Shown here in pieces: positions 1 through 64,000 of a stretch of DNA of 64,000 bases (its first letter is position 1; each line of letters starts with the position of its first letter). The DNA lies in the NCBI RefSeq assembly GCF_014695975.1, contig NZ_JACJPI010000056.1, positions 1-64,000 of the forward strand, given 5' to 3'. The position numbers and the translations under genes were made by a program. The notes under the pieces were generated by a model. That model was given only the letters and a program-made list of their open reading frames with translations, had not been told where the DNA came from and did no database searches. Origin of the DNA: Leptolyngbya sp. FACHB-321. GTDB lineage: Bacteria; Cyanobacteriota; Cyanobacteriia; Leptolyngbyales; Leptolyngbyaceae.

Positions 1-141
<141 letters not shown>

Positions 142-191
142 TCGACTGACGACGGCTCGACTGTTCCACTGATTCAGTTGATTGATTGATT

Positions 192-235
192 AAGCAAAGA
201 GCGCTTCCTCACATGAGGAAGCGCTCTTTGCTTTG
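192..235 (+). terminator. psbA transcription terminator
   Basis: A perfect 19-bp inverted repeat (192-210 and 215-233) with a 4-base loop (ACAT) lies 50 bases after the psbA stop. The upstream arm is A-rich at its base and the downstream arm ends in CTTT, as expected for a strong intrinsic terminator on a highly expressed gene. Its length and perfection would also protect the mRNA 3' end. Confidence 0.85.
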
Positions 236-949
236 GGGTATTGGTTCGGTCTATAACCGTTAACCGTTCTTGTTTATAGTCCTTCCTTCAATTTTATGGC
301 TGTTGTTAATGAGTTTAAGATAGTGAGATCAAAGGTTGTATATGAGCATTGTCCCTAGACAAAGATTTCGTTGTTTAGCTGAGCACTGATGGCGCAACCA
401 CCGTATTCTGTTCTACCTGATCACTACTGGGTAGGTATTGAATTTAATTTCACGCCTGTAGTGGCTCAGGTGGAGCTGTCTACGAGCAGTTGATTGCTCT
501 AAGCAAAGGGTACAGAGCCTTACTGCTGACAGAAATAAGCTTTTTCGTCCTCGTGTTAACTCATACGACTCCTGCTTTGCAAAGCTCTCCTTGCTTTAGG
601 GTCCATTGCAAGAACTGATTGCTGAATAGTGCAATTAGACTAGCTCCTTGCGCCTCAGATTTTGAAGCGGCGATCGTAGTGCTCTCATAGTCTAAAGTGC
701 ACCTTTGTTGTACTTAGTGCTGTCAACCAAGCTTGTTTGCTCAGTCGGAGTGCCTTTTACCAAGCTAGAGCAATCTACAGGTATCACTGAGAGGAATGTA
801 AAACTGTGTAACGATCGCCCGATTCTATTAATAAAGATTGCAATCATTTGCAGCTATTGCTAGCTTGTGCATGGGTAAAGACCCACCGTTTTAATCATTA
901 TGTACAGACCCTTTTACCCCTCTCATGAACAACTCAACATAAGAGAGCT
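236..949. other. Long intergenic region after psbA
   Basis: Roughly 700 bases with no credible reading frame on either strand. I see no tRNA-like clover, no large repeat and no clear NtcA motif. It may hold a promoter for the gene at 950 and could contain a small RNA, but nothing specific supports one. Confidence 0.5.
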
Positions 950-1315
950 ATGGTTTTGCCTTCAACTTGCTACACGACTGACCAGCCTCAAGATGCTCAC
1001 TTCATGCAGCAGATGTCTACTTTGGAGCAGTCAAGAACAGGTCGATTTGCTCCGCACTTAACGTTATTACAACCACTTCGCTGCTGGTTATCTCAAATAG
1101 AGATTAGCGATCGCACCTCAGCACGAATGCTTTGCTTTTTGATTCCAGCACGGTGTCCGTTTGAGCGAACGTTTAAGCTTTTTGGGCGCACCATACTCTC
1201 CATACCGCCCCTATGTAAGCTCAACCCTTTTTATGAAGAATTTGTCGTACTACGCTTCCGCTCTTTGTCCTATCTGGCGGAGGTAGTAGGTGACGACATT
1301 TCTCGCTTTTGCTGA
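950..1315 (+). CDS. Mo-dependent nitrogenase C-terminal domain protein (Mo-nitro_C family)
   Basis: A 121-residue cytosolic protein. The C-terminal 60 residues contain the pattern LIPARCPFERTFKLFGRT, then IPPLCKLNPFYEE and LRFRSLSYLAE, ending in a Cys, which I recognise as the cyanobacterial Mo-nitro_C domain (a small family named for similarity to a nitrogenase-associated C-terminal segment). Three conserved Cys (in ARCPFE, PLCKLN and the final residue) could bind a metal or form disulfides. Despite the name, the family is widespread in non-diazotrophic cyanobacteria and its function is unknown. No nif gene is nearby. The ATG at 950 has GAGAG about 5 bases upstream; the first 45 residues are poorly conserved in character, so a later Met (residue 19 or 22) is possible. 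Confidence 0.8.
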   Translation: MVLPSTCYTTDQPQDAHFMQQMSTLEQSRTGRFAPHLTLLQPLRCWLSQIEISDRTSARMLCFLIPARCPFERTFKLFGRTILSIPPLCKLNPFYEEFVVLRFRSLSYLAEVVGDDISRFC

Positions 1316-1336
1316 GCGCTCTTACGTTTATTGCTT

Positions 1337-1350
1337 GCTCTTATAAGAGC
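1337..1350. repeat. 14-bp perfect palindrome
   Basis: GCTCTTATAAGAGC, a perfect palindrome 22 bases after the stop of the preceding gene; a further copy of its half (CGCTCTTA) lies at 1317-1324. It could be a weak terminator hairpin or a protein-binding site. No U-run follows, so a terminator reading is weak. Confidence 0.4.
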
Positions 1351-1453
1351 GTGGCTGAATCTGGAATGGCACAGCGATCGCTGAATGCCTTGGCTATTCC
1401 ATGGGTTGGAATGAAGGACCCGCATGGGAAAGTAATTTTCTGAGCTAAAAACT

Positions 1454-1672
1454 ATGTCACAGTCAAATCGATTGCAGCCGATCGCAGTCGTGACGCAGGT
1501 CATCAACGAGATGGAAGCGCAGGGTCTGCTGATGTTATTCGATCCCCAAGAACATGTAGCGAAACGTCTTACCGGCGACCTGATCGCCGCCGATGTTCTG
1601 CTAGAGGAGCACTTGATCGAGCAAGCCTTACCAGACTATCCTCTGCCCTCAGACGAACCATCCGATTCTTAG
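1454..1672 (+). CDS. Small hypothetical protein
   Basis: A 72-residue acidic reading frame starting at ATG 1454. I do not recognise a domain. It is soluble, has no membrane segment or Cys, and is predicted to be mostly helical (VTQVINEMEAQGLLMLF, then AADVLLEEHLIEQALPDY). The composition is protein-like and free of low-complexity runs, and the frame includes a GCGATCGC-related octamer region typical of genes here, but the ribosome binding site is weak. The overlapping antisense frame (1270-1506) looks far less like a protein. Probably real, function unknown. Confidence 0.5.
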   Translation: MSQSNRLQPIAVVTQVINEMEAQGLLMLFDPQEHVAKRLTGDLIAADVLLEEHLIEQALPDYPLPSDEPSDS

Positions 1673-1988
1673 AGAGAGGAAATTGCTTCTTAGGTAGTTG
1701 TGTAAAAAGCATAGGACGGTCATACCAGGCTAAGGCTCTTCAAGCTTACAAGGCTGATAGCTAGTTAGTTAAAGTTCCTGGATAGGCTGGATAGGGCAGA
1801 TGTTATGGCTGACGCTTTAAGCCCTTGCGCGATCGCCGATCAAAGTACAAACAAGTGAGGCACGATGTACAGTGCCCTATCTGTTTTTTTGCAGGACGAT
1901 ATTAGCAAGAACGAGGTTACAGTTAAATCCAGAGCTGTCTCAAGGCCTGCTTTAGCAATTAACCTTACTCGCTTAATAGGATCAGTTC
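1673..1988. other. Intergenic region before histidine phosphatase gene
   Basis: About 315 bases. A frame starting at 1865 runs into the next gene in another phase but is Ser/Arg-rich and unlike a protein, so I do not call it. AGGA about 7 bases before 1989 is the likely ribosome binding site of the following gene. Nothing else stands out. Confidence 0.4.
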
Positions 1989-2726
1989 ATGCATCGAGTC
2001 ATGAAGCTACTCTTTATCCGTCATGCCCAGTCTACCGGGAACCAAGAAAAACGGATGCAGGGACATGGTGACTACGCGCTTTCTAGTGACGGCAAGCAGC
2101 AAGCGGAGAAACTCGCCCATAGTCTGCTGGCAGAGGCGTGGTATCCGTCCCATGTTTACAGTAGTCCCCTTAAGCGAACAGCGGAGACAACACAGATTTT
2201 GCTGGATCACTTTCAGACAGCACCCCTGCCTGCTGCTGTCAGTGACTTGATTGACAGTGCTGAAACTGCTGACGTGCCAGATGAGCCTAGAGCGATCGCG
2301 GTTATCTACGCCGATGAACTCAAAGAATTTCAGAACGGCATTTTTCAAGGGCTTACGTGGGCAGAAGCAGTTAGCCGCTATCCCGATCTATGCCGTGCAT
2401 TGGAAGCGTCTCCTGACTGGATCCAAATTCCAGGTGCTGAAACGCCCCAAGCTGCCAGAAGTCGTGCTCACCAGTTCATTCAGGCACTCTTCGAGCAGCA
2501 CCAAAATGGGGATCAAATCTGGATCATTACTCATAGTTGGATTTTGCAGCATTTGGTAGCTGAGTTAATGGGATGCGATCGCTCTTGGCGGCTACGCGCA
2601 AACAATACTGCCTTATTTGAGTTTTGGATTGACCAGTCACGGTGGCATTGTTCTGATCAAAATCGCTTTAACACGGATCTCTGGCAAGTCCGGCGCTTTA
2701 ATGATTGCCGTCATCTAAAAACATGA
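1989..2726 (+). CDS. Histidine phosphatase family protein
   Basis: A 245-residue member of the phosphoglycerate-mutase-like (histidine phosphatase) superfamily. The N-terminal catalytic motif is LLFIRHAQSTGN (the RHG/RHA signature; its His becomes phosphorylated), followed by the usual GHGDYALSSDGKQQAEKLA and YSSPLKRTAETTQ segments. The second catalytic His is in IITHSWILQHLV near residue 177, and the acid/base Glu is likely in ELKEFQNGIFQG (about residues 111-122). Family members hydrolyse phosphate monoesters; the substrate here cannot be told. ATG 1989 has AGGA upstream; the internal ATG at 2001 (residue 5) is an alternative that begins right at the conserved core. It stands alone in its own transcription unit. 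Confidence 0.9.
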   Translation: MHRVMKLLFIRHAQSTGNQEKRMQGHGDYALSSDGKQQAEKLAHSLLAEAWYPSHVYSSPLKRTAETTQILLDHFQTAPLPAAVSDLIDSAETADVPDEPRAIAVIYADELKEFQNGIFQGLTWAEAVSRYPDLCRALEASPDWIQIPGAETPQAARSRAHQFIQALFEQHQNGDQIWIITHSWILQHLVAELMGCDRSWRLRANNTALFEFWIDQSRWHCSDQNRFNTDLWQVRRFNDCRHLKT

Positions 2727-3010
2727 ATGCCGCACTTGTGAGCCAGCACTTTGAAGCGATCGTATTTTTTAGTAACATAATCCCTGACTCCACTTAGCAA
2801 ACTGATTCCCCACTATCAGCAAGGCGCTTGACAACGGCAAGATTGCGCCAGAGCGTTAAGTTTTCTATCAAAAGAATCGCTGTTTTCAATGCTTTTCGGC
2901 ATTATCTGAGCCAGCGAATTGGCTCTCCTTTGGCTAAATTGGAGTATCTTGAATCAAAGGTTACTATCGCTTCCTTTTAAGGGATCGGGGTCAATTTAGA
3001 GTGTTCAACC

Positions 3011-3919
3011 ATGACAAGCACAGTGAACGACATCGTCAAACAAGCGAATCAGGGCAGTGTTGCTGCCATTATTCAGGTTCTCAACGAAAGACTTGCTGAT
3101 TCTGGCGTACGGACACGTGCTATTTTCGCAGATGGAGTGCTGCAAGTCCTTTGTGAAGCAGCGACTCCAGAACAACTAGAGCCGTCAGAGCTTATTGGGC
3201 AAGTTCGGCAAACGTTGGAGGCGATCGCTCCCCGCAACATTCGCCGCGTCAATATCAACAGCCGCATTGTACGAGAACAACAGTTGCTTTGGCTCGATGA
3301 AATTAGTCGTGATCCTGAAAATCAGCTTCTTTGGTCACAAGAAATTACGCTGAATAAAGCTAACCTTCTGCGACACCTTTTGAATGAGTGGCATCAAAAC
3401 ACAGCCCCTCAAAAAACAAACTTACCTACCCGCACCCGAGGACAGCAGCGCGAACAACGCCAATTTTGGCGAGGACTGGTTGGGGGCGCAAGTGCAAGCG
3501 TCTTGCTGTTGTTAGGAGGCTGGGCATTTTACAGTTGGCACGCTGCAAAACCAACGGCGATCGCAAGCCCGTCTAGCTCACAGGTAGCAGCGACACCAAC
3601 TCAAACAACCCTTGCCAGTCCTACCGCTGAGCTTACACCAAAACCGCAGGACTCCTTTTTGATCGCCGTAAGAATTGCAGAGCAGGCATCAAAAGAGGGT
3701 TTGACAGCGCAATCGCCAGCACAGTGGCTCGAATTAGCAGCCCGTTGGCAGCGTGCTTCAGACCTGATGGCAAACGTGCCGAGTGGGGACGGTCGCTACG
3801 TAACAGCGCAGGATCGGGTTGTTGCGTATCGCAAAAATAAGGAAATGGCGCTTATGAAAGCAAATGAGCAGCCTGTAGAGACACCTGCTGATACGACAGC
3901 AGATCCTGTGCTCCAGTGA
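3011..3919 (+). CDS. Conserved cyanobacterial protein with one membrane segment and a C-terminal W-repeat
   Basis: A 302-residue protein. The N-terminal domain (about 1-105) is a compact alpha/beta region ending in RNIRRVNINSRIVREQQLLW, a pattern I recognise as conserved among cyanobacteria but without assigned function. A linker rich in Arg/Gln follows, then one hydrophobic segment (about 154-175, GASASVLLLLGGWAFYSW), a Pro/Thr-rich linker, and a C-terminal unit of about 60 residues (IAEQASKEG...WLELAARWQRASDLM...VPSGDGRY...YRKNKE). This tail matches the W-x(5)-W-x(3)-A/L pattern of the two repeats in the lipoprotein at 26376. Topology suggests the conserved domain in the cytoplasm and the repeat on the other side of the membrane. 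Function unknown. Confidence 0.75.
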   Translation: MTSTVNDIVKQANQGSVAAIIQVLNERLADSGVRTRAIFADGVLQVLCEAATPEQLEPSELIGQVRQTLEAIAPRNIRRVNINSRIVREQQLLWLDEISRDPENQLLWSQEITLNKANLLRHLLNEWHQNTAPQKTNLPTRTRGQQREQRQFWRGLVGGASASVLLLLGGWAFYSWHAAKPTAIASPSSSQVAATPTQTTLASPTAELTPKPQDSFLIAVRIAEQASKEGLTAQSPAQWLELAARWQRASDLMANVPSGDGRYVTAQDRVVAYRKNKEMALMKANEQPVETPADTTADPVLQ

Positions 3920-3966
3920 GCTTTGAGAAGTAGTGCTTGGTTGAATCAGGCAGACGCGATTAGGCA

Positions 3967-5706
3967 CTACTCGATACTGACCCCACGTACAGTCTGGGAT
4001 CGCGGACGGGCCGCTACTGGAGCCTGTTGAATCTGGCGATCGCGAGCATGGTGTTCCTGAAAATGCTTTTGCCACATCTCTGGCGCATTGAGCGTTTCGC
4101 CACCATGCTTTGTGAGCCGCTGCCGTACTTTGCACAGTACAGGCGTATTGACACAAGCACCCGCCACAATGATCTGCCCTTTAGTTAAGGCAGGCAGTTC
4201 TTTCAGCAAATCTCGCCCTGCTGCCTCTACACCGTACTTTAGGCTCTCCTGGTCTACAGGATTGACAATCCGCATGATGAACTGGCTCATGCACTGCGAC
4301 AGCACATCTGAGTCAATTTTGCCAGGACGCTGAGTAATCAGCCCCATACCTAAACCAAACTTACGTCCTTCACTTAGGATTGTTCGCAGTACAGCCTTAC
4401 AGCGTGACGGTTCATTGGCAGGTGCAAAGCGGTGCGCTTCTTCCACAATGATAAAGACGGGATAGGGCAAGAAGTTTTCGTCTTCAGGCTTAATCAATTC
4501 TCGCTGCGTGTTCATGCGTGCCTGGTTAGACTGGCGCAACACTGCTGCACAGATTACCTGCTGTTCTTCCTGGCTGATTTCATTCATTTGCAAGACGGTT
4601 ACTTGCCCAGGCTCAAACAAATCCCTGGGTGCAACGGTATGTTCAAACGTATGAAAATACTGCGATCGCTCCAATCGCTCTAGCTTCCATTCCAAAGCCG
4701 GAGCTGATGAACCCGACTTCTCGTTGCCCTCTTCATCCACCTGCATATCCGCTTCACGCACCGCTGCAATCAAATCCTGAATGCCCCAGCGATGTTCTCC
4801 TTGTTTGTGGCGTTGCAGCAACCGATAGGCTTTGTTGAGAATCGACTGCTGGCGATCGCTCATATCCGGCAGCAGCGTCATAATGTCGTAGTAGTCCAGC
4901 GACGATACCCGAATCCGAATATCTTCTGGCGTGAGGATTTTTACCTTCGGCGTGTAGCCATCGCTCCCTTGAAAGGCTGGATGCCCTCGCATATCTGTAA
5001 GCGTACCGTATTCTCCATGCGGATCAAAAATCAGCACAGCAGCGCGATTATGCGGCAGCAGCAGTTCTTCAATTAGCACGCCTGCTGTATATGATTTGCC
5101 TGACCCAGTACCCGCCAGAATTGCCATGTGGGTACTGACTAGCTCCTTGACGTCTAGCGCTACAGGCACATCTGACTCCCGCAGCAGCAGCGAACCAATA
5201 TGGGCTGCACCGACCTCACCTGGTTGCTTCTTATTCAGCACCCGCCGCAGCATGACATCATCTGCCAGGTAAACCTTTGCACCTGGATTAGGTGTACGAC
5301 GTGGGTTCATAAACCCCAGATTTGAGTCAAAGTAGCCGACCACATCTACCGTGATCTCGTAGATTTCTGGATTGTTGTAGGTAAAACCAACGAGAGCCGC
5401 GATCGTCTCTGGACTGATTTCCGTATCCGCAAAAATACGATCAGGTAAGTGATCAATTAAACAGCGTGCCGAAATTTTGCCTAAGATCTGTAGCGCCGAC
5501 TCGCGTTCTCGTTCGGGCACCACAACTTCATAGAAGACGAACTCGCCAATTTTGACCGAGCGATTGTCAGCCGTGATAAAGACATACTGGTTACCAGTTT
5601 CACCAGGTCCTTTCACCGTGCCAATGACACGTGGCGAAGCTAGTACAGTGCCCGTACTCGTCACAGTTGCTAAACGCGAATCTAGAAGCAAATTATCAGC
5701 GTTCAT
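3967..5706 (-). CDS. HerA-like ATP-binding protein (DUF87, HAS-barrel)
   Basis: A 579-residue FtsK/HerA-class ATPase. An N-terminal beta-rich HAS-barrel-like domain (about 15-190) precedes the motor. Walker A is ILAGTGSGKSYTAG (about 196-209) and Walker B is VFIIVEEAHRFAP (about 417-429); a conserved DPHGEYG lies near 228 and the arginine/sensor region ITQRPGKIDSDVL near 457. In archaea HerA works with NurA nuclease in end resection; bacterial relatives include SIR2- or nuclease-coupled systems. No NurA, Sir2 or nuclease gene is adjacent: the neighbours are a membrane protein and a divergently transcribed kinase, so a housekeeping role is more likely than defence. The ATG at 5706 is consistent with family starts. 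Confidence 0.9.
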   Translation of the reverse strand: MNADNLLLDSRLATVTSTGTVLASPRVIGTVKGPGETGNQYVFITADNRSVKIGEFVFYEVVVPERERESALQILGKISARCLIDHLPDRIFADTEISPETIAALVGFTYNNPEIYEITVDVVGYFDSNLGFMNPRRTPNPGAKVYLADDVMLRRVLNKKQPGEVGAAHIGSLLLRESDVPVALDVKELVSTHMAILAGTGSGKSYTAGVLIEELLLPHNRAAVLIFDPHGEYGTLTDMRGHPAFQGSDGYTPKVKILTPEDIRIRVSSLDYYDIMTLLPDMSDRQQSILNKAYRLLQRHKQGEHRWGIQDLIAAVREADMQVDEEGNEKSGSSAPALEWKLERLERSQYFHTFEHTVAPRDLFEPGQVTVLQMNEISQEEQQVICAAVLRQSNQARMNTQRELIKPEDENFLPYPVFIIVEEAHRFAPANEPSRCKAVLRTILSEGRKFGLGMGLITQRPGKIDSDVLSQCMSQFIMRIVNPVDQESLKYGVEAAGRDLLKELPALTKGQIIVAGACVNTPVLCKVRQRLTKHGGETLNAPEMWQKHFQEHHARDRQIQQAPVAARPRSQTVRGVSIE

Positions 5707-6061
5707 TCACTATCACTTAGTCACATGTTGCTTAGCTAGAGCCAAGCCTGGATACTTCTAACGGTTATAGCAGCTTCCTAATAGGTACGATCGCCACATA
5801 GCGAAGAGCAACACCAGCGGTAGAACAGATAGTGGCGATAGAAAAGCAGGAATTCACGGATTACCGTCAGCCACTAGCTAGTTTACGCTAAAGCTAACAG
5901 AAGTGACGAGCATCACCAAGTGTCGTTCCGTCCGCTGGTAATCGTTGCAACACGGTGCAGATTTTTGTCCCACTGTTGCTAGTGGTTCTACCAGTTTGGG
6001 AATCCTGAATCTAACAGGAGCAGTTCGGCAACATACAGTAGTATCGAACGGCAAAGGGGTC
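5707..6061. other. Divergent intergenic region, herA-like gene / histidine kinase
   Basis: About 355 bases between two divergently oriented genes, so it must hold both promoters. A TTG-initiated frame could extend the kinase back to 5945, but those 39 residues show no domain-like character. I recognise no operator. Confidence 0.4.
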
Positions 6062-8218
6062 ATGGTCGATAACGCGTACATTACAGACAACTGCGTTCTA
6101 ATAGGCGATTTCCATCGTGAAACATCGGCAACCGTAGCAGAAGCAGCGCGATCGACATTAGCCGAAACCCTCAAAGTCTTGCTGCCCAAGGATGCTACAG
6201 ATTTACCCTCGCAACAGACTGTAAACCTGGTGAACCTATCGCAACAACTGCTTCAAGTTGCAGCCAAGCAGGCTGGTGACAGCCAGATGTTAGCTGATAT
6301 GGCTGCTTGTATTGGTAAAGCTTTTAACGCAGATGGTTGTGCGATCATCCTTTCTGACGAAACAACAGCTAAAGTTCGAGCCACTGGCTGGTTCGCAGAT
6401 GCACCACTGTTACCGCTGCAACCGCTAGAAATAGCGTCTGATTACTTTGGTAACTGGCTGGCTGAAACTGCACTGATACCTTGCAATGGGATAGAGACTG
6501 TACGATCGCGTCCTGTTACAGCGCCAAGCGCAAGTAAAACCTGTAAAGTCTGGCAGTCTATTAAACAGTTGCGGACATCCTTGCCGCCTGTAAGAGCTAT
6601 TGCTAGTGCAACAATGCATCTTCCAGATCATGTGCATGGAGTCATTAGTTTAATGCGATCGCGCACTCAGACCTGGAATCAATCAGAAATCGCAGGACTT
6701 CAAACCGTGTCTCATCAGGTTGCCAGCATCTTCGATCAGCTTCAATTGCAGCAGCAATTCCACAAGCAGATGCAGTACCAGCGAGTGGTTAATCAGCTTA
6801 CGTTAGCCATTCACAACGCGTCTGACCTTAACGACATCCTTAAACTTGCTACAGATGACACAGCATCAGCGCTGCAAGTGAAACGCGGCATGCTCCTACG
6901 CTTAAAACACTGGGACGCTCTCTTTCGCAACCATGCTCAGGTCGAGCAACCTAAAGTAAGGGTGAATGTAGCCTACGAGTGGCTGAGCGATATACCCTTT
7001 GAGGCGACTTACCCACTGCAAGCAAGTACGGCAGCGTCGCCCTCTGTCCTTCCAACTGCTATCAATCAGTCGTTTTGGTTATCCGAGTGTGCACTTTGTC
7101 AGCAGGCGTTTGCACATCCCAGCAGCCCGTTTATCCTTAGTACCAACTCAGCAGCTCAGCCGGATGCTGTTACATTTGATGCGGAAGGAGAAGCTGCTGC
7201 CTTTAATCTAAAGTCATTGCCTGCGCTCCTGCTGATGCCATTAGAGAGCCAGGGAACCATCCTGGGGTTTCTCGTTTTTCAGCATGATCAGCCTCGCGTC
7301 TGGCAGCCAGCAGAGTTAGAACTGGTGCAACTGGTGAGTGCTCAAGTGAGTACAGCGATTATTCAAGCAGAAACCTTACGGCAAGTACAGTCACTGGTCG
7401 AAAAGCGCACGGCTGAGTTGCGCGCGAGCCTGGCGGTGCAGGCAAAGCTGTACGATCGCACCCGCCATCAGCTTGATCAACTACGACAGTTAAATCAGGC
7501 ACGAGATGAATTTCTTAGCACTGTCAGCCATGAACTGAGAACACCGCTTACCAGCATGACATTGGCGATTCGGATGTTGCGGCAGATGGGTTTGTCGGCT
7601 GAACGCAGTGCGTGCTATCTGGATATTTTAGAACAGCAGTGCGCCCAGGAAACTAGCCTCATCAACGACCTGCTAGGGCTGCAAGAACTGGAGTCAAACC
7701 AGATTGCTATGAGTCCGCAAGAAATCGATTTGAAAGCATTAATTCACGACTTGACTCGGCTCTTTCAGCAAAAGTGGTCAGCAAAAGGGCTAACGTTGGA
7801 AGTCAAACTTCCCCGGCGATCACTGCGCTTATTAAGCGATCGCAACAGCCTGCGCCGCATTTTATTTGAGCTACTGACTAATGCTGGTAAATATGCTGAT
7901 CAAAACAGTTGTGTTCAGCTTCATGTCGCCCTCAAAGCAGAGTCAGCTAAACATCAGTCAGCAATAAACCAGATCATTGTGACGCTTCGCAATGTTGGGC
8001 AGGGCATTGCCCCCGATGAGTTACCCCTTATCTTTGACAAATTTAAGCGCTCTCAAATTGCCACCCAAAAGGCAGTACAGGGGACAGGCTTAGGTTTAGC
8101 GCTAGTGAAATCGTTGGTGTTGCATCTCAACGGTGACATCAGCGCCTCTAGCCATCGCATTGACGATGCCCACGCGTTTGCAACGTGCTTTACGCTGACC
8201 TTACCGCAAACCCTTTGA
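6062..8218 (+). CDS. GAF-domain sensor histidine kinase
   Basis: A 718-residue soluble sensor kinase when started at ATG 6062, which has GGGG just upstream. Two GAF-like regions (about 50-230 and 245-440, the second containing a Cys-rich loop SECALCQQAF that might bind a cofactor) are followed by a coiled-coil linker starting VEKRTAELRASLAVQ. The HisKA box is FLSTVSHELRTPL, with the phosphoacceptor His near residue 489; the HATPase domain has the N box (LRRILFELLTNAGKYAD), F-type segment (IFDKFKRS) and G2 box (GTGLGLALVKSL). No response regulator gene is adjacent, so it is an orphan kinase. The signal is unknown; there is no canonical bilin-binding Cys-His in the GAF core that I can identify. 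An upstream TTG at 5945 is in frame but unlikely. Confidence 0.92.
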   Translation: MVDNAYITDNCVLIGDFHRETSATVAEAARSTLAETLKVLLPKDATDLPSQQTVNLVNLSQQLLQVAAKQAGDSQMLADMAACIGKAFNADGCAIILSDETTAKVRATGWFADAPLLPLQPLEIASDYFGNWLAETALIPCNGIETVRSRPVTAPSASKTCKVWQSIKQLRTSLPPVRAIASATMHLPDHVHGVISLMRSRTQTWNQSEIAGLQTVSHQVASIFDQLQLQQQFHKQMQYQRVVNQLTLAIHNASDLNDILKLATDDTASALQVKRGMLLRLKHWDALFRNHAQVEQPKVRVNVAYEWLSDIPFEATYPLQASTAASPSVLPTAINQSFWLSECALCQQAFAHPSSPFILSTNSAAQPDAVTFDAEGEAAAFNLKSLPALLLMPLESQGTILGFLVFQHDQPRVWQPAELELVQLVSAQVSTAIIQAETLRQVQSLVEKRTAELRASLAVQAKLYDRTRHQLDQLRQLNQARDEFLSTVSHELRTPLTSMTLAIRMLRQMGLSAERSACYLDILEQQCAQETSLINDLLGLQELESNQIAMSPQEIDLKALIHDLTRLFQQKWSAKGLTLEVKLPRRSLRLLSDRNSLRRILFELLTNAGKYADQNSCVQLHVALKAESAKHQSAINQIIVTLRNVGQGIAPDELPLIFDKFKRSQIATQKAVQGTGLGLALVKSLVLHLNGDISASSHRIDDAHAFATCFTLTLPQTL

Positions 8219-8325
8219 CAACCCGAAAGTGCTGTAGCCCAAAAGCCAGATCTTCAATGTTTTAAGCGGTCAGGGATTCAGAAGGGCTACCAGTCACTGA
8301 GGCTAAATGGAATATAGTCAATAGT

Positions 8326-10008
8326 ATGCTCAAGTCTGCCGCGCCAAAATCACTCCGATGGCAACGTGCCAAACAATCGTTGTTAGCACGTCAGACAGAC
8401 ATCTTTTTGTCTGCGGCACGGTTGATGTGGTATTTGTGGTGGGATGACACGATCGCCCGACGCTTCCCGCAACACCGTAACCGACGCGCTCAGTGGCTGG
8501 TAGGCACGCTCCTCGATTTAGGTCCGACGTTTATTAAAATTGGGCAAGCGTTGTCAACGCGGGGCGATTTACTGCCAGCAGAGTACATTCAGGCGCTAGG
8601 ACAGCTTCAAGACCGGGTGCCAGAGTTTAGTGCAGATGAGGCGATCGCGATTATTGAATCGGAGCTAGGCAGCCCGCTTTACACGCTGTATCGTGACTTT
8701 GACCGAAACCCGATCGCGGCAGCTAGCCTGGGACAGGTGCATAAAGCACGGCTGCATACAGGCGAAGATATTGTGATTAAAGTGCAGCGTCCTGGACTCG
8801 ATACCCTTTTCGATCTCGATTTGAGAGTGCTGCGACGGTTGCTACGTTTTTGCCAGCGCTACCTCCCCTGGACACGGGAGTACGACCTGGAAGCAATCTA
8901 CGAAGAGTTTGCGCTGGTGCTGTATCAAGAAATTGACTACGTGCAAGAAGCCATCAACGCCGATCGCTTTCGCTATAACTTTCGTGACCATGCACGTATC
9001 ACTGCCCCCAAGGTGTACCCCAAATACACCACCAAAAAAGTGCTGACGATGGATTATGTGCCAGGGATTAAGATCAATGATCGCCAGAGCCTGGAGGCGA
9101 TCGGCATTAACGTCAAAGAAATTAATCAACTCGGCATTTGCTCGTATCTCAAGCAGTTATTGCAGGACGGTTTCTTTCAAGCTGATCCCCATCCCGGTAA
9201 TATGGCTGTCAGTCCAGATGGGTGCTTGATCTTCTACGATTTCGGCATGATGGCAGAAGTCAAGTCGATCGACAAAGATCAAATGGTACGTACCTTTTTC
9301 GCTGTGCTGCGGAAAGATACGGATCAGGTAATTCACACCCTGACAACGATGGGACTGATCGAGCCTGCCTCAGATATGGCTCCCATTCGTCGCGTAATGG
9401 GATTTGTGCTAGAGCGCTTTACCGAGAAGCCGATCGCGCTTCAAGAGTTTAGCCAGGTAAAGCAAGAAGTGTCGGCGCTGTTTGCCCAACAGCCCTTTCG
9501 CTTGCCTGCCAAGATGACTTTTATCCTCAAGGCACTGACCACCTTAGATGGGGTTGCCCGCGACCTTGACCCTAACTACAGCTTGATGGAATCTGCCAAG
9601 CCTTTTGTCAAAAGCATTACGATCGCCAAGGGGCAGAGTAGTGGCATTGGTCTTGGTGAATTGACGAAGCAAGCCCGTGAATACATTACCTACAAACTCC
9701 GTCAGCCAAGTCCAACTGAGCGTCTGATTCAACGACTGGAAGAACGACTGGAGCAGGGAGAAGTAGAGCTACGATCGCGATCGCTCGAAACCGATCGTGC
9801 CATCAAAACCATTAACCTTGCTTTGAAAAGTCTGACCTATGCCTGCTTGACTGGCTTTTTACTGCTCTCTGGAGCGGTTCTCTTGGTCGGCGCATATAAA
9901 GTCTGGGCGTTTGCTGCCTTTGGACTGGCAGGTTTAGGCACACTGTTTTTAATCCGCTCTCTCATTGCTCTGACCATTCGAGAACGTATCGATCGACTAG
10001 TCAAGTAG
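8326..10008 (+). CDS. ABC1/UbiB (AarF) family atypical kinase
   Basis: A 560-residue member of the ABC1K family. Characteristic motifs are the KxGQ segment (FIKIGQALSTRGDLLP, about 68-83), the Ala-rich nucleotide loop (AAASLGQVHKARL), VIKVQRPG with the conserved Lys, the catalytic segment DGFFQADPHPGNM and the DFG-like FYDFGMM. Two hydrophobic segments at the C-terminus (about 505-550) suggest membrane anchoring. In cyanobacteria and plastids these proteins regulate prenylquinone and tocopherol metabolism; the exact substrate is unknown. The UbiA prenyltransferase of the window lies 18 kb away, so no operon link is claimed. Convergent with the SNF2 gene, with 83 bases between stops. Confidence 0.93.
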   Translation: MLKSAAPKSLRWQRAKQSLLARQTDIFLSAARLMWYLWWDDTIARRFPQHRNRRAQWLVGTLLDLGPTFIKIGQALSTRGDLLPAEYIQALGQLQDRVPEFSADEAIAIIESELGSPLYTLYRDFDRNPIAAASLGQVHKARLHTGEDIVIKVQRPGLDTLFDLDLRVLRRLLRFCQRYLPWTREYDLEAIYEEFALVLYQEIDYVQEAINADRFRYNFRDHARITAPKVYPKYTTKKVLTMDYVPGIKINDRQSLEAIGINVKEINQLGICSYLKQLLQDGFFQADPHPGNMAVSPDGCLIFYDFGMMAEVKSIDKDQMVRTFFAVLRKDTDQVIHTLTTMGLIEPASDMAPIRRVMGFVLERFTEKPIALQEFSQVKQEVSALFAQQPFRLPAKMTFILKALTTLDGVARDLDPNYSLMESAKPFVKSITIAKGQSSGIGLGELTKQAREYITYKLRQPSPTERLIQRLEERLEQGEVELRSRSLETDRAIKTINLALKSLTYACLTGFLLLSGAVLLVGAYKVWAFAAFGLAGLGTLFLIRSLIALTIRERIDRLVK

Positions 10009-10091
10009 CCCCCACGCGAGTGCCTCTAGGAGTTTATTAAAAGCGACACTTTTTTAGAGCAGCCTGACAGTATTGCAGCGTGTGGTGTGCC

Positions 10092-13000
10092 TTATTCATT
10101 ATCGATAATGGCACTACGATCAAGCAGCAACAAGTCTCTCAAGCTATCGGTATCTAACTCTGTAAGCCAGTTTTCGCCTGCGCCGATGACGTTTTCTGCT
10201 AATGCCTTTTTGCTTTCGATCAGTTCATGCACCTTCTCTTCAAGGGTGCCATTGCAAACAAACTTGTGTACCTGGACATTCTTCGTTTGCCCAATGCGGA
10301 AGACGCGATCGGTTGCTTGATTTTCGACCGCAGGATTCCACCAGCGATCGAAGTGGAAAACGTGATTGGCGCGAGTCAGGTTTAAGCCGACACCGCCTGC
10401 TTTCAACGACAGGATGAAGATGCGCGGTCCTTGCGGATCATGCTGAAAGCGATCGACCATTTCCTCGCGCTGCTTCTTAGACGTGCTGCCATAGAGAAAC
10501 AACGTTTCGCGTCCCAATTGGCGCTCTAAATGGGCTTTTAGCAGCTTGCCCCATTCTGCAAACTGCGTGAAGATGAGGGCGCGATCGCCTTCTGCTACCA
10601 CTTCTTCGATCATTTCTTCTAACCTCTGGAGCTTACCAGAGCGGGTGAGAAAGGCTGAAGTATTAAGGCTCAAGGCTAAACTACTATCACTGCTTTTATC
10701 CTTTATCCTTGAGCCTTTATCTTTGTTTCCTCCACCTGTATCCTTTCCTCCGTCTTCTTCCTTAAGAAAAAGTGCTGGATGATTGCAAATTTGCTTTAGC
10801 TTCACTAGCAGTGCCAGAATGATCCCTTTGCGTTGGATGCCTTCGGCAGCTTCGATTTCTGCGAGGGAGCGATCGACAGTGTGCTGGTAGAGGGAAGCTT
10901 GCTCAGACGAAAGCCCACAGAAGACGGTCATCTCCTGCTTATCGGGTAAGTCTTGAATGATGTCGCGATCGGTCTTAAGACGACGGAGCAGAAAGGGTTG
11001 AACGAGCGATCGCAGGGTTTGCAGAGAGGCAGTATCGCCGTAGCGTTCGATCGGGGTCGCAAAACGACGCTGAAAGAAATTTTTGGGTCCCAGGTAGCCA
11101 GGATTGAGGAAATCCAGAATTGACCACAGTTCAGACAGACGATTTTCGACTGGGGTACCTGTCAGCGCAATGCGAAACTGAGCGTCAAGCTGTCGCACTG
11201 CCTGCGATTGTTTTGCCTCGGGGTTTTTGATATTTTGCGCTTCGTCCAGCACGATGCCCTGCCACGCAATCGGCTGCAAATCCTTGATATCGCGCGAAAC
11301 CAATGCATAGCTAGTGATGACGAGATCTTTACCCTGCACAGCTTTGGCAAAGGACTTGCCTTGTGGTCGTTTATCACCGTGGTACAAGAAGGCTGTCAAC
11401 GTGGGACCAAACTTCTTCACCTCGCGCTCCCAGTTGCCCAGCACAGACGTTGGACAAACGAGCAGCGTGGGATGCTCTAGAGTTTTCTGCTCTTTGAGGT
11501 GTAGTAAAAAGGCAATGAGCTGAATGGTTTTGCCCAAACCCATGTCGTCGGCAAGGCAGGCACCCAAGCCCCACTGCTCCAGAAAAGCTAGCCAGCCAAC
11601 GCCGCGCGATTGGTAGGGACGCAGGACACCGCGAAAGTTTTTCGGTGTGGGCAGTGCCTCAATTTGCCGATTGCCGCTGAGGGTAGTGATGAGTTCTTGT
11701 AAGGGACCGGATGCCTCGAAGCTAACGACAGGCAGTTTTTCGATCGTCTGAGTATCGCCCGTGCTAATCCGTAGCGCATCTTCAAGCGAAAGCGCGGTCT
11801 GGTCTTTGCGGCTGGCAAAAAAGGTCTGGGCAGCGCGAATGTCTTGGGGACGCAGCTCGACCCATTCACCATTAATCTCGACTAGTGGTGCATTAAGGGC
11901 AACCAGGCGATCGAACTCCGCCTTGGAAAGACTTTGTCCGCCAATAGACAACTCCCACCGAAAGTTGAGCAGGCTTTGCAAACCCAGCCGCACCTGTCCT
12001 TTGTTGAGCTTTGCCGACTGTGCCTGAATCTTCAAACCCAGCCGACTTGCCCAGCCACCCTGATTGACCAAACTTGGTGGCAGCACAACGCCCAGCCCGC
12101 TATCTTGTAAGCGCCACGCGGTTGCCTTGATAAATTCGTATGCCTGCAGTGCCGTCAGCGAACAGAACTGAGGGCGTGGGTCTTGCAAGCTGGGTTCGAT
12201 CGGTGGATAAAGGCGAGACGCAAGCCCTAAACCCATCAGTAGGGTTTCTTGTGGTCGATCGATCGATCGACCACGATAGTGCAACTGCTCCACGGGATTC
12301 CCCCAAATGGTGGGGGCTGTCACCAGCAACGTCTCGTCATCTGCCGCCTGTAAAAAATATTCCAACCGCCACTGATTCTGCCCAGATTCGGGCGGGTGCA
12401 AGTAGAGACAGGCACGAAACAGATTTTGCTGCACGCCCTGAAGCTGCAAGGGGGCAGTCCAGTTTGCCAATGCGGTCTCCAGAGAATCTAATCCAGCTGC
12501 GTTCTCGGCTACGGACACGATCTTCGCTTCTTCCCCCAATGCCTGTAGCCACGATCGCACTGACCCAGACAGCATTTTTTCTGTGGAGGTTGGCAACGGG
12601 TGACGTTGAGCCAAAAGCCTGACCTGGGCATCAAGAGTGCTGCTAAGAAAGGCATGGATGAGGCCCTGAGGCGGCGTAGGGAGTGGGAGGACGAGTGGGG
12701 AGTGAGGCGTGGAGAGTGGAGCGTGAGAAGATTGCATGACTCCTTCTTGTTCCCTTTGCGTCCCTACTCCCCCATTTTTTGCTTCTTGCTCATACAGCCG
12801 ACAGACGACGGGCATTCGATCAACAAACTGCTTCCATCGCACCTGATCGACCGCACTATCCAACAACGGCTGCCACCGTGCCCAAGCGAGACTCCTGCCG
12901 TTCTCCTCTCTCTTCTCCAGCCCAGGCAAAAATTTCGATCGTGCCAGCAAGTCCAAACTCCAGCGGGCGGCATGAGACCAAAAGCGAAGATCACCACCAA

Positions 13001-13622
13001 TAAAGGAATCATCCGCATCGACAGTGCCCAATGGCAAAGCATTGAGGAAGGCGAAGGCTGCGATCGGATCAAGGCAAAGCCCCTCAACGCGCCAGGGATA
13101 GAGAAAGCGATCGCGGCTTGGGTCACTCTCTACAACAGCAGAGAGCTGCGGCACGATCGCGCCTGCTGGTAACTCTAGGGCATCATCCGCAACCCAGGAT
13201 GGCAACGCCAGTGTATGGCTTTGCCATACTCCAGGTAGGGTAGTAATGGGGTCAGCTACGAGCGTAGTCGTGCTTTGACTAGAGCGCGATCGCTTTGCTT
13301 TGGCAACCGTCAGCTCCGGCACTGCCGCTGACTCCAACAGTGGGGCTGGGAGACGCAGATGATTGGCTTGTTGCCGCGATCGCAGCAGCGCTAGCAGTTC
13401 AGCGGGAGCTATCGCGAAGGGATGAGGTTGGATCGTCGCCTCTAATGCAGAGAAACCAGGGGCATAGGGCATCTCAGGCGTAATTCTGCGCCAAACCTCG
13501 CCCCAAAGAAACAGGTAGCCACGAGACAAAGCGGCACGATCGATGGGAGCCTGCCCTACCCCTGCTTGCGCCGGGGTTTCTGCTTGAGAATGAACAAACC
13601 AACTACCGTGTAAAATTGCCAT
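10092..13622 (-). CDS. SNF2/Rad54-family DEAD/DEAH helicase
   Basis: A 1176-residue Swi2/Snf2 ATPase of the bacterial HepA/RapA-like type. The N-terminal half carries an SNF2-associated domain (PF12419-like, roughly residues 480-640). The motor begins with LADDMGLGKTIQLIAF (motif I, about 690), LVCPTSVLGNWEREV (Ia), VLDEAQNIKNP (motif II, DEAQ, about 790), ALTGTPVENRLSELWS (III), then the helicase C domain with FTQFAEWG, LKAGGVGLNL and RIGQTKNVQVHKFV (V-VI). Such proteins translocate on dsDNA and remodel protein-DNA complexes, e.g. recycling RNA polymerase. Two in-frame low-complexity insertions (see repeats at 10655 and 12660) interrupt the linker regions without breaking the frame. ATG 13622; no partner gene adjoins. 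Confidence 0.93.
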   Translation of the reverse strand: MAILHGSWFVHSQAETPAQAGVGQAPIDRAALSRGYLFLWGEVWRRITPEMPYAPGFSALEATIQPHPFAIAPAELLALLRSRQQANHLRLPAPLLESAAVPELTVAKAKRSRSSQSTTTLVADPITTLPGVWQSHTLALPSWVADDALELPAGAIVPQLSAVVESDPSRDRFLYPWRVEGLCLDPIAAFAFLNALPLGTVDADDSFIGGDLRFWSHAARWSLDLLARSKFLPGLEKREENGRSLAWARWQPLLDSAVDQVRWKQFVDRMPVVCRLYEQEAKNGGVGTQREQEGVMQSSHAPLSTPHSPLVLPLPTPPQGLIHAFLSSTLDAQVRLLAQRHPLPTSTEKMLSGSVRSWLQALGEEAKIVSVAENAAGLDSLETALANWTAPLQLQGVQQNLFRACLYLHPPESGQNQWRLEYFLQAADDETLLVTAPTIWGNPVEQLHYRGRSIDRPQETLLMGLGLASRLYPPIEPSLQDPRPQFCSLTALQAYEFIKATAWRLQDSGLGVVLPPSLVNQGGWASRLGLKIQAQSAKLNKGQVRLGLQSLLNFRWELSIGGQSLSKAEFDRLVALNAPLVEINGEWVELRPQDIRAAQTFFASRKDQTALSLEDALRISTGDTQTIEKLPVVSFEASGPLQELITTLSGNRQIEALPTPKNFRGVLRPYQSRGVGWLAFLEQWGLGACLADDMGLGKTIQLIAFLLHLKEQKTLEHPTLLVCPTSVLGNWEREVKKFGPTLTAFLYHGDKRPQGKSFAKAVQGKDLVITSYALVSRDIKDLQPIAWQGIVLDEAQNIKNPEAKQSQAVRQLDAQFRIALTGTPVENRLSELWSILDFLNPGYLGPKNFFQRRFATPIERYGDTASLQTLRSLVQPFLLRRLKTDRDIIQDLPDKQEMTVFCGLSSEQASLYQHTVDRSLAEIEAAEGIQRKGIILALLVKLKQICNHPALFLKEEDGGKDTGGGNKDKGSRIKDKSSDSSLALSLNTSAFLTRSGKLQRLEEMIEEVVAEGDRALIFTQFAEWGKLLKAHLERQLGRETLFLYGSTSKKQREEMVDRFQHDPQGPRIFILSLKAGGVGLNLTRANHVFHFDRWWNPAVENQATDRVFRIGQTKNVQVHKFVCNGTLEEKVHELIESKKALAENVIGAGENWLTELDTDSLRDLLLLDRSAIIDNE
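10655..10765. repeat. Low-complexity DNA inserted in frame in the SNF2 gene
   Basis: A stretch of repeated AAGGCTCAAGG/ATCCTTTATCCTTGAG-type words and TCCTCC runs, encoding a Lys/Asp/Gly/Ser-rich segment (about residues 950-990, e.g. GGKDTGGGNKDKGSRIKDK) exactly between the conserved CNHPALFL and SGKLQRLEEM motifs of the helicase. The same kind of purine-rich word occurs in intergenic regions here (27471, 34360, 47229), so it looks like a dispersed cyanobacterial small repeat that landed in coding sequence. Confidence 0.6.
12660..12770. repeat. Second low-complexity insertion in the SNF2 gene
   Basis: Purine-rich GAGTGGGGAGTGAGG-type words, read on the minus strand as Ser/Thr/Pro/Leu-rich residues (about 284-321, e.g. 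SSHAPLSTPHSPLVLPLPTP). It keeps the frame and sits in the poorly conserved N-terminal half. Similar words occur in intergenic DNA at 39949 and 47229. Confidence 0.6.
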
Positions 13623-14447
13623 GCGCGTTAGAGAAATTCAGTCTGCGCTGAAAAGAGTTGAACGTAAGAAAGCGTTGCAAAAGTTAGTGCGGTGATGTTA
13701 TGGCGATCGAGAAAGACGATAAGAACTCTGAGAAAAAAAGCAGGTATATGACTGTACTGAGGCAATACATTACTAGCTTTTAACGTTGTGCATCATCATG
13801 CAGACAGTCTTACAACTTGACCCAAGCGAACTAGTAGAGTGGTTAGCATTACCGCTGTAAGCACTGCCTTCAAAACATGTAGTAAGAGGCAATGTTGCAG
13901 AGCTTTAACCTAACGCAACTGCCTTAAAAGCAAAGAGAAGCACGCTGATTAACAGTTTCTAACGAAGAGTACATTCTTCACTCGCAGCACCTTTTGACTC
14001 CAGAAGTGATGCCCTATGCGATCGTTTAACACACCTCTTTGCTACACATTTCATTACAAAACTAGCCAAGTGTAGAGAGTCAGAGCGCGAAAACCTCAAC
14101 GGTAAACAAACTCCTGAAAGTTTGCAATTCCAGGTTTAACCGTCGCGATCGCCTCTGCATCATCCACACATTGTACAACCTGAAACCGAAGGTCAGAGTC
14201 CTAATAGTGCGTCAGGTTGTCTTGTTTCCGCGTAGCGCATCTAATACAGATCCTGATGCTGAAGCGCTGACTGCTTCTGGCTTTTCACTTCTATTTCTGC
14301 ATCTCTGCTGAAGCGCTTTTTCAAACTTTTTTAACATTTTGAATCGCTCACTTTTGACGATCGCTTGTATTCAAGTCCGTATCTGAATATCAATGCTACG
14401 ATTGCGAAAGAAAACAAAAAGAGTGACAAAGAAGGATAGCACAAGGC
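13623..14447. other. 825-base intergenic region between SNF2 gene and pnp
   Basis: Divergent region holding promoters for both genes. No long frame. A 20-codon frame at 13798-13860 reads MQTVLQLDPSELVEWLALPL but lacks a good ribosome binding site; it may be a gene remnant. The word TGCTGAAGCGCT occurs twice (near 14257 and 14307). Nothing else is recognisable. Confidence 0.4.
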
Positions 14448-16598
14448 ATGAAAGAGTTTGAAAAGTCGATATCCTTTGATGGTAGGGATATTCGACTAAA
14501 GGTTGGTTTACTCGCTCCACAGGCAGGAGGAACCGTCCTCATTGAATCAGAAGACACTGCCGTTTTGGTAACTGCAACCCGTGCTGCTGGACGAGAAGGT
14601 ATTGACTTCCTCCCGCTGCTGGTCGACTACGAAGAACGTTTGTATGCGGCTGGACGAATTCCTGGCGGCTTTTTGCGGCGTGAGGGTCGTCCGCCTGAGC
14701 GTGCAACACTAACGAGCCGTTTGATTGACCGTCCCTTACGTCCTCTGTTTCCCAGTTGGCTACGGGATGATATTCAGGTCGTAGCGACCACAATGTCAAT
14801 GGACGATCGCGTACCGCCCGATGTACTGGCTGTAACAGGCGCATCGATCGCCGTACTGCTAGCAAAGCTACCCTTTAATGGTCCGATGGCAGCCGTGCGC
14901 GTTGGCTTGGTCGGCGATGATTTTGTCATTAACCCCACCTTCAGCGAAATCGAATCGGGTGATCTGGATCTAGTGGTCGCAGGCACACCGGAAGGCGTGA
15001 TCATGGTGGAAGCGGGAGCAAACCAGTTACCCGAGCAAGACATCATTGAAGCAATCGACTTTGGCTATGAAGCCGTGCGCGATTTGATTCAGGCACAGTT
15101 AGATTTGTTAAAAGAACTGGGCATTGAGCAGGTCAAAGAAGCGCCGCCTGAAGTTGATTTGACGCTAGAAAATTTCATTAAAGAGCGCGTTACTCAACCT
15201 GTGAAAGAAGTGCTCGGTCGCTTTGAAAAAGATAAGCCTGTTCGCGATGCTGCGCTGGACGAAATTAAGGCAACCGTAGTAGCTGCGATCGCCGAACTGC
15301 CTGACGAAGATCCAGTAAAACTGGCTTCCGCAAAAGCGCCCAAAGCGTTGAGCAACACATTCAAAGAAGTTACCAAAACCCTCATGCGTCGTCAGGTGAT
15401 TGAAGACAGCATTCGGGTCGATGGTCGCAAACTGGATGAAGTGCGTCCGATCTCCTGCCGGGTTGGTGTGCTACCGCCGCGTGTACATGGCAGTGGCTTG
15501 TTCAATCGGGGGCTAACGCAGGTGTTGTCTGTAGTCACCCTGGGTACTCCCGGCGACGCTCAGGAAATGGATGACCTCCATCCTGATGAGAAAAAACGCT
15601 ACCTGCACCACTACAACTTCCCGCCCTATTCTGTCGGTGAAACGCGACCCATGCGTACCCCCGGTCGTCGTGAAGTGGGTCATGGTGCCCTGGCAGAACG
15701 TGCGCTGATTCCCGTTTTGCCTAAAAAAGAAGATTTTCCTTACGTCCTGCGGGTTGTCTCTGAAGTACTGTCGTCCAACGGCTCTACGTCAATGGGTTCG
15801 GTGTCTGGCTCCACGCTGGCGCTCATGGATGCGGGCGTTCCCATTACCAAACCTGTCAGTGGTGCGGCAATGGGTTTGATCAAAGAAGGCGACGAAATCC
15901 GCATCCTGACGGATATTCAGGGGATTGAAGACTTCCTCGGCGACATGGACTTCAAGGTGGCAGGTACAGATACAGGCATCACGGCGCTTCAGCTTGATAT
16001 GAAGCTCAACGGTCTGCCGTTAGCGATTATTGCGCAAGCAATCAATGAAGCTAAACCAGCCCGTCTGCACATCCTGTCGAAGATGCTAGAAGCGATTAAC
16101 CAGCCGCGTACTGAGATGTCGCTGTTTGCACCCCGCTTGCTAACCATCAAAATTGACCCTGAGATGATCGGTATGATCATCGGTCCCGGTGGTAAAACCA
16201 TCAAAGGTATTACTGAAGAAACGGGAGCCAAAATCGACATTGAAGACACAGGCGTTGTCACGATTTCGTCGATCGATGGCGAATCGGCGAAGAAAGCACG
16301 TAGCATCATCCAGGGTATGACGCGCAAGCTCAACCAGGGCGATGTGTATATCGGTAAAGTGACCCGTGTGATTCCGATCGGTGCCTTTGTGGAGTTCCTA
16401 CCTGGCAAAGAAGGTATGATTCACATCTCGCAACTAGCAGACTATCGCGTCGGCAAGGTAGAGGATGAAGTGAATCTCGGTGATGAAGTGATTGTCAAGG
16501 TACGCGAAATTGACAACCGGGGACGTGTAAACCTGACACGTCTAGGCATTCACCCCGATGAAGCAGCAGCAGCACGTGAAGCAGCGGCTGTAGTCTAG
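14448..16598 (+). CDS. pnp: Polyribonucleotide nucleotidyltransferase (PNPase)
   Basis: A 716-residue PNPase, which degrades RNA 3'->5' phosphorolytically and can add heteropolymeric tails; in cyanobacteria it is the main tailing enzyme. Two RNase PH-like domains (about 1-230 and 320-550) flank an all-helical domain; conserved segments include [20 protein letters not shown] and [22 protein letters not shown] domain ([18 protein letters not shown], about 578-595) and an S1 domain ([21 protein letters not shown], about 630-650) complete the standard layout at normal length. The start ATG follows AAGG at the usual distance. An intrinsic terminator follows 55 bases after the stop. Confidence 0.98.
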
Positions 16599-16652
16599 GA
16601 GATCGTTGTTGGTGGGTTGTGATTAGACAAGCCTAATTAAAAGACTCCCTTT

Positions 16653-16690
16653 AGTAGAGACGTTCCACTGGAACGTCTCTACTGTTGTTT
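16653..16690 (+). terminator. pnp terminator, palindromic GTAGAGACGTT-type repeat
   Basis: A perfect 14-bp stem (16653-16666 / 16670-16683) with a 3-base loop, followed by GTTGTTTT. The arms contain GTAGAGACGTT / AACGTCTCTAC, a palindromic word widely dispersed in filamentous cyanobacterial genomes, so this terminator was probably recruited from a repeat family. Confidence 0.8.
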
Positions 16691-16879
16691 TGGAGCGAAA
16701 TGCGATACTCCCTGCAATATAGAGGCTAGAGCAGGTGGCAACCTGACCTTACCTGATCATGGCTGAATCACTATGCTGAATCGTTATTAAACGAGTTTCA
16801 AACTGCTTGCAATAATCTTGAACTGAGCCATCCCTATAAGCGAAAGTGAGGACACGATCGCGGGGCGATTCTTCAGCCT

Positions 16880-17314
16880 TCAAGGTAGCTTATAGCTAGC
16901 AACTCGTAGCGACAGTTGCCCTTGCCTGGGATCACGGCTGAAGATGAACGCCCCTTCCGCTTCCTCTTTGCTAGATAGAAAGTCGATTTCTAAAGTGCCT
17001 GTTTCCACGATCGTGCCACCGATACGTAGCTCTGCCAGTACGTGTACTGATTCTGCTGTATCACCACCGCTATTGGTGACTGTAATCGGCACGTAAAATT
17101 GCCCTTTGGCAGCACGAATTGGTTCAGTGTTGAGGACAGAGAGAAGCGGTGGTTGTTGCTGTTGTTCATCCAGCCAGGTATAGCCCACTAGCCCTACAAC
17201 AGTTGCCAGGAGTAAGGACGCGATACCAAAGGTAATCAGCTCGGCACGCGAGCGCGGTTGCGGCTGGTTAGGTTGCGGTTTGTTAGGGGCAGAAGCTTGA
17301 GAAGGCTGACTCAT
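16880..17314 (-). CDS. TIGR02588 family protein
   Basis: A 144-residue protein with a short Pro/Gln-rich cytoplasmic head, one membrane segment (about 35-55, ITFGIASLLLATVVGLVGYTW) and an extracytoplasmic beta-rich domain (FYVPITVTNSGGDTAESVHV, then GTLEIDFLSSKEEAEGAFIF) resembling a small Ig-like fold. It matches the conserved family TIGR02588, always found beside TIGR02587. I chose ATG 17314, whose ATGA overlaps the stop of the upstream TIGR02587 gene, giving translational coupling; the frame itself opens further upstream but would overlap more. Function unknown. Confidence 0.8.
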   Translation of the reverse strand: MSQPSQASAPNKPQPNQPQPRSRAELITFGIASLLLATVVGLVGYTWLDEQQQQPPLLSVLNTEPIRAAKGQFYVPITVTNSGGDTAESVHVLAELRIGGTIVETGTLEIDFLSSKEEAEGAFIFSRDPRQGQLSLRVASYKLP

Positions 17315-18195
17315 AAGGTTAGCCTGCCAGCAGCGCCACCAATAGTGGCTGGTAGACCCAGCAGCAATGTTTGCTCTAACCACATTGTCCAAGGGTCACT
17401 CAACGTCAGGCGCTCAAAAAACCATAGCATGATCACGGCTGCAACCAATGACACCAGATAAGACATTACAGTCTCACTTAAGGGTTGTTGAAAAATACCT
17501 TGCTGCTGCCGCCGTTTACGCTGATCGGAAAAGCCTGCTTCAAACACGATGCCATAAGAAATGAGCAGCGATGCCACGATTATACTTAGCAGCCACGGTG
17601 CTGAAACAGCCGCAGCTACCATCGGAATCTCGTCGGTAGGCGAGATGTTAAACCCGATGACGATCGCACCAATGAGCGTTGCACCGATATCAGCCAGGGT
17701 CGCGTTGAGTGAACCCGCTGCCTCCGTTTTTAACTGCGAGCGATCATCAGGCGGCGGCTCCGCCTCACGGGTATCCCCCAAAAAGTGACCCGCCAATGCA
17801 ACCCCTAGAGCAAAGGGCACCGACTCAAAGATTACCTTGCCAAGCGCCTCGCGCAGGGATGTGTCAAAGGTCAGCTCTCGCAGTAGCAGTAGCACCAGCG
17901 CCGCGCAGAGCAAGCCGATCGCCATTGCCTCTACAGTGTCCATAAACGCTTCATAGGGGCGAGACCGTCTCGTTCTGCGAAAGCCTTCAGTGCGGTTAAG
18001 CCAAAAAACGGCAATGAAGGTACCCGCGATCGCCATCATGATTCTAGGTGGTTGAGCCGTAGAGCCAACCCACCAAACCTCCATCGTGTAAAGCAACGGA
18101 ATGCCAAACAAGAAGCCACCGCACGCTCCTCGCACAATATCGTTCAGCTCAGTTGCCCAGGCTGAACGGTGTCGTTTTTTCATTAGAACCATCAT
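17311..18195 (-). CDS. TIGR02587 family integral membrane protein
   Basis: A polytopic membrane protein of about 294 residues with roughly eight hydrophobic segments. The conserved pattern (ELNDIVRGACGGFLFGIPLLYTMEVWW near the N-terminus, RTRRSRPYEAFMDTVEAMAIG in the first loop) matches TIGR02587. It forms a two-gene unit with TIGR02588 downstream (4-base ATGA overlap), so the two likely make one membrane complex. No substrate is known. The start is uncertain: a GTG at 18210 is in frame, and ATGs at 18195, 18192 and 18183 follow a GAGAGG motif; the choice does not alter the conserved part. Confidence 0.82.
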   Translation of the reverse strand: MMVLMKKRHRSAWATELNDIVRGACGGFLFGIPLLYTMEVWWVGSTAQPPRIMMAIAGTFIAVFWLNRTEGFRRTRRSRPYEAFMDTVEAMAIGLLCAALVLLLLRELTFDTSLREALGKVIFESVPFALGVALAGHFLGDTREAEPPPDDRSQLKTEAAGSLNATLADIGATLIGAIVIGFNISPTDEIPMVAAAVSAPWLLSIIVASLLISYGIVFEAGFSDQRKRRQQQGIFQQPLSETVMSYLVSLVAAVIMLWFFERLTLSDPWTMWLEQTLLLGLPATIGGAAGRLTL

Positions 18196-18242
18196 TCGCC
18201 TCTCTTTCACTCAGATGGCTGAAGCAGCCATCTGCTACTAAT

Positions 18243-18668
18243 CTACGAGTGATTGACTGACAGAAGTTGATGGTTGAGAAAAATGACTAATTCTTCTACT
18301 GTAGTGAAATTTTCAGGGTTGAAGCGATCGCTTAAATCAATGTCGAAACTGGCTAAAAAGTCTTCAGTGAACGATGTTTCCCAGTCAAACCAACAAACAA
18401 GCGGCAGATAAAGATCTTCATTTAGACGGTCATGCGGACGGACTCTGGCAAACTCTAATCCTGAATACGTTTGCATCTGAGTGTAAACAAAAGCAACGAG
18501 CGAGTGGTTAACACCTTGAGGTCGCCAAAATTGCTCAAACCACTGCTCGACAGTAAGGGTCGGACGATCGCGCAAGTACCGATTGACCCGTTGTCGCATA
18601 CGCAAGTCAGGTCTGAGATCCGAGTAAGACCTTAAGTCAGCGAAAATGTTTCTGAGCCGTCGCCACAT
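18243..18668 (-). CDS. Hypothetical protein, possible acyl-carrier-like C-terminus
   Basis: A soluble protein of 141 residues from ATG 18668 (the frame extends to ATG 18707). The middle holds LTVEQWFEQFWRPQGVNHSLVAFVYTQMQTYSGLEFARVRP and the end DIDLSDRFNPENFTTVEELVIFLNHQL, a helix-turn pattern reminiscent of DUF1493/acyl-carrier-type proteins, but the usual phosphopantetheine-accepting DSL Ser is not evident (DLS near the end is offset). It follows the lpx block on the same strand after a 163-base gap, so it may or may not be co-transcribed. I do not assign a function. Confidence 0.55.
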   Translation of the reverse strand: MWRRLRNIFADLRSYSDLRPDLRMRQRVNRYLRDRPTLTVEQWFEQFWRPQGVNHSLVAFVYTQMQTYSGLEFARVRPHDRLNEDLYLPLVCWFDWETSFTEDFLASFDIDLSDRFNPENFTTVEELVIFLNHQLLSVNHS

Positions 18669-18830
18669 GCTGTCTAACGTTGCCAAACTTTCCTTCAGTA
18701 TTCCCACCTGTTTGGGGATATCTCAGGTTCGGCAAACTTGACCTGTCACCGCATGTTTCAAATGCTACCAATCGTTTGACTCCAGGCACAAAGCACCAAC
18801 GATTGCTGCTAACAAAAGGACTGCCAAGCG

Positions 18831-20198
18831 CTAGTTTTCTTCCTTCACAGCCGTATCACTGGCTGCAACCAGATTGAGGATCTCTTCAGCAGCACGATCG
18901 CAGACACCGACCGAGCCAAGCGCCAGACGCATCGACTGATAGCCTTCTAGCATTGCCTGACGGCGATCGGTATCCAGCAAGAGTGCCAGTGAAGCCTGAG
19001 CAAGATTTTCGGGGGTTGCCTGATCTTGCAAAAATTCAGGCACGATCGGCTTCATCTCCACCAGATTTGGCGGTGAGACAAAGGGCACTGAGAATTTGAG
19101 GACACGGTCTAAGATCCAGCCTGTCACTGAATTAACTTTATACATCACGACCTGAGGCACGTTCAGCAGCGCAATTTCTAGATTCACCGTGCCCGATTTC
19201 GTGATGGCTAAATCTGCCGCCGCGATCGCTTGAAGGGTGAGCGACGTAGCTGCCGAATCGCTAGACGCTGCCTGCGGTTCAGCTAAAACGGTTGCCTGCA
19301 AGCCGTAGCGCTGAATAGCTTGTTCGATACGGGCACGATATTTCGTGAGCGCCAGAGGAATTAAGAAATGAACGTGGGGCAGCTTTGCCTGAAGCTGCTG
19401 TGCGGCTGCAAACATGACAGGCATGAGATACTTTAGCTCTTGCTGACGAGAGGCAGGCAGCAGCACGATCGTCAGTTGGTCAGCTGAAATGCCTAGTGCT
19501 AAGCGGGCGCGATCGCGATCCAGGGCTTCCTGCATCCGGTCAAGCAGTGGATGACCGACCCAGGCGACTTGCCCACCCTTACTCTGGAAATAGCTAGCTT
19601 CACCAGGAAAAATTGCCAGAATGCGCTGCGTCGCTTTGACGACCAAATCGGACCGAAAGAGCTTCACACCCCATGACCATTGATCGCCCCACACCCACTC
19701 TTGCGGCGCGATGTAATAGACGATTGGCACATCTGGAAACCGTTCTGGAAAATATTCACAGAACGCCAGGTTAGGACCCATGTAGTCAATGAGCACAATT
19801 AGATCGGGCGGGTATTGCTGCAAATATTGTTTTGCCTGACGCTGCACCTGCAAGGTTGGCAAAACAAAGGGCAGCGACTCAAAAATGCCCATCGATCCGA
19901 TCGCGCTAGTACGCGCCAGCAGCTTAGCTCCTGCTGCTTCCATACGATCGCCGCCCATCGCTAATAGCTCAAGGGTTAGCCCCCGTTTTGTCGCCTGACG
20001 TTGCAGCGCCTGAACCAATAGCGAACCCTGAAGATCGCCGGACACCTCACCGGTGCTAATGAAAAGGCGTACGGGGCGAGGAGAGTGTTGAGTTAAGGGG
20101 TCTGACTGAGAAAGCGTGTTGGGTGCCTGAAGCGCGTTGGGTGCCTGAATCGTTGCGTTTCCACATTCTTTGTCTCTATCCGGTTCAATCATCATCAT
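18831..20198 (-). CDS. lpxB: Lipid-A-disaccharide synthase
   Basis: A 455-residue GT19-family enzyme that condenses UDP-2,3-diacylglucosamine with lipid X to give the lipid A disaccharide, peripheral to the inner membrane. Recognised from RLFISTGEVSGDLQGSLL (near residue 45), LIDYMGPNLAF, YYIAPQEWVWG and the C-terminal AIAAADLAITKSGTVNLE. The first 40 residues are a non-conserved Gln/Pro/Asn-rich leader (with APNALQAPNTL) not found in typical LpxB. The start lies in a run of ATGATGATG overlapping the end of lpxA by 14 bases, with a GTG at 20201 also in frame; any of these couples translation to lpxA. Last recognised gene of the outer-membrane block. Confidence 0.95.
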   Translation of the reverse strand: MMMIEPDRDKECGNATIQAPNALQAPNTLSQSDPLTQHSPRPVRLFISTGEVSGDLQGSLLVQALQRQATKRGLTLELLAMGGDRMEAAGAKLLARTSAIGSMGIFESLPFVLPTLQVQRQAKQYLQQYPPDLIVLIDYMGPNLAFCEYFPERFPDVPIVYYIAPQEWVWGDQWSWGVKLFRSDLVVKATQRILAIFPGEASYFQSKGGQVAWVGHPLLDRMQEALDRDRARLALGISADQLTIVLLPASRQQELKYLMPVMFAAAQQLQAKLPHVHFLIPLALTKYRARIEQAIQRYGLQATVLAEPQAASSDSAATSLTLQAIAAADLAITKSGTVNLEIALLNVPQVVMYKVNSVTGWILDRVLKFSVPFVSPPNLVEMKPIVPEFLQDQATPENLAQASLALLLDTDRRQAMLEGYQSMRLALGSVGVCDRAAEEILNLVAASDTAVKEEN

Positions 20199-21018
20199 CA
20201 CCTGAAGTTCCTACCCGCTTACCAGACGTAGGACCTCGTCGCCCTGCTTGCTGAGACAACCGTAAAAAGTGCTGGAGGTGGTGCACGTGTTCGTCATAAG
20301 GTAGCATTTCCAGCTTTTCTAGCGCCTCGTTGAGCGAGAGACCAGAACGATAGAGAATGCGGAAGGCTTGCTTGAGAGCCTGATAGGGTTTCCCATCCAC
20401 GGCATCAGCAAAACCGGCCCGTTTGAGACCGACCCGATTTAGCGATCGCACCCGTGCAGGGTTTCCTTCAACCGCCATGTAAGGCGGCACATCTCGAACA
20501 ATGCGGCTCATCCCACCAACCATGGCGTAGCGCCCAATATGAACAAACTGATGGACGCCGAAAACCCCACTTAAACGCGCTCTCGACTCGATATGAACGT
20601 AGCCTGATAGCGCCACAGCGTTAGAAATCACCACCTGGTTTTCGATGACGCAGTTGTGCCCAACATGGACATACGCCATCAGTAAATTACCATTGCCAAT
20701 CAACGTTGTTTCGTTGGCATAGGTGGGGCGGTTAATGGTGACATACTCGCGGATGTAGTTGTCGTCGCCAATTTTTACCAATCCTTCGGAGCCATCATAT
20801 TTGAGGTCTTGTGGCTCTGAGCCGATGGTAGCGCTTGGAAAGATGCGCGTTCTGGCACCGATTTCCGTCCAACCGTCGAGTACAGCATGAGGACCGATTG
20901 TGGTGTCTGGACCAACCTTGACCCGCCCTCCAATCACGGCATATGCACCAACCTGCACCGTTGGATGCAGGTCAGCACCAGGATGAATCACAGCCGTTGG
21001 ATGAATTAGGGTTGCCAT
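20185..21018 (-). CDS. lpxA: Acyl-ACP--UDP-N-acetylglucosamine O-acyltransferase
   Basis: A 277-residue left-handed beta-helix acyltransferase catalysing the first step of lipid A synthesis. The hexapeptide repeat run (IHPTAVIHPGADLHPTVQVG) starts at the N-terminus; the active-site His is probably in LMAYVHVGHNCVI (near 120), and the C-terminal helical part (RVGLKRAGFADAVDG...LEKLEMLPYDEHVHHLQHFL) is typical. The tail ends GTSGDDDD, encoded by GAT repeats that overlap the ATG repeats of lpxB. It lies 153 bases after fabZ on the same strand. Confidence 0.96.
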   Translation of the reverse strand: MATLIHPTAVIHPGADLHPTVQVGAYAVIGGRVKVGPDTTIGPHAVLDGWTEIGARTRIFPSATIGSEPQDLKYDGSEGLVKIGDDNYIREYVTINRPTYANETTLIGNGNLLMAYVHVGHNCVIENQVVISNAVALSGYVHIESRARLSGVFGVHQFVHIGRYAMVGGMSRIVRDVPPYMAVEGNPARVRSLNRVGLKRAGFADAVDGKPYQALKQAFRILYRSGLSLNEALEKLEMLPYDEHVHHLQHFLRLSQQAGRRGPTSGKRVGTSGDDDD

Positions 21019-21171
21019 AGAGGTATCAGCGATCAGGAATGAGGTAAAAGCGTTTGTACGTTATGTTTTGAAAACTGCTGTCTGTGCAATCGCCAAGACA
21101 ACAAGTATGAAAGCTACTTGAGCGCATCAGACAAATTGTAGAGGCATTGATCCGCCAAACCCAAAACGCTT

Positions 21172-21717
21172 TTAGTCGACGAGAGCAAATTTGAGTTCGC
21201 CCTCAGCCACCAGTCGCCCGTCTACTTCAGCCCGTCCTTGCATCGCTCCAAAACGACGACGCTTGACTGACAAAAGTTCCACAGTCATCACAAGCTGATC
21301 GCCTGGTACGACGGGCTGACGAAACCGTACTTTATCAATGCCTGCAAACATAAAAAGCCCTCCCTGGACATCTGCCATCTGCGTTAGGACGATGCCGCCA
21401 ACTTGTGCCATGGCTTCTACAATCAGTACACCCGGCATGATGGGTCTACCGGGGAAATGCCCTTGAAAGTGTGGTTCGTTGAAAGTAACGTTTTTGATAC
21501 CAACGGCAAGTTTTCCAGGTACATACCGAATGATGCGATCGACTAGAGAAAACGGATACCGATGAGGCAGAAGCTTCTGGATTTCTTCAACTGGGATATG
21601 CACGTCTGTGTTGAGGTGAGAAGTCTCAGACTCCAGGCGATCAGTTTCAGCTTGAGTTTGAGTGCTGACATGGCTAGAAGCACTGCCGGAAGTATTGACA
21701 TCAGTGAAGATCGACAT
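21172..21717 (-). CDS. fabZ: 3-hydroxyacyl-[ACP] dehydratase FabZ
   Basis: A 181-residue hot-dog-fold dehydratase of fatty-acid synthesis. [16 protein letters not shown], the catalytic [19 protein letters not shown] (His and Glu of the active site) and [28 protein letters not shown] are all present. The first 40 residues are a Ser/Thr/Gln-rich extension; an internal start is possible but no better-placed ATG precedes the conserved core. Its position between lpxC and lpxA matches the common arrangement balancing fatty acids and lipid A. Confidence 0.96.
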
Positions 21718-21806
21718 GAGTTTAGAGCTTCGATAGAGGTGCGGGAGGGTTAGAAAAATGAGGCGCTGCTAGTAGTCTGGCTAGGAGTTTTGGCAGACTA
21801 GCGGTA

Positions 21807-22769
21807 CTAGACTTTAATCATTGAGTGGAGCGATCGCGCAAGTTGAGTATGGAGCTGATGACTAGCCTTGTATGCCAGAAAATGAGCAACGGGAATAGTT
21901 CCCAGTAGGCTCAGATCTCCTATTAAGTCTAAGAGCTTATGGCGCACTGGCTCATTTAGAAAGCGCAAGGGTGGGTTCAGCCAGCCCTCTGCACCACAAA
22001 CAAGTGCATTCTCCAGGCTACCGCCTTTAATGAGTCCGCGATCACGGAGTGCCTCAATTTGGTGTGCTAACCCAAAGGTGCGGGCAGGTGCGATTTCAGT
22101 TGCAAACGTTGCGGCAATAGCCATCGACGCATCTGTATGTGCCTCAGCAGTAGGAGACCAACTGTGCCACTGGTTGCCGATCGCAGGCAGGTCAAAGGCA
22201 ATGCCGTAGGTAAACCGCAGTTCACTAGACGGACGTGCAATTACAAAGGCATCACCATCTTGCACACAGAGCGGCTCCTGTAGTATCCAGCTATAACGAG
22301 GTTCTCTCTGAGCGACCATACCAACCTGGGCGATCGCGTCTGCCCACTCTTTAGCTGATCCATCCAACAGCGGCACCTCTGGTCCATCGATTTCGATACG
22401 GGCATTGTCTACGCCCATTGCTGTCAGAGCTGCTAGCAGGTGTTCTACTGTCCGCACATCCGCCTCTCCATGTGCCAGCTCGGTTGAGAGCATGGTCTGT
22501 CGCACGGTTGCTATCTGTGCCGACACTTCTGGAGCATGCGGCTTGTCTACCCGCGCAAAATAGCGCCCTCGCCCAGTGGGGGCAGGCAGTACTCGTACCC
22601 GTACTGATAGCCCTGTATGTAGCCCTACGCCCGATCGAGTAAATTCGCTTCGCAGAGTTTGTTGCAGCGCATCCCCTGTGGTCTGAGAACCGCTGCTAAG
22701 AGGCGATGGGGCACCATCTCTATGCAGGACATCACCCGTTGCGGCTTGAGGCTTAACGTCTAGCTCCAT
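21807..22769 (-). CDS. lpxC: UDP-3-O-acyl-N-acetylglucosamine deacetylase
   Basis: A 320-residue zinc deacetylase, the committed step of lipid A synthesis. SGVGLHTG, the zinc-ligand His in [28 protein letters not shown], the EIAPARTFG motif and the second metal and catalytic segment [14 protein letters not shown] are visible in order. Its ATG overlaps the TGA of the Omp85 gene as TGATG, so translation is coupled. The N-terminus has about 30 extra residues before the conserved [13 protein letters not shown]. Confidence 0.96.
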
Positions 22770-25132
22770 CAGAAACGTTCTCCGATGCCAAAGTGAAACT
22801 GCGAATCGCCGCTGTCGTTGAGACCATAGTCAATCCGAATGGGACCTAGTGGCGACTGAATTCTAAGACCAAGACCGTAACCAACACCCTGACCTGGTTT
22901 ACCCCGTACCCCTGCTGGATTACCGATCACATCATCCCCAGAGCCAAAATCTGTTGCGGCATCAACAAATAGCGCACCAGAGATCACTGAGAAGACGGGG
23001 AAGCGGTATTCGACTGTTGCTTGAAGAAAGGTCTTTGCGCTCCCCAAATCGCCTTCATCAAACCCACGGACAGAATTACTGCCGCCCAATGCGAACGCTT
23101 CATAGGGTGGCAAATCGCCTAGCACAGTGCCCCCTTGAATGTTAAAAGCAAAGGCTTGCGGGCAATCAGCCGGTCTAGATTTGAGATCTTGACATCCCTT
23201 AGTAAGCCGAAGGATGCGTGTTGGTACGTAGAAGCTATAGCTACCACGTAGACGATTAAAGAAAATGTTTCCGGTGCCGATCGGAATAGACTGCTCTGTA
23301 CCGATACGTAGTAGCGATCCTGCGGTAGGGCGCAGTAGATCGTTACGTCGATCGCGCACTACCCCAAACTGCACGGTAAAAAGATCGTCTTTACCTGTCC
23401 CGCTAAAGCTCAGACTATTGCCCAGTTCATCAAAGGGGCTGAGGTCGCCGTCACGGTCATTAATGCGAACGCGCTGATACTGCAAGCCGAGAGAAGCAGC
23501 CCACTCCGATCGCACATAAGGGTTGCCATTCAGCGGACGCGAGAAGCTAATGCCTCCCCCTGTTCGCACGACTCTGGGTGTGTCACCATCGGGCAAATTG
23601 ATATCGGGTTCGCCGCCATCAAAGATGAGCGAGATCGTTTGTCGCCGGAAGAGGTTGACCGTGTAAGAGGTACGAAACGGGTCGCCTGCAATCCAGGGGT
23701 CGGTAAAGTTCAGGTCAAACAGCAATTCCCGCTGCCCGATTTGCACCTCAGCGCCCAGTTTTTGGTTGTTGCCACCCAAATTCTGTTGCTGGTAGCTAAC
23801 CGTACCAAAGAGTCCGCTAGCAGAGCTGATCCCAGCACCCGCCGCGATCGAGCCTGAGTTTTTCTCGACTACATTTGCGACCACAACGACCTTACGGGGG
23901 TCTTGCCCAGGAGAGAGCGATAGCTTCACGTCATCGAAAATGCCTAAACCAAACACCCGTTGCAGATCACGCTCAACGATTGTGCGGTTAAAAATTTGTC
24001 CTGGCTTGAGCTGAAACTCGCGGGTGACAATAAAGTCGCGGGTGCGTCCTCGGATAGGGTTGCCCTTGTCATCCTGATCCTCACCATCCTTATTGGTAAA
24101 GCGCACCTGAATGTTCTCAACGACCCCTTCAGCCACCTGAAGGGTCACAACACCCTCAGGGGAAACTTGTGGTGAGTCAACCACCTGAGCCAGCACGTAG
24201 CCGTTATCCTGATACCACTTGTTAACCTTTTTGATGCCTTCTTGCAGCTCTACCAAATTCAAGACTTTGCCGTACTGACCGCCAAACGCATCCGCAATTA
24301 CCGGCTCTGGCAAAAGTGTACTGCCGTCTAGCTGCACCCTTTGCAAGACAGGGTTAAGCTGCACTTCAAACGTGACCCGTACACCTAACGGTGTATCCGT
24401 GGGTACTGCACGCACGTTAGAGAAGTAGCCTGTGCCAAAGATCGCGTTAATGTCTTCTTGCAGCAGCGTTCGAGTGGTTGTGCGCCCTGGCTGAGTACGA
24501 ATAACTCGATAGACTTCCTCTTGGATGGCTCCTTCCGCGCCTTCTACAACCACCTCGCCCACCAGTACTCGTGGCTCTTCTTCTGGAGCTGCTGTGGAAG
24601 GATCTGGGGTCGGCGTTGCTGGAGCAGTTGGTGCTGCCGGAGTGCCGGGTACTTCTGGAGCTGTAGGAGTTGTCTGTGGAGCCGTAGGAGTTGTCTCTGG
24701 AGCTGTAGGAGTTGCTTCTGGAGCAGGCGTAGAGGGAGATGGGGCTGGTTCTGGAATTGATGGTGGAACGGTTGTCGGTGTCGAAGGAAGCGTACCATCT
24801 GGGGTAATTTGAATGCGATCGGGCGTCTCTTGCCCCGGACCTTGCTGTGCGATCGCGGGTGAGGTGGCGGGCGATCGCTGACCGGCTGTCGCTGGTTTGA
24901 TTGCTGCCGGAGCCGCAAGCCCACGTAATAGGTCTGCCTGATTCACCGCCACAACAGGCACTGCTGCCGTCTTACTCGTCGTTTTCGCTATTGAAGTACT
25001 GCCTAATGGGATGGCGGAAGCCGCTTTTGCTTGTACAGGAGTCAGGTTTGCAGTCTGCCCCCTTGCCGCATCAGACAAACCCAACGTTGCTGTAGCAGCA
25101 AGAAACGCCACCAGCACTGGAGATAAACGCAT
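22769..25132 (-). CDS. BamA/Omp85-family outer membrane assembly protein
   Basis: A 787-residue outer-membrane protein, started at ATG 25132 because a signal peptide follows at once ([25 protein letters not shown]); an upstream GTG frame gives no signal. After a long Pro/Thr-rich linker (about 115-185, with a 7-residue tandem repeat) come about three POTRA domains ([54 protein letters not shown]), then the 16-stranded barrel ending in [12 protein letters not shown] and a terminal Phe, the BAM insertion signal. The conserved loop motif [10 protein letters not shown] is near residue 700. It assembles beta-barrel proteins; its coupling to lpxC links protein and lipid A assembly. Confidence 0.93.
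24657..24719. repeat. Three 21-bp tandem repeats in the Omp85 linker
   Basis: Units 24657-24677, 24678-24698 and 24699-24719 differ at a few bases and encode a Pro/Thr-rich 7-residue unit of the type ETPTAPE on the minus strand. They lie in the linker before the POTRA domains, where length change should be tolerated. Confidence 0.85.
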
Positions 25133-25400
25133 ATTGTTCAGATTAGTTGACACGTCCACACACCATGCCCTGTCTAAAGCAGGACCCACGAAACAGCACT
25201 AACATAACGAAATCAAATCCAGGCGAACTTAAGCTGGATGGGCTTAAGCCTGGTGAAATTTAAAGCACTGGCCAAACTGTGAAATTTTACCGCATTGATT
25301 GGCATCAAGACTCAGGTTACTGTAATGAGTTCCGAAAATGAGGTAAAAACTGTCACTAGGGTCAGCGATCGCTGCACGATCGCCACTGCCATAACGCCGA

Positions 25401-26129
25401 CTACAGCGTTTGCTGCAAGACACGCTCCATCACTTGCCGATACGCCAGCGCTACATCGCCTAAATCATGCCGAAAGCGGTCTTTATCCATTACTCGCTGC
25501 GTCGGGTCAGCCTCACCTTGATTCCACAGGCGGCAGGTATCAGGGCTAATTTCATCTGCCAAGATAATTTTTTGGTGATGGTCTAGCCCAAACTCGAGTT
25601 TGAAGTCGACCAGGGTAATACCGCACTGTAAAAAGAAAGACTTCAAAAAGTCGTTGATTTGAAGCGCCATTGTCCGTAGCTGATCGACTTGTTCTGGGGT
25701 AGCTAATGCCAGTAGCAGCAGGCGATCGCGTGTTAGCAAGGGGTCACCAAGGGCATCGTTTTTGTAGTAAAACTCTACTAGCGGTTGTTGCAGCACCAGC
25801 CCCAAGCTCAGTCCTGTCTGCTGACACAGGCTGCCCGCTGCAATGTTCCTAACCACCACTTCTACAGGCAAAATTTGCACCGCCCGCACTCGCATTTCAT
25901 TGGCACTAGGCTGATCAATAAAGTGAGTTGCGATACCGTTCGCTTCAAGCTGCTGAAACAAATGGCTAGCGATCGCACAATTAAAAGCACCTTTGCCTTC
26001 AATACTGCCGCGCTTCTGAGCATTAAATGCTGTGGCATCATCCTTGAAGTAGGTCAGCAGCACCTGCGGATCATCAGTAGCATAGAGGATTTTAGCTTTG
26101 CCTTCGTAGAGCTTTTGACGGACAGTCAT
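25401..26129 (-). CDS. purC: Phosphoribosylaminoimidazole-succinocarboxamide synthase
   Basis: A 242-residue SAICAR synthetase of purine biosynthesis, joining CAIR and aspartate with ATP. Conserved stretches are KLYEGKAKILY, FKDDATAFNAQKRGSIEGKG, NEMRVRAVQILPVEVVVRNIAAGS and LVDFKLEFGLD, with DEISPDTCRLW near the C-terminus. Length and ATG are standard. It lies 268 bases upstream of the Omp85 gene on the same strand; co-transcription with the lpx block is possible but not shown. Confidence 0.97.
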   Translation of the reverse strand: MTVRQKLYEGKAKILYATDDPQVLLTYFKDDATAFNAQKRGSIEGKGAFNCAIASHLFQQLEANGIATHFIDQPSANEMRVRAVQILPVEVVVRNIAAGSLCQQTGLSLGLVLQQPLVEFYYKNDALGDPLLTRDRLLLLALATPEQVDQLRTMALQINDFLKSFFLQCGITLVDFKLEFGLDHHQKIILADEISPDTCRLWNQGEADPTQRVMDKDRFRHDLGDVALAYRQVMERVLQQTL

Positions 26130-26375
26130 GAAGAAATGAGTTTGTGGATTAGGATGTTACTCGATATAACAGCAAACATTTGATTCAGCGAGGAGCAGTC
26201 ACTGTTAGATCGATCCAACCATTGTAGCCCCCCTGATGCAATCCTCTTATCCTTGCTTTAACTGCGGCAGCATAGCATTGGCTGAGGCAGTATGGAGTTG
26301 AGTTGGTAAGACGCATGATTTGCATTTGCATGGTGCATTGCTTGTCTAGCCTGTAGTTACCCGCGAGCGAAATTG

Positions 26376-27470
26376 ATGCACTCTTTGCGTTTAACCATCA
26401 CCGTTTCCTCCAGCCTTTTGCTGCTAGCAGGCTGTAATACGGCAAATCGTGGCTTTGTTGAGCGTCCTAGCCAAGCACTAACAGCCAGTTCAACTCCGCG
26501 ATCAGCAGCATCACCAACTTCAGCACTTAATACCTTTAATGCTGCTCGCAAACTTGCCTGGGATGCAGCCGTGATGGTGCAACAGCCACCGCATTCTGCT
26601 GTTACCTGGCAAGCCGCACGGGTCAAGTGGCGACAAGCCATTAACCTGCTAAAAACGATTCCTGACGATGATCCTGTTGCGGTACAGGCAAAAGCAAAAC
26701 TTGCGGTCTATCAGGCTAATTACACAGCCATTAGCGATCGTTTGACCGCAGAAACTGCTGCTGCCGAGCGACTTAAAGCCGCCCAGACTTTAGCCTGGCA
26801 GGCTGCCGTCACCGTTCAAAAGCCACCCCACTCGCTTAAGGTATGGCAACGCGCCAGCCGCAAATGGCAAGACGCGATCGCCCAGCTAGAGCCAATTCCA
26901 CCGACGACCTCGGCTGCTCAACAAAGCCAGGCAAAGCTGAACATCTATCGCCACAACTACAGCCTCATCAACCAGCGCATTACCACCGAAACCCATGCCA
27001 TTTCAACACTTAAACAGTTTGCTGAGATTGCAGACAAACTTGGTAATGTACCTGGCAACATTAAACAGCCCAATCCAGCACTGCAAAAAATTGGCATTAG
27101 CTACGAGGACTACACCCATCTCGTCCAGGCATTACAGCAGTCGTTTGCCAAATTTGCGACTCAGCCAGATGCTAAAAGCCATCCCGTTTACGCTTCGCTG
27201 GCAGGAGCGATCGAGGATTACCAGACTGTTCTTAAGCTTTGGAAAGCTTATTTAGCATTCAAAGCCGCCAACAACCAGTGGCTCTACGATGACCTTTACA
27301 ACCAGCTTGTGCCAGTTTCTCAAGCAGACGCTACTAGACTGACGCAAAAATACGATCTCCAAACTTACTCAGACGGCACAAAAGTCTCACTCCGCTTTAG
27401 CGCCTGGGCAATTTGGCAAAAAACGAATCAACACCTCCGACAGGTTCAGCAGAAGCGAGGTGAGGGGTGA
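26376..27470 (+). CDS. Lipoprotein with two tandem W-repeat units
   Basis: A 364-residue predicted lipoprotein. The signal peptide ends in the lipobox LLLLAGC (Cys near residue 20). Two clear repeats follow, about residues 50-115 and 125-190: LAWDAAVMVQQPPHS...WQAARVKWRQAINLL...AKLAVYQANY and LAWQAAVTVQKPPHS...WQRASRKWQDAIAQL...AKLNIYRHNY. The same unit pattern occurs once at the C-terminus of the protein at 3011. The remaining 170 residues form a helical domain (FAEIADKLGNVPGN...YEDYTHLVQALQQSFAKF). It is probably anchored in a membrane and exposed to the periplasm. ATG 26376 is used rather than the TTG one codon before. Function unknown. Confidence 0.8.
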   Translation: MHSLRLTITVSSSLLLLAGCNTANRGFVERPSQALTASSTPRSAASPTSALNTFNAARKLAWDAAVMVQQPPHSAVTWQAARVKWRQAINLLKTIPDDDPVAVQAKAKLAVYQANYTAISDRLTAETAAAERLKAAQTLAWQAAVTVQKPPHSLKVWQRASRKWQDAIAQLEPIPPTTSAAQQSQAKLNIYRHNYSLINQRITTETHAISTLKQFAEIADKLGNVPGNIKQPNPALQKIGISYEDYTHLVQALQQSFAKFATQPDAKSHPVYASLAGAIEDYQTVLKLWKAYLAFKAANNQWLYDDLYNQLVPVSQADATRLTQKYDLQTYSDGTKVSLRFSAWAIWQKTNQHLRQVQQKRGEG

Positions 27471-27510
27471 GAGGTAGAAGGCAAAAGGCAAAAGGTGAAA
27501 GGCAAAAGGC
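27471..27510. repeat. AAAGGC purine-rich minisatellite
   Basis: Imperfect repeats of a 7-base unit (GGCAAAA) just after the lipoprotein stop. This is the dispersed short tandem repeat type common in intergenic DNA of filamentous cyanobacteria; related purine-rich stretches occur at 34360, 39949 and 47229. Confidence 0.7.
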
Positions 27511-27636
27511 AGTCTTCAGTCATCAAATGCTGCTTAAAATTATTCAGTAATGACTGTCTTACTGCTTCCTGAAAGCTGACTCTTTAGCGTAGAGCCTTCG
27601 GCATTTTTTAGCCCTCCTCCTCCATCCCTCACACCC

Positions 27637-28542
27637 ATGTCCCTTTCACCTGAACGCCCCGAACCAATCTGGCTCACAATTTTTCGGCTGCTACGTTGGG
27701 ATAAACCAGAAGGACGCTTGATTCTGATGCTCCCCGCGCTCTGGGCGATCGTTCTTGCCACGCGGGGTCTACCACCGCTACGGCTGGTAGGGGTCATTGT
27801 TTTGGGTACTCTTGCAACTAGTGCTGCTGGTTGTGTTGTGAACGATCTATGGGATCGAGATATTGACCCAAAAGTGCAGCGCACTCGCAATCGCCCTCTA
27901 GCAGCTCGTTCCCTATCAGTTAAAGTCGGTCTGGTGGTGGCGCTAATTGCCTTTGGCTGCGCGTGGGGGCTATCGCTCTATCTCAATCCACTCACGTTTT
28001 GGCTGTGCGTAGCAGCCGTACCAATTATTGTTGTCTACCCCCTGGCAAAACGGATCTTTCCAGTACCGCAGTTGGTGTTGGCGCTCGCTTGGGGCTTTGC
28101 AGTACTGATTAGCTGGAGTGCAGTGAGTTGCAACGCCACCGCTGCACCAACACCCTGTCTCGGTGTGGCTACCTGGCTGCTATGGGGCGCTACGGTGCTA
28201 TGGACACTTGGTTTCGATATTGTCTACGCCATGTCCGATCGCGACGACGATCGACGCATTGGCATACAATCAGGTGCCCTTTTCTTTGGCGCTTATGTGT
28301 CCCATGCCGTTGGCATCTTTTATGCAGGGACGGTTCTTTGCCTCATGCAACTGGGCATTGTCATGTCACTAGGTCTAGCGTTTTGGTTCGCACTGGCGAT
28401 CGCTGCCCTTCTCTGGGCATGGCAGTACTACCGTCTTTGTCAAAAAACAATTCCTCACCGCACATACGCTCAGTTGTTCAGGCAAAATGTTGCGATCGGC
28501 TTTGTGCTGCTGGTCGGTATGCTTTTGGGAACGAGGGGATGA
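27637..28542 (+). CDS. 4-hydroxybenzoate polyprenyltransferase (UbiA family)
   Basis: A 301-residue membrane prenyltransferase with about eight helices. The two Asp-rich Mg-prenyl-diphosphate motifs are NDLWDRDIDPKVQRTRNRPL (about 68-87) and DIVYAMSDRDDDRRIG (about 197-212). Cyanobacterial homologues (slr0926-type) transfer a solanesyl-like chain to 4-hydroxybenzoate in plastoquinone synthesis, and that is the best assignment. ATG 27637; a preceding GTG-rich stretch has no better start. Convergent with sigF. Confidence 0.92.
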   Translation: MSLSPERPEPIWLTIFRLLRWDKPEGRLILMLPALWAIVLATRGLPPLRLVGVIVLGTLATSAAGCVVNDLWDRDIDPKVQRTRNRPLAARSLSVKVGLVVALIAFGCAWGLSLYLNPLTFWLCVAAVPIIVVYPLAKRIFPVPQLVLALAWGFAVLISWSAVSCNATAAPTPCLGVATWLLWGATVLWTLGFDIVYAMSDRDDDRRIGIQSGALFFGAYVSHAVGIFYAGTVLCLMQLGIVMSLGLAFWFALAIAALLWAWQYYRLCQKTIPHRTYAQLFRQNVAIGFVLLVGMLLGTRG

Positions 28543-28676
28543 GGGATCAAGGATAGAAAGTTTTGAGTAACGCTTTGTGCCGTTCTGCTAAAGCGTTTTG
28601 AGTTAATCTTGACCACCCAACTACTACCGACTGAGCACACTTTTAGCTCTTAGACTTCATCCTTAAGCCTTGCACT

Positions 28677-28708
28677 AAAAAAGCTGGATCAGCGTTAGCC
28701 AATCCAGC
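28677..28708 (-). terminator. sigF terminator
   Basis: On the minus strand, GCTGGAT...ATCCAGC (7-bp stem, 12-base interior that can pair further) is followed directly by TTTTTT, 55 bases after the sigF stop. A standard intrinsic terminator separating the convergent ubiA-type and sigF genes. Confidence 0.75.
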
Positions 28709-28763
28709 ACAGGATACTAGGTACTTAGTGAAAGCGTAACCGGACAATGGAAACGTTCAACGC

Positions 28764-29549
28764 TTACGGGTCAGTCTGTAGAACCTGGGGTTGAAGGAGT
28801 GTCACCATTTGCTGGATACCGCGATGGATGCGACGGGTGACGGTCATAGGGCTGACACCGATTTGCTCAGCGACTTCTTTACGGGAGAGGTCTTTGATGA
28901 ACACAAACTCAATCGCCTGCCGCGTCTTATCTTCCAACTCGTTCAATGCTCGCTGAAGCTGCTGACGGTCTTCTTCCAAATTTTGCAAGTTTTGGTAGTG
29001 AGCATCTGGCAACGTGTCACCTAACGTCATTGGTGAATCAATTTGTTGGCAGATGGTGGCATCCAGGCTGAGTGGCAAGCGATTTTTGGTGGCGAGCTTG
29101 CTTTCACGCCATTCGTTGACGGTGACACCCAGTGCCTCAGCAATTTCGTTATCGGTAGGTTGGCGACCAGTGGCTTCCATCATGGCTTCGCGCACTCGTT
29201 GTCCTTCTTTGTTGAGTTGTTGCCAGCGACGGGGAATCTTAACTGTACCGCTGCGATCGCGCAGAAAATGCAGCATCTCACCGCGAATGTAGGGCACTGC
29301 AAAGGAGCTAAAGGCACAGCCTTGATGAGGATTAAACCGTTCGATCGCACGAATCAAACCTAGGTAGCCAATCTGTTCAAGATCTTCATAAGGTTCAGCG
29401 CACTGATGGCTGACACGGTGAGCGATCTTTCGCACTAAGCCTGCATTGAGCTGCACCAGTTGGTTACGCACTTTAACAGAGGGTTGCTGATAGTAGGACA
29501 TCAGCAATTCCATACCGCGAGAACGAATTGAGGTTTGAGTTGCCATCAT
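28764..29549 (-). CDS. sigF: Group 3 RNA polymerase sigma factor SigF
   Basis: A 261-residue sigma-70 family protein with regions 2, 3 and 4 but no region 1. Region 2 is visible as EPYEDLEQIGYLGLIRAIERF...FSSFAVPYIRGEMLHFLRDR, region 3 as QLNKEGQRVREAMMEATGRQPTDNEIAEALG, and region 4 with the helix-turn-helix KEVAEQIGVSPMTVTRRIHRG. The short size and the PYIRGEMLHFLRD motif match cyanobacterial SigF, which controls pilus and cell-surface genes. No anti-sigma gene is adjacent. Two ATGs in a row at the start; the first is used. Confidence 0.92.
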   Translation of the reverse strand: MMATQTSIRSRGMELLMSYYQQPSVKVRNQLVQLNAGLVRKIAHRVSHQCAEPYEDLEQIGYLGLIRAIERFNPHQGCAFSSFAVPYIRGEMLHFLRDRSGTVKIPRRWQQLNKEGQRVREAMMEATGRQPTDNEIAEALGVTVNEWRESKLATKNRLPLSLDATICQQIDSPMTLGDTLPDAHYQNLQNLEEDRQQLQRALNELEDKTRQAIEFVFIKDLSRKEVAEQIGVSPMTVTRRIHRGIQQMVTLLQPQVLQTDP

Positions 29550-29820
29550 CTTGCAGGTCGCCTTTCACTTCAGAGTTGAACTTATTGTTCTCTACTCAGA
29601 AGGAGTAAACCATCGTCGATCCACGGTAGTAATGAAGTGGTCTCTCTTCGTGCTTCGGCATAAACACGTACACGCTCTAGCTAGACCTCTGCGCTGAGGC
29701 AGTTTGCTGAACTGTCTAGGAACCCGTAAATTCTTTGCATTGCCTGGGTCGGTTACGAGAAAGCAGGCGAAAATGGAAATATCACAATCCATTACTGTTT
29801 CACAAACGAGAGGATGTCCC

Positions 29821-30552
29821 GTGAGCAATACGAGTAACTTTCGACAAGCCATGCGTGAGGCTAAAGGTCACGCGCTTGTTGGTCCTAACGTCATTGCCAA
29901 TGCGCTGCCGTGGTTGGGTGGCGGGCTGATTTTAACGGCGGTTGGTGCCTTTGGTGGCTTAAAGGTCTTAGAGAACAATCCAGCAATCTTCTTTCCGACT
30001 GTGATTGGCGCAGTAGTGCTGGAATTGATTCTCTTTTTCGTAGCGTCTAGCGTTGCTGAAAAAGGCAATAACAGCGTTGCACTACCACTGTTGGCTACTT
30101 ACAGCTTACTGTCAGGGTATACGCTGAGTGGTTTGGTTGCGATCGCCCTGCGTACTCAAGGGGTCGGGCTTACAGGCATTGGCATTGCAGCGTTGGGCTG
30201 TGGCATAGCTTTCATTGCAGGTCGGCAAATTGGCTCTAATTTGAGCGATACAGACGGTATGGCGCTTACTAAAACCGTACGTCTCGGTATTATTGCCTTG
30301 TTTGTTGTCGTCCTGTTACAGTTTGGGCTAAGCCTCTTTGGCATTTACACCCCTACGTTCTTAGAGATTGCTATTTCCGGTCTTGGTGTACTTTTGTTTG
30401 CAGGAGCCGCTGTTGTAGACTTCTACATTCTTCCTCGTAGTTACCGAGATGATCAGTATCTGCCTGCTGCCCTATCGATGTACTTGACTTACATCAACCT
30501 GTTTGTGTTTATTTTGCGGCTGCTGATTGCGCTTAAGGACGGCGGTCGGTAG
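29821..30552 (+). CDS. Bax inhibitor-1 (BI-1/YccA) family membrane protein
   Basis: A 243-residue protein with seven hydrophobic segments, ending in the family-typical SMYLTYINLFVFILRLLIAL. FYILPRSYRDDQYLPAAL resembles the conserved YD-type acid segment before the last helix; family members form Ca2+-leak or stress-protective channels. I start it at GTG 29821 because AGAGG lies about 10 bases upstream and the conserved part begins right after; the frame also opens to ATG 29773 and TTG/ATG 29704, but those residues look like untranslated leader. Divergent from sigF. Confidence 0.82.
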   Translation: MSNTSNFRQAMREAKGHALVGPNVIANALPWLGGGLILTAVGAFGGLKVLENNPAIFFPTVIGAVVLELILFFVASSVAEKGNNSVALPLLATYSLLSGYTLSGLVAIALRTQGVGLTGIGIAALGCGIAFIAGRQIGSNLSDTDGMALTKTVRLGIIALFVVVLLQFGLSLFGIYTPTFLEIAISGLGVLLFAGAAVVDFYILPRSYRDDQYLPAALSMYLTYINLFVFILRLLIALKDGGR

Positions 30553-30712
30553 ATAACATATTGGGTATCGATTCTTTATGTTTCGTGGTTAAGGGATGCG
30601 ATCGTTCTGGCTGTAAAGAAATTTGCAGGCTTTGCGATCGCATCTTGCAGGAGTGACTACGCCTTACACTGGTAGTCTAGTCTTTAAGGTTTGTGTTCCA
30701 AGGTTGGCGATC

Positions 30713-31829
30713 GTGATAGAAACCCTCGAAATTAAACGGGAAGTCGAATTGTTAGCTGAGCGCCTGGGTAAAACTCAGGACTATCTTTGACGTACCCGCA
30801 CTCAACGCTAAAATTCAAGATTTAGAACAAGTTGCTGCCCAGCCAGACTTCTGGAACGATCAGACGACAGCGCAGCGAACACTGCAAGAGTTAAACGACC
30901 TCAAAGCGCACCTTGAGCAGCTAGACCAGTGGCAAACTAACCTGGATGATGCCAGAGCTGTGCTAGAGCTTTTGGAGCTAGAGGACGATGAGTCCTTACT
31001 GCAGGAAGCCCACTCGAACGTCACTCAACTTAGCCAGGAGCTTGATCAGTGGGAACTCCAGCAGCTATTGTCTGGACCTTACGATCAGAAGGGTGCAGTC
31101 CTAACAATCAATGCGGGCGCAGGGGGTACTGATGCTCAAGACTGGGCTGAAATGCTGCTGCGAATGTATTTTCGGTGGGCAGAAGACCATCGCTATAAGG
31201 TGCATGAGGTGGAGCGATCGGATGGTGATGAAGCGGGCATCAAGTCTGTCACGCTCGAAATTGATGGACGCTACGCCTACGGCTACCTGCGATCAGAGAA
31301 GGGCACTCATCGCCTAGTGCGAATTTCACCGTTTAACGCAAATGATAAGCGTCAGACCAGCTTTGCTGGGGTCGAAATCATGCCGCTGATTGATAACTCT
31401 GTGCAGCTTGATATTCCTGATAAAGATCTAGAAATCACTACTACCCGCGCTGGTGGCAAAGGCGGGCAGAATGTAAACAAGGTAGAAACTGCCGTCCGAA
31501 TTTTGCATATTCCAACGGGTATTGCGGTTCGCTGTACCCAGGAGCGCTCGCAGCTTCAGAATAAAGAAAAAGCTTTAGTAATCCTGAAAGCTAAACTACT
31601 CATCATTGCTCAGGAACAAAAAGCGAAAGAAATTGCTGATATTCGTGGCGACATAGTTGAAGCTGCCTGGGGGAACCAGATTCGCAACTATGTTTTTCAC
31701 CCCTACCAAATGGTGAAAGACTTGCGTACAGGCTTCGAGACTACGGCAATTACAGACGTTATGAATGGCGAACTCGACCCTTTTATTCAGGCTTATCTAA
31801 GACAAGAATCTCACCTTGCTGATACTTGA
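30713..31829 (+). CDS. prfB: Peptide chain release factor 2, with programmed +1 frameshift
   Basis: RF2, 371 residues, recognising UGA and UAA. The gene is read in two frames. GTG 30713 opens 25 codons ([18 protein letters not shown]...-type start, ending GlnAspTyrLeu) that run into TGA at 30788-30790. The slip site TAT CTT TGA C matches the classic prfB recoding signal; after a +1 slip translation resumes with GAC at 30789 and continues without a stop to 31829. An AGGA just upstream can serve as the internal Shine-Dalgarno element. The SPF tripeptide that reads the stop codon ([12 protein letters not shown]) and the GGQ catalytic motif ([13 protein letters not shown]) are intact. Frames that start near 30960 are only the internal part. 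Confidence 0.95.
30785..30791 (+). promoter_or_regulatory. prfB frameshift site CTT TGA C
   Basis: The Leu CTT codon followed by TGA and C is the slippery stop. In the established autoregulation, low RF2 makes the ribosome pause at TGA and slip +1, raising RF2; high RF2 terminates. The upstream bases (CAGGACTAT) include AGGA with a 4-base spacing to CTT. Confidence 0.93.
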
Positions 31830-32335
31830 TTTAACCCGTATTCGCGCCGACAACCTAACGAATGGGCAGGATCTGTGACTACAAGGTAGGCGTTGCCTGA
31901 AAGTTTTACGTCGCTTGAATCTGCAATAGGTAAAGAGCAAAAAGCATCAGGTCAACACGACGATCGATGCAAACTAATTACCTGGGTGGAATTAAGTGGG
32001 GATTAGTGTGAGACATGAAACGGGCGAAACTTTCGGTTGAGAGCAAAGCTTTTAGGCTCTCTTTCCAGGCAAGTAAAACTACGTACTTCCGCTGACTAAC
32101 AGATAAAGGGTTTATAAAGCTTGTCTATATAGTCTGTAGCGTTTTTAGCCCTGTGATGTCTAAACCGAAAGCTCAAACTTCGGCTATTCGTACTTTTGAG
32201 CACCGTGGGCTTCAAGAAAGCACTATATGAAGCCTAGACGCTGGAAGTATACATATCTCAATAAATTCGATATGCTTCCAGAGAAGGTCCGTATAATCAC
32301 TTGCCACTTAACTAAGCCTCAAAGGCTGGCATACT
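31830..32335. other. 506-base intergenic region between prfB and GT4 gene
   Basis: Holds a small hairpin GAGAGC/GCTCTC (32039-32061), possibly ending prfB, a 24-codon frame at 32156-32230 with no ribosome binding site, and the stem at 32241-32281. No other gene. Confidence 0.4.
32241..32281 (+). repeat. Imperfect hairpin upstream of GT4 gene
   Basis: CTGGAAG-TATA-CATATC / GATATG-CTTCCAG: two stems of 7 and 6 bp with a bulge and an 11-base loop, ending 54 bases before the ATG at 32336. It may be an RNA leader structure or an operator. Confidence 0.5.
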
Positions 32336-33646
32336 ATGGCTAATCTTGCTACACGTCAGTTAGATTCTGTTTCCTCCGTTACTTTAGCTAAAGCTTCGAG
32401 TGCTTTACCTAAAAACTCAAGAAAAGGGATGTTACTGGTGCTTCCAGTGCCATTTCGATCGGTAAATGGTCAATTGTTGTTTGAAGCGCAAGCGTGCAAC
32501 GGACTAGAGCGGTGGGCAGATAGTTTTGACTTTGTCACTGTTGCAGGCTTACTCATGCCAGAACATCTAGCAGCACAGCAAAAAACGACTGTCTGGCGTG
32601 ATACTGCAACCTTAGCGGGTCCTGAGCGTTTTGAATTTGTGCCCTTACCTTGGGCGTATTCAATTCCGAGTTTTCTGTCTCACTACCGTTCAACCCAGGC
32701 TTTGCTAGGTCGATTGGTTCAGCGCAGCCGCTATTTGCAGTTTTGTATTGGTGGCTTGGTGGGTGATTGGGCAGCAGTCGCAGCGATCGTGGCGCATCAG
32801 CAAAAACGAGCCTACGCGATCCACACTGACTGGGTTGAGCACAAGCATCTGCTGCAAGTGACCAAAGATGCAAGTTTGCCAAAACGGTCGAAAGCAGTAG
32901 TCTTGTCATTTTTTATGGAAAAGTATAATGCTTGGATTATTCGCCGAGCAGCACTGGGGTTATGGCACGGGGCAGACTGTTACACCGCGTATAGCCCGCT
33001 CTGTGACAACAGCTTTTTGATTCACGACATTCATACAGATGCATCAGATGTTATTGCGCCAGCAGAACTTGCTGCAAAAGTAAGCCACGTTACCAGCGAA
33101 CAAACGATCCGCCTTTGCTACGCAGGTCGGATGGAACCAATGAAAGCCCCCCTTGACTGGATTAAAGCAGTTGAAAGGGCGTACCGTTTGGGCGTCGACC
33201 TCAAAGCAACCTGGATCGGTGCGGGAAGCCTAATGGAGGAGATGCAGCGCCTGATCGCTGAGCGCGACTTGGGGTCAGTCATTGAGTTAGTTGGCTTTGA
33301 GAGCGATCGCGATAAGCTGCTCAAGAAAATTCGCGAAGCCCATTTGATGCTGTTTACACACATTACGCCAGAGTCGCCACGCTGCTTAATCGAAGCACTT
33401 ATCAGTGGCACTCCCATTATTGGCTACCAAAGTGACTATGCCGAAGATCTAGTCAAAGACATTGGTGGTGGTGAGTTTGTGCCGATCGGTCAATGGGAAC
33501 GTCTAGGCGATCTACTTGCCACTTTATCGAGCGATCGTCATCATCTTGCACGTTTGATTAAGCAAGCGGGTAAGAATGGAAAGCGATTCAATTCTGAGGC
33601 GGTTTTCCGCGAACGTAGTGAATTAATCAAAGCGCATTTAGTCTAA
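32336..33646 (+). CDS. Glycosyltransferase family 4 protein
   Basis: A 436-residue GT-B fold enzyme. The C-terminal domain shows LCYAGRMEPMKAPLDWIKAVE, WIGAGSLMEEMQRLI, IELVGFESD and the nucleotide-sugar-binding TPESPRCLIEALISGTPIIG, where the Glu-x7-Glu pattern is slightly altered (ESPRCLIEA). The N-terminal part is less typical (FRSVNGQLLFEAQACNGLERWAD). Such enzymes build polysaccharides or glycolipids; the acceptor is unknown. It stands alone. Confidence 0.85.
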   Translation: MANLATRQLDSVSSVTLAKASSALPKNSRKGMLLVLPVPFRSVNGQLLFEAQACNGLERWADSFDFVTVAGLLMPEHLAAQQKTTVWRDTATLAGPERFEFVPLPWAYSIPSFLSHYRSTQALLGRLVQRSRYLQFCIGGLVGDWAAVAAIVAHQQKRAYAIHTDWVEHKHLLQVTKDASLPKRSKAVVLSFFMEKYNAWIIRRAALGLWHGADCYTAYSPLCDNSFLIHDIHTDASDVIAPAELAAKVSHVTSEQTIRLCYAGRMEPMKAPLDWIKAVERAYRLGVDLKATWIGAGSLMEEMQRLIAERDLGSVIELVGFESDRDKLLKKIREAHLMLFTHITPESPRCLIEALISGTPIIGYQSDYAEDLVKDIGGGEFVPIGQWERLGDLLATLSSDRHHLARLIKQAGKNGKRFNSEAVFRERSELIKAHLV

Positions 33647-33824
33647 GCAGCTAACTTCTAAATAAGTAGCCCTTATGCTTTGTAGGTAGAGGGCTTGGGA
33701 GCTTTGTTTCTGTGCAGGAGCTTTCAATCTCTCTACCTCTAAAAGCGTTTTTAGAACCGTAAATTAACTAACCCGTAACCTGACAATCTGTAGGGGCAAT
33801 AGTCTCTGGCATGGATACACTAAG

Positions 33825-33874
33825 GCAATGGCATGAAGGTAAAGCTAATTCAAGCTCTACCTTCATGCCATTGC
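33825..33874. terminator. Bidirectional terminator, 22-bp inverted repeat
   Basis: Arms 33825-33846 and 33853-33874 pair over 22 positions with a single A/C mismatch, around a 6-base loop AATTCA. It lies between the convergent GT4 and RidA genes and can end transcription from both sides. There is no T-run, so a Rho-like or RNase-stabilised end, or a dispersed palindrome, is also possible. Confidence 0.65.
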
Positions 33875-33962
33875 TAAGTTAACCTATAGCTGCCATTTGG
33901 TAGGGATGTGTTTATATAGAGTGCTATTGAAAGGAAGGGTGAAAGAGTGTAAATACACGAGC

Positions 33963-34352
33963 TTAGATCACCGCAATGCACTCAATTTCAACTAGAACAT
34001 TTTTGGGTAGGCGAGATACTTCAACACAGGCACGGGCAGGCGCGATCGCGGCTTCAAAGTATTGGGCATAAACTGCATTCATTGCCGCAAAATCATCCAT
34101 TGCTTGTAAAAAAACGGTGGTTTTCACTACATCAGCAAATGTCGCTCCAGCCGCTTCTAGAATGGCTTGAAGGTTTGCAATGACCTGTTCTGTCTGGGCT
34201 GTGATGTCGTCTACTCCAACAATGTCACCTGTAGTCGGGCTAAGTGGAATTTGACCAGCAACAAAAACAAGCTGACCACTGGCAGCGATCGCTTGATTGT
34301 AAGGACCTACAGGTGCAGGCGCGTGCTCGGTACGAATAATTTTGTGAGACAT
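33963..34352 (-). CDS. ridA: RidA family reactive imine/enamine deaminase
   Basis: A 129-residue trimeric protein of the YjgF/YER057c/UK114 family that hydrolyses 2-aminoacrylate and related enamines released by PLP enzymes. [21 protein letters not shown] at the N-terminus, the [20 protein letters not shown] helix and the active-site Arg in [23 protein letters not shown] are present. Standard length and ATG. It is followed on the same strand, upstream, by a Nudix gene, but a 144-base purine-rich spacer separates the two. Confidence 0.93.
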
Positions 34353-34359
34353 AGTTAGA

Positions 34360-34490
34360 AGACTGAAGGATGAGGGCTAAAAGATAAAAAGTGGCAAAAT
34401 GGCAAAGGAGAAAAATCAATATAAAGGAAAAGATAAAGGGCAAACTGAGGTTTTTAGGCTCTTTAAAGGTCTTTATCCCTTACCCTTTAG
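34360..34490. repeat. AT/purine-rich low-complexity spacer
   Basis: Degenerate AAAGATAAAAG/AAGGCAAAAG words between ridA and the Nudix gene, with a complementary TTTAAAGG...CCTTT stretch at its end, so part of it can fold on itself. Similar to the repeats at 27471 and 47229. Confidence 0.55.
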
Positions 34491-34496
34491 CCTTTC

Positions 34497-34943
34497 TTAA
34501 ATCACTCCGGGTCGGATGCCATAATGCCGATAGCGCCAATAATCTCGCAGGATACGATCGTGATCAAAGCATAGGTTTGTCGGCACTCGCCACGGCTCAA
34601 ACACCTCCAGATGCTTGGCATCATCACCTGCTGTTGGTTCGCCTTGCGCGATCGCTAGAAACACAATACTCAGGGTATGCTGACGTGGGTCTCGGGCTGG
34701 ATCGGAGTAGACGTGGAATTGCTCAATCAACTCAACCTGCAAGCCAACTTCTTCCTCAGCTTCTCGTTTAGCCGCTGTTTCCACTGCTTCGCCATAATCC
34801 ACAAAACCGCCTGGAAGCGCCCAACCGTGTGGCTCGTTGAGGCGTTCGATGAGCACGATCGGTCGGTGAACGCGATCAGTTAGCTCAATAATGATATCTA
34901 CTGTTGGAGTTGGGTTGCGGTAAGCCACGTTCAGGTCTTTCAT
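34497..34943 (-). CDS. Nudix hydrolase
   Basis: A 148-residue Nudix protein. The Nudix box is [23 protein letters not shown], matching G-x5-E-x7-R-E-x2-E-E-x-G, so Mg-dependent pyrophosphatase activity is expected on a nucleoside diphosphate derivative. The substrate is not evident, although [13 protein letters not shown] and WALPGGF suggest an ADP-ribose/NTP-type member. ATG 34943 is chosen because the preceding frame has no conserved residues. It diverges from malQ across an 80-base region. Confidence 0.9.
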
Positions 34944-35022
34944 CTGGTAGGTTTTAACCCTGGAACACCATGATAGAGTCAAACCAACGCCGATTGTACG
35001 TCAACCTTCTCTTCCCAATCTC

Positions 35023-36552
35023 ATGACTCGTTCCGACTCGCACCCAGCTTCGCCAGCCCGAATGAGCGGTATTTTACTGCATCCAACGTCTTTTCCCAGC
35101 CGGTTTGGCATTGGCGATTTAGGACCACAAGCCCGTGACTTTGTTGATTTTCTAGCTGAAACAGGGCAACGGCTCTGGCAAGTGCTGCCCTTGGGTCCGA
35201 CAGGCTTTGGCAATTCGCCCTATATGTGTTATTCCGCGTTGGCAGGCAACCCTTTACTAATTAGCCCAGAGCGGCTGCGCGATCGTGGCTTACTGAATGA
35301 AGCAGATTTCGATGGAATACCAGCTTTTGCAAGCGATCGTGTTCACTTTGATCAGGTAGCACCCTACAAAATGGGGTTGTTGGAGAAAGCGTGCGAAAAC
35401 TTTAAAAACTACGCTAACGATGAACAAAAGCAGCAGTTCACCGCCTTTTGTGAGAGCAAAGCTTACTGGCTGGAAGATTATGCGCTGTTTATGGCATTAA
35501 AGCAAACCTCAGGTGGTGCAAGCTGGCATACGTGGGAAGCGGCGATCGCATGGCGTAAACCTGATGCCCTTGAAGACTGTCGCCAGCGTCTTACGGCTGA
35601 AATTTTTTATCAGAAATACTTGCAATACGAGTTTTTCCATCAGTGGTCTGATCTCAAGCAGTATGCCAATGCTAAAGGGATTGAAATTATTGGCGATATC
35701 CCCATCTACGTTGCCCATGACAGTGCCGACGTGTGGGCAAACCCCGAAAACTTTTGCTTAGATACCGAAACAGGTGAGCCTGCACTCATGGCGGGTGTGC
35801 CGCCCGACTACTTCAGCGCGACCGGTCAGTTGTGGGGCAACCCCGTTTATAACTGGGATCATTTGCAACAATCAAACTTTCACTGGTGGGTCGGACGGTT
35901 CCGCGCCATGCTGGACTATGTAGACTTGATTCGCATTGACCACTTTAGGGGCTTTGAAGCCTACTGGGCAGTCAAACAAGGCGAAGAAACTGCCCTGAAT
36001 GGAGAATGGGTGCAGGCTCCTGGCAAAGAGTTTTTTGAGGTCTTGCGCGAACAACTAGGCAGACTACCAATTCTGGCTGAAGATCTAGGTGTCATTACGC
36101 CTGAAGTGGAAGCACTGCGTGACCAGTTTGAGTTTCCGGGTATGAAGGTGCTGCAATTTGCCTTCGGTTCTGATCCTGAGAACCCATTCTTACCGTTTAA
36201 CTATCCCCACCGTTGCGTTGTGTATACAGGTACTCACGATAACGACACGACGGTTGGCTGGTTTAACCAACTGTCTGATTACGAGAAAGGCAATCTTTGG
36301 CACTATCTCGGCAGTTTCAGTCCAGATGGCATACAGTGGGACCTCATTCGGTTAGCGCTCAGTTCGGTCGCTAGTCTTGCCATTATTCCATTGCAGGATA
36401 TTCTCGGTCTCGGTACAGAAGCTCGAATGAATTTTCCGAGCACTGCTGAAGGTAACTGGCAGTGGCGCTATCATGACGATGCGCTGCATGGCGAGTTGCA
36501 CGATCGCCTCAAAAATCTTACCAGGCTCTTTGGTCGCGCTCCGGGGCAGTAG
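35023..36552 (+). CDS. malQ: 4-alpha-glucanotransferase (amylomaltase)
   Basis: A 509-residue GH77 disproportionating enzyme that transfers alpha-1,4-glucan segments in glycogen and maltooligosaccharide metabolism. SGILLHPTSFPSRFGIGDLG, LPLGPTGFGNSPYMCYSALAGNP, GDIPIYVAHDSADVW, the nucleophile region LIRIDHFRGFEAYWAV, the acid/base Glu in PILAEDLGVITPEVEALRD and YTGTHDNDTTVGWF are all present at normal length. It sits alone between the Nudix gene and a protease gene. Confidence 0.97.
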   Translation: MTRSDSHPASPARMSGILLHPTSFPSRFGIGDLGPQARDFVDFLAETGQRLWQVLPLGPTGFGNSPYMCYSALAGNPLLISPERLRDRGLLNEADFDGIPAFASDRVHFDQVAPYKMGLLEKACENFKNYANDEQKQQFTAFCESKAYWLEDYALFMALKQTSGGASWHTWEAAIAWRKPDALEDCRQRLTAEIFYQKYLQYEFFHQWSDLKQYANAKGIEIIGDIPIYVAHDSADVWANPENFCLDTETGEPALMAGVPPDYFSATGQLWGNPVYNWDHLQQSNFHWWVGRFRAMLDYVDLIRIDHFRGFEAYWAVKQGEETALNGEWVQAPGKEFFEVLREQLGRLPILAEDLGVITPEVEALRDQFEFPGMKVLQFAFGSDPENPFLPFNYPHRCVVYTGTHDNDTTVGWFNQLSDYEKGNLWHYLGSFSPDGIQWDLIRLALSSVASLAIIPLQDILGLGTEARMNFPSTAEGNWQWRYHDDALHGELHDRLKNLTRLFGRAPGQ

Positions 36553-36820
36553 TTTAGTTGTGTCTTGCAAATCCTCATAAAGCAACCGTTTTGCGCTTTT
36601 ATTGTTAAAAGCCAACGGTCAGAAACCTCGATCGCTAAGTCCGGTGCCGAATGTAATTGAGATCGATTACTGATATATCACGTTGAATCAGGCGTGCGCG
36701 ATCACCCCCACTAAGACGAAATATCAGGCTGGCATTCTCAACTGCCAATTTTGCGCTATGGGCAGTTGTCTCTTGCTGTCAGCGGTAGATTTCTTAGCAC
36801 TGCCTTTTCGATCAACTAAC

Positions 36821-37786
36821 TTATTTAACTAACGCCCAGCCCAGCCGCGTTGGCTGCTCGTATACCCGCTTGAGCGTGTTCAAATCTCTGGGCGAAAGGG
36901 GCGGCGGCTCACGAACCTGAGAGAAGTACATCACATCGGTTTGGGCTTGGCTATGCCCCCAAAGACCTAGCGCGTGACCCAACTCATGCCGTGCGGCAGC
37001 TCGAAGGTAGGATGATGCCTGATCGGGACGAAGTTGAATAGTGCAACGGTGAGCAAGCATGGGCTTCGATGCTGCGTCTTCAAGTGAGCCTTTGACATAC
37101 ACCTTGTAGCTTGTTACCGCCGATCGCACGCGACCCAGTTGCAACGTTGGGCGTGGTTCTTGCTGGGACTGACCGGATGCACTCTCTTGCTTAGGGTCTG
37201 GAGACACTTCAAATGTTAGCGGTGGCGGTGATCGCAGTACAACAATGTCTGCTTTATCAGCCTGGGTGACGAGGGTTAACGGTAAGTAACGATGCCACTC
37301 CTGCACGGCTTGGTTTACCGCTTTAATCCAGGTTTGCGATCGCTGGGCTGTAAAGGGACTCGCAAGCTCTATAGCGGTTGGCGGCTGCACATAGACCCTT
37401 ACCGGAAACTGTGACCACACTAGATAACCCACAGGCACCGTTTCAATCTGGTCAAAATAGTCGCCTGCTTGAGAGGCAGTCCAGGCTGCTAGTGCTGGTG
37501 GCAATGGGTGCACTTTGAGCGGGAAATCTGGATCGGCATCTGGCTTAGGCTGTTGGGCGATCGCCGTCCTGGTCAATGAGGTGCCCAGCACTACGGGAGA
37601 AACGTTGATTGGACGTGCAACAGCAGCAATGGCTGCACTCATGATGATGGCAATCGCCATTAAAAACACGAGCCATGCAGATTTTTGGCGTGATCGCAGG
37701 CGATAGATCAGCTTCAAGCGACGAAGTTCACTCCATCGGTCTTTCCAACGCTTAACGACGATCGCGAGATGACTCACCACAGGCAC
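36821..37786 (-). CDS. Matrixin-like (M10) zinc metalloprotease, membrane-anchored
   Basis: A 321-residue metzincin-type protease. HELGHALGLWGHS (near residue 268) is the HExxHxxGxxH zinc motif, and DVMYFS supplies the Met-turn. A hydrophobic segment at about 38-60 (AWLVFLMAIAIIMSAAIAAVA) is preceded by Arg/Lys, so the catalytic domain lies outside the cytoplasm. The start GTG 37786 is weak. Prefix residues up to 37 are basic. It probably acts on exported or envelope proteins; the substrate is unknown. It follows secG/gpmI on the same strand, but is not clearly co-transcribed. Confidence 0.82.
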   Translation of the reverse strand: MPVVSHLAIVVKRWKDRWSELRRLKLIYRLRSRQKSAWLVFLMAIAIIMSAAIAAVARPINVSPVVLGTSLTRTAIAQQPKPDADPDFPLKVHPLPPALAAWTASQAGDYFDQIETVPVGYLVWSQFPVRVYVQPPTAIELASPFTAQRSQTWIKAVNQAVQEWHRYLPLTLVTQADKADIVVLRSPPPLTFEVSPDPKQESASGQSQQEPRPTLQLGRVRSAVTSYKVYVKGSLEDAASKPMLAHRCTIQLRPDQASSYLRAAARHELGHALGLWGHSQAQTDVMYFSQVREPPPLSPRDLNTLKRVYEQPTRLGWALVK

Positions 37787-37838
37787 ACGCTCTTTTTGAG
37801 AAAATCTTGAGTTTCTCAGCGGTTATTTCGACAACAGG

Positions 37839-38072
37839 CTACTTCGGCAACCAATTGGCGCTTAAAACAACCGTGAGTCCCATAAAGATAACGGTGAGCG
37901 CCCAAGTAACGCGGTTCAGCGTTGTTTCAGCGCTTTTGGTGCTGGTAAAAAGTTGTGCCTGCCCACCCAAACCGCCTAGACCATCACCCTTGGGACTGTG
38001 TAGTAGCACAAGAATAATCAAACCCAGCGCAGCAAACGCCCAAACTGCTTCCAGGACATAGTTAAGCGTCAT
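37839..38072 (-). CDS. secG: Preprotein translocase subunit SecG
   Basis: A 77-residue protein with two membrane helices (VLEAVWAFAALGLIILVLLH and WALTVIFMGLTVVLSANWL) separated by the conserved SPKGDGLGGLGGQAQLF loop of SecG. It supports SecYE-driven export. ATG 38072 gives the normal length; the frame is open further upstream. It lies downstream of gpmI, a frequent cyanobacterial neighbour, 143 bases away. Confidence 0.95.
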   Translation of the reverse strand: MTLNYVLEAVWAFAALGLIILVLLHSPKGDGLGGLGGQAQLFTSTKSAETTLNRVTWALTVIFMGLTVVLSANWLPK

Positions 38073-38215
38073 TGTAAAACCCTTCGCATGACAGAATGAA
38101 AAGACACTGGACAACAGACTGCCAGCCTAATCTCCAGTTTACAGTCCGAAGCCTGGTAGCGCGAATGGAAATTGCAATGTCCTTGCTTCAGCGCTTCCTC
38201 GTAAACCAGCAGTGC

Positions 38216-39814
38216 CTAACGCGACACTTGTACAGGAGTACGGTTGGGCTTGACCTCAAACTCAGCAGATTGGATCATCGATCGCCCAGTCATCTCAGGT
38301 GGTTGGGGCAGCTTTAAGATCTCCAGGATGGTGGGAGCAATATCAGCAAGACGACCATCCTCTCGCAGGGGCACATCAGTGCCGTGCACTGGGATCTTTC
38401 GCCCTTCGCCTTCAACCAGAATGAATGGTACTGGATTAGTCGTGTGTGCCGTCCAGGGATTACCCTGCCCGTCGCACAGTTCTTCAGCGTTGCCGTGGTC
38501 AGCAATGATGATCGTAGTGCCGCCTGCTTGAATAACACTCTCTAGCAAGCGACCCAGGCAGCGATCAACCGTCTCCAGAGCGCTTATAGTCGGCTCCATT
38601 TTACCCGTATGCCCCACCATATCCGGGTTAGCATAGTTGATCACAATAAGCGAATACACACGTTTGGCAACGGCAGCGACCGCCACATCCGTTACCTTGT
38701 CGGCAGACATTGCTGGCGCTGTATCGTAGGTTGCTACCATTGGGCTGGGCACCAACTCCCGATCTTCGCCCTCAAATGGCTCCTCAATACCACCGTTGAA
38801 AAAATAGGTGACATGAGCATACTTTTCGGTTTCGGAAGTACGTAACTGGCGCAACCCATGACGGGCAATCACTTCACCCAAAATGTTGGTCAAATCCTGT
38901 GGCTCAAAGGCTACAGCGACGGGCAAGTGCGAGTCGTATTGAGTAAAAGTAACAAAAGACAGCGGCTGGATTTGTTCGCGCTCAAAGCCATTAAAGGCAG
39001 GATCAACAAACGCTTGCGTTAACTGCCTCGCGCGATCGGGTCGGAAGTTGAAGAAAATCACGCCATCGCCAGGCTCTACGGCACCAGGTGCAATCCGTGT
39101 AGGCAGCACAAATTCGTCAGTCTTGCCTGCTTCATAGGCAGCTTGCAATACTGTCAGCGCCGATCGCTCATCGCCAGCACCATCCTGCGTCATCACATCG
39201 TAGGCAAGCTGCACCCGATCCCAACGATGATCGCGATCCATGCTGTAATAGCGTCCACTCAGTGTAACGATGCGTCCAACACCATGGGCAGCGATGTAGT
39301 TCTGAATCTTCTCGACAGAAACCTTCCCTGCTGTTGGTGCAGTATCGCGCCCATCCGTCGTGACATGAATGCAGACATCGCTTATCTGCTGCTCTTGTGC
39401 CAGATCAAGCAAGCCGAAGAGGTGCGTTAAGTGTGAATGAACGCCACCCTCTGAACAAAGACCGACTAGATGCAGCTTTGTGCCGTTGCGCTTCACGTCT
39501 TGACAGACTTTTACCAGCGCTGGATTGCTTAGTAACGTGCGATCGTCTACCGCGTCTGAAATTCTTACCAATTCTTGAGGCACCACGCGCCCAGCACCAA
39601 TGTTAAGGTGCCCAACCTCAGAGTTGCCCATTTGTCCGTCTGGTAGCCCTACATCCTTACCTGAGGTACGAATCAGCGTGTGTGGATAGGCAGCCCAGAG
39701 GCTATCAATGACAGGGGTTTTTGCCGCTTGCACAGCATTGCAATCCGTCTCTTCGCGGTATCCCCAACCATCCAAAATCACCAGCACCACTGGAGAGACA
39801 GGCGTCTGCGCCAT
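38216..39814 (-). CDS. gpmI: 2,3-bisphosphoglycerate-independent phosphoglycerate mutase
   Basis: A 532-residue Mn-dependent mutase interconverting 3- and 2-phosphoglycerate. VVLVILDGWGYREETDCNAV at the N-terminus, the nucleophile Ser in GQMGNSEVGHLNIGAGRVV, HVTTDGRDTAPT, RYYSMDRDHRWDRVQ and IADHGNAEELCDG with metal ligands are all visible. Standard length. Cyanobacteria regulate it through PirC when nitrogen is high or low, so its presence 6 kb from the nitrate operon is a curiosity only. Confidence 0.97.
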   Translation of the reverse strand: MAQTPVSPVVLVILDGWGYREETDCNAVQAAKTPVIDSLWAAYPHTLIRTSGKDVGLPDGQMGNSEVGHLNIGAGRVVPQELVRISDAVDDRTLLSNPALVKVCQDVKRNGTKLHLVGLCSEGGVHSHLTHLFGLLDLAQEQQISDVCIHVTTDGRDTAPTAGKVSVEKIQNYIAAHGVGRIVTLSGRYYSMDRDHRWDRVQLAYDVMTQDGAGDERSALTVLQAAYEAGKTDEFVLPTRIAPGAVEPGDGVIFFNFRPDRARQLTQAFVDPAFNGFEREQIQPLSFVTFTQYDSHLPVAVAFEPQDLTNILGEVIARHGLRQLRTSETEKYAHVTYFFNGGIEEPFEGEDRELVPSPMVATYDTAPAMSADKVTDVAVAAVAKRVYSLIVINYANPDMVGHTGKMEPTISALETVDRCLGRLLESVIQAGGTTIIIADHGNAEELCDGQGNPWTAHTTNPVPFILVEGEGRKIPVHGTDVPLREDGRLADIAPTILEILKLPQPPEMTGRSMIQSAEFEVKPNRTPVQVSR

Positions 39815-39948
39815 AGAAACTCGTCCTTCCTGAATGAGGTCTCCGAAATGATAGCATTGTCGCTTGTATCCTTAAAGCTGGAATGAACCTGAAGGCACAA
39901 TCTTTTTGCAAGCTTGACGGATTGATGAAGCACTTGATGCCTCATTTA

Positions 39949-40020
39949 GGAAGAGGAAATAGGGAGTGAGGGAAGCAAGGGGAATAGAGAACAAGCAAAA
40001 CTCAAAACTGATCTACTGAT
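39949..40020. repeat. Purine-rich low-complexity stretch
   Basis: AGGAAGAGGAAATAGGGAGTGAGGG-type words upstream of the gpmI start and the ABC permease end. Similar words occur in the SNF2 insertions, so the same repeat family is likely. Confidence 0.45.
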
Positions 40021-40065
40021 TTAGAAGTCAAACAGGCAAGAAGAACCTGATTTATCCTTCAGCCC

Positions 40066-40932
40066 TCACCGCTCCTTTGGGTTGAGCCACTCATTCAACC
40101 CCTCGCCTAGCAGCGACAAACCAACGACCATTAGCGTCATCGCTAGACCAGGAAACAGCGTTGTCCACCAAATGCCGCCTGTAGACAGCCCATCTAGCGC
40201 CTGCCGCAGGTCGTAGCCCCATTCAGCTGTTTCTTCTGGCAAACCTAGCCCCAGAAAACCCAAGCTGCCCAGCGTTAGAATGGCATCGGCAGCATTGAGC
40301 GTAAACAGCACTGGCACACTCTGCACCACATTCAGAAACAGGTAGCGGCTGAGGATTGCCCATGTAGACGCGCCCATTGCCTGCGCTGCTTCAATAAAAA
40401 GCTCAGTCTTAACACTCACTGTATGGTTGCGCACTACCCGGTAATACTGAGGGACGTAGGCAATGCTGAGGGCGATCGCTGCATTCACCACACCACGACC
40501 GACCACAAACGCCAGCGTTACTGATAACAACAGCCCTGGTAACGTGTAAATCGTATCCATCAGAAACAGCAGCAGACGATCCAATCGACCGCCCAGATAG
40601 CCGCTGACCATACCCAGCGGCACACCAATTACTAAACTTAAAACCGTCGCCAAAACCACTACCTGAAGCGCTGCCTGGCTTCCAAAGATTGTGCGAGAAA
40701 GCACGTCATAGCCCAAACGAGTAGTGCCAAACCAATGGCTTAAGGATGGTGGCTCTTGAGGGGGATTTTCCAGAAACTCAGTAGGGTCTTGGAGCCAGCC
40801 AAGGCCTTGTAGCACTGGAGCCAGTACGACTAAACCAATAAAAAACACTGTGATTATCAACCCTACCTGTGTCAGTCGCGCTGAGAGGGTGCGATCGGTA
40901 AAGCGGAAAAGTTGGGGTAAGGAGAGAGCCAT
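40066..40932 (-). CDS. ABC transporter permease, DppC/OppC type
   Basis: A 288-residue inner-membrane permease with six helices. HWFGTTRLGYDVLSRTIFG is the conserved N-terminal motif of DppC/OppC/GsiD proteins, and the ATPase-binding EAA loop is EAAQAMGASTWAILSRYLFLNV. It imports di- or oligopeptides or nickel-like ligands. No binding protein, second permease or ATPase is adjacent, so it is an orphan component of an ABC importer whose other genes are elsewhere; this is common in cyanobacteria. Next gene on the strand is a ClC-type protein. Confidence 0.9.
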   Translation of the reverse strand: MALSLPQLFRFTDRTLSARLTQVGLIITVFFIGLVVLAPVLQGLGWLQDPTEFLENPPQEPPSLSHWFGTTRLGYDVLSRTIFGSQAALQVVVLATVLSLVIGVPLGMVSGYLGGRLDRLLLFLMDTIYTLPGLLLSVTLAFVVGRGVVNAAIALSIAYVPQYYRVVRNHTVSVKTELFIEAAQAMGASTWAILSRYLFLNVVQSVPVLFTLNAADAILTLGSLGFLGLGLPEETAEWGYDLRQALDGLSTGGIWWTTLFPGLAMTLMVVGLSLLGEGLNEWLNPKER

Positions 40933-41082
40933 TAGTTGTAGCAGTCCTGGGAGACAGGCAAACGGTAAAACAAGCGGTAAAAGGCGAGTGGCAATCCTAA
41001 CACCTCTTACTTACCTCGACTTTTATCTTCACTCAGGGCGATCGCTTGCTCATGCTGACCCTGTTAGTTCTTGACAATCACC

Positions 41083-42483
41083 TTACACTTTTACGGGTAC
41101 TTCCACAGCGATCGCCTGAGGGTCTGCCTGAAAGCTTGCTCCGTTGGGGAAGACGGTGCGCGATCGCTGTGTACCAATCAACGACACCTGAGTCGTTAGC
41201 AGAAAGCTCGTAAAGCTTGCAATCAGCACGACTGGCACCATTGCCGTATCTGACAGTACGCTCAAGATGACCGTTGTGCTGATGGGCGTTTTGGTGATTG
41301 CCACATTCACGGCTGCCATCATGCACACCATTGCAATGGTTGGATGAATGTCAGGCACGATCAGCGCGATCGCGTAGCCAAACGTTGCGCCGAGGTAAAA
41401 CAGTGGAAAGATAAAGCCGCCCCGAAATCCAGAGTGTAGCGTGAAGCTAATTGCCAGCATTTTGGTGAAGCCAACAATAAGCAGCATCGTTAACCCTAGC
41501 GTTGCACCTGTTTCAACAACCGTTTGAATTTCTTTCTCACCAAAAAAGAGGGTTTGAGGCACTGCCAGAGCTAGTAAGCCGATCGCCAACCCACCTAAGG
41601 TTGCCAGCAGAATAGTGTGGTGTTCCAGGCGCTTCAGCAGCAACCCGATGAGCCGAAATAACCCTACAAAGACCACTGCAATCAGCGCCCCCATTGCACC
41701 AAGCAGCAACCCGTGCCCCAGACTCATCAGCGTTAATTGTGGAATGATGGCAAACTGGTACATCCCGCCGATCGTTAGCCCTGTGTTGAAGCGAAACACA
41801 AAAAAGCTAAGGATTGCTGATAGCACGGCTGGAATCAACGCCTCGTAGTATTCCAATCCGCGTCGGTGGGGTATCTCTAGCGCAAACAGTGCTCCACCCA
41901 ACGGTGCACCAAAAAAGGCACCCAAGGCTGCGCTCATGCCGCAGAACGTTAGAACACGAGTATTGAGTAATGTTAGTCCTAGCTTGCCGCCTAACCAACC
42001 CCCAAAGCTACCAAGAATCTGCACCAGGGGCGCTTCGGGTCCTGCACTACCGCCAGCCGTAATGGAAAACAGAGACGCAACAATCATGGCTGGCGTTTGT
42101 TTGATATCAATGCGACCCGGATCATGCACTTTATCGACTACCATTGCCACTTCACCCGGTAGCCCCATGCAATGCAAGGTCAAACCGACGCAGAAGCCAC
42201 CGATCGTCGTCGCTATCCACACATAGTTCCAAGCAGGAATATTAGCTGGAAAGTACGGAGTAATCAACTCAGGCAAGGTATGCCAGGTCATATGAAGACA
42301 GGCTTCTAAAACATCGTAATAGACAGTTGCTACTAACCCTCCGGCAATACCAATCAGCGCCGCACAGAGAATCAATTGTTGATAACCCAGCTCATTTGCA
42401 CCATAACTGCGCTGCGCTTCGTCGGTTTCAGTAGCTGTATCTTGACTGGAACGATCGTTACTTCGTGAAGACGTAGATACCAT
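41083..42483 (-). CDS. ClC-family chloride channel/transporter
   Basis: A 466-residue membrane protein of ClC fold with about ten helices. The signature loops are altered: SITAGGSAGPEAPLVQILGS sits where EcClC has GREGPxVQ, so the gating Glu is replaced by Ala and a Glu falls two residues after the GP; the GSGIPE region reads LHCMGLPGEVAM; the GxFxP loop is present as FRGGFIFPLFYLG. This resembles the YfeO-like branch. ATG 42483 is used; the frame opens to 42558 but the extra residues are not conserved. Ion specificity and coupling are unknown. Confidence 0.87.
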   Translation of the reverse strand: MVSTSSRSNDRSSQDTATETDEAQRSYGANELGYQQLILCAALIGIAGGLVATVYYDVLEACLHMTWHTLPELITPYFPANIPAWNYVWIATTIGGFCVGLTLHCMGLPGEVAMVVDKVHDPGRIDIKQTPAMIVASLFSITAGGSAGPEAPLVQILGSFGGWLGGKLGLTLLNTRVLTFCGMSAALGAFFGAPLGGALFALEIPHRRGLEYYEALIPAVLSAILSFFVFRFNTGLTIGGMYQFAIIPQLTLMSLGHGLLLGAMGALIAVVFVGLFRLIGLLLKRLEHHTILLATLGGLAIGLLALAVPQTLFFGEKEIQTVVETGATLGLTMLLIVGFTKMLAISFTLHSGFRGGFIFPLFYLGATFGYAIALIVPDIHPTIAMVCMMAAVNVAITKTPISTTVILSVLSDTAMVPVVLIASFTSFLLTTQVSLIGTQRSRTVFPNGASFQADPQAIAVEVPVKV

Positions 42484-43299
42484 AGGGCTTCTCAATAGGT
42501 GGTGAAGAAAAGACAGCCAGTGCCAGTACAACTGATGCCAAAAATATCCTTTAAGCACATAAGAAAAGGCTTTATTTTGTGCACTTTCCTTAATTAAAAA
42601 ACTTGCTGAATGTGCAAAAGCGTACTCTTCAACGAGGTGTGAAAATGTTTGATTTGAGCAATTGAAATGGTTGTTTGTAACCTATGCAATTAAGTTAGAT
42701 TTTGTCAGCTTTCATAAATGTATTGCCCGTAACGTTTAGAACTAAAGCGTGCGCGATCAACAGACAAAAAATGTCGATCGCGCATAGATTGCTTCAAACA
42801 GGCATAGCAAGCAATTGCCAAGGAGCAGATCCCTTAACGTTTGAAAAATTGGGCTTTTGATGCTTTATTGGTTGACTAAAACAGAATCATGCTGTGTACA
42901 CTGTTTTGGTCGTCTTTGTCAGAATTTCAAGACATAACGTCTATATGATCGCAGCTACGTTGAATTGACCGTTACCAGATCAAATTAGTGTTAGTTGGAC
43001 GCTATGGCGATCGGCTCTAGCGCTTTGCAGCACGCATTTTATACCAACTCCTTTTTTACACGCTGCAAAGCAAGCTCCCTTTGCCTGCAGCTTTCTCCTT
43101 CATAAGGGTACTGAGAGAGATCAAACAGGGAATGCTATAGTCAGCACTTTTTGCATAAGTGTGACGCCAGTAACCTTTTGATACGTGACGTACTGATCAG
43201 TTGCTTGTACATGCCTCTATGTCCTAATCGAGCGCTGCTTCCCGTCACTCTGTCTGCGCGACAGACTAGAGTACAGCTTGATCAGAAAAAGTAGGGAGA
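42484..43299. other. Intergenic region upstream of the nitrate-operon-facing gene
   Basis: About 815 bases with no gene. It holds the degenerate repeat copy at 43041-43113 (see repeat) and several GTA/TAC near misses. Just at its end is the GTA-N8-TAC motif at 43300. Several GCGATCGC-type words occur near 42750-43010. Confidence 0.45.
43041..43113. repeat. Degenerate copy of the MITE-like repeat
   Basis: ATACCAACTCCTTTTTTACACGCTGCAAAGCAAG is the same pattern as the left part of the element at 56258, matching over about 35 bases with few differences and again near the end (CATAAGGG versus TATAAGGG). No right-hand inverted end is visible, so it is a truncated or decayed copy. Confidence 0.6.
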
Positions 43300-43313
43300 G
43301 TATTATTAGATAC
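43300..43313. promoter_or_regulatory. Candidate NtcA box
   Basis: GTA-TTATTAGA-TAC, an exact GTA-N8-TAC, 110 bases before the ATG I chose at 43423. A TAAAAC-like -10 follows 24 bases later (43338-43343), so class II activation is possible though imperfect; a TAAATT at spacing 13 is closer. One exact match per roughly 4 kb is expected by chance, so confidence is moderate; the position next to the nitrate operon adds weight. Confidence 0.5.
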
Positions 43314-43422
43314 AGAAAGTTGACTTTAAATTCACCTTAAAACAATGACTTCAGATGTAGTGCAAGGGCGTTTTAATGTTGCTCCTGCTCAGGTACGTGG
43401 CAGTTGGCATAAGGGACAACGC

Positions 43423-43743
43423 ATGATCGGACGTACACTCGTTCCTCTAGCGATCGGTTGTCTTACTACTGCAAGCATAATGACGATCGCGGCTCCTTCT
43501 GTTGCCCAGATGGTGCCAGTCCAAGCAGGTCATGCCACTCTGGCAACCTCACCGCTTGGTCTAAGCCGGACGCAGATGGAGCAAATGGCAAATATTCTCT
43601 TAGCGTTAATTTATCTGGTGCTGCCCCTTGGGTTTAGCGTTGGGCTAGTGCTGCACGATCGCCATCAAGCGCAGCGCACCGCCACACTAGAAGCCCAAAT
43701 TAAACTGCTAGAAAAACTTTGGCACCAATCACCACAGGCTTAA
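43423..43743 (+). CDS. Small exported/membrane protein facing narB, unknown function
   Basis: A 106-residue protein from ATG 43423 (AAGGG at -12). The N-terminus is a signal-peptide-like MIGRTLVPLAIGCLTTASIM...APSVAQ, with a likely cleavage after the AQ. A second hydrophobic segment (ANILLALIYLVLPLGFSVGLVL, about 60-81) is followed by a basic helical tail (HDRHQAQRTATLEAQIKLLEKLW). The frame opens to ATG 43345, which lacks a ribosome site and places no conserved residues. Its stop is 13 bases from the narB stop, tail to tail. The GTA-N8-TAC upstream suggests nitrogen control. I do not recognise the family. Confidence 0.6.
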   Translation: MIGRTLVPLAIGCLTTASIMTIAAPSVAQMVPVQAGHATLATSPLGLSRTQMEQMANILLALIYLVLPLGFSVGLVLHDRHQAQRTATLEAQIKLLEKLWHQSPQA

Positions 43744-43758
43744 AAGCTTCGTAAGCTT
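43744..43758. terminator. Weak shared terminator between convergent genes
   Basis: AAGCTT-CGT-AAGCTT, a 6-bp stem with a 3-base loop, lies exactly between the stop codons of the small gene and narB, within AT-rich flanks. It may end both transcripts. Confidence 0.4.
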
Positions 43759-46045
43759 AAACAAAAAGCGGTGGCAACAATGTGCCTAATGCCTTAGCAG
43801 GGTCTGATGTCGCACCATCAGCTTCAGGCGCGACTGGCACAAGCTGAACCGCACAGGCTTTTAGCTCTGGCTGCAATGAGTTTGGGCAAGCTGTGGCATG
43901 GGTAAGGGCATTGGCTTCGGCTTGCTTTGCCCATAAGGCACCCCAATGCATGGGCACAAAGACGGTTTTGCGTGTGATAGCGGTGGTTATTTTAGCTGGG
44001 AAACGCGCAACGCCACGTCGCGATCGCACTTCTAGCCATCCACCGTCCTCAATACCCAGTGCAGACGCATCGCGGGGATGAATCTCGATGAACGGACCAT
44101 CATACATTTGGCTAATTTTATCGACTCGTCCAGTACGGGTTTGAGTATGCCAATGCCCATACAATCTACCAGTCGTCAGCACATAGGGATAGTTGTCGTC
44201 GGGTGGCTCTGCCAAACCGCGCGAGTGGTAGGCTGCAAAGTGGGCACGACCATCCGGCGTGTGAAATCGGCGGTTGGCGTAGAGGCGCTTTGCTGCTAAC
44301 CGAGAGGCTGAAAGCTTTTGTGGATTGCGAATAAAGGAGGGAAAGCGAAATCTGCCTTTCTCCGTTTGGATAATGTTGCCCTCATCTTCACCTTTAGTGC
44401 AAGGCCATTGTAGGGGACCTTCGTGGCGGAGACGATCGTGGCTGATACCAGTCATATCGCAGGGACGATCGCGGGTTAGCTGCACAAATTCGGCATGAAC
44501 ATCAGCGGCACCGTTGAAGGTAAACGGCTTGCCAAAGCCCAACCGCCGTGCGACTTCTGCAAAAATTACCCAATCGGCACGGGCTTCACCAGGAGGCGTG
44601 CGGAACTGAGGGCAAAGGGTGACGCGCCGTTCGGAGTTGGTCATTGTGCCAGGGGCTTCGCTCCATTGGGCAGCAGGCAGCAGCACGTGAGCGTAAGGGG
44701 TCGTTTCGGTCGGGTAATAGGCTTCTTGATAGACCGTGAAAGGCGATCGCAGCAGGGCACGTTTCGTTCGCTCTAGATCCGGCATACTGACGACCGGATT
44801 CGTTGCAGCAATCCACAAAAACTCGACGGTTCCCTCTTCTAAGCCTGTAATCATGTCCCAGGCAGTACGTCCCGGTTGAGCAGCAATCTGTCCTGGTTCC
44901 AAGCCCCAAAACTGCTCGACCTCGGCACGGTGCTGCGGATTCTTGACCGAGCGATACCCTGGCAGCAGATGAGACAGACCACCAGCCTCACGTCCACCCA
45001 TCGCATTTGGTTGTCCTGTAAGCGAAAACGGTCCTGCGCCCGGTTTGCCGATTTGTCCTGTCATGAGGTGCAGGTTGATGATCGATCGCACCTTTGCCGT
45101 GCCTTCGCTCGACTGGTTCACACCCATCGACCACATGGACAGCACCCGTTGTGATTCACCCCAATACCGGGCGGCTGTTTCCAGATCCTCTTTAGAAATG
45201 CCACATCGTTTTGCAACGACATCCGGGGTATAGTCCTCAATAACTTCTGCAAAAGCAGTAAAGTGGCTCGTGTGCTTAGTGACGAAAACCGAATCCAGGT
45301 AGCCACGATAGAGCAGCAGGTAGGCAAGACCATTGAGCAAATCAATATCAGTACCTGGCTGAATCGCCAGATGCAAATCAGCAACCTCTGCGGTTTGGGT
45401 TTTGCGTGGATCAACCACAATTAGCTTGACGTGCTTGTTCTGCTTGTGGTGCTTTCGCAGCCGATTAAAAAGAATGGGGTGACATTCGGCAGCGTTCGTA
45501 CCAATCAAAAAAGCGCAGTCGGTCACGTCCAAATCGTCATAGCAACAGGGTGGACCATCCGCACCAAAACTTTGCACATAGCCAGCAACGGCAGACGACA
45601 TACACAGCCGCGAATTGGCATCAAAATTATTGGTGCCAAGAAAGCCTTTCATTAGCTTTTGGGCAACGTAATAATCTTCGGTGTTGAACTGCCCAGAACC
45701 ATACATGCAGAGCGCATCAGCTCCCTTAGTAGCGCGGACGGTTTGGATGCGATCGACCACTCGCCTCAATGCTTCATCCCAGGTAGCACGGCGAAAGGGT
45801 TCATCCAGCGAATCGCGTACCATTGGATGCAACAAGCGATCTTTATGCAGCGACTCGGCGATCGTGGCACCCTTGACGCAAACCATTCCCTGACTGGACG
45901 GATGCGTACGATCGCCCCTTGCCTGCCAAATCGGTGTGCCTTGTTTATCACGATTGACAGTTTTACCGGGTATGGCTGGCGGTGATACTTCAAGACCGCA
46001 ACCAACGCCACAGTAGGGGCAGAGGGTTTTAATAGGGTCAGTCAT
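43757..46045 (-). CDS. narB: Ferredoxin-nitrate reductase
   Basis: A 762-residue Mo-bis-MGD enzyme reducing nitrate to nitrite in the cytoplasm with reduced ferredoxin. The N-terminal [4Fe-4S] ligands are C9-x2-C12-x3-C16 and C56 ([20 protein letters not shown]). MGD-binding segments include [33 protein letters not shown], and the C-terminal [16 protein letters not shown] with [11 protein letters not shown] 46045 begins just before the cluster motif; the frame extends nine codons further. It is last in the nirA-nrtABCD operon, behind a DUF1830 gene with which it overlaps by 8 bases, so translation is coupled. Standard length and no missing cofactor residues. Confidence 0.96.
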
Positions 46046-46343
46046 AGGCGCTATCCATCGTGGCATCGGCAAAATTTAGCCCAGTGCGAAGTCCCTCTCT
46101 TACCTGCAAGCTCAGACACGGAATCTGGTCTAGCAGTAAAGCGCTGGTGCTAGTACGAACTTCGAGCAACGCCTCCGGCAACGTCTCAAACAATAGGCGC
46201 TCTCGGGGAAAAATCACACGCTCAAACACTCCATTGGGGATGTTCGCAATGCGGGCAATTTGCATCTGGCTACTGACATTCTCGTAATAGCAAAGAATAC
46301 GCTGAGACCAACGATCAGGAAGTGACGTAGAGGTTTGAGCCAT
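46038..46343 (-). CDS. DUF1830 family protein between nrtD and narB
   Basis: A 101-residue cyanobacteria-specific DUF1830 protein. [17 protein letters not shown] near the N-terminus and [19 protein letters not shown] are the family core; the C-terminus [13 protein letters not shown] is also typical. It is soluble, beta-rich by appearance, and of unknown function. The gene sits inside the nitrate operon: 38 bases after nrtD, and its end overlaps the narB start by 8 bases. That coupling suggests a role in narB expression or maturation, which is inference. The ATG at 46343 is chosen; an earlier start at 46364 is in frame. Confidence 0.85.
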
Positions 46344-46381
46344 AGCTAGGATTCGTTGCAACAAAGGGGCATGAACTGCAA

Positions 46382-47224
46382 TTACCCAACATCATCATGA
46401 GCAAAACGGTGGTACAGGAAGTCCAGCGCATAGTTACGCAGTTCGTAATACTTGGGGTCTTCCATTACAAGGGTGCGATCACGCGGGCGCGGGAACGGAA
46501 TGGTCAACACCTCGCCGATCTTTGCTGCTGGTCCGTTGGTCATCATTACCAGGCGATCGCTCAACAACAGTGCTTCATCAATGTCGTGGGTAATCATCAA
46601 AACCGTGACGCGATGCTCCGTCCAGATTTTTAGCAGTTCTTCCTGCAATTCTTCTCGCGTGATGGGATCAAGCGCACCAAACGGTTCATCTAAAACCAAC
46701 ACTTGCGGACGTAACGCCAGCGCTCTAGCAATGCAAACACGCTGCTTCATGCCACCAGATAACTGCCCTGGTTTTTTGTTAGCGGCTTCGGTCAGACCTA
46801 CTAGCGCCAAGTGATCGTGAACAATCTGGTCTTTCTCGGCTTTCGGCTTGTCGGGCCAAACGGAGTGAATGCCCAAATAAATGTTCTCAAACGCCGTCAT
46901 CCAGGGCAAGAGGGAGTAGTTTTGGAACACCACCATGCGATCGGGTCCTGGTTGAGTGATGCGCTTGTTTTGCAGCCGCACTTCGCCAATAGTAGGCGTA
47001 CGAAAGCCCGACACCATATCCAGTAGCGTTGATTTGCCACAGCCAGAGTGACCAATAACGCAAACAAACTCACCTTCATTGACCGTGAGATCAATGCCAT
47101 CCAGAACGACGTAGTCTTCACCACCTGCAACGGGATACGACTTGGTGAGCTGCTCAATTACCAGAAATGGCTCTGACGGTGGCGACAGTTTGGGTTCAAC
47201 AGTTGTGCTGTTAACAGTTTGCAT
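46382..47224 (-). CDS. nrtD: Nitrate/nitrite ABC transporter ATPase subunit NrtD
   Basis: A 280-residue ABC ATPase. Walker A is GHSGCGKSTLLDMVSGF, the signature is LSGGMKQRVCIARAL, Walker B VLVLDEPFGALDP. It pairs with NrtC to drive uptake through the NrtB permease. The lack of a fused binding domain separates it from NrtC. 106 bases after nrtC, on the operon strand; the ATG 47224 has standard context. Confidence 0.95.
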   Translation of the reverse strand: MQTVNSTTVEPKLSPPSEPFLVIEQLTKSYPVAGGEDYVVLDGIDLTVNEGEFVCVIGHSGCGKSTLLDMVSGFRTPTIGEVRLQNKRITQPGPDRMVVFQNYSLLPWMTAFENIYLGIHSVWPDKPKAEKDQIVHDHLALVGLTEAANKKPGQLSGGMKQRVCIARALALRPQVLVLDEPFGALDPITREELQEELLKIWTEHRVTVLMITHDIDEALLLSDRLVMMTNGPAAKIGEVLTIPFPRPRDRTLVMEDPKYYELRNYALDFLYHRFAHDDVG

Positions 47225-47228
47225 AGGG

Positions 47229-47275
47229 GAAAGAAGTGAGGTGGAGGAGTGAGGTGGGCAGGAGGTTGAGGAGTC
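47229..47275. repeat. GAGGTGGAGG-type purine-rich spacer
   Basis: Low-complexity purine-rich DNA between nrtC and nrtD, followed by GAGTCGGGGAACGCT. That last word also occurs in the MITE-like element near 56335, so pieces of repeat families are intermixed here. Confidence 0.5.
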
Positions 47276-47330
47276 GGGGAACGCTTTGGGTTGCGTTAGC
47301 CTTTAAGCCTTCAACCCTCTGCCTAAGAAC

Positions 47331-49337
47331 TTAGACAGTAGCGGCGACAAGGGCGTCGATCGCCACTTCTTCAATCCGAAGCTCGCGTTTGATTGCCAAA
47401 CCATTGAGATAGCCAACGGGATCGTCAGGGTTAAACACACTGCCATCAGCAAAGTGAACAAGACCACGATTGGGTTCAATATCTAGCAAACCGAGCTCGC
47501 GTGCTGCTTCACCAAATACGTCTACTCGACGCACGCGATCGAGCACGTCCACCCAGTTTTTGGGAAAGGGTGTGAGACCCCAACGAGCAAACTGGGTCAT
47601 AATCCATAGCCCTTCGGTGCGATAGGGGCAATTCGTCTGATCCACGTAAAACTGATTGAAGCGTGGTAGGTTTTCTGGTTCGGAGTCGAGGCTACGCCGG
47701 TAGGGATCAACTAAACCAGGGCGAAGGTATTCAAGTTTTGCACCGACATATTCGGGGCGACTCAGCAAGGTGGCGAGTTCTTCGCGGTTGCGGCGATCGT
47801 CGCAGTATTCGCAGGCTTCTAGCAGCGCTTTGACCAGTGCCAGATGGGTGTTAGGGTACTGGTTCGCCCAATCTTCGCGTACGCCCAGCACCTTTTCTAG
47901 ATGCCCTGGCCAGATATTGAAATCGGTCGCGACAACAAAGCCCAGCCCTTCCTGTACAGCATGGGAGTTCCACGGTTCGCCAGCGCAGAAACCGTCAATG
48001 CTGCCTGCTTTCAACGTTGCCACCATTTGCGCGGGTGGAATCACCGTTAGACTCACATCTGTGTCGGGGTCGATGCCGCCTGATGCTAGCCAGTGACGCA
48101 GCAGCAGGTTGTGCATAGAGGAGGGATGTACAACTGCCAGCGTATGGATTTTGTCTGGAGTTTGGGCGATCGCGTGCTTGAAATCTGCCAATGTCCGCAC
48201 GCCAGCATCGTACAGTTGCTTGCTAAAGGTAATGGCATTGCCGTTGCGACTGAGTACCAGTCCTGTTACAGTCGGCAAGGGCGCTTTACCACCCATCCCT
48301 AGCGTCATTGCTAGCGGCATTCCAGCTGTCATCTGAGCTGCATCTAAACGCTTCGATGCTACGCCTTCAGAAATCGCTTTCCAGCTTGGTTCCCGCGACA
48401 GCGTGACCTCCTCCAAACCATGTTTTTGAAAGAAGCCTTTTTCTTTAGCAATAATCAGCGGCGCACAGTCGGTTAGTGGTACAAAGCCAAGCTCCAGGTT
48501 GACTTTTTCTAAGCCGTTGCGGGCGATTACGGCAGTTTGCCCCACCTTACGCTGCTTTGCTTTCTTCTGCTGATTGAGGAAGTAGACAATCTCTGACCGC
48601 AGCGCATAGTAGTTCGAGTGGTTGACCACCTTGAGGCGATCGCGCGGACGCACAAACGGCACCTCTAGAATTTGCCCCACGTAGGATTCTGGTCCATTTG
48701 TCAGCATGACGATGCGATCAGACAGCAGCAACGCTTCATCCACGTCATGCGTCACCATAATGCAGGTCAACTGGTATTCGTCCGCAATTTGCATCAACTG
48801 ATCCTGCAAACTGCTGCGTGTGAGAGCATCCAACGCACCAAAGGGTTCATCCAACAGCAGCAACTTCGGACGAATAGACAGCGCACGAGCGATCGCGACC
48901 CGCTGTTTCATACCACCCGACAACTGCCCTGGCTTTTTATTTGCGGCTGGGCGCAGTTTTACCAGATCAATGTGACGTTCGATGATGTCCTTGCGTTCTT
49001 CGGCTGGCAAGTCTTTCATCACCCGATTGACCGCCAACGCAATGTTTTCCCGCACAGTGAGCCAGGGCAAAAGCGAATAGTTTTGGAATACGACCATGCG
49101 ATCGGGACCCGGTTTTGTCACCTGCCGTCCCTCTAGCACTACGCCGCCCTGCGTTGGAGTATTCAGCCCCGCAATAATATTGAGCAGGGTCGATTTACCG
49201 CAGCCAGAGTGACCCAATAGAGTGATGAACTCTCCTTTTGTAATATCGAGGGTGATATTCTTGAGCGCGATGTATTTAAGACCGTTGGGTAATGGAAAGA
49301 CCTGATCAACGTGATCAACTTCAACAAAGGAAGACAT
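47331..49337 (-). CDS. nrtC: Nitrate ABC transporter ATPase/regulatory subunit NrtC
   Basis: A 668-residue fusion of an ABC ATPase (GHSGCGKSTLLNIIAGLN, LSGGMKQRVAIARAL, LLLLDEPFGALDA) with a C-terminal NrtA-like domain starting near residue 285 (LGFVPLTDCAPLIIAKEKGFF) and ending with PNRGLVHFADGSVFNPDDP. In Synechococcus the C-terminal domain senses ammonium or nitrogen status and inhibits transport. ATG 49337 begins MSSFVEVDHV; the frame opens 12 codons earlier. Standard operon position between nrtB and nrtD. Confidence 0.96.
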   Translation of the reverse strand: MSSFVEVDHVDQVFPLPNGLKYIALKNITLDITKGEFITLLGHSGCGKSTLLNIIAGLNTPTQGGVVLEGRQVTKPGPDRMVVFQNYSLLPWLTVRENIALAVNRVMKDLPAEERKDIIERHIDLVKLRPAANKKPGQLSGGMKQRVAIARALSIRPKLLLLDEPFGALDALTRSSLQDQLMQIADEYQLTCIMVTHDVDEALLLSDRIVMLTNGPESYVGQILEVPFVRPRDRLKVVNHSNYYALRSEIVYFLNQQKKAKQRKVGQTAVIARNGLEKVNLELGFVPLTDCAPLIIAKEKGFFQKHGLEEVTLSREPSWKAISEGVASKRLDAAQMTAGMPLAMTLGMGGKAPLPTVTGLVLSRNGNAITFSKQLYDAGVRTLADFKHAIAQTPDKIHTLAVVHPSSMHNLLLRHWLASGGIDPDTDVSLTVIPPAQMVATLKAGSIDGFCAGEPWNSHAVQEGLGFVVATDFNIWPGHLEKVLGVREDWANQYPNTHLALVKALLEACEYCDDRRNREELATLLSRPEYVGAKLEYLRPGLVDPYRRSLDSEPENLPRFNQFYVDQTNCPYRTEGLWIMTQFARWGLTPFPKNWVDVLDRVRRVDVFGEAARELGLLDIEPNRGLVHFADGSVFNPDDPVGYLNGLAIKRELRIEEVAIDALVAATV

Positions 49338-49433
49338 GGCAACTAAGAGTGAGGGGTAAGGAAGCCAACTCAAGAACGATCAGAGCGAGAACAGAAGCAA
49401 TCCATTGACTTCTATTCTTGAGCATTGACCGCT

Positions 49434-50276
49434 CTATTTCTGCTCTTGGGAAACAACCAACGAGGAGATAAACGTGATCAATTTATCCAGCAACAAGCCC
49501 ACAACGCCAACATAGATGACAGCTAAAATCACTTCGCTCAGGTTGCCGCTGTTGTAGGAATCCCAGATAAAGAAGCCAATACCAACGCCGCCTGTGAGCA
49601 TTTCAGCCGCAACGATCGCCAGCCACGATAGCCCGACTGAAATCTTCAACCCTGTGAAAATATACGGTACGGTTGCAGGCAACAAAATCTTGGTGAAATA
49701 TTCCGTCTTTGAAAGTTGCAGCACCTTGGCTACGTTCGTGTAGTCCTGCGGAATCTGCTGAACCCCAACGGCAGTATTGATGATGATGGGCCAGATTGCC
49801 GTAATAAAGATGACGAAAATTGCTGATGGATTCGCCTGCTGAAAAGCCGCTAGCGAGATGGGTAGCCATGCCAGGGGCGGAATCGTTCGCAAAACCTGAA
49901 AGATGGGATCAACCGCCTGGTACAGCAGCGCGATCGACCCAATCAAAATGCCAACGCTAATACCAACCGCTGCCGCCAACGTATAGCCGATCGCCACACG
50001 ATTCAAACTAGCAAGAAGCTGCCAGAACAGCCCCACATCCGAGCCACCGCTGTCAAAAAATGGATCAATAATCAGCGGGTCCCAAGTTTCTTCCAGTACT
50101 TTGAGCGGGCTAGGCAGACTGGCACCCTCACCAGAGGTCAAGAGTTGCCACACAGCTAGAAACGCGATCAGCGCCACAAGAGACGGCACTAAACTCTTGG
50201 CTCGCTTGCCAAGAAGAGTGGCAAAGCGCTGCGGATAGCCACTTCTAACGCTACTAATGTCTAATCTTGTTGCCAT
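49434..50276 (-). CDS. nrtB: Nitrate ABC transporter permease NrtB
   Basis: A 280-residue permease with six helices. The EAA loop is visible as YTNVAKVLQLSKTEYFTKILLPATVPYIFTGLKIS, followed by the SWLAIVAAEMLTGGVGIGFFIWDS segment typical of nitrate/sulfonate/taurine permeases. It forms the channel for NrtABCD in the inner membrane. Located 200 bases after nrtA and 97 before nrtC. Confidence 0.95.
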   Translation of the reverse strand: MATRLDISSVRSGYPQRFATLLGKRAKSLVPSLVALIAFLAVWQLLTSGEGASLPSPLKVLEETWDPLIIDPFFDSGGSDVGLFWQLLASLNRVAIGYTLAAAVGISVGILIGSIALLYQAVDPIFQVLRTIPPLAWLPISLAAFQQANPSAIFVIFITAIWPIIINTAVGVQQIPQDYTNVAKVLQLSKTEYFTKILLPATVPYIFTGLKISVGLSWLAIVAAEMLTGGVGIGFFIWDSYNSGNLSEVILAVIYVGVVGLLLDKLITFISSLVVSQEQK

Positions 50277-50475
50277 GTTCCGGGTCTACTCCAGATGATG
50301 TTGCAAGTTGTGCAATACAAAACAGTGCGAGGTTTGCAGAACAAGCACTATGGATTTGAAAGGTGGAAAGTTTGAAAGATGGAAGGTTCAATTGATGAAA
50401 TTTTCCAACTGCAAAAGTTGGCGGTGCTTTTGGTTCTTGATCTGCCCATAAGCAACCGCATTAAACTTCTAACGC

Positions 50476-51795
50476 CTATACCTTCTTGATCTTGAGACCC
50501 TTTAGATAAGCACTGGGGTCTGCTGGATCGAACTTAACGCCATCAAAGAACGTTTCCACACCACGCGATGTGCTCTTAGGGATAGCAGCTTCTTGTCCGA
50601 TCGCCTTCGCCGCTTCTTTCCACAAATCCTCGCGGTTAACGGCATCAACCAGCTTTTTCGTGTCGGTATCTGCAGGTATGTAGCCCCAGCGAATATCTTC
50701 GGTAAGGAACCAGAGATCGTGGCTCTTGAAGGGATAAGAGGCATTCTCAGCCCAGAATTTCATTAAGTGGGGGCTATTTTCAACGACCTTGCCGTTGCCG
50801 TAATCAAACTTACCTTGTGCCCGTTCCACAATGTCTTTTGCGGGCACCTTAAACCACTCTCGCTTGGAGATGATTTTGCACATCTCCTCTTTGTTTTCAG
50901 GCTTGTCGCACCAGATTTGCGCTTCTTGCACTGCCATCAAAAGTGCTTTGGCTGCCTTGGGGTTTTTGTCTACCCAATCTGCCCGCATACTGAACGCCTT
51001 TTCAGGGTGATTCTTCCAAAATTCTCCCGTAGTGAATGCTGTAAAGCCCAACCCCTGGTTAACCAGTTGAGCATTCCAGGGCTCACCCACGCAGAACGCT
51101 TCCATGTTGCCAACCTTCATGTTGGCAACCATTTGTGGTGGTGGCACTGGAATAGTTGAAATATCTTTATCAGGGTTGATGCCACCAGCTGCCAACCAGT
51201 AGCGCATCCAGAGGTCATGGTTGCCACCTGGAAAGGTAACGGCTGCCTTAATTTCCTTACCCGTTGACTTCGCTTTTGAGAAAGCGTCTTTGAGGGGAGC
51301 ACTGTCTAACCCTAGTTTGATGTCCTTATAGTCGTTGGAAACCGAGATACACTGCCCATCCAGGTTAAGGCGCGCCAGAATGTACATTGGCACTTTATTG
51401 CCCTTGGTGATGGTGCCTGCAGAAATCAGGTAAGGCATGGGGGACAAAATATGGGCACCATCAATGCCACCGCCACCGGAGCCAAGCACCAAATTGTCGC
51501 GGGTGACAGGCCAGGAGGCTTGCTTGACTACCTCGACATCTTTCATGCCGTACCGTTCAAAGTAGCCCTTTTCCTTGGCAATGATGAGCGGTGCAGAGTC
51601 AGTCAGTGCAATAAAGCCAAGCTTTGCGGTTGTTACTTCTGGTGCATCGGCGGGGTTAACGTTTACGGCTGGTAACGCGCTGGGCGAGCCTTCACTTTTA
51701 GCTGATTTGGACGATCGACAACCGTTAATCAACAAGGCGCTTGCAGCCGTTGCACCAGTGGTAAAAATAAACTTCCGTCTTGAGAACTGACCCAT
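50476..51795 (-). CDS. nrtA: Nitrate/nitrite-binding lipoprotein NrtA
   Basis: A 439-residue substrate-binding protein. The N-terminus has a Tat-type signal (SRRKFIFTTGATAASALLINGC) with a lipobox Cys, so it is exported folded and anchored to the membrane. The mature domain (LGFIALTDSAPLIIAKEKGYF, SPMPYLISAGTITKGNKVPMYI, GGINPDKDISTIPVPPPQMV, FCVGEPWNAQLV) is the NrtA/CmpA clade; the nitrate form is inferred from the operon. It binds nitrate and nitrite in the periplasm. First transport gene, 142 bases after nirA. Confidence 0.95.
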   Translation of the reverse strand: MGQFSRRKFIFTTGATAASALLINGCRSSKSAKSEGSPSALPAVNVNPADAPEVTTAKLGFIALTDSAPLIIAKEKGYFERYGMKDVEVVKQASWPVTRDNLVLGSGGGGIDGAHILSPMPYLISAGTITKGNKVPMYILARLNLDGQCISVSNDYKDIKLGLDSAPLKDAFSKAKSTGKEIKAAVTFPGGNHDLWMRYWLAAGGINPDKDISTIPVPPPQMVANMKVGNMEAFCVGEPWNAQLVNQGLGFTAFTTGEFWKNHPEKAFSMRADWVDKNPKAAKALLMAVQEAQIWCDKPENKEEMCKIISKREWFKVPAKDIVERAQGKFDYGNGKVVENSPHLMKFWAENASYPFKSHDLWFLTEDIRWGYIPADTDTKKLVDAVNREDLWKEAAKAIGQEAAIPKSTSRGVETFFDGVKFDPADPSAYLKGLKIKKV

Positions 51796-51937
51796 GAACT
51801 GTGCTCCTAATCTTTCCTAAATAAATGCAGGGCTATATTTAAGCCCAGGTATTGCCAAAAGGCATTCTTGTTAGCTTGAGGCGCGATCGTCTTCAAGCTG
51901 CACTACGTTGATCGATCAACGCAGTGACACTGAAAAC

Positions 51938-53491
51938 TTAGCTACCAGCAGCCACCGGCTGACGTAGCGTTGAGCCAAAGTGCTGCATCAACAAATCCCG
52001 CAGGACGGGTTTGAGATCGCTACAGGGGATACCTTTAGTGACACAGGTGCCTAGTGCGGCATCTTTGCCGACTTTGCCACCCATATAGATATCCACACCT
52101 TCAACCGTTTTGCCATCCTTGCGAACTTTGGTGCCCATTAAGCCAATGTCAGCAACCTGAGGCTGCCCACAAGAGTTGGGACAACCCGTCCAGTGAATTC
52201 GCACTGGGTTAGGCGAATCCAGTTCGGCTTCCAGTTCGTCGATCAATGCCTGGGCACGATTTTTGGTCTCGATCAGCGCGAAGTTGCAGAACTGGCTACC
52301 GGTGCATGAGACGAGCGATCGCGACAGCGGGGCAGGCGCGACCGAGAACTTCTTCAACAGCGGTTCCTGAAGCAGTGGCTCTAGTCGAGAGTCCGGCACA
52401 TTGGGGAGAATAACATTCTGCTCCACCGTCAGCCGGATCTCGCCGCTACCGTACACATCTGCCAGACGCGCCAAGTCAAACATATCGGCAGCAAACAGGC
52501 GACCAACTGGAATATGTAGCCCCAGGTAGTTCAGTCCAGGCTGCTTCTGGGCATACACGCCAATGTGATCGCGTTTGTCCCAGAGGATTTCGTCTTTGGG
52601 GGCAGCGGGTTCCAGCGATCGACCCATTTGGGTTTCCACTTCAGAGCGGAGCTTTGCCACGCCCCATTCGTCGATCAACCACATGAGCCGTGCTTTTTGC
52701 CGATTAGCTCGCAAGCCGTGCTCGCGATAAACAATCAAGAGCGCTTCGCACAATGCCACTACATCGTCAGGCGCAACCCACACATCAAAGGGAACGGCAG
52801 CTTCACAACGTTTGCCTGAGAAGAAACCACCGACTAGAACGTTGAAGCCAAAACGCTCATCTTTGTAAGCAGGAATAAACGCAATATCGTTGATTTCGGC
52901 ATGAACCGAGTTATCGCGGCAACCGGCGATCGCAATATTGAACTTACGCGGCAAGTTTGTAAACGCTGGATTACCTTCGCCCTTATTGGTAATCAGATCT
53001 TGAACCTGTTGAATCAGCTCGCGGGTGTCAAATAATTCATCAGCATCAATGCCTGCGACGGGCGAACCTGTAATATTCCGCACGTTGTCCATGCCTGACT
53101 GGATGCTGGTTAGCCCAACCGCTTCAAAGCGACGGAAAATATCTGGTACATCCTCAATCCGAATGCCGCGTAGCTGAAGGTTTTGGCGTGTGGTGATATC
53201 AGCGTTGCCATCATCACCATAGCGTTGCACGACTTCTGCCAGGACGCGCATCTGACTGCTCGTCATAATGCCGTTGGGTAAGCGCATCCGCATCATGAAT
53301 TTGCCAGGGGTGACGGGTCGAAAGAAAACACCCATCCATTTCAAGCGGTGGTCGCGATCGGCTTCATCCATCGCCTCCCAGCCAATTTGAGCAAAATGCT
53401 CTAGTTCAGCTTTAACCGCCAAACCGTCCTTTTCAGCTTTGAGTTTTTCAAATTTATTCAGATTTGCTACTGCTGGAACCGTGCTGGTCAT
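51938..53491 (-). CDS. nirA: Ferredoxin-nitrite reductase
   Basis: A 517-residue siroheme/[4Fe-4S] enzyme reducing nitrite to ammonium. Cluster ligands are in SCTGSQFCNFALIETK (about 394 and 400) and HWTGCPNSCGQPQVADIGLMG (about 435 and 439). Nir/Sir ferrodoxin-like repeats are visible near the N-terminus (MRMRLPNGIMTSSQMR) and after the cluster. First gene of the operon; the 139 bases between its ATG and the NtcA box hold the promoter. Standard length. Confidence 0.96.
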   Translation of the reverse strand: MTSTVPAVANLNKFEKLKAEKDGLAVKAELEHFAQIGWEAMDEADRDHRLKWMGVFFRPVTPGKFMMRMRLPNGIMTSSQMRVLAEVVQRYGDDGNADITTRQNLQLRGIRIEDVPDIFRRFEAVGLTSIQSGMDNVRNITGSPVAGIDADELFDTRELIQQVQDLITNKGEGNPAFTNLPRKFNIAIAGCRDNSVHAEINDIAFIPAYKDERFGFNVLVGGFFSGKRCEAAVPFDVWVAPDDVVALCEALLIVYREHGLRANRQKARLMWLIDEWGVAKLRSEVETQMGRSLEPAAPKDEILWDKRDHIGVYAQKQPGLNYLGLHIPVGRLFAADMFDLARLADVYGSGEIRLTVEQNVILPNVPDSRLEPLLQEPLLKKFSVAPAPLSRSLVSCTGSQFCNFALIETKNRAQALIDELEAELDSPNPVRIHWTGCPNSCGQPQVADIGLMGTKVRKDGKTVEGVDIYMGGKVGKDAALGTCVTKGIPCSDLKPVLRDLLMQHFGSTLRQPVAAGS

Positions 53492-53601
53492 ATTGCCCTC
53501 GTTTCGGACTGCACTTCAAGCTATGTTCTGATATAGAATCAGTTAATGCGGCTGAAGACTGTTCAACAACAACAAAGTGTGTGCAAGACGTTGCTGAAGT
53601 T

Positions 53602-53643
53602 AAGTTAAGCGGGCTGTTCATAGAAATTAGTATCTTTGCTTAC
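53602..53643 (-). promoter_or_regulatory. NtcA-activated promoter of the nitrate operon
   Basis: Read on the minus strand, GTA-AGCAAAGA-TAC (53630-53643) is followed after 22 bases by TAACTT (53602-53607), which fits TA-N3-T. This is the canonical class II NtcA promoter layout (box about -41.5). Transcription would begin near 53595, leaving a leader of about 100 bases before nirA. Confidence 0.9.
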
Positions 53644-53669
53644 AAATCATTTCGGTTTATGACGTTTTT

Positions 53670-53684
53670 GCATCATTTTGATGC
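53670..53684. promoter_or_regulatory. GCATCA-TTT-TGATGC inverted repeat, candidate LysR-type site
   Basis: A 6-3-6 palindrome 27 bases beyond the NtcA box. LysR-type regulators bind inverted repeats with a T-N11-A core; TTGCATCATTTTGATGCGAA has such a layout. NtcB, which activates nitrate operons in the presence of nitrite, is the natural candidate, though binding is not shown. Confidence 0.45.
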
Positions 53685-53832
53685 GAATTAAGCATCTAAA
53701 GCAATCAGGTTTAGCTCAAAGCACTGACAAGACGCTTGCAAATCCTTTGCAGCAGCGCGATTGCCCCAAAGCTTCCAAGGCAACGGCTTCAAGTAAACAA
53801 AATTTAAAAAACACTGACTGCAACTGAAGCCA

Positions 53833-54369
53833 ATGGCTACTCGCGATCGCCTTCAGCAGATTTTGATAGATTCTCCAGTCGGCGCAGTACTGCCTGTGAT
53901 TGCTCAACAGCCCCTTGCTAATTGGTGGTTAGCAGGTGGAGCTATTCGCAATACAGTCTGGCAATCGTTGTTTGATGACTGTGCCTTGACCATCAAAGAT
54001 TTTGACCTTGCGTTTTTTGATGATCAGGGCGATCGTGATCAAGAACTGTCAGCCAAAGCTATCCTCGCGGCTCAGTTTCCCGATTACGTCTTTGATGTGA
54101 AAAACCAAGCCAGCTTTGCACGGTGGCGCGCAGGTCGTAGACCTTACAGCAGTACCGAAGATGGCATAGCCGACTGGCTTCATACCGCTACCGCAGTCGG
54201 TGTTCGCTGCGATCGTCGTGCCCAGTGGGAGTTTTTCACGCCCTATGGGTTAGATGACCTGTTTAACGGCATTATTCGTCCCACCCCAGCTCATACGCAG
54301 AATCCCGATGCAGAACAGAAAGCGGCATCATTTTTACAGCGCTGTGCGTCTCTGCGAGCAGCATCGTGA
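53833..54369 (+). CDS. Nucleotidyltransferase family protein (DUF925/PF06042)
   Basis: A 178-residue soluble protein. NWWLAGGAIRNTVWQSLF near residue 36 is the family start; the Asp pair in IKDFDLAFFDDQGDRDQE is the nucleotidyltransferase metal motif, and the end DDLFNGIIRPTPAHTQNPDAEQKA is also typical. Substrate unknown. Divergent from nirA; the 341-base region between them contains the operon promoter, so the gene may share regulation, but no -10 could be assigned to it. Confidence 0.8.
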   Translation: MATRDRLQQILIDSPVGAVLPVIAQQPLANWWLAGGAIRNTVWQSLFDDCALTIKDFDLAFFDDQGDRDQELSAKAILAAQFPDYVFDVKNQASFARWRAGRRPYSSTEDGIADWLHTATAVGVRCDRRAQWEFFTPYGLDDLFNGIIRPTPAHTQNPDAEQKAASFLQRCASLRAAS

Positions 54370-54633
54370 TGAGGTAAGCCAGCAGAGCGAGTGGTTCTCT
54401 TTTGGATCATGCCCACCTTACAGCCTGCGTTAAGACACTAGACGCATTCGGCTGAGAACGGCTCTACTAGATAGCTTTGACCTGTTTGATCCTGCTGGAG
54501 GCGATCGTTATCGATCGGGCTTTGTATCATTGTGAAACAAAATTGGGCAGTCTAGAAGCGTCAATAGTGGCTCTCCTGAAATCAAGCGTTATGATGGGGG
54601 CTGTAATTGATAAACGTTTGTAACAAATTATCA

Positions 54634-56082
54634 ATGATTGTTTCCACTCCTGGTTTAGCCAGAATCAAAGCATCGTTCACCGAGAAAGTTTTTTTCGGAA
54701 ACGAACCAAGCGCCGAACTAATCGCAATCTTGCTGGTTTATTTCGTGCAAGGAATTCTGGGGTTAGCACGGCTGGCAGTAAGCTTTTTTCTGAAAGACGA
54801 GTTGGGTCTGAGTCCGGCTCAGGTGTCTGCCCTGATTGGAGTAGCAGCACTGCCCTGGATGATCAAGCCGTTATTTGGCTTTATCTCAGACGGCTTGCCA
54901 ATTTTGGGCTATCGACGGCGCCCATATTTGATTCTGTCTGGGTTGCTAGGCGTACTGTCCTGGGTTTCTTTAGCCACGATTGTGCACTCTGCATGGGCAG
55001 CAACACTGGCGATCGCTCTTGGTTCTCTTTCCGTCGCATTTAGCGATGTCATTGTCGATTCTTTAGTCGTTGAGCGGGCACGAGGCGAATCCTTAAGCAC
55101 AGCAGGGTCGCTCCAATCGCTCTGCTGGGGAGCATCGGCACTGGGCGGCATTTTAACTGCTTATTTCAGTGGGTCGCTGCTGACAAGCTTCAGCACTCGC
55201 ACGGTTTTTGCGATCACGGCAACCTTTCCGCTCATTGTGTCCCTCGTCGCCTGGATGATCACTGAGTCTCGCGTCACTGAACGGATGAATTGGGCAATCG
55301 TCTCAGAGCAACTTGGACAGTTGCGCCAAGCTGTGAGCCAGAAGTCGATTTGGCTACCAACGGCTTTTGTCTTTCTCTGGCACGCAATGCCGACAACGGA
55401 ATCCGCCTTTTTCTTCTTTGCTACGAATGAGCTAGGGTTTGAAGCGGAATTTTTGGGTCGTATTAACTTTGTCACCAGTCTGGCATCCCTGGCTGGCATC
55501 TGGCTCTTTCAGCGCTTCCTTAAAACAGTGCCTTTTCGGGTCATTTTCGGCTGGTCGATCGTAATTTCTGCGCTCTTGGGTATGACAACGTTGCTGCTGG
55601 TAACGCATACCAACCGTGCGCTGGGCATTGACGATCGCTGGTTTAGCATGGGCGATAGCCTTGTTCTAACTGTAATGGGGCGGATTGCCTATATGCCCAT
55701 CCTGGTGCTGGCAGCACGGCTTTGTCCTCCTGGTATTGAGGCGACCTTGTTTGCCTTGTTGATGTCAATAGTGAACTTAGCGGGGCTGCTATCCCAGGAA
55801 TCAGGTGCATTGCTCATGCACTGGCTGGGCGTGAGTGAAAACAACTTCAGCAATCTGGCGCTTCTGATTGTCATCACCAATCTCTCAGCACTCCTGCCGC
55901 TACCATTTCTTGGCTGGCTTCCCAGTGCGGATGAGTCGTCTAAGCCTGCTGCAGAAAGCTCACACGCGCGCACACTAGAAGCCAACGTTACCTCTAAACA
56001 TTTAGGGCAACCGTTTCTACCTGATTTGATGACTGAGTTCATTCCCCAACCGCGACAGGTTGAACCTGCGGTAGAAGAGTGA
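54634..56082 (+). CDS. BT1 family folate/biopterin transporter
   Basis: A 482-residue polytopic protein with about twelve helices of the BT1 branch of the major facilitator superfamily. FGNEPSAELIAILLVYFVQGILGLARLAV, LSPAQVSALIGVAALPWMIKPLFGFISDGLPI and GYRRRPYLILSGLLG are typical, and the conserved IVDSLVVERARGES loop is present. Cyanobacterial members import folates and pterins. ATG 54634 is used; a TTG 9 codons earlier is in frame but less likely. Hydrophilic Pro/Gln-rich tail. Confidence 0.88.
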   Translation: MIVSTPGLARIKASFTEKVFFGNEPSAELIAILLVYFVQGILGLARLAVSFFLKDELGLSPAQVSALIGVAALPWMIKPLFGFISDGLPILGYRRRPYLILSGLLGVLSWVSLATIVHSAWAATLAIALGSLSVAFSDVIVDSLVVERARGESLSTAGSLQSLCWGASALGGILTAYFSGSLLTSFSTRTVFAITATFPLIVSLVAWMITESRVTERMNWAIVSEQLGQLRQAVSQKSIWLPTAFVFLWHAMPTTESAFFFFATNELGFEAEFLGRINFVTSLASLAGIWLFQRFLKTVPFRVIFGWSIVISALLGMTTLLLVTHTNRALGIDDRWFSMGDSLVLTVMGRIAYMPILVLAARLCPPGIEATLFALLMSIVNLAGLLSQESGALLMHWLGVSENNFSNLALLIVITNLSALLPLPFLGWLPSADESSKPAAESSHARTLEANVTSKHLGQPFLPDLMTEFIPQPRQVEPAVEE

Positions 56083-56257
56083 AGGCGGTTTGCTTGACAA
56101 ATCTCTGTAAAGCCCATCTCCATTCAGCTTCATGCGCCGGCATAGAGATGGGAACACCAACGCAATTTAGAGCGCACACTTCCACTTGAAGCAAAGCTAC
56201 TGCTAGAGTTCTTGCAAGTTGTGCAAGCGTTATTAGCACAGCTACCACGATTGTCTA

Positions 56258-56380
56258 ATACCAATTCCCTTATTACACGCTGTAAGGCAAGGGGGAACTT
56301 GCCTACGGCGTAATTCTTTATAAGGGGGGCCAAGGAGGAGCAGTCGGGGAACGCTGTGGCTAGAATTTTTGAATTGGTAT
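56258..56380. mobile_element. MITE-like element, 123 bp with 10-bp terminal inverted repeats
   Basis: The ends are ATACCAATTC (56258-56267) and GAATTGGTAT (56371-56380), perfect inverted repeats. Inside is a GGCAAG/CTTGCC hairpin. It is non-coding. A related left half occurs at 43041, and one internal word (GTCGGGGAACGCT) recurs at 47272. The 10-bp ends and the length fit a non-autonomous element mobilised by a transposase encoded elsewhere. No clean target duplication is visible. Confidence 0.6.
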
Positions 56381-56436
56381 AGGGTGCTTTCAGGAGTGTG
56401 AATTAAATTACTCCTGAACCCTCACATCCTGCAAGG

Positions 56437-56467
56437 GCATAGTCTCAGCATGGTGCTGAGGCTATGC
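56437..56467. repeat. 14-bp hairpin with one wobble pair
   Basis: GCATAGTCTCAGCA / TGCTGAGGCTATGC around a 3-base loop. It lies between the MITE-like element and the tandem repeat and could act as a terminator for the BT1 gene; no T-run follows. Confidence 0.5.
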
Positions 56468-56498
56468 TGTGCCTCTACACAAAAAAGCTGGTTTTAAT

Positions 56499-56542
56499 TT
56501 AATACATATCCATTAATAAGTTAATGCGTATCCGTTAATAAG
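56499..56542. repeat. 22-bp tandem duplication
   Basis: Units 56499-56520 and 56521-56542 match at 19 of 22 positions; all three differences are A versus G. The units carry TTAATAAG at their ends. Confidence 0.75.
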
Positions 56543-56659
56543 CCTGATCGCCAATCATGCTAGAGCCACTTACAAGCCTGTGAGAACCAGATATTTCTGG
56601 CTAACAGTCACAGTGACGGCATATAGCAACACGGAACAGCTTAAGAAGGCACAGTAAGG

Positions 56660-56920
56660 TTAGTCTCTGTTGGGGGAAGCACTAGCCTGCCAGCAAGCAT
56701 TTAGCCGCTGCACCAATGCTTGTCTTGGTAACGTTACCTGCTGAACGACACTCCATACTTGAAGAGCTGTTGCCACACTGCTAACCTGCACCTTCAAAGG
56801 CTGGTAATAGCTACAGCAGCAAGGAATTTCTAACGCTTGTAACCGATAGTAAACTTGCCAATGATCGGTACATTGAATCTCAATTATCTCATTAGTTTGG
56901 GGATTGAGGTCGTTTAGCAT
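56660..56920 (-). CDS. Small conserved hypothetical protein
   Basis: An 86-residue protein. IIEIQCTDHWQVYYRLQALEIPCCCSYYQPLKVQVS includes a CCC cluster that could bind metal or form disulfides, followed by a helical tail (VWSVVQQVTLPRQALVQRLNACW). The pattern is one I associate with small cyanobacterial Asr-type proteins of unknown function. ATG 56920 is preferred over an upstream TTG; AGGAGT lies about 10 bases before it. It is a single gene between repeats and the InsA-like gene. Confidence 0.65.
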   Translation of the reverse strand: MLNDLNPQTNEIIEIQCTDHWQVYYRLQALEIPCCCSYYQPLKVQVSSVATALQVWSVVQQVTLPRQALVQRLNACWQASASPNRD

Positions 56921-57057
56921 CACAGTTGCACTCCTATGCAAAAAAACTTGGAATCGCTTGTTGAAATTTATTGCTAACTAGCCCTTACTCACACGAAATT
57001 CTCTTGCAAAAGCTGCATAACAACATCATGATTTGAGCTGCTAGCGAAGTAGTTTAG

Positions 57058-57456
57058 TCATGAAGCAAAGGCAGCTAGAAGCAGATGGTTACTGCTGGTA
57101 TAAAACTTCTGCTTTTTCTTGAATTTAAAGAACTTTTTTAGCGTTTTTAATACGGTTTCTTCTGAATCATTTTCTGGACTTTCTTCAGATTCAGAGGCTT
57201 CGGATAAAGCTAGGTTTGCTTGCTTAAACCAGTTAATGACGGCATTGTGGCTAATACCAGTGGCTTGTTCAACAGCACGAAAGCTCATACCACTAGCGTG
57301 CATTTTCAAACAAAGCTTTCTGATATCTTCTGAGTAGCCTCTTGTATTATATGACTCCAAGAATTGGCGACCGCACTGCTTACAACTATAGTTTTGCTTA
57401 CCGTGATGATGACCATTTTTACGAGTTTGATTTGAATTACATCTAGGACATTTCAT
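57058..57456 (-). CDS. Solitary IS1 InsA-like zinc-finger/HTH protein
   Basis: A 132-residue protein. The N-terminal zinc ribbon is CPRCNSNQTRKNG...YSCKQCGRQF, followed by the helix-turn-helix GMSFRAVEQATGISHNAVINWF, both typical of InsA of IS1-family elements. The rest differs: an acidic stretch (SEASESEESPENDSEE) then a basic Lys/Phe-rich tail instead of an InsB reading frame. No InsB gene or IS1-like ends are visible on either side. The AT-rich codon use contrasts with its neighbours. It is divergent from dps across 245 bases, so it may be a domesticated regulator; a transposase remnant is the alternative. Confidence 0.7.
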   Translation of the reverse strand: MKCPRCNSNQTRKNGHHHGKQNYSCKQCGRQFLESYNTRGYSEDIRKLCLKMHASGMSFRAVEQATGISHNAVINWFKQANLALSEASESEESPENDSEETVLKTLKKFFKFKKKQKFYTSSNHLLLAAFAS

Positions 57457-57701
57457 ACTTTGATTGTGCAGAGAGGCTTAAATGTAAAAGGGATCTAAGA
57501 ATGCTTCAAGCTACATAAATGCTAAAAAATGTCAGTGTTAATAAAAAACCGTAAAAAACCAGACAGACTAATTCTGAAAATTGATATACTCTTGGCATGA
57601 CACCATGAACATTTGTAGAACGCAGCACTGTTGAAATCGCTAGCAGTGAGTTGCCGTTTATTGGTATTGGCGCATCTAAAATTCCTTAAGAGGAGAACAT
57701 T

Positions 57702-58244
57702 ATGTCTGAAGTTCAAACTTTGATTCGTGCCTTTGGTCAAGTTGCTGATAACCCCGTTTTACTAGAGCGATCGACCACCGAGCCAGTTTGCGAAGGCTTA
57801 AACGCACTTTTGGCGAGTTTTCAGGCGCTCTACTTGCAGTACCAGAAACATCATTTTGTGGTTGAGGGAGCCGAATTTTATTCTCTGCATGAGTTTTTTA
57901 GTGAGAGCTATGAAGCAGTTCAGGAGCATACGCACGAACTGGGTGAACGTCTGGATGGCTTAGGAGGAGTGCCAGCCGCAAGCTTTACAAAACTTGCAGA
58001 GTTGAGCTGTGTTACCCCAGAACCCGATGGCATCTTTAGCTGCCGTCAGATGGTGGAAAATGATTTGGTAGCCGAGCAAGCTGTTATTGGTGTTCTCCGT
58101 CGTCAAGCGGCTCAGGCTGAAAGCTTGGGCGATCGTGCCACTCGGTATCTGTATGAAAAGATTTTGCTCAAAACGGAGGAACGGGCTTATCATCTGGCTC
58201 ATTTCTTAGCATCCGATAGTCTGGTTTTGGGTTTGTTGAATTAG
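57702..58244 (+). CDS. dps: Dps-family ferritin-like protein
   Basis: A 180-residue Dps, forming a 12-mer shell that oxidises and stores iron and protects DNA from peroxide. The ferroxidase region is [20 protein letters not shown] (first His and Asp/Glu-type ligands) followed by [18 protein letters not shown], where the canonical Asp of the DxxAERI motif is replaced by His, as in the His-type cyanobacterial Dps class. The start has AAGAGGAG at 9 bases. A clear terminator follows at 58363. Divergent from the InsA-like gene. Confidence 0.92.
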
Positions 58245-58362
58245 TTGTGCTGTACTAAACAAACGGCTGCTCTTGTAACAGTTTTTTGTAAATCTGCACA
58301 TCGTTCTACCCGTCTCAACGTTCTATAAGGAGAATGTCGTCGGGTAATCGATCGTTGTTTCA
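58245..58362. other. Region after dps
   Basis: A 20-codon frame at 58334-58396 starts right after AAGGAGA, but the spacing is too short for initiation and its end overlaps the terminator stem, so it is not called. Confidence 0.3.
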
Positions 58363-58415
58363 AAAAATAGCTTTAGTTAGGATGATTCTTCCCTGACTAA
58401 AGCTATTTTTATAAG
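58363..58415 (+). terminator. dps terminator
   Basis: Arms 58363-58381 and 58392-58410 form a 19-bp stem with one wobble pair, around a 10-base loop, flanked by A-run and T-run. It ends the dps transcript. Confidence 0.85.
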
Positions 58416-58699
58416 AGTTGGGCGGGAAAGCGCCGTTTGAATGAACGTTAACCCTGAGCTTTGTCATATCAAAAAATCATTTGACACGATCGAAACCGTA
58501 AGCCAAATTGCAAAGGCAACCTCGGCTTGAATCTACATAATTACTTGAGAAAGATATTCATCAATTCCTAAACTATAGACTAATCCAGTTGAGATCTATT
58601 GGCAAGAGTAACCGCACTAAATTTTCAGACTGCAACTGCGCTATGGCTATTTCGTCAGCCCACTCTGATGCAAACCTGGTTCTAAAGCGAAGGGTGGCT

Positions 58700-61219
58700 T
58701 CAAAGCAACGTCAGCGTTTTCGAGAGATTGAGCTGCATGGCGGCGGCGATCGCGCGCATAAGTTTCAGGTCTGGTAATGATGGCTGTAGCTGCTCTGCCA
58801 TGTTGAGTGCCTGCTCTGCCGCCTGTCCTTGCCAATCATATAACCGGACGATCCCTAAGTACATCCACAGGTGCGGGTTTTGCGCGTCTAGTCCGGTCAG
58901 GTATTCCAAGGTTTTGAGTGTTGGCTGCACTCGGCGCTGTAGTGCCTGTGACAGCGCAAGCGGGTAGGCGATCGCCTGATTTTGCGGCTCTTGTTGCAGC
59001 CGATAGGTGAGCGCTTGCTCTGCTTGTACGAGATAATCCCCGATCGGATCGTACAGATTTAACCGTCCGACCTGTTGCATCACGGCATCAAATTGTCCCT
59101 GAGCCAGGTACTCGCCCAATTGATAAAGCTGTACTGTCAGGTCAGGCTCAATCAGTGGCTTAATCGCGGAAGTATTTCCTATGCGGATGGGTGGTACAGA
59201 CAACGGATAGGTTTCGCCCGTCTGACGATTTAAGTAAACCGCTTCTAAACGGTACGGTGCTGCAAGCGTGCTTGGAGGCACCATTGCTAACCGTTCCACT
59301 ATGCGAAACCCTTGCTTTGGGTTAACAGTGCGATCGCCCGCATACAGTTGCCCTAGCCCAATGCCGTGGTCGTGGAACCAACGTGCCTCTTTCCCCAGCA
59401 GTGGTTCTGGCTGCGTCTTTCCGTACCAGGTAAGGATCACTATGCCCTGTTGCAGTTGCTCCCATGAGCCACTCCATTGATAAACCACGGGTAGCGGTGC
59501 ATTCGGTGCAGCGGATGGGAGCAGTGTTACCGCTTCTAGCTTGACTTTATCTGACGCGATCGAGGCAACCTCCACTGCAATTGGCGGTGTTTGTCTGTGA
59601 TAAAGCCGTAGTTGTTCGTTATTGGGCAGCATCCAGCTACGATGCAGCTCAAGGGCAGGATTTTGCTCAATCTGTGCCTGTAATGCCTGCCGCGCACTGT
59701 CCTTTTCTAGAGCGCCCAACTGACCGCTTTTGGTTAAGTACCAGGACATTGATCGCACGTCTTGAGCGTTAGAGCGTGACGGCATTAACTCCCGTGTGTA
59801 CACCTGAAACGCCGCTAACCGTCCATAAAAATCCATATTAAACGGATTGATTTGAGCGGTATTGGGCACCATGCCGATCGTGGAGCGCAAATAGGGATCT
59901 GCATCAGCTACGGCTGCAATGACTTGCTCATGAGGGAAAGGCGTACCCTGATCAGGAGCATTCTTTGCGCCCGTGATTAAACCTGCGATCGGAAACCAAC
60001 TCAACAAAAGCAAGACTATAGAGACGATAGCTGTTGCCCAGCGCAACCCTGCAACCCAACGATAGCGCCAGCGAGTTAACCCATACGCCAGGATGAGCGC
60101 CAACATTGGCAGCAGTGGTGTAATGAACCGCGTATCTTTATTAGTACTGAGTGAGCAAAAAACGTAGCCGCCTACGCAAAAAACAGCGAGCCAGCGCAAA
60201 TTTCTGCCGGCTGCCGTTTGCTGTTTTTCTGACACTCCATCTGTTTCGTCAAGTTGCGTCACTGGCTGTGATCGACCGTACCGCAAAGTTTGGAGAAGCC
60301 AGCCTGCTAGAAAGCATCCGATCGGCACTAGCAAGAGTGGATAAGAAACCGAACCTGGCAGCGCTTTCCAGTAATACAGCCAACCTTCTAGCGTCCGAAA
60401 GCCCGGATCGCCTTCTGCTACGCCAACGCCATTCGCCGTTATGGCTGAGGTGATAATCGTCAACCAATTGAGTCGATACCAGGCACCACAAACTAACCAC
60501 GCAATCAAAAGCGCAACGATTGCCTGTAGCAGCTTTAGCCACCGGCGATCGCGCACTACTTCCACCAAAAGCCAAAGGGCAGGAAAAACAAAGAATAAAA
60601 AGCTCGTTGCCTTAGCTAGCATAATCACGCCAAAGCTAACGCCCCAGATCACGCTCAAAACCCAACTGGCTCGCGGACGGTAAGCATCGCGCCAGAGCGT
60701 CACGTCAGCAAAAGTAAACGCTACTAATGCGGTAATGCCGTAATCCAACAGGTAGTGCGTTTGCAATGTAGCCAGCTCTGGAAAGAGCAGACATAGCCCT
60801 GCCGCCCATAGTCCGGTCTGGCGATCGAACAGGTGCCGCCCCATTTGGTAGACGGACAACAGCAAGATGGCGCTAAACAAAAGATTAACGAGAATTGCCT
60901 GATCCGCCCCTCGCCCAAAGAGATTAAGGAATGGAACGGTAGCAATATAAATGAAGGGTGCCCGGTAGCTCGGTGCCTTCTGCCATAGCGTTGTCCACCA
61001 GGTATCCGCAAACAGATCTGGTTTTTGCAAGATTTGCCAGTAGCCCAAGGCACCAGAAAGATGAGCGCTATCATCCCAACTGGGCACAGCATGATCGAGC
61101 CAGAGCCACATGCACGTCACTAGCGATGAGATCACCCAGAGGCTGCCCAACACGATCGCGTCTTGGGGCACTCCAGGCAAGGCAGGTTCCCAAAAACGTC
61201 TAGAGAATCGGTGCTTCAT
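58700..61219 (-). CDS. GT39-type membrane glycosyltransferase with TPR-like C-terminus
   Basis: An 839-residue protein of the ArnT/PMT fold. The N-terminal half has about ten membrane helices and the acidic motif PSWDDSAHLSGALGYW (about residue 46), typical of polyprenyl-phosphate sugar transfer. The C-terminal half is extracytoplasmic, ending in TPR-like helices (QNPHLWMYLGIVRLYDWQGQAAEQALNMAEQLQPSLPDLKLMRAIAA). It probably modifies envelope glycans or proteins. Standalone gene; downstream on the strand is the region after dps. Confidence 0.87.
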   Translation of the reverse strand: MKHRFSRRFWEPALPGVPQDAIVLGSLWVISSLVTCMWLWLDHAVPSWDDSAHLSGALGYWQILQKPDLFADTWWTTLWQKAPSYRAPFIYIATVPFLNLFGRGADQAILVNLLFSAILLLSVYQMGRHLFDRQTGLWAAGLCLLFPELATLQTHYLLDYGITALVAFTFADVTLWRDAYRPRASWVLSVIWGVSFGVIMLAKATSFLFFVFPALWLLVEVVRDRRWLKLLQAIVALLIAWLVCGAWYRLNWLTIITSAITANGVGVAEGDPGFRTLEGWLYYWKALPGSVSYPLLLVPIGCFLAGWLLQTLRYGRSQPVTQLDETDGVSEKQQTAAGRNLRWLAVFCVGGYVFCSLSTNKDTRFITPLLPMLALILAYGLTRWRYRWVAGLRWATAIVSIVLLLLSWFPIAGLITGAKNAPDQGTPFPHEQVIAAVADADPYLRSTIGMVPNTAQINPFNMDFYGRLAAFQVYTRELMPSRSNAQDVRSMSWYLTKSGQLGALEKDSARQALQAQIEQNPALELHRSWMLPNNEQLRLYHRQTPPIAVEVASIASDKVKLEAVTLLPSAAPNAPLPVVYQWSGSWEQLQQGIVILTWYGKTQPEPLLGKEARWFHDHGIGLGQLYAGDRTVNPKQGFRIVERLAMVPPSTLAAPYRLEAVYLNRQTGETYPLSVPPIRIGNTSAIKPLIEPDLTVQLYQLGEYLAQGQFDAVMQQVGRLNLYDPIGDYLVQAEQALTYRLQQEPQNQAIAYPLALSQALQRRVQPTLKTLEYLTGLDAQNPHLWMYLGIVRLYDWQGQAAEQALNMAEQLQPSLPDLKLMRAIAAAMQLNLSKTLTLL

Positions 61220-61280
61220 GAACGGCTCACGCTAGCTGACGGCTGATTCTAGCAAACAGCTAGCCGCTCATGCTACTAAA

Positions 61281-63974
61281 CTAGGGCAACTGATTAAGCC
61301 AGTTAGTCACATCGATCCCTAGTCTTGCGCCCAGTATCAGCAGCGATCGCAAATCGGCTAGTTGCATTGTTTCAGCAGCATCTGCTTTCATTTGCCCCGC
61401 GCTGCGCAACCAATGGAAGCACTGTGGTATAAGCCAGTGCTGTAGGCGCTGAAAGTAGAGTTCTTGCGCCCGCGCTAACGAAAGACCAAGCTGCATTTGC
61501 TGGCTAAGGGTCAGCAGTCGCTCCAAACGGTGCAGTTCGGTTTTGCTAGTCGCTGGGTCGAAATGGTACAGGAGTTGCCAAAGCGATCGCAGCACTAGCC
61601 GTTCTAAGATCTGTTTGGCTTCTGGCAGGTTGAGTTGGCAGCGGAGACTGGTAGCTTCGGTGGCGATCGACTCCAGTTCCAGGAGACGATTTAGGCTTGC
61701 AGTCGACGGGTCGGCGGACAGGTCACTGCTCTCCTGCTCTAACGCTCTCAGGGAGAGTGAAACACGATGACTTAAGGCAACTTCGGCTGCCACCTGTAAT
61801 TCCTGTGGCACCGCCAGCCCATCCCGATGAAATGCCATCAAGATGCCGTAATTATCCCGATAAACTTGGGTATAAAGCTGATCCAAACGATTCAACGTTT
61901 CGTGCGTGAGCAGGCGCATGATGCGATGACGCTCTTCCGCAAAGAGGCTCTGAAGGCTGTGAGATTGGCTACCAAACATAGCGTTGATCGCCAGAATCGT
62001 TTGGGCAGCACTTGCCTGCTTGAATGCCTCAAACAGTCGTTCCCTCATCTCAGCGTAAGCGCGTCGTCCAGAGAACGGCTGGATGCAGCAGTGGAAATCC
62101 CAACCACCGAGATGGACGACTGCAAACACCAACTGCATACTTTCGCGAGTGATATCAGAAACAAGCTGGAGTTGCCCGATCGCTAACGTGAGCGATCCCA
62201 TTCGCTGAAGCTGGTAGTCAAGCTGATGAGCGGTGTAGCAGTAAAGGGGCTGATCTTTGGGATAGGACGTAAACAGTGAACTAATGGCATAGTGAGCCGC
62301 TACTTGCTCCATGCTGATCTGTGCCGATTTCACCAGTTGACGGTAGACTTCGGCACCATTCTGAAAGCACTCGACATTGCTAGGGGCATGTGCCAAACGC
62401 CTGACGAAGGCTTTCTCTAGCTGGATGCCTGTAACTTCGCCTGCCAACTCTAACGCTCTGGCAGCGTAACGTAAGATCTGCACGCCTTCAGGGCGAGATA
62501 GCTCCTCAAAGAACCAGCCGCAACTGGTATACATCAGCAAGGCATGACGCTGCATTTCCAGCAGGTGTAGGGCATCGACGCGCTCGGCGGCAGACAGCTT
62601 GTGGGTTTGGTGGCGAGACAAAAAGCCTGACAGGTTGGTTAGACTGCGATCGCGAATAACCTGAATATACTCATCTCGCGCCAACCAGGGATCGCGAAAC
62701 AGCTTTTTGCCTGCATCTTCATAGACCTTGACAAGCTGATCGCGCAGCCAATCAAGGGAGTCTCGCAAAGGTCGCCGCCATTGCTGGTTCCAGAGTCCGC
62801 CGCCACCGCAGCCACAGTCGTCCTGCCAGCGATCGACCCCGTGACTGCAACTCCAAGCTGTCACTGGCTTTAGCTCGACTTCCCATGTTGGCGCTTGTAG
62901 GGAGAGATAATGGGCAAAATTGGTCACCGTCCAGCCGCGATCGGGAAACTCATGAGCAAAGGCATAGGCAAGGCATTTTTCTGTACCGCCCTTGTGATGC
63001 CCAAAGGTTTCGCCATCGGTTGCCGCAGCGATAAGTTGCGAAGGACGATGATCTCCACGTACTGCCTGCCCTAACCGCCCCGCCAGGTTATGCGAACTAC
63101 TCAGCGCACTATCAAAGCCCATATCACGAGAAATCGGACCATCGTAAAAGAAAATATCAATAAACAGTGAGCTATCCAGCTCCTCTCCCCTCTCTCGTCG
63201 CCCCTCTTTATTCAGAAAGCAGCGGTAGGGACGGGTGGGATCAATCTGCCCACCGCTAACTTCGAGCCACGGGTTTGCAGGTTGGTCATCTGTGGCGATC
63301 GCTCGGCAGCGTTGCGCTTGAGAGGGAGCCAGAACAATAAATTTGATCCCCTCAGCGACCAGTGCCTCAAGTGTGGCGTAATCGACCGCGGTTTCGGCTA
63401 ACCACATACCTTCGGGATCACGACCAAAGCGATCGCGGAAGTCTGTTTTGCCCCAGCGGATCTGGGTCAGTTTGTCGCGCTCGTTCGCCAGTGGCAAAAT
63501 GATGTGGTTATATGCCTGGGCGATTGCATTGCCGTGTCCATTCAGACGGGCGCAGCTTTTGCGATCGGCCTCCAAAATCCGCTGGTAGGTCTCGATATCA
63601 TGCCGCTCCAGCCAGCTCATGAGCGTAGGACCAATGTTGAAACTCAGAAATTCGTAATTGTTGATGATTTCAATTACGTCTCCCCGCTCGTTCAAAATGC
63701 GGGCAAAGGCATTGGGGCGGTAGCATTCGTGGTAAATCCGCTCATTCCAGTCGTGAAAGGGAGCCGCACTAGGCTGACGCTCGATCGAGTCTAGATAAGG
63801 ATTCTCACGCGGTGGCTGGTAAAAATGCCCGTGAACCGTAACGTAGACCCCTTGAGCTGTTTGCAGGGGATCATTACCCGGCAGAGGATTCGCGGCTGCA
63901 CTACGCAGCTGAGAGCCATGCCAGAAGTCAACTGGAGTCGTCCCGTTCTTCTGTTGCTGCGGCTCATGCAGCAC
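61281..63974 (-). CDS. GH57 / DUF3536 glycoside hydrolase, possibly truncated at the window edge
   Basis: An 897-residue protein. The N-terminal GH57 domain shows VTVHGHFYQPPRENPYL (about 45-61), HECYRPNAFARI and PEGMWLAETAVDY; the DUF3536 part follows, including TDGETFGHHKGGTEK. GH57 enzymes act on alpha-glucans; cyanobacterial members of this type may process glycogen or extracellular polysaccharides. The frame begins at GTG 63974 and stays open to the window end, so the true start may lie beyond. The gene is 61 bases after the GT39 gene's start on the same strand, so the two could form an operon with this gene first. Confidence 0.9.
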   Translation of the reverse strand: MLHEPQQQKNGTTPVDFWHGSQLRSAAANPLPGNDPLQTAQGVYVTVHGHFYQPPRENPYLDSIERQPSAAPFHDWNERIYHECYRPNAFARILNERGDVIEIINNYEFLSFNIGPTLMSWLERHDIETYQRILEADRKSCARLNGHGNAIAQAYNHIILPLANERDKLTQIRWGKTDFRDRFGRDPEGMWLAETAVDYATLEALVAEGIKFIVLAPSQAQRCRAIATDDQPANPWLEVSGGQIDPTRPYRCFLNKEGRRERGEELDSSLFIDIFFYDGPISRDMGFDSALSSSHNLAGRLGQAVRGDHRPSQLIAAATDGETFGHHKGGTEKCLAYAFAHEFPDRGWTVTNFAHYLSLQAPTWEVELKPVTAWSCSHGVDRWQDDCGCGGGGLWNQQWRRPLRDSLDWLRDQLVKVYEDAGKKLFRDPWLARDEYIQVIRDRSLTNLSGFLSRHQTHKLSAAERVDALHLLEMQRHALLMYTSCGWFFEELSRPEGVQILRYAARALELAGEVTGIQLEKAFVRRLAHAPSNVECFQNGAEVYRQLVKSAQISMEQVAAHYAISSLFTSYPKDQPLYCYTAHQLDYQLQRMGSLTLAIGQLQLVSDITRESMQLVFAVVHLGGWDFHCCIQPFSGRRAYAEMRERLFEAFKQASAAQTILAINAMFGSQSHSLQSLFAEERHRIMRLLTHETLNRLDQLYTQVYRDNYGILMAFHRDGLAVPQELQVAAEVALSHRVSLSLRALEQESSDLSADPSTASLNRLLELESIATEATSLRCQLNLPEAKQILERLVLRSLWQLLYHFDPATSKTELHRLERLLTLSQQMQLGLSLARAQELYFQRLQHWLIPQCFHWLRSAGQMKADAAETMQLADLRSLLILGARLGIDVTNWLNQLP

Positions 63975-64000
63975 TGATAGTGGCTCGTGGCTCTGACTAG

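Follow-up and report, generated by a model that had tools for sequence, protein, structure and literature searches.

What a solitary gene for the DNA-binding half of an IS1 transposase is doing beside dps is the question raised by this locus of Leptolyngbya sp. FACHB-321, which lies in a window of 64,000 nucleotides (the whole stretch of DNA that was analyzed). A preliminary description had taken the gene, referred to below as solo, to encode an InsA-like protein with a zinc ribbon and a helix-turn-helix (HTH) motif, divergent from dps and without InsB. The open reading frame, the intergenic gap, and matches to NCBIfam models agree with this assignment (Table 1). The solo product matched the NCBIfam profile NF033558 (“IS1 family transposase”) at 96.7 bits, just below the cut-off of 100 (the relative L012 exceeded that cut-off with 102.7 bits), and scored above the cut-off of NF050000, the IS1/IS1595 N-terminal zinc domain model (48.7 bits vs. 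28); the Pfam InsA zinc-ribbon model gave only 12.7 bits, at a cut-off of 26.1. The match to NF033558 covers profile positions 1–114 of 199, and visual inspection of the three minus-strand frames between 57700 and 56300 revealed no trace of InsB or DDE. The divergent neighbor reached 329.9 bits with the DpsACyan model NF052461 (cut-off 300). On the 3′ side of solo lies an asr1405-like gene, which was overlooked in the preliminary description and belongs to the conserved block; it scored 93.4 bits with NF045598 (cut-off 35), and its listed start is TTG, with an in-frame ATG at 56920. Between this gene and an ORF at 54607–56082, a stretch at 56258–56380 with ATACCAATTC and GAATTGGTAT at its borders resembles, by eye, a small inverted-repeat element.

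Table 1. Features of the solo locus, in window coordinates.
Feature	Position	Strand	Basis and remarks
Asr1405/Asl0597-family gene, directly 3′ of solo	56660..56941	-	NF045598; match in 19/19 cassettes
Degenerate relic IS1 right inverted repeat, TGCATAA-N7-ATGA, lying past the solo stop codon and before the asr1405-like gene	57014..57033	+	16.1 bits, 2/300 shuffles; proposed asr1405 operator
solo, solitary InsA-like gene, 132 aa, ATG start	57058..57456	-	ORF, NF033558, NF050000
Parts of the solo protein: zinc ribbon (~residues 1–35), HTH (~residues 43–86), then a low-confidence, non-conserved tail			
Relic IS1 left inverted repeat, TGCACAA-N7-ATGA, its ATG being the solo start codon	57451..57470	-	16.8 bits, 0/300 shuffles; proposed autoregulatory operator
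dps–solo divergent intergenic region, 245 bp	57457..57701	.	Poorly conserved outside the IS1-end box (alignment, 19 cassettes)
dpsA (cyanobacterial DpsA), divergent neighbor of solo	57702..58244	+	NF052461

An AlphaFold2 model of solo had block-mean pLDDT values of 74–92 for residues 1–80 and below 55 beyond (overall pLDDT 71, pTM 0.43), and a fold search with this model against the PDB returned no match at E values up to 0.001. The gene is the sole full-length copy in its genome, where ten other matches are partial and 31–47% identical.

The order dps < solo > asr1405 was found at no fewer than 19 loci in at least 18 cyanobacterial genomes from three families, so that the fixed divergent arrangement with dps, as originally suggested, was borne out. 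A single scan of the GTDB contig collection produced 64 relatives, and four of the 23 loci inspected (L012–L034) had a divergent dps and a downstream asr1405 (Lyngbya, Stenomitos, Drouetiella, and Tildeniella). Further searches covered 58 genomes and then 388 genomes of the class; the places were cross-read by eye and checked on fetched DNA. All candidates were scored in family f1, to which the window belongs (42 genomes), in f24 (36), and in f11 (6), while at most 11 candidates per genome were scored in the 388-genome search, which makes the cassette count a lower bound. The cassette genomes comprise 13 from f1 (14 loci), two from f24, and three from f11. All 19 solo genes in cassettes are 91–140 aa long, their frame is open in every case, and none has a DDE part. 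A gap of 0–42 bp separates solo from the asr1405 match in the g6 genomes, and co-transcription of the two genes is likely there because of this spacing. One genome (G005) carries the cassette twice, complete each time with a separate dps, solo, and asr1405 (the second is L164, G005:C4:2153-3681). A candidate full-length IS1 beside dps at G005:C4, with a 229-aa open frame, was rejected, since much of that frame is open sequence 5′ of the ATG; the gene is solitary and 136 aa long. In G224, solo and asr1405 occur together at one further locus, with no dps within 7.5 kb.

Of 171 pairs, the 26 lowest in dps dS were used to estimate selection on solo, from NG86 dN/dS ratios of the core (residues 1–80); these pairs share genomes and are not independent. 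Among the nine usable pairs (core dS 0.8–1.8), eight had a core dN/dS of 0.03–0.06 and one, G000/G005, had 0.10. For G268/G026, the youngest pair, the ratio was 0.25 at a dS of 0.11, with few changes counted; pairs with larger dS gave 0.01–0.10 or were saturated. The dps ratios across the same 26 pairs were 0.02–0.11. The solo tail had ratios of 0.30–1.33 in the nine usable pairs and up to 1.75 elsewhere. The zinc-ribbon/HTH core of solo is thus under purifying selection (0.03–0.10), and the tail drifts. The acidic-then-basic tail noticed earlier is present in the window but is not conserved; its acidic stretch matches by position, as judged by eye, the linker that precedes the DDE part of IS1 transposases. 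No full IS1 with the solo tail was met in the searches, but because the tail drifts it cannot serve as a marker. Solo-core distances correlated with dps distances (r = 0.78, n = 19, 0/5000 permutations), also when G012 and f11 were left out (r = 0.65, n = 15, 0/5000), and with asr1405 distances (r = 0.81, n = 18, 0/5000; G077, a partial match, left out).

The gene had been described as lacking recognizable IS ends; comparison with free elements did not bear this out, as a left-end relic and a degenerate right-end relic lie in the window. Alignment of the dps–solo gaps shows little conservation outside a box located at a constant 14 nt before the solo ATG, which reads TGCACA in 16 of the 19 cassettes, TGAACA in G012, and TGCCCA in G008 and G024. 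The ends of full IS1 copies in G302, G165, and G069 read GGCGTTGCACAAATGAAGGATGAAT, GGCGTTGCATAAT.., and GGCGTTGCTGAATAAG.., respectively. A matrix of 20 columns was made from 13 ends of free cyanobacterial IS1 (a 14th, with a shorter spacer, was dropped), from lineages picked after the box was seen; two of the elements used, L087 and L212, have frames that are split or short. Within the dps–solo gap, the matrix matched best at −14 in all 19 cassettes, over the solo start codon. This score was reached by none of 300 dinucleotide shuffles in 15 cassettes, by 4–11 of 300 in G002, G005, and G006, and by 42 of 300 in G012, where the match is not significant and the dps start position is uncertain. 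The left end thus stands out in 18/19 cassettes, vs. 1/17 sites at which dps and asr1405 are divergent with no solo between them (empty sites).

A right end, in the opposite orientation, was found at ≤5/300 shuffles in six of the 17 testable cassettes (G000, G121, G106, G005, G006, and G002), two others having a nil gap after solo; there was no convincing right end in the remaining 11. In G117 and G090, the best right-side match carries the expected letters without scoring above the shuffles, and nine cassettes have another site or none (G005b at 8/300, G077 and G011 at 11/300, without the TGCAYA core). The right end was not found in the six g6 cassettes, though solo persists there.

Other explanations of the box were considered and rejected. 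It is in frame with the ATG, yet it is not coding, as a stop codon in the same frame separates it from the ATG in G033 and G275. A ribosome-binding sequence does not fit with the recurrence of the motif past the gene, in the opposite orientation, in part of the cassettes, and the box does not resemble a Shine-Dalgarno. Nor does the box appear older than the insertion: on the 17 empty gaps, the matrix found nothing alike, with a forward match only in L159 and a reverse match only in L150 (4/200 shuffles each, neither starting with TGCA) and matches at 21/200 or more in the rest. The plain words TGCACA, TGTGCA, or TTGCATAA occur in 5/16 empty gaps. With the exact pattern, no wider regulon shows: only four TGCACAA-N7-ATGA sites, including the gene's own, occur in the 6.7-Mb genome (reversed control pattern, 0).

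The empty sites bear on how solo came to its place. Among 30 dps loci, nine had solo, 16 had a divergent asr1405 without solo, and five had neither. At 19 further dps loci (18 from f1 and one from f24), solo was absent throughout and asr1405 was nearby in six, on the same strand in five and divergent in one (the second dps of G033, L254), which brings the divergent pairs without solo to 17. In f1, dps was found at 1e-40 in 32/42 genomes; 26 of these were inspected, and 13 had the cassette while 13 had no solo beside dps. As the dps–asr1405 gap exists without solo, the gene looks like an insertion into that gap.

As a candidate ancestral promoter element, which plays no part in the reading preferred below, the word TGAGA is present in 14/19 cassette gaps (6.0 on average in shuffles, at most 11) and in 13/16 empty sites (5.2 on average, at most 11); the longer TGAGAAT is present in 1/19 cassette gaps vs. 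10/16 empty sites. In those ten empty gaps (within L139–L163), it stands before asr1405, often followed by TTTGCA and TATnCT. TGAGA resembles a Fur-family box, and the TGAGAAT element may be a Fur-family site accompanied by a −10 box. The window's own dps–solo gap has no TGAGA element.

The tree of these proteins rests on 80 residues and is weak. In it, the f1 and f24 cassettes cluster (92.1/83), with two full-length IS1 proteins inside at moderate support, and the f11 cassettes fall with unlinked solitary genes; a constraint that places all 20 genes (19 cassettes and G224) in one clade was not rejected (p-AU 0.119). The dps-linked solo genes may go back to one insertion or to a few. Other solitary InsA-like genes have different surroundings. 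Four (L226, L131, L227, and L214) are tail-to-tail with a GntR-like regulator, three (L172, L205, and L214) are near a hydantoin racemase-like gene, L172 is also near an allantoate amidohydrolase-like gene, and L171 is near an OHCU decarboxylase; no IS end was seen by eye at these purine/hydantoin-surrounded relatives (L226, L131, L227, L214, L205, L171, and L172). Two more (L170 and L173, from G057 and G233) encode 96-aa proteins that are 64–65% identical to that of the window over 83 residues; their 3′ ends overlap a larger opposite-strand ORF, and there is no dps in the fetched flanks.

A second group of InsA-only genes was found at cheA. Nine genes of 82–101 aa (L018, L020, and L022–L028, from Nostoc, Mojavia, Roholtiella, and Hydrococcus) were picked by length from the 64-relative scan before their neighbors were inspected. 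All nine are divergent, at ~140 bp, from the same cheA-like gene and lie upstream of the same cheY- and cheC-like genes (neighbor families were tested on L018 only; the InsA-like gene is at about 3001–3300 in these loci). In the tree they cluster with another set of full-length IS1 (support 99.6/100), whose ends mostly start with TTGCTGAA; support for the nine as one clade was 49/0. A matrix for this lineage, made from 7/9 ends (two were dropped because of spacing) chosen after the box was seen, placed a left end 38–46 nt before the ATG in 9/9 genes, at ≤1/300 shuffles in eight and 16/300 in L027. A right end was found at ≤2/300 in six of the nine (L018, L020, L022, L023, L026, and, in degenerate form, L028) and was weaker in L027 (9/300), L025 (25/300), and L024 (128/300). 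The best argument for taking the ends to be working sites is that the relic ends in each InsA-only group are those of the IS1 lineage from which that group derives. We give about even odds to the broader proposal that cyanobacteria more than once made IS1 elements into fixed regulatory cassettes. There would be two such lineages, one between dps and asr1405 with TTGCACAA-type ends and one between cheA and cheY-cheC with TTGCTGAA-type ends, each having an InsA-only gene between two host genes and parental ends as operators, with further solitary relatives in purine/hydantoin surroundings. Automatic annotation can hide such cassettes under the name “IS1 family transposase”.

The dps-linked gene has a conserved place, lacks the DDE part, is under purifying selection in its core, and is accompanied by sites that match free IS1 ends. 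The reading we prefer, to which we assign a probability of roughly two in three, is that an IS1 element without its catalytic domain has been retained to repress genes locally, with its former ends serving as operators; it would act on itself, probably on asr1405, and possibly on dps. In an ancestor of these cyanobacteria, an IS1-family element would have inserted between dpsA and the asr1405-like gene, once or a few times, and the half of its transposase with the catalytic DDE domain would have been lost. The half that binds DNA, which corresponds to the IS1 repressor InsA, would have stayed together with the element's ends. The solo protein would bind the relic left end over its own start codon and thereby limit its own expression. 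It would also determine how strongly the asr1405-like gene is expressed, by way of the relic right end or, where the gap is 0–42 bp, of co-transcription, and it may affect the divergent dps promoter from the shared gap. Binding and repression, the direction of the effect, the targets, and any signal of solo are what we infer here. The idea of a domesticated protein, put forward in the preliminary description, gains support from the 19 dps-linked loci, the absence of DDE in all of them, and the purifying selection on the core; its regulatory role in iron or oxidative stress fared less well, as the sites point first to autoregulation and asr1405.

That earlier version, in which solo is a dedicated dps regulator in the iron or oxidative stress response and acts mainly on the dps promoter, draws on the fixed divergent arrangement and on FurA modulation of the DpsA homologue alr3808 (known from a reference title in PMC4788461). 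The clearest conserved box, however, covers the start codon of solo and, in the window, is ~230 bp away from that of dps, and many genomes have dps without solo; we consider this version quite improbable. A host function could also be directed at IS1 itself: solo would bind the ends of live IS1 copies and block transposition in trans, the neighboring genes being incidental. Overproduction of InsA nearly abolishes IS1 transposition in E. coli (PMC12428005), the retained ends match free IS1 ends, and other IS1 relatives are present in many of these genomes. Such a role is nevertheless unlikely, as it explains neither the fixed place between dps and asr1405 nor the upkeep of an end at the solo gene itself, and the other ten matches in the window's genome are only the partial, distant ones.

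It is very improbable that solo is a non-autonomous mobile IS1 derivative, an InsA gene between two ends that is moved in trans and re-enters the same spot. There is no second near-identical copy in the window's genome, solo distances follow those of dps and asr1405, and the gene persists in the six g6 cassettes in which the right end was not found; these observations stand against the two recognizable ends in part of the cassettes and the grouping of the f11 cassettes with unlinked solitary genes, which leaves room for more than one insertion. Simple decay, the alternative raised at the outset, would make solo a functionless IS1 remnant surviving by chance beside dps. A remnant would be expected to look like solo in its drifting tail, its degenerate or missing right end, and its closeness to IS1 transposases, but not to occupy the same place in three families with an open frame in 19/19 cassettes and a core dN/dS of 0.03–0.10 at synonymous sites near saturation, and we hold decay to be highly improbable.

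The repressor reading has a precedent in E. coli: according to PMC12428005, InsA competes there for both ends of IS1 and also represses the IS1 promoter, part of which lies within the left end. Like InsA, solo has a zinc finger and HTH without DDE, and an IS1-type end where its own gene starts. Unlike E. coli IS1, it has no insB or transposase, occurs as one full-length copy at a conserved chromosomal place between the same two host genes, and has a core under purifying selection and ends that are partly degenerate or lost. Full-length cyanobacterial IS1 transposases (e.g., L184, L188, L192, and L195) are homologous to solo over the first 80 residues, and the L184, L188, and L195 groups share with the cassette ends of the form (GGCG)TTGCAYA..ATGA; unlike solo, these transposases are 228–232 aa long with a DDE part, and the L184, L188, and L192 groups occur in several copies whose flanks differ. 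In bacteria, the transcription factor TldR is derived from TnpB. Reuse of transposon DNA-binding proteins as gene regulators is reported in animals, e.g., ZBED and CENPB (PMC13418256 and PMC10027918). Solo differs from these factors in that its source protein is the IS1 zinc ribbon–HTH and that the element's own ends appear to stay as putative operators. The gene asr1405 is named in three papers. A solitary or dps-linked InsA-like regulator was not among the literature matches listed, in a search that left subscription papers and preprints outside; on this weak evidence, the domesticated InsA cassette appears undescribed among those matches and would be a variant of transposon-derived regulators.

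If the preferred reading is correct, a single step is enough to make a host transcription factor out of the repressor with which a transposon controls itself, because the protein arrives together with its operators; with the second lineage at cheA, this becomes a general route that can be tested. Some genes scored as IS1 transposases by NCBI models, such as L012 with its score above the cut-off, would then be host regulators, and dpsA and an Asr1405-type gene would have, next to them, a small regulator of their own in these cyanobacteria.
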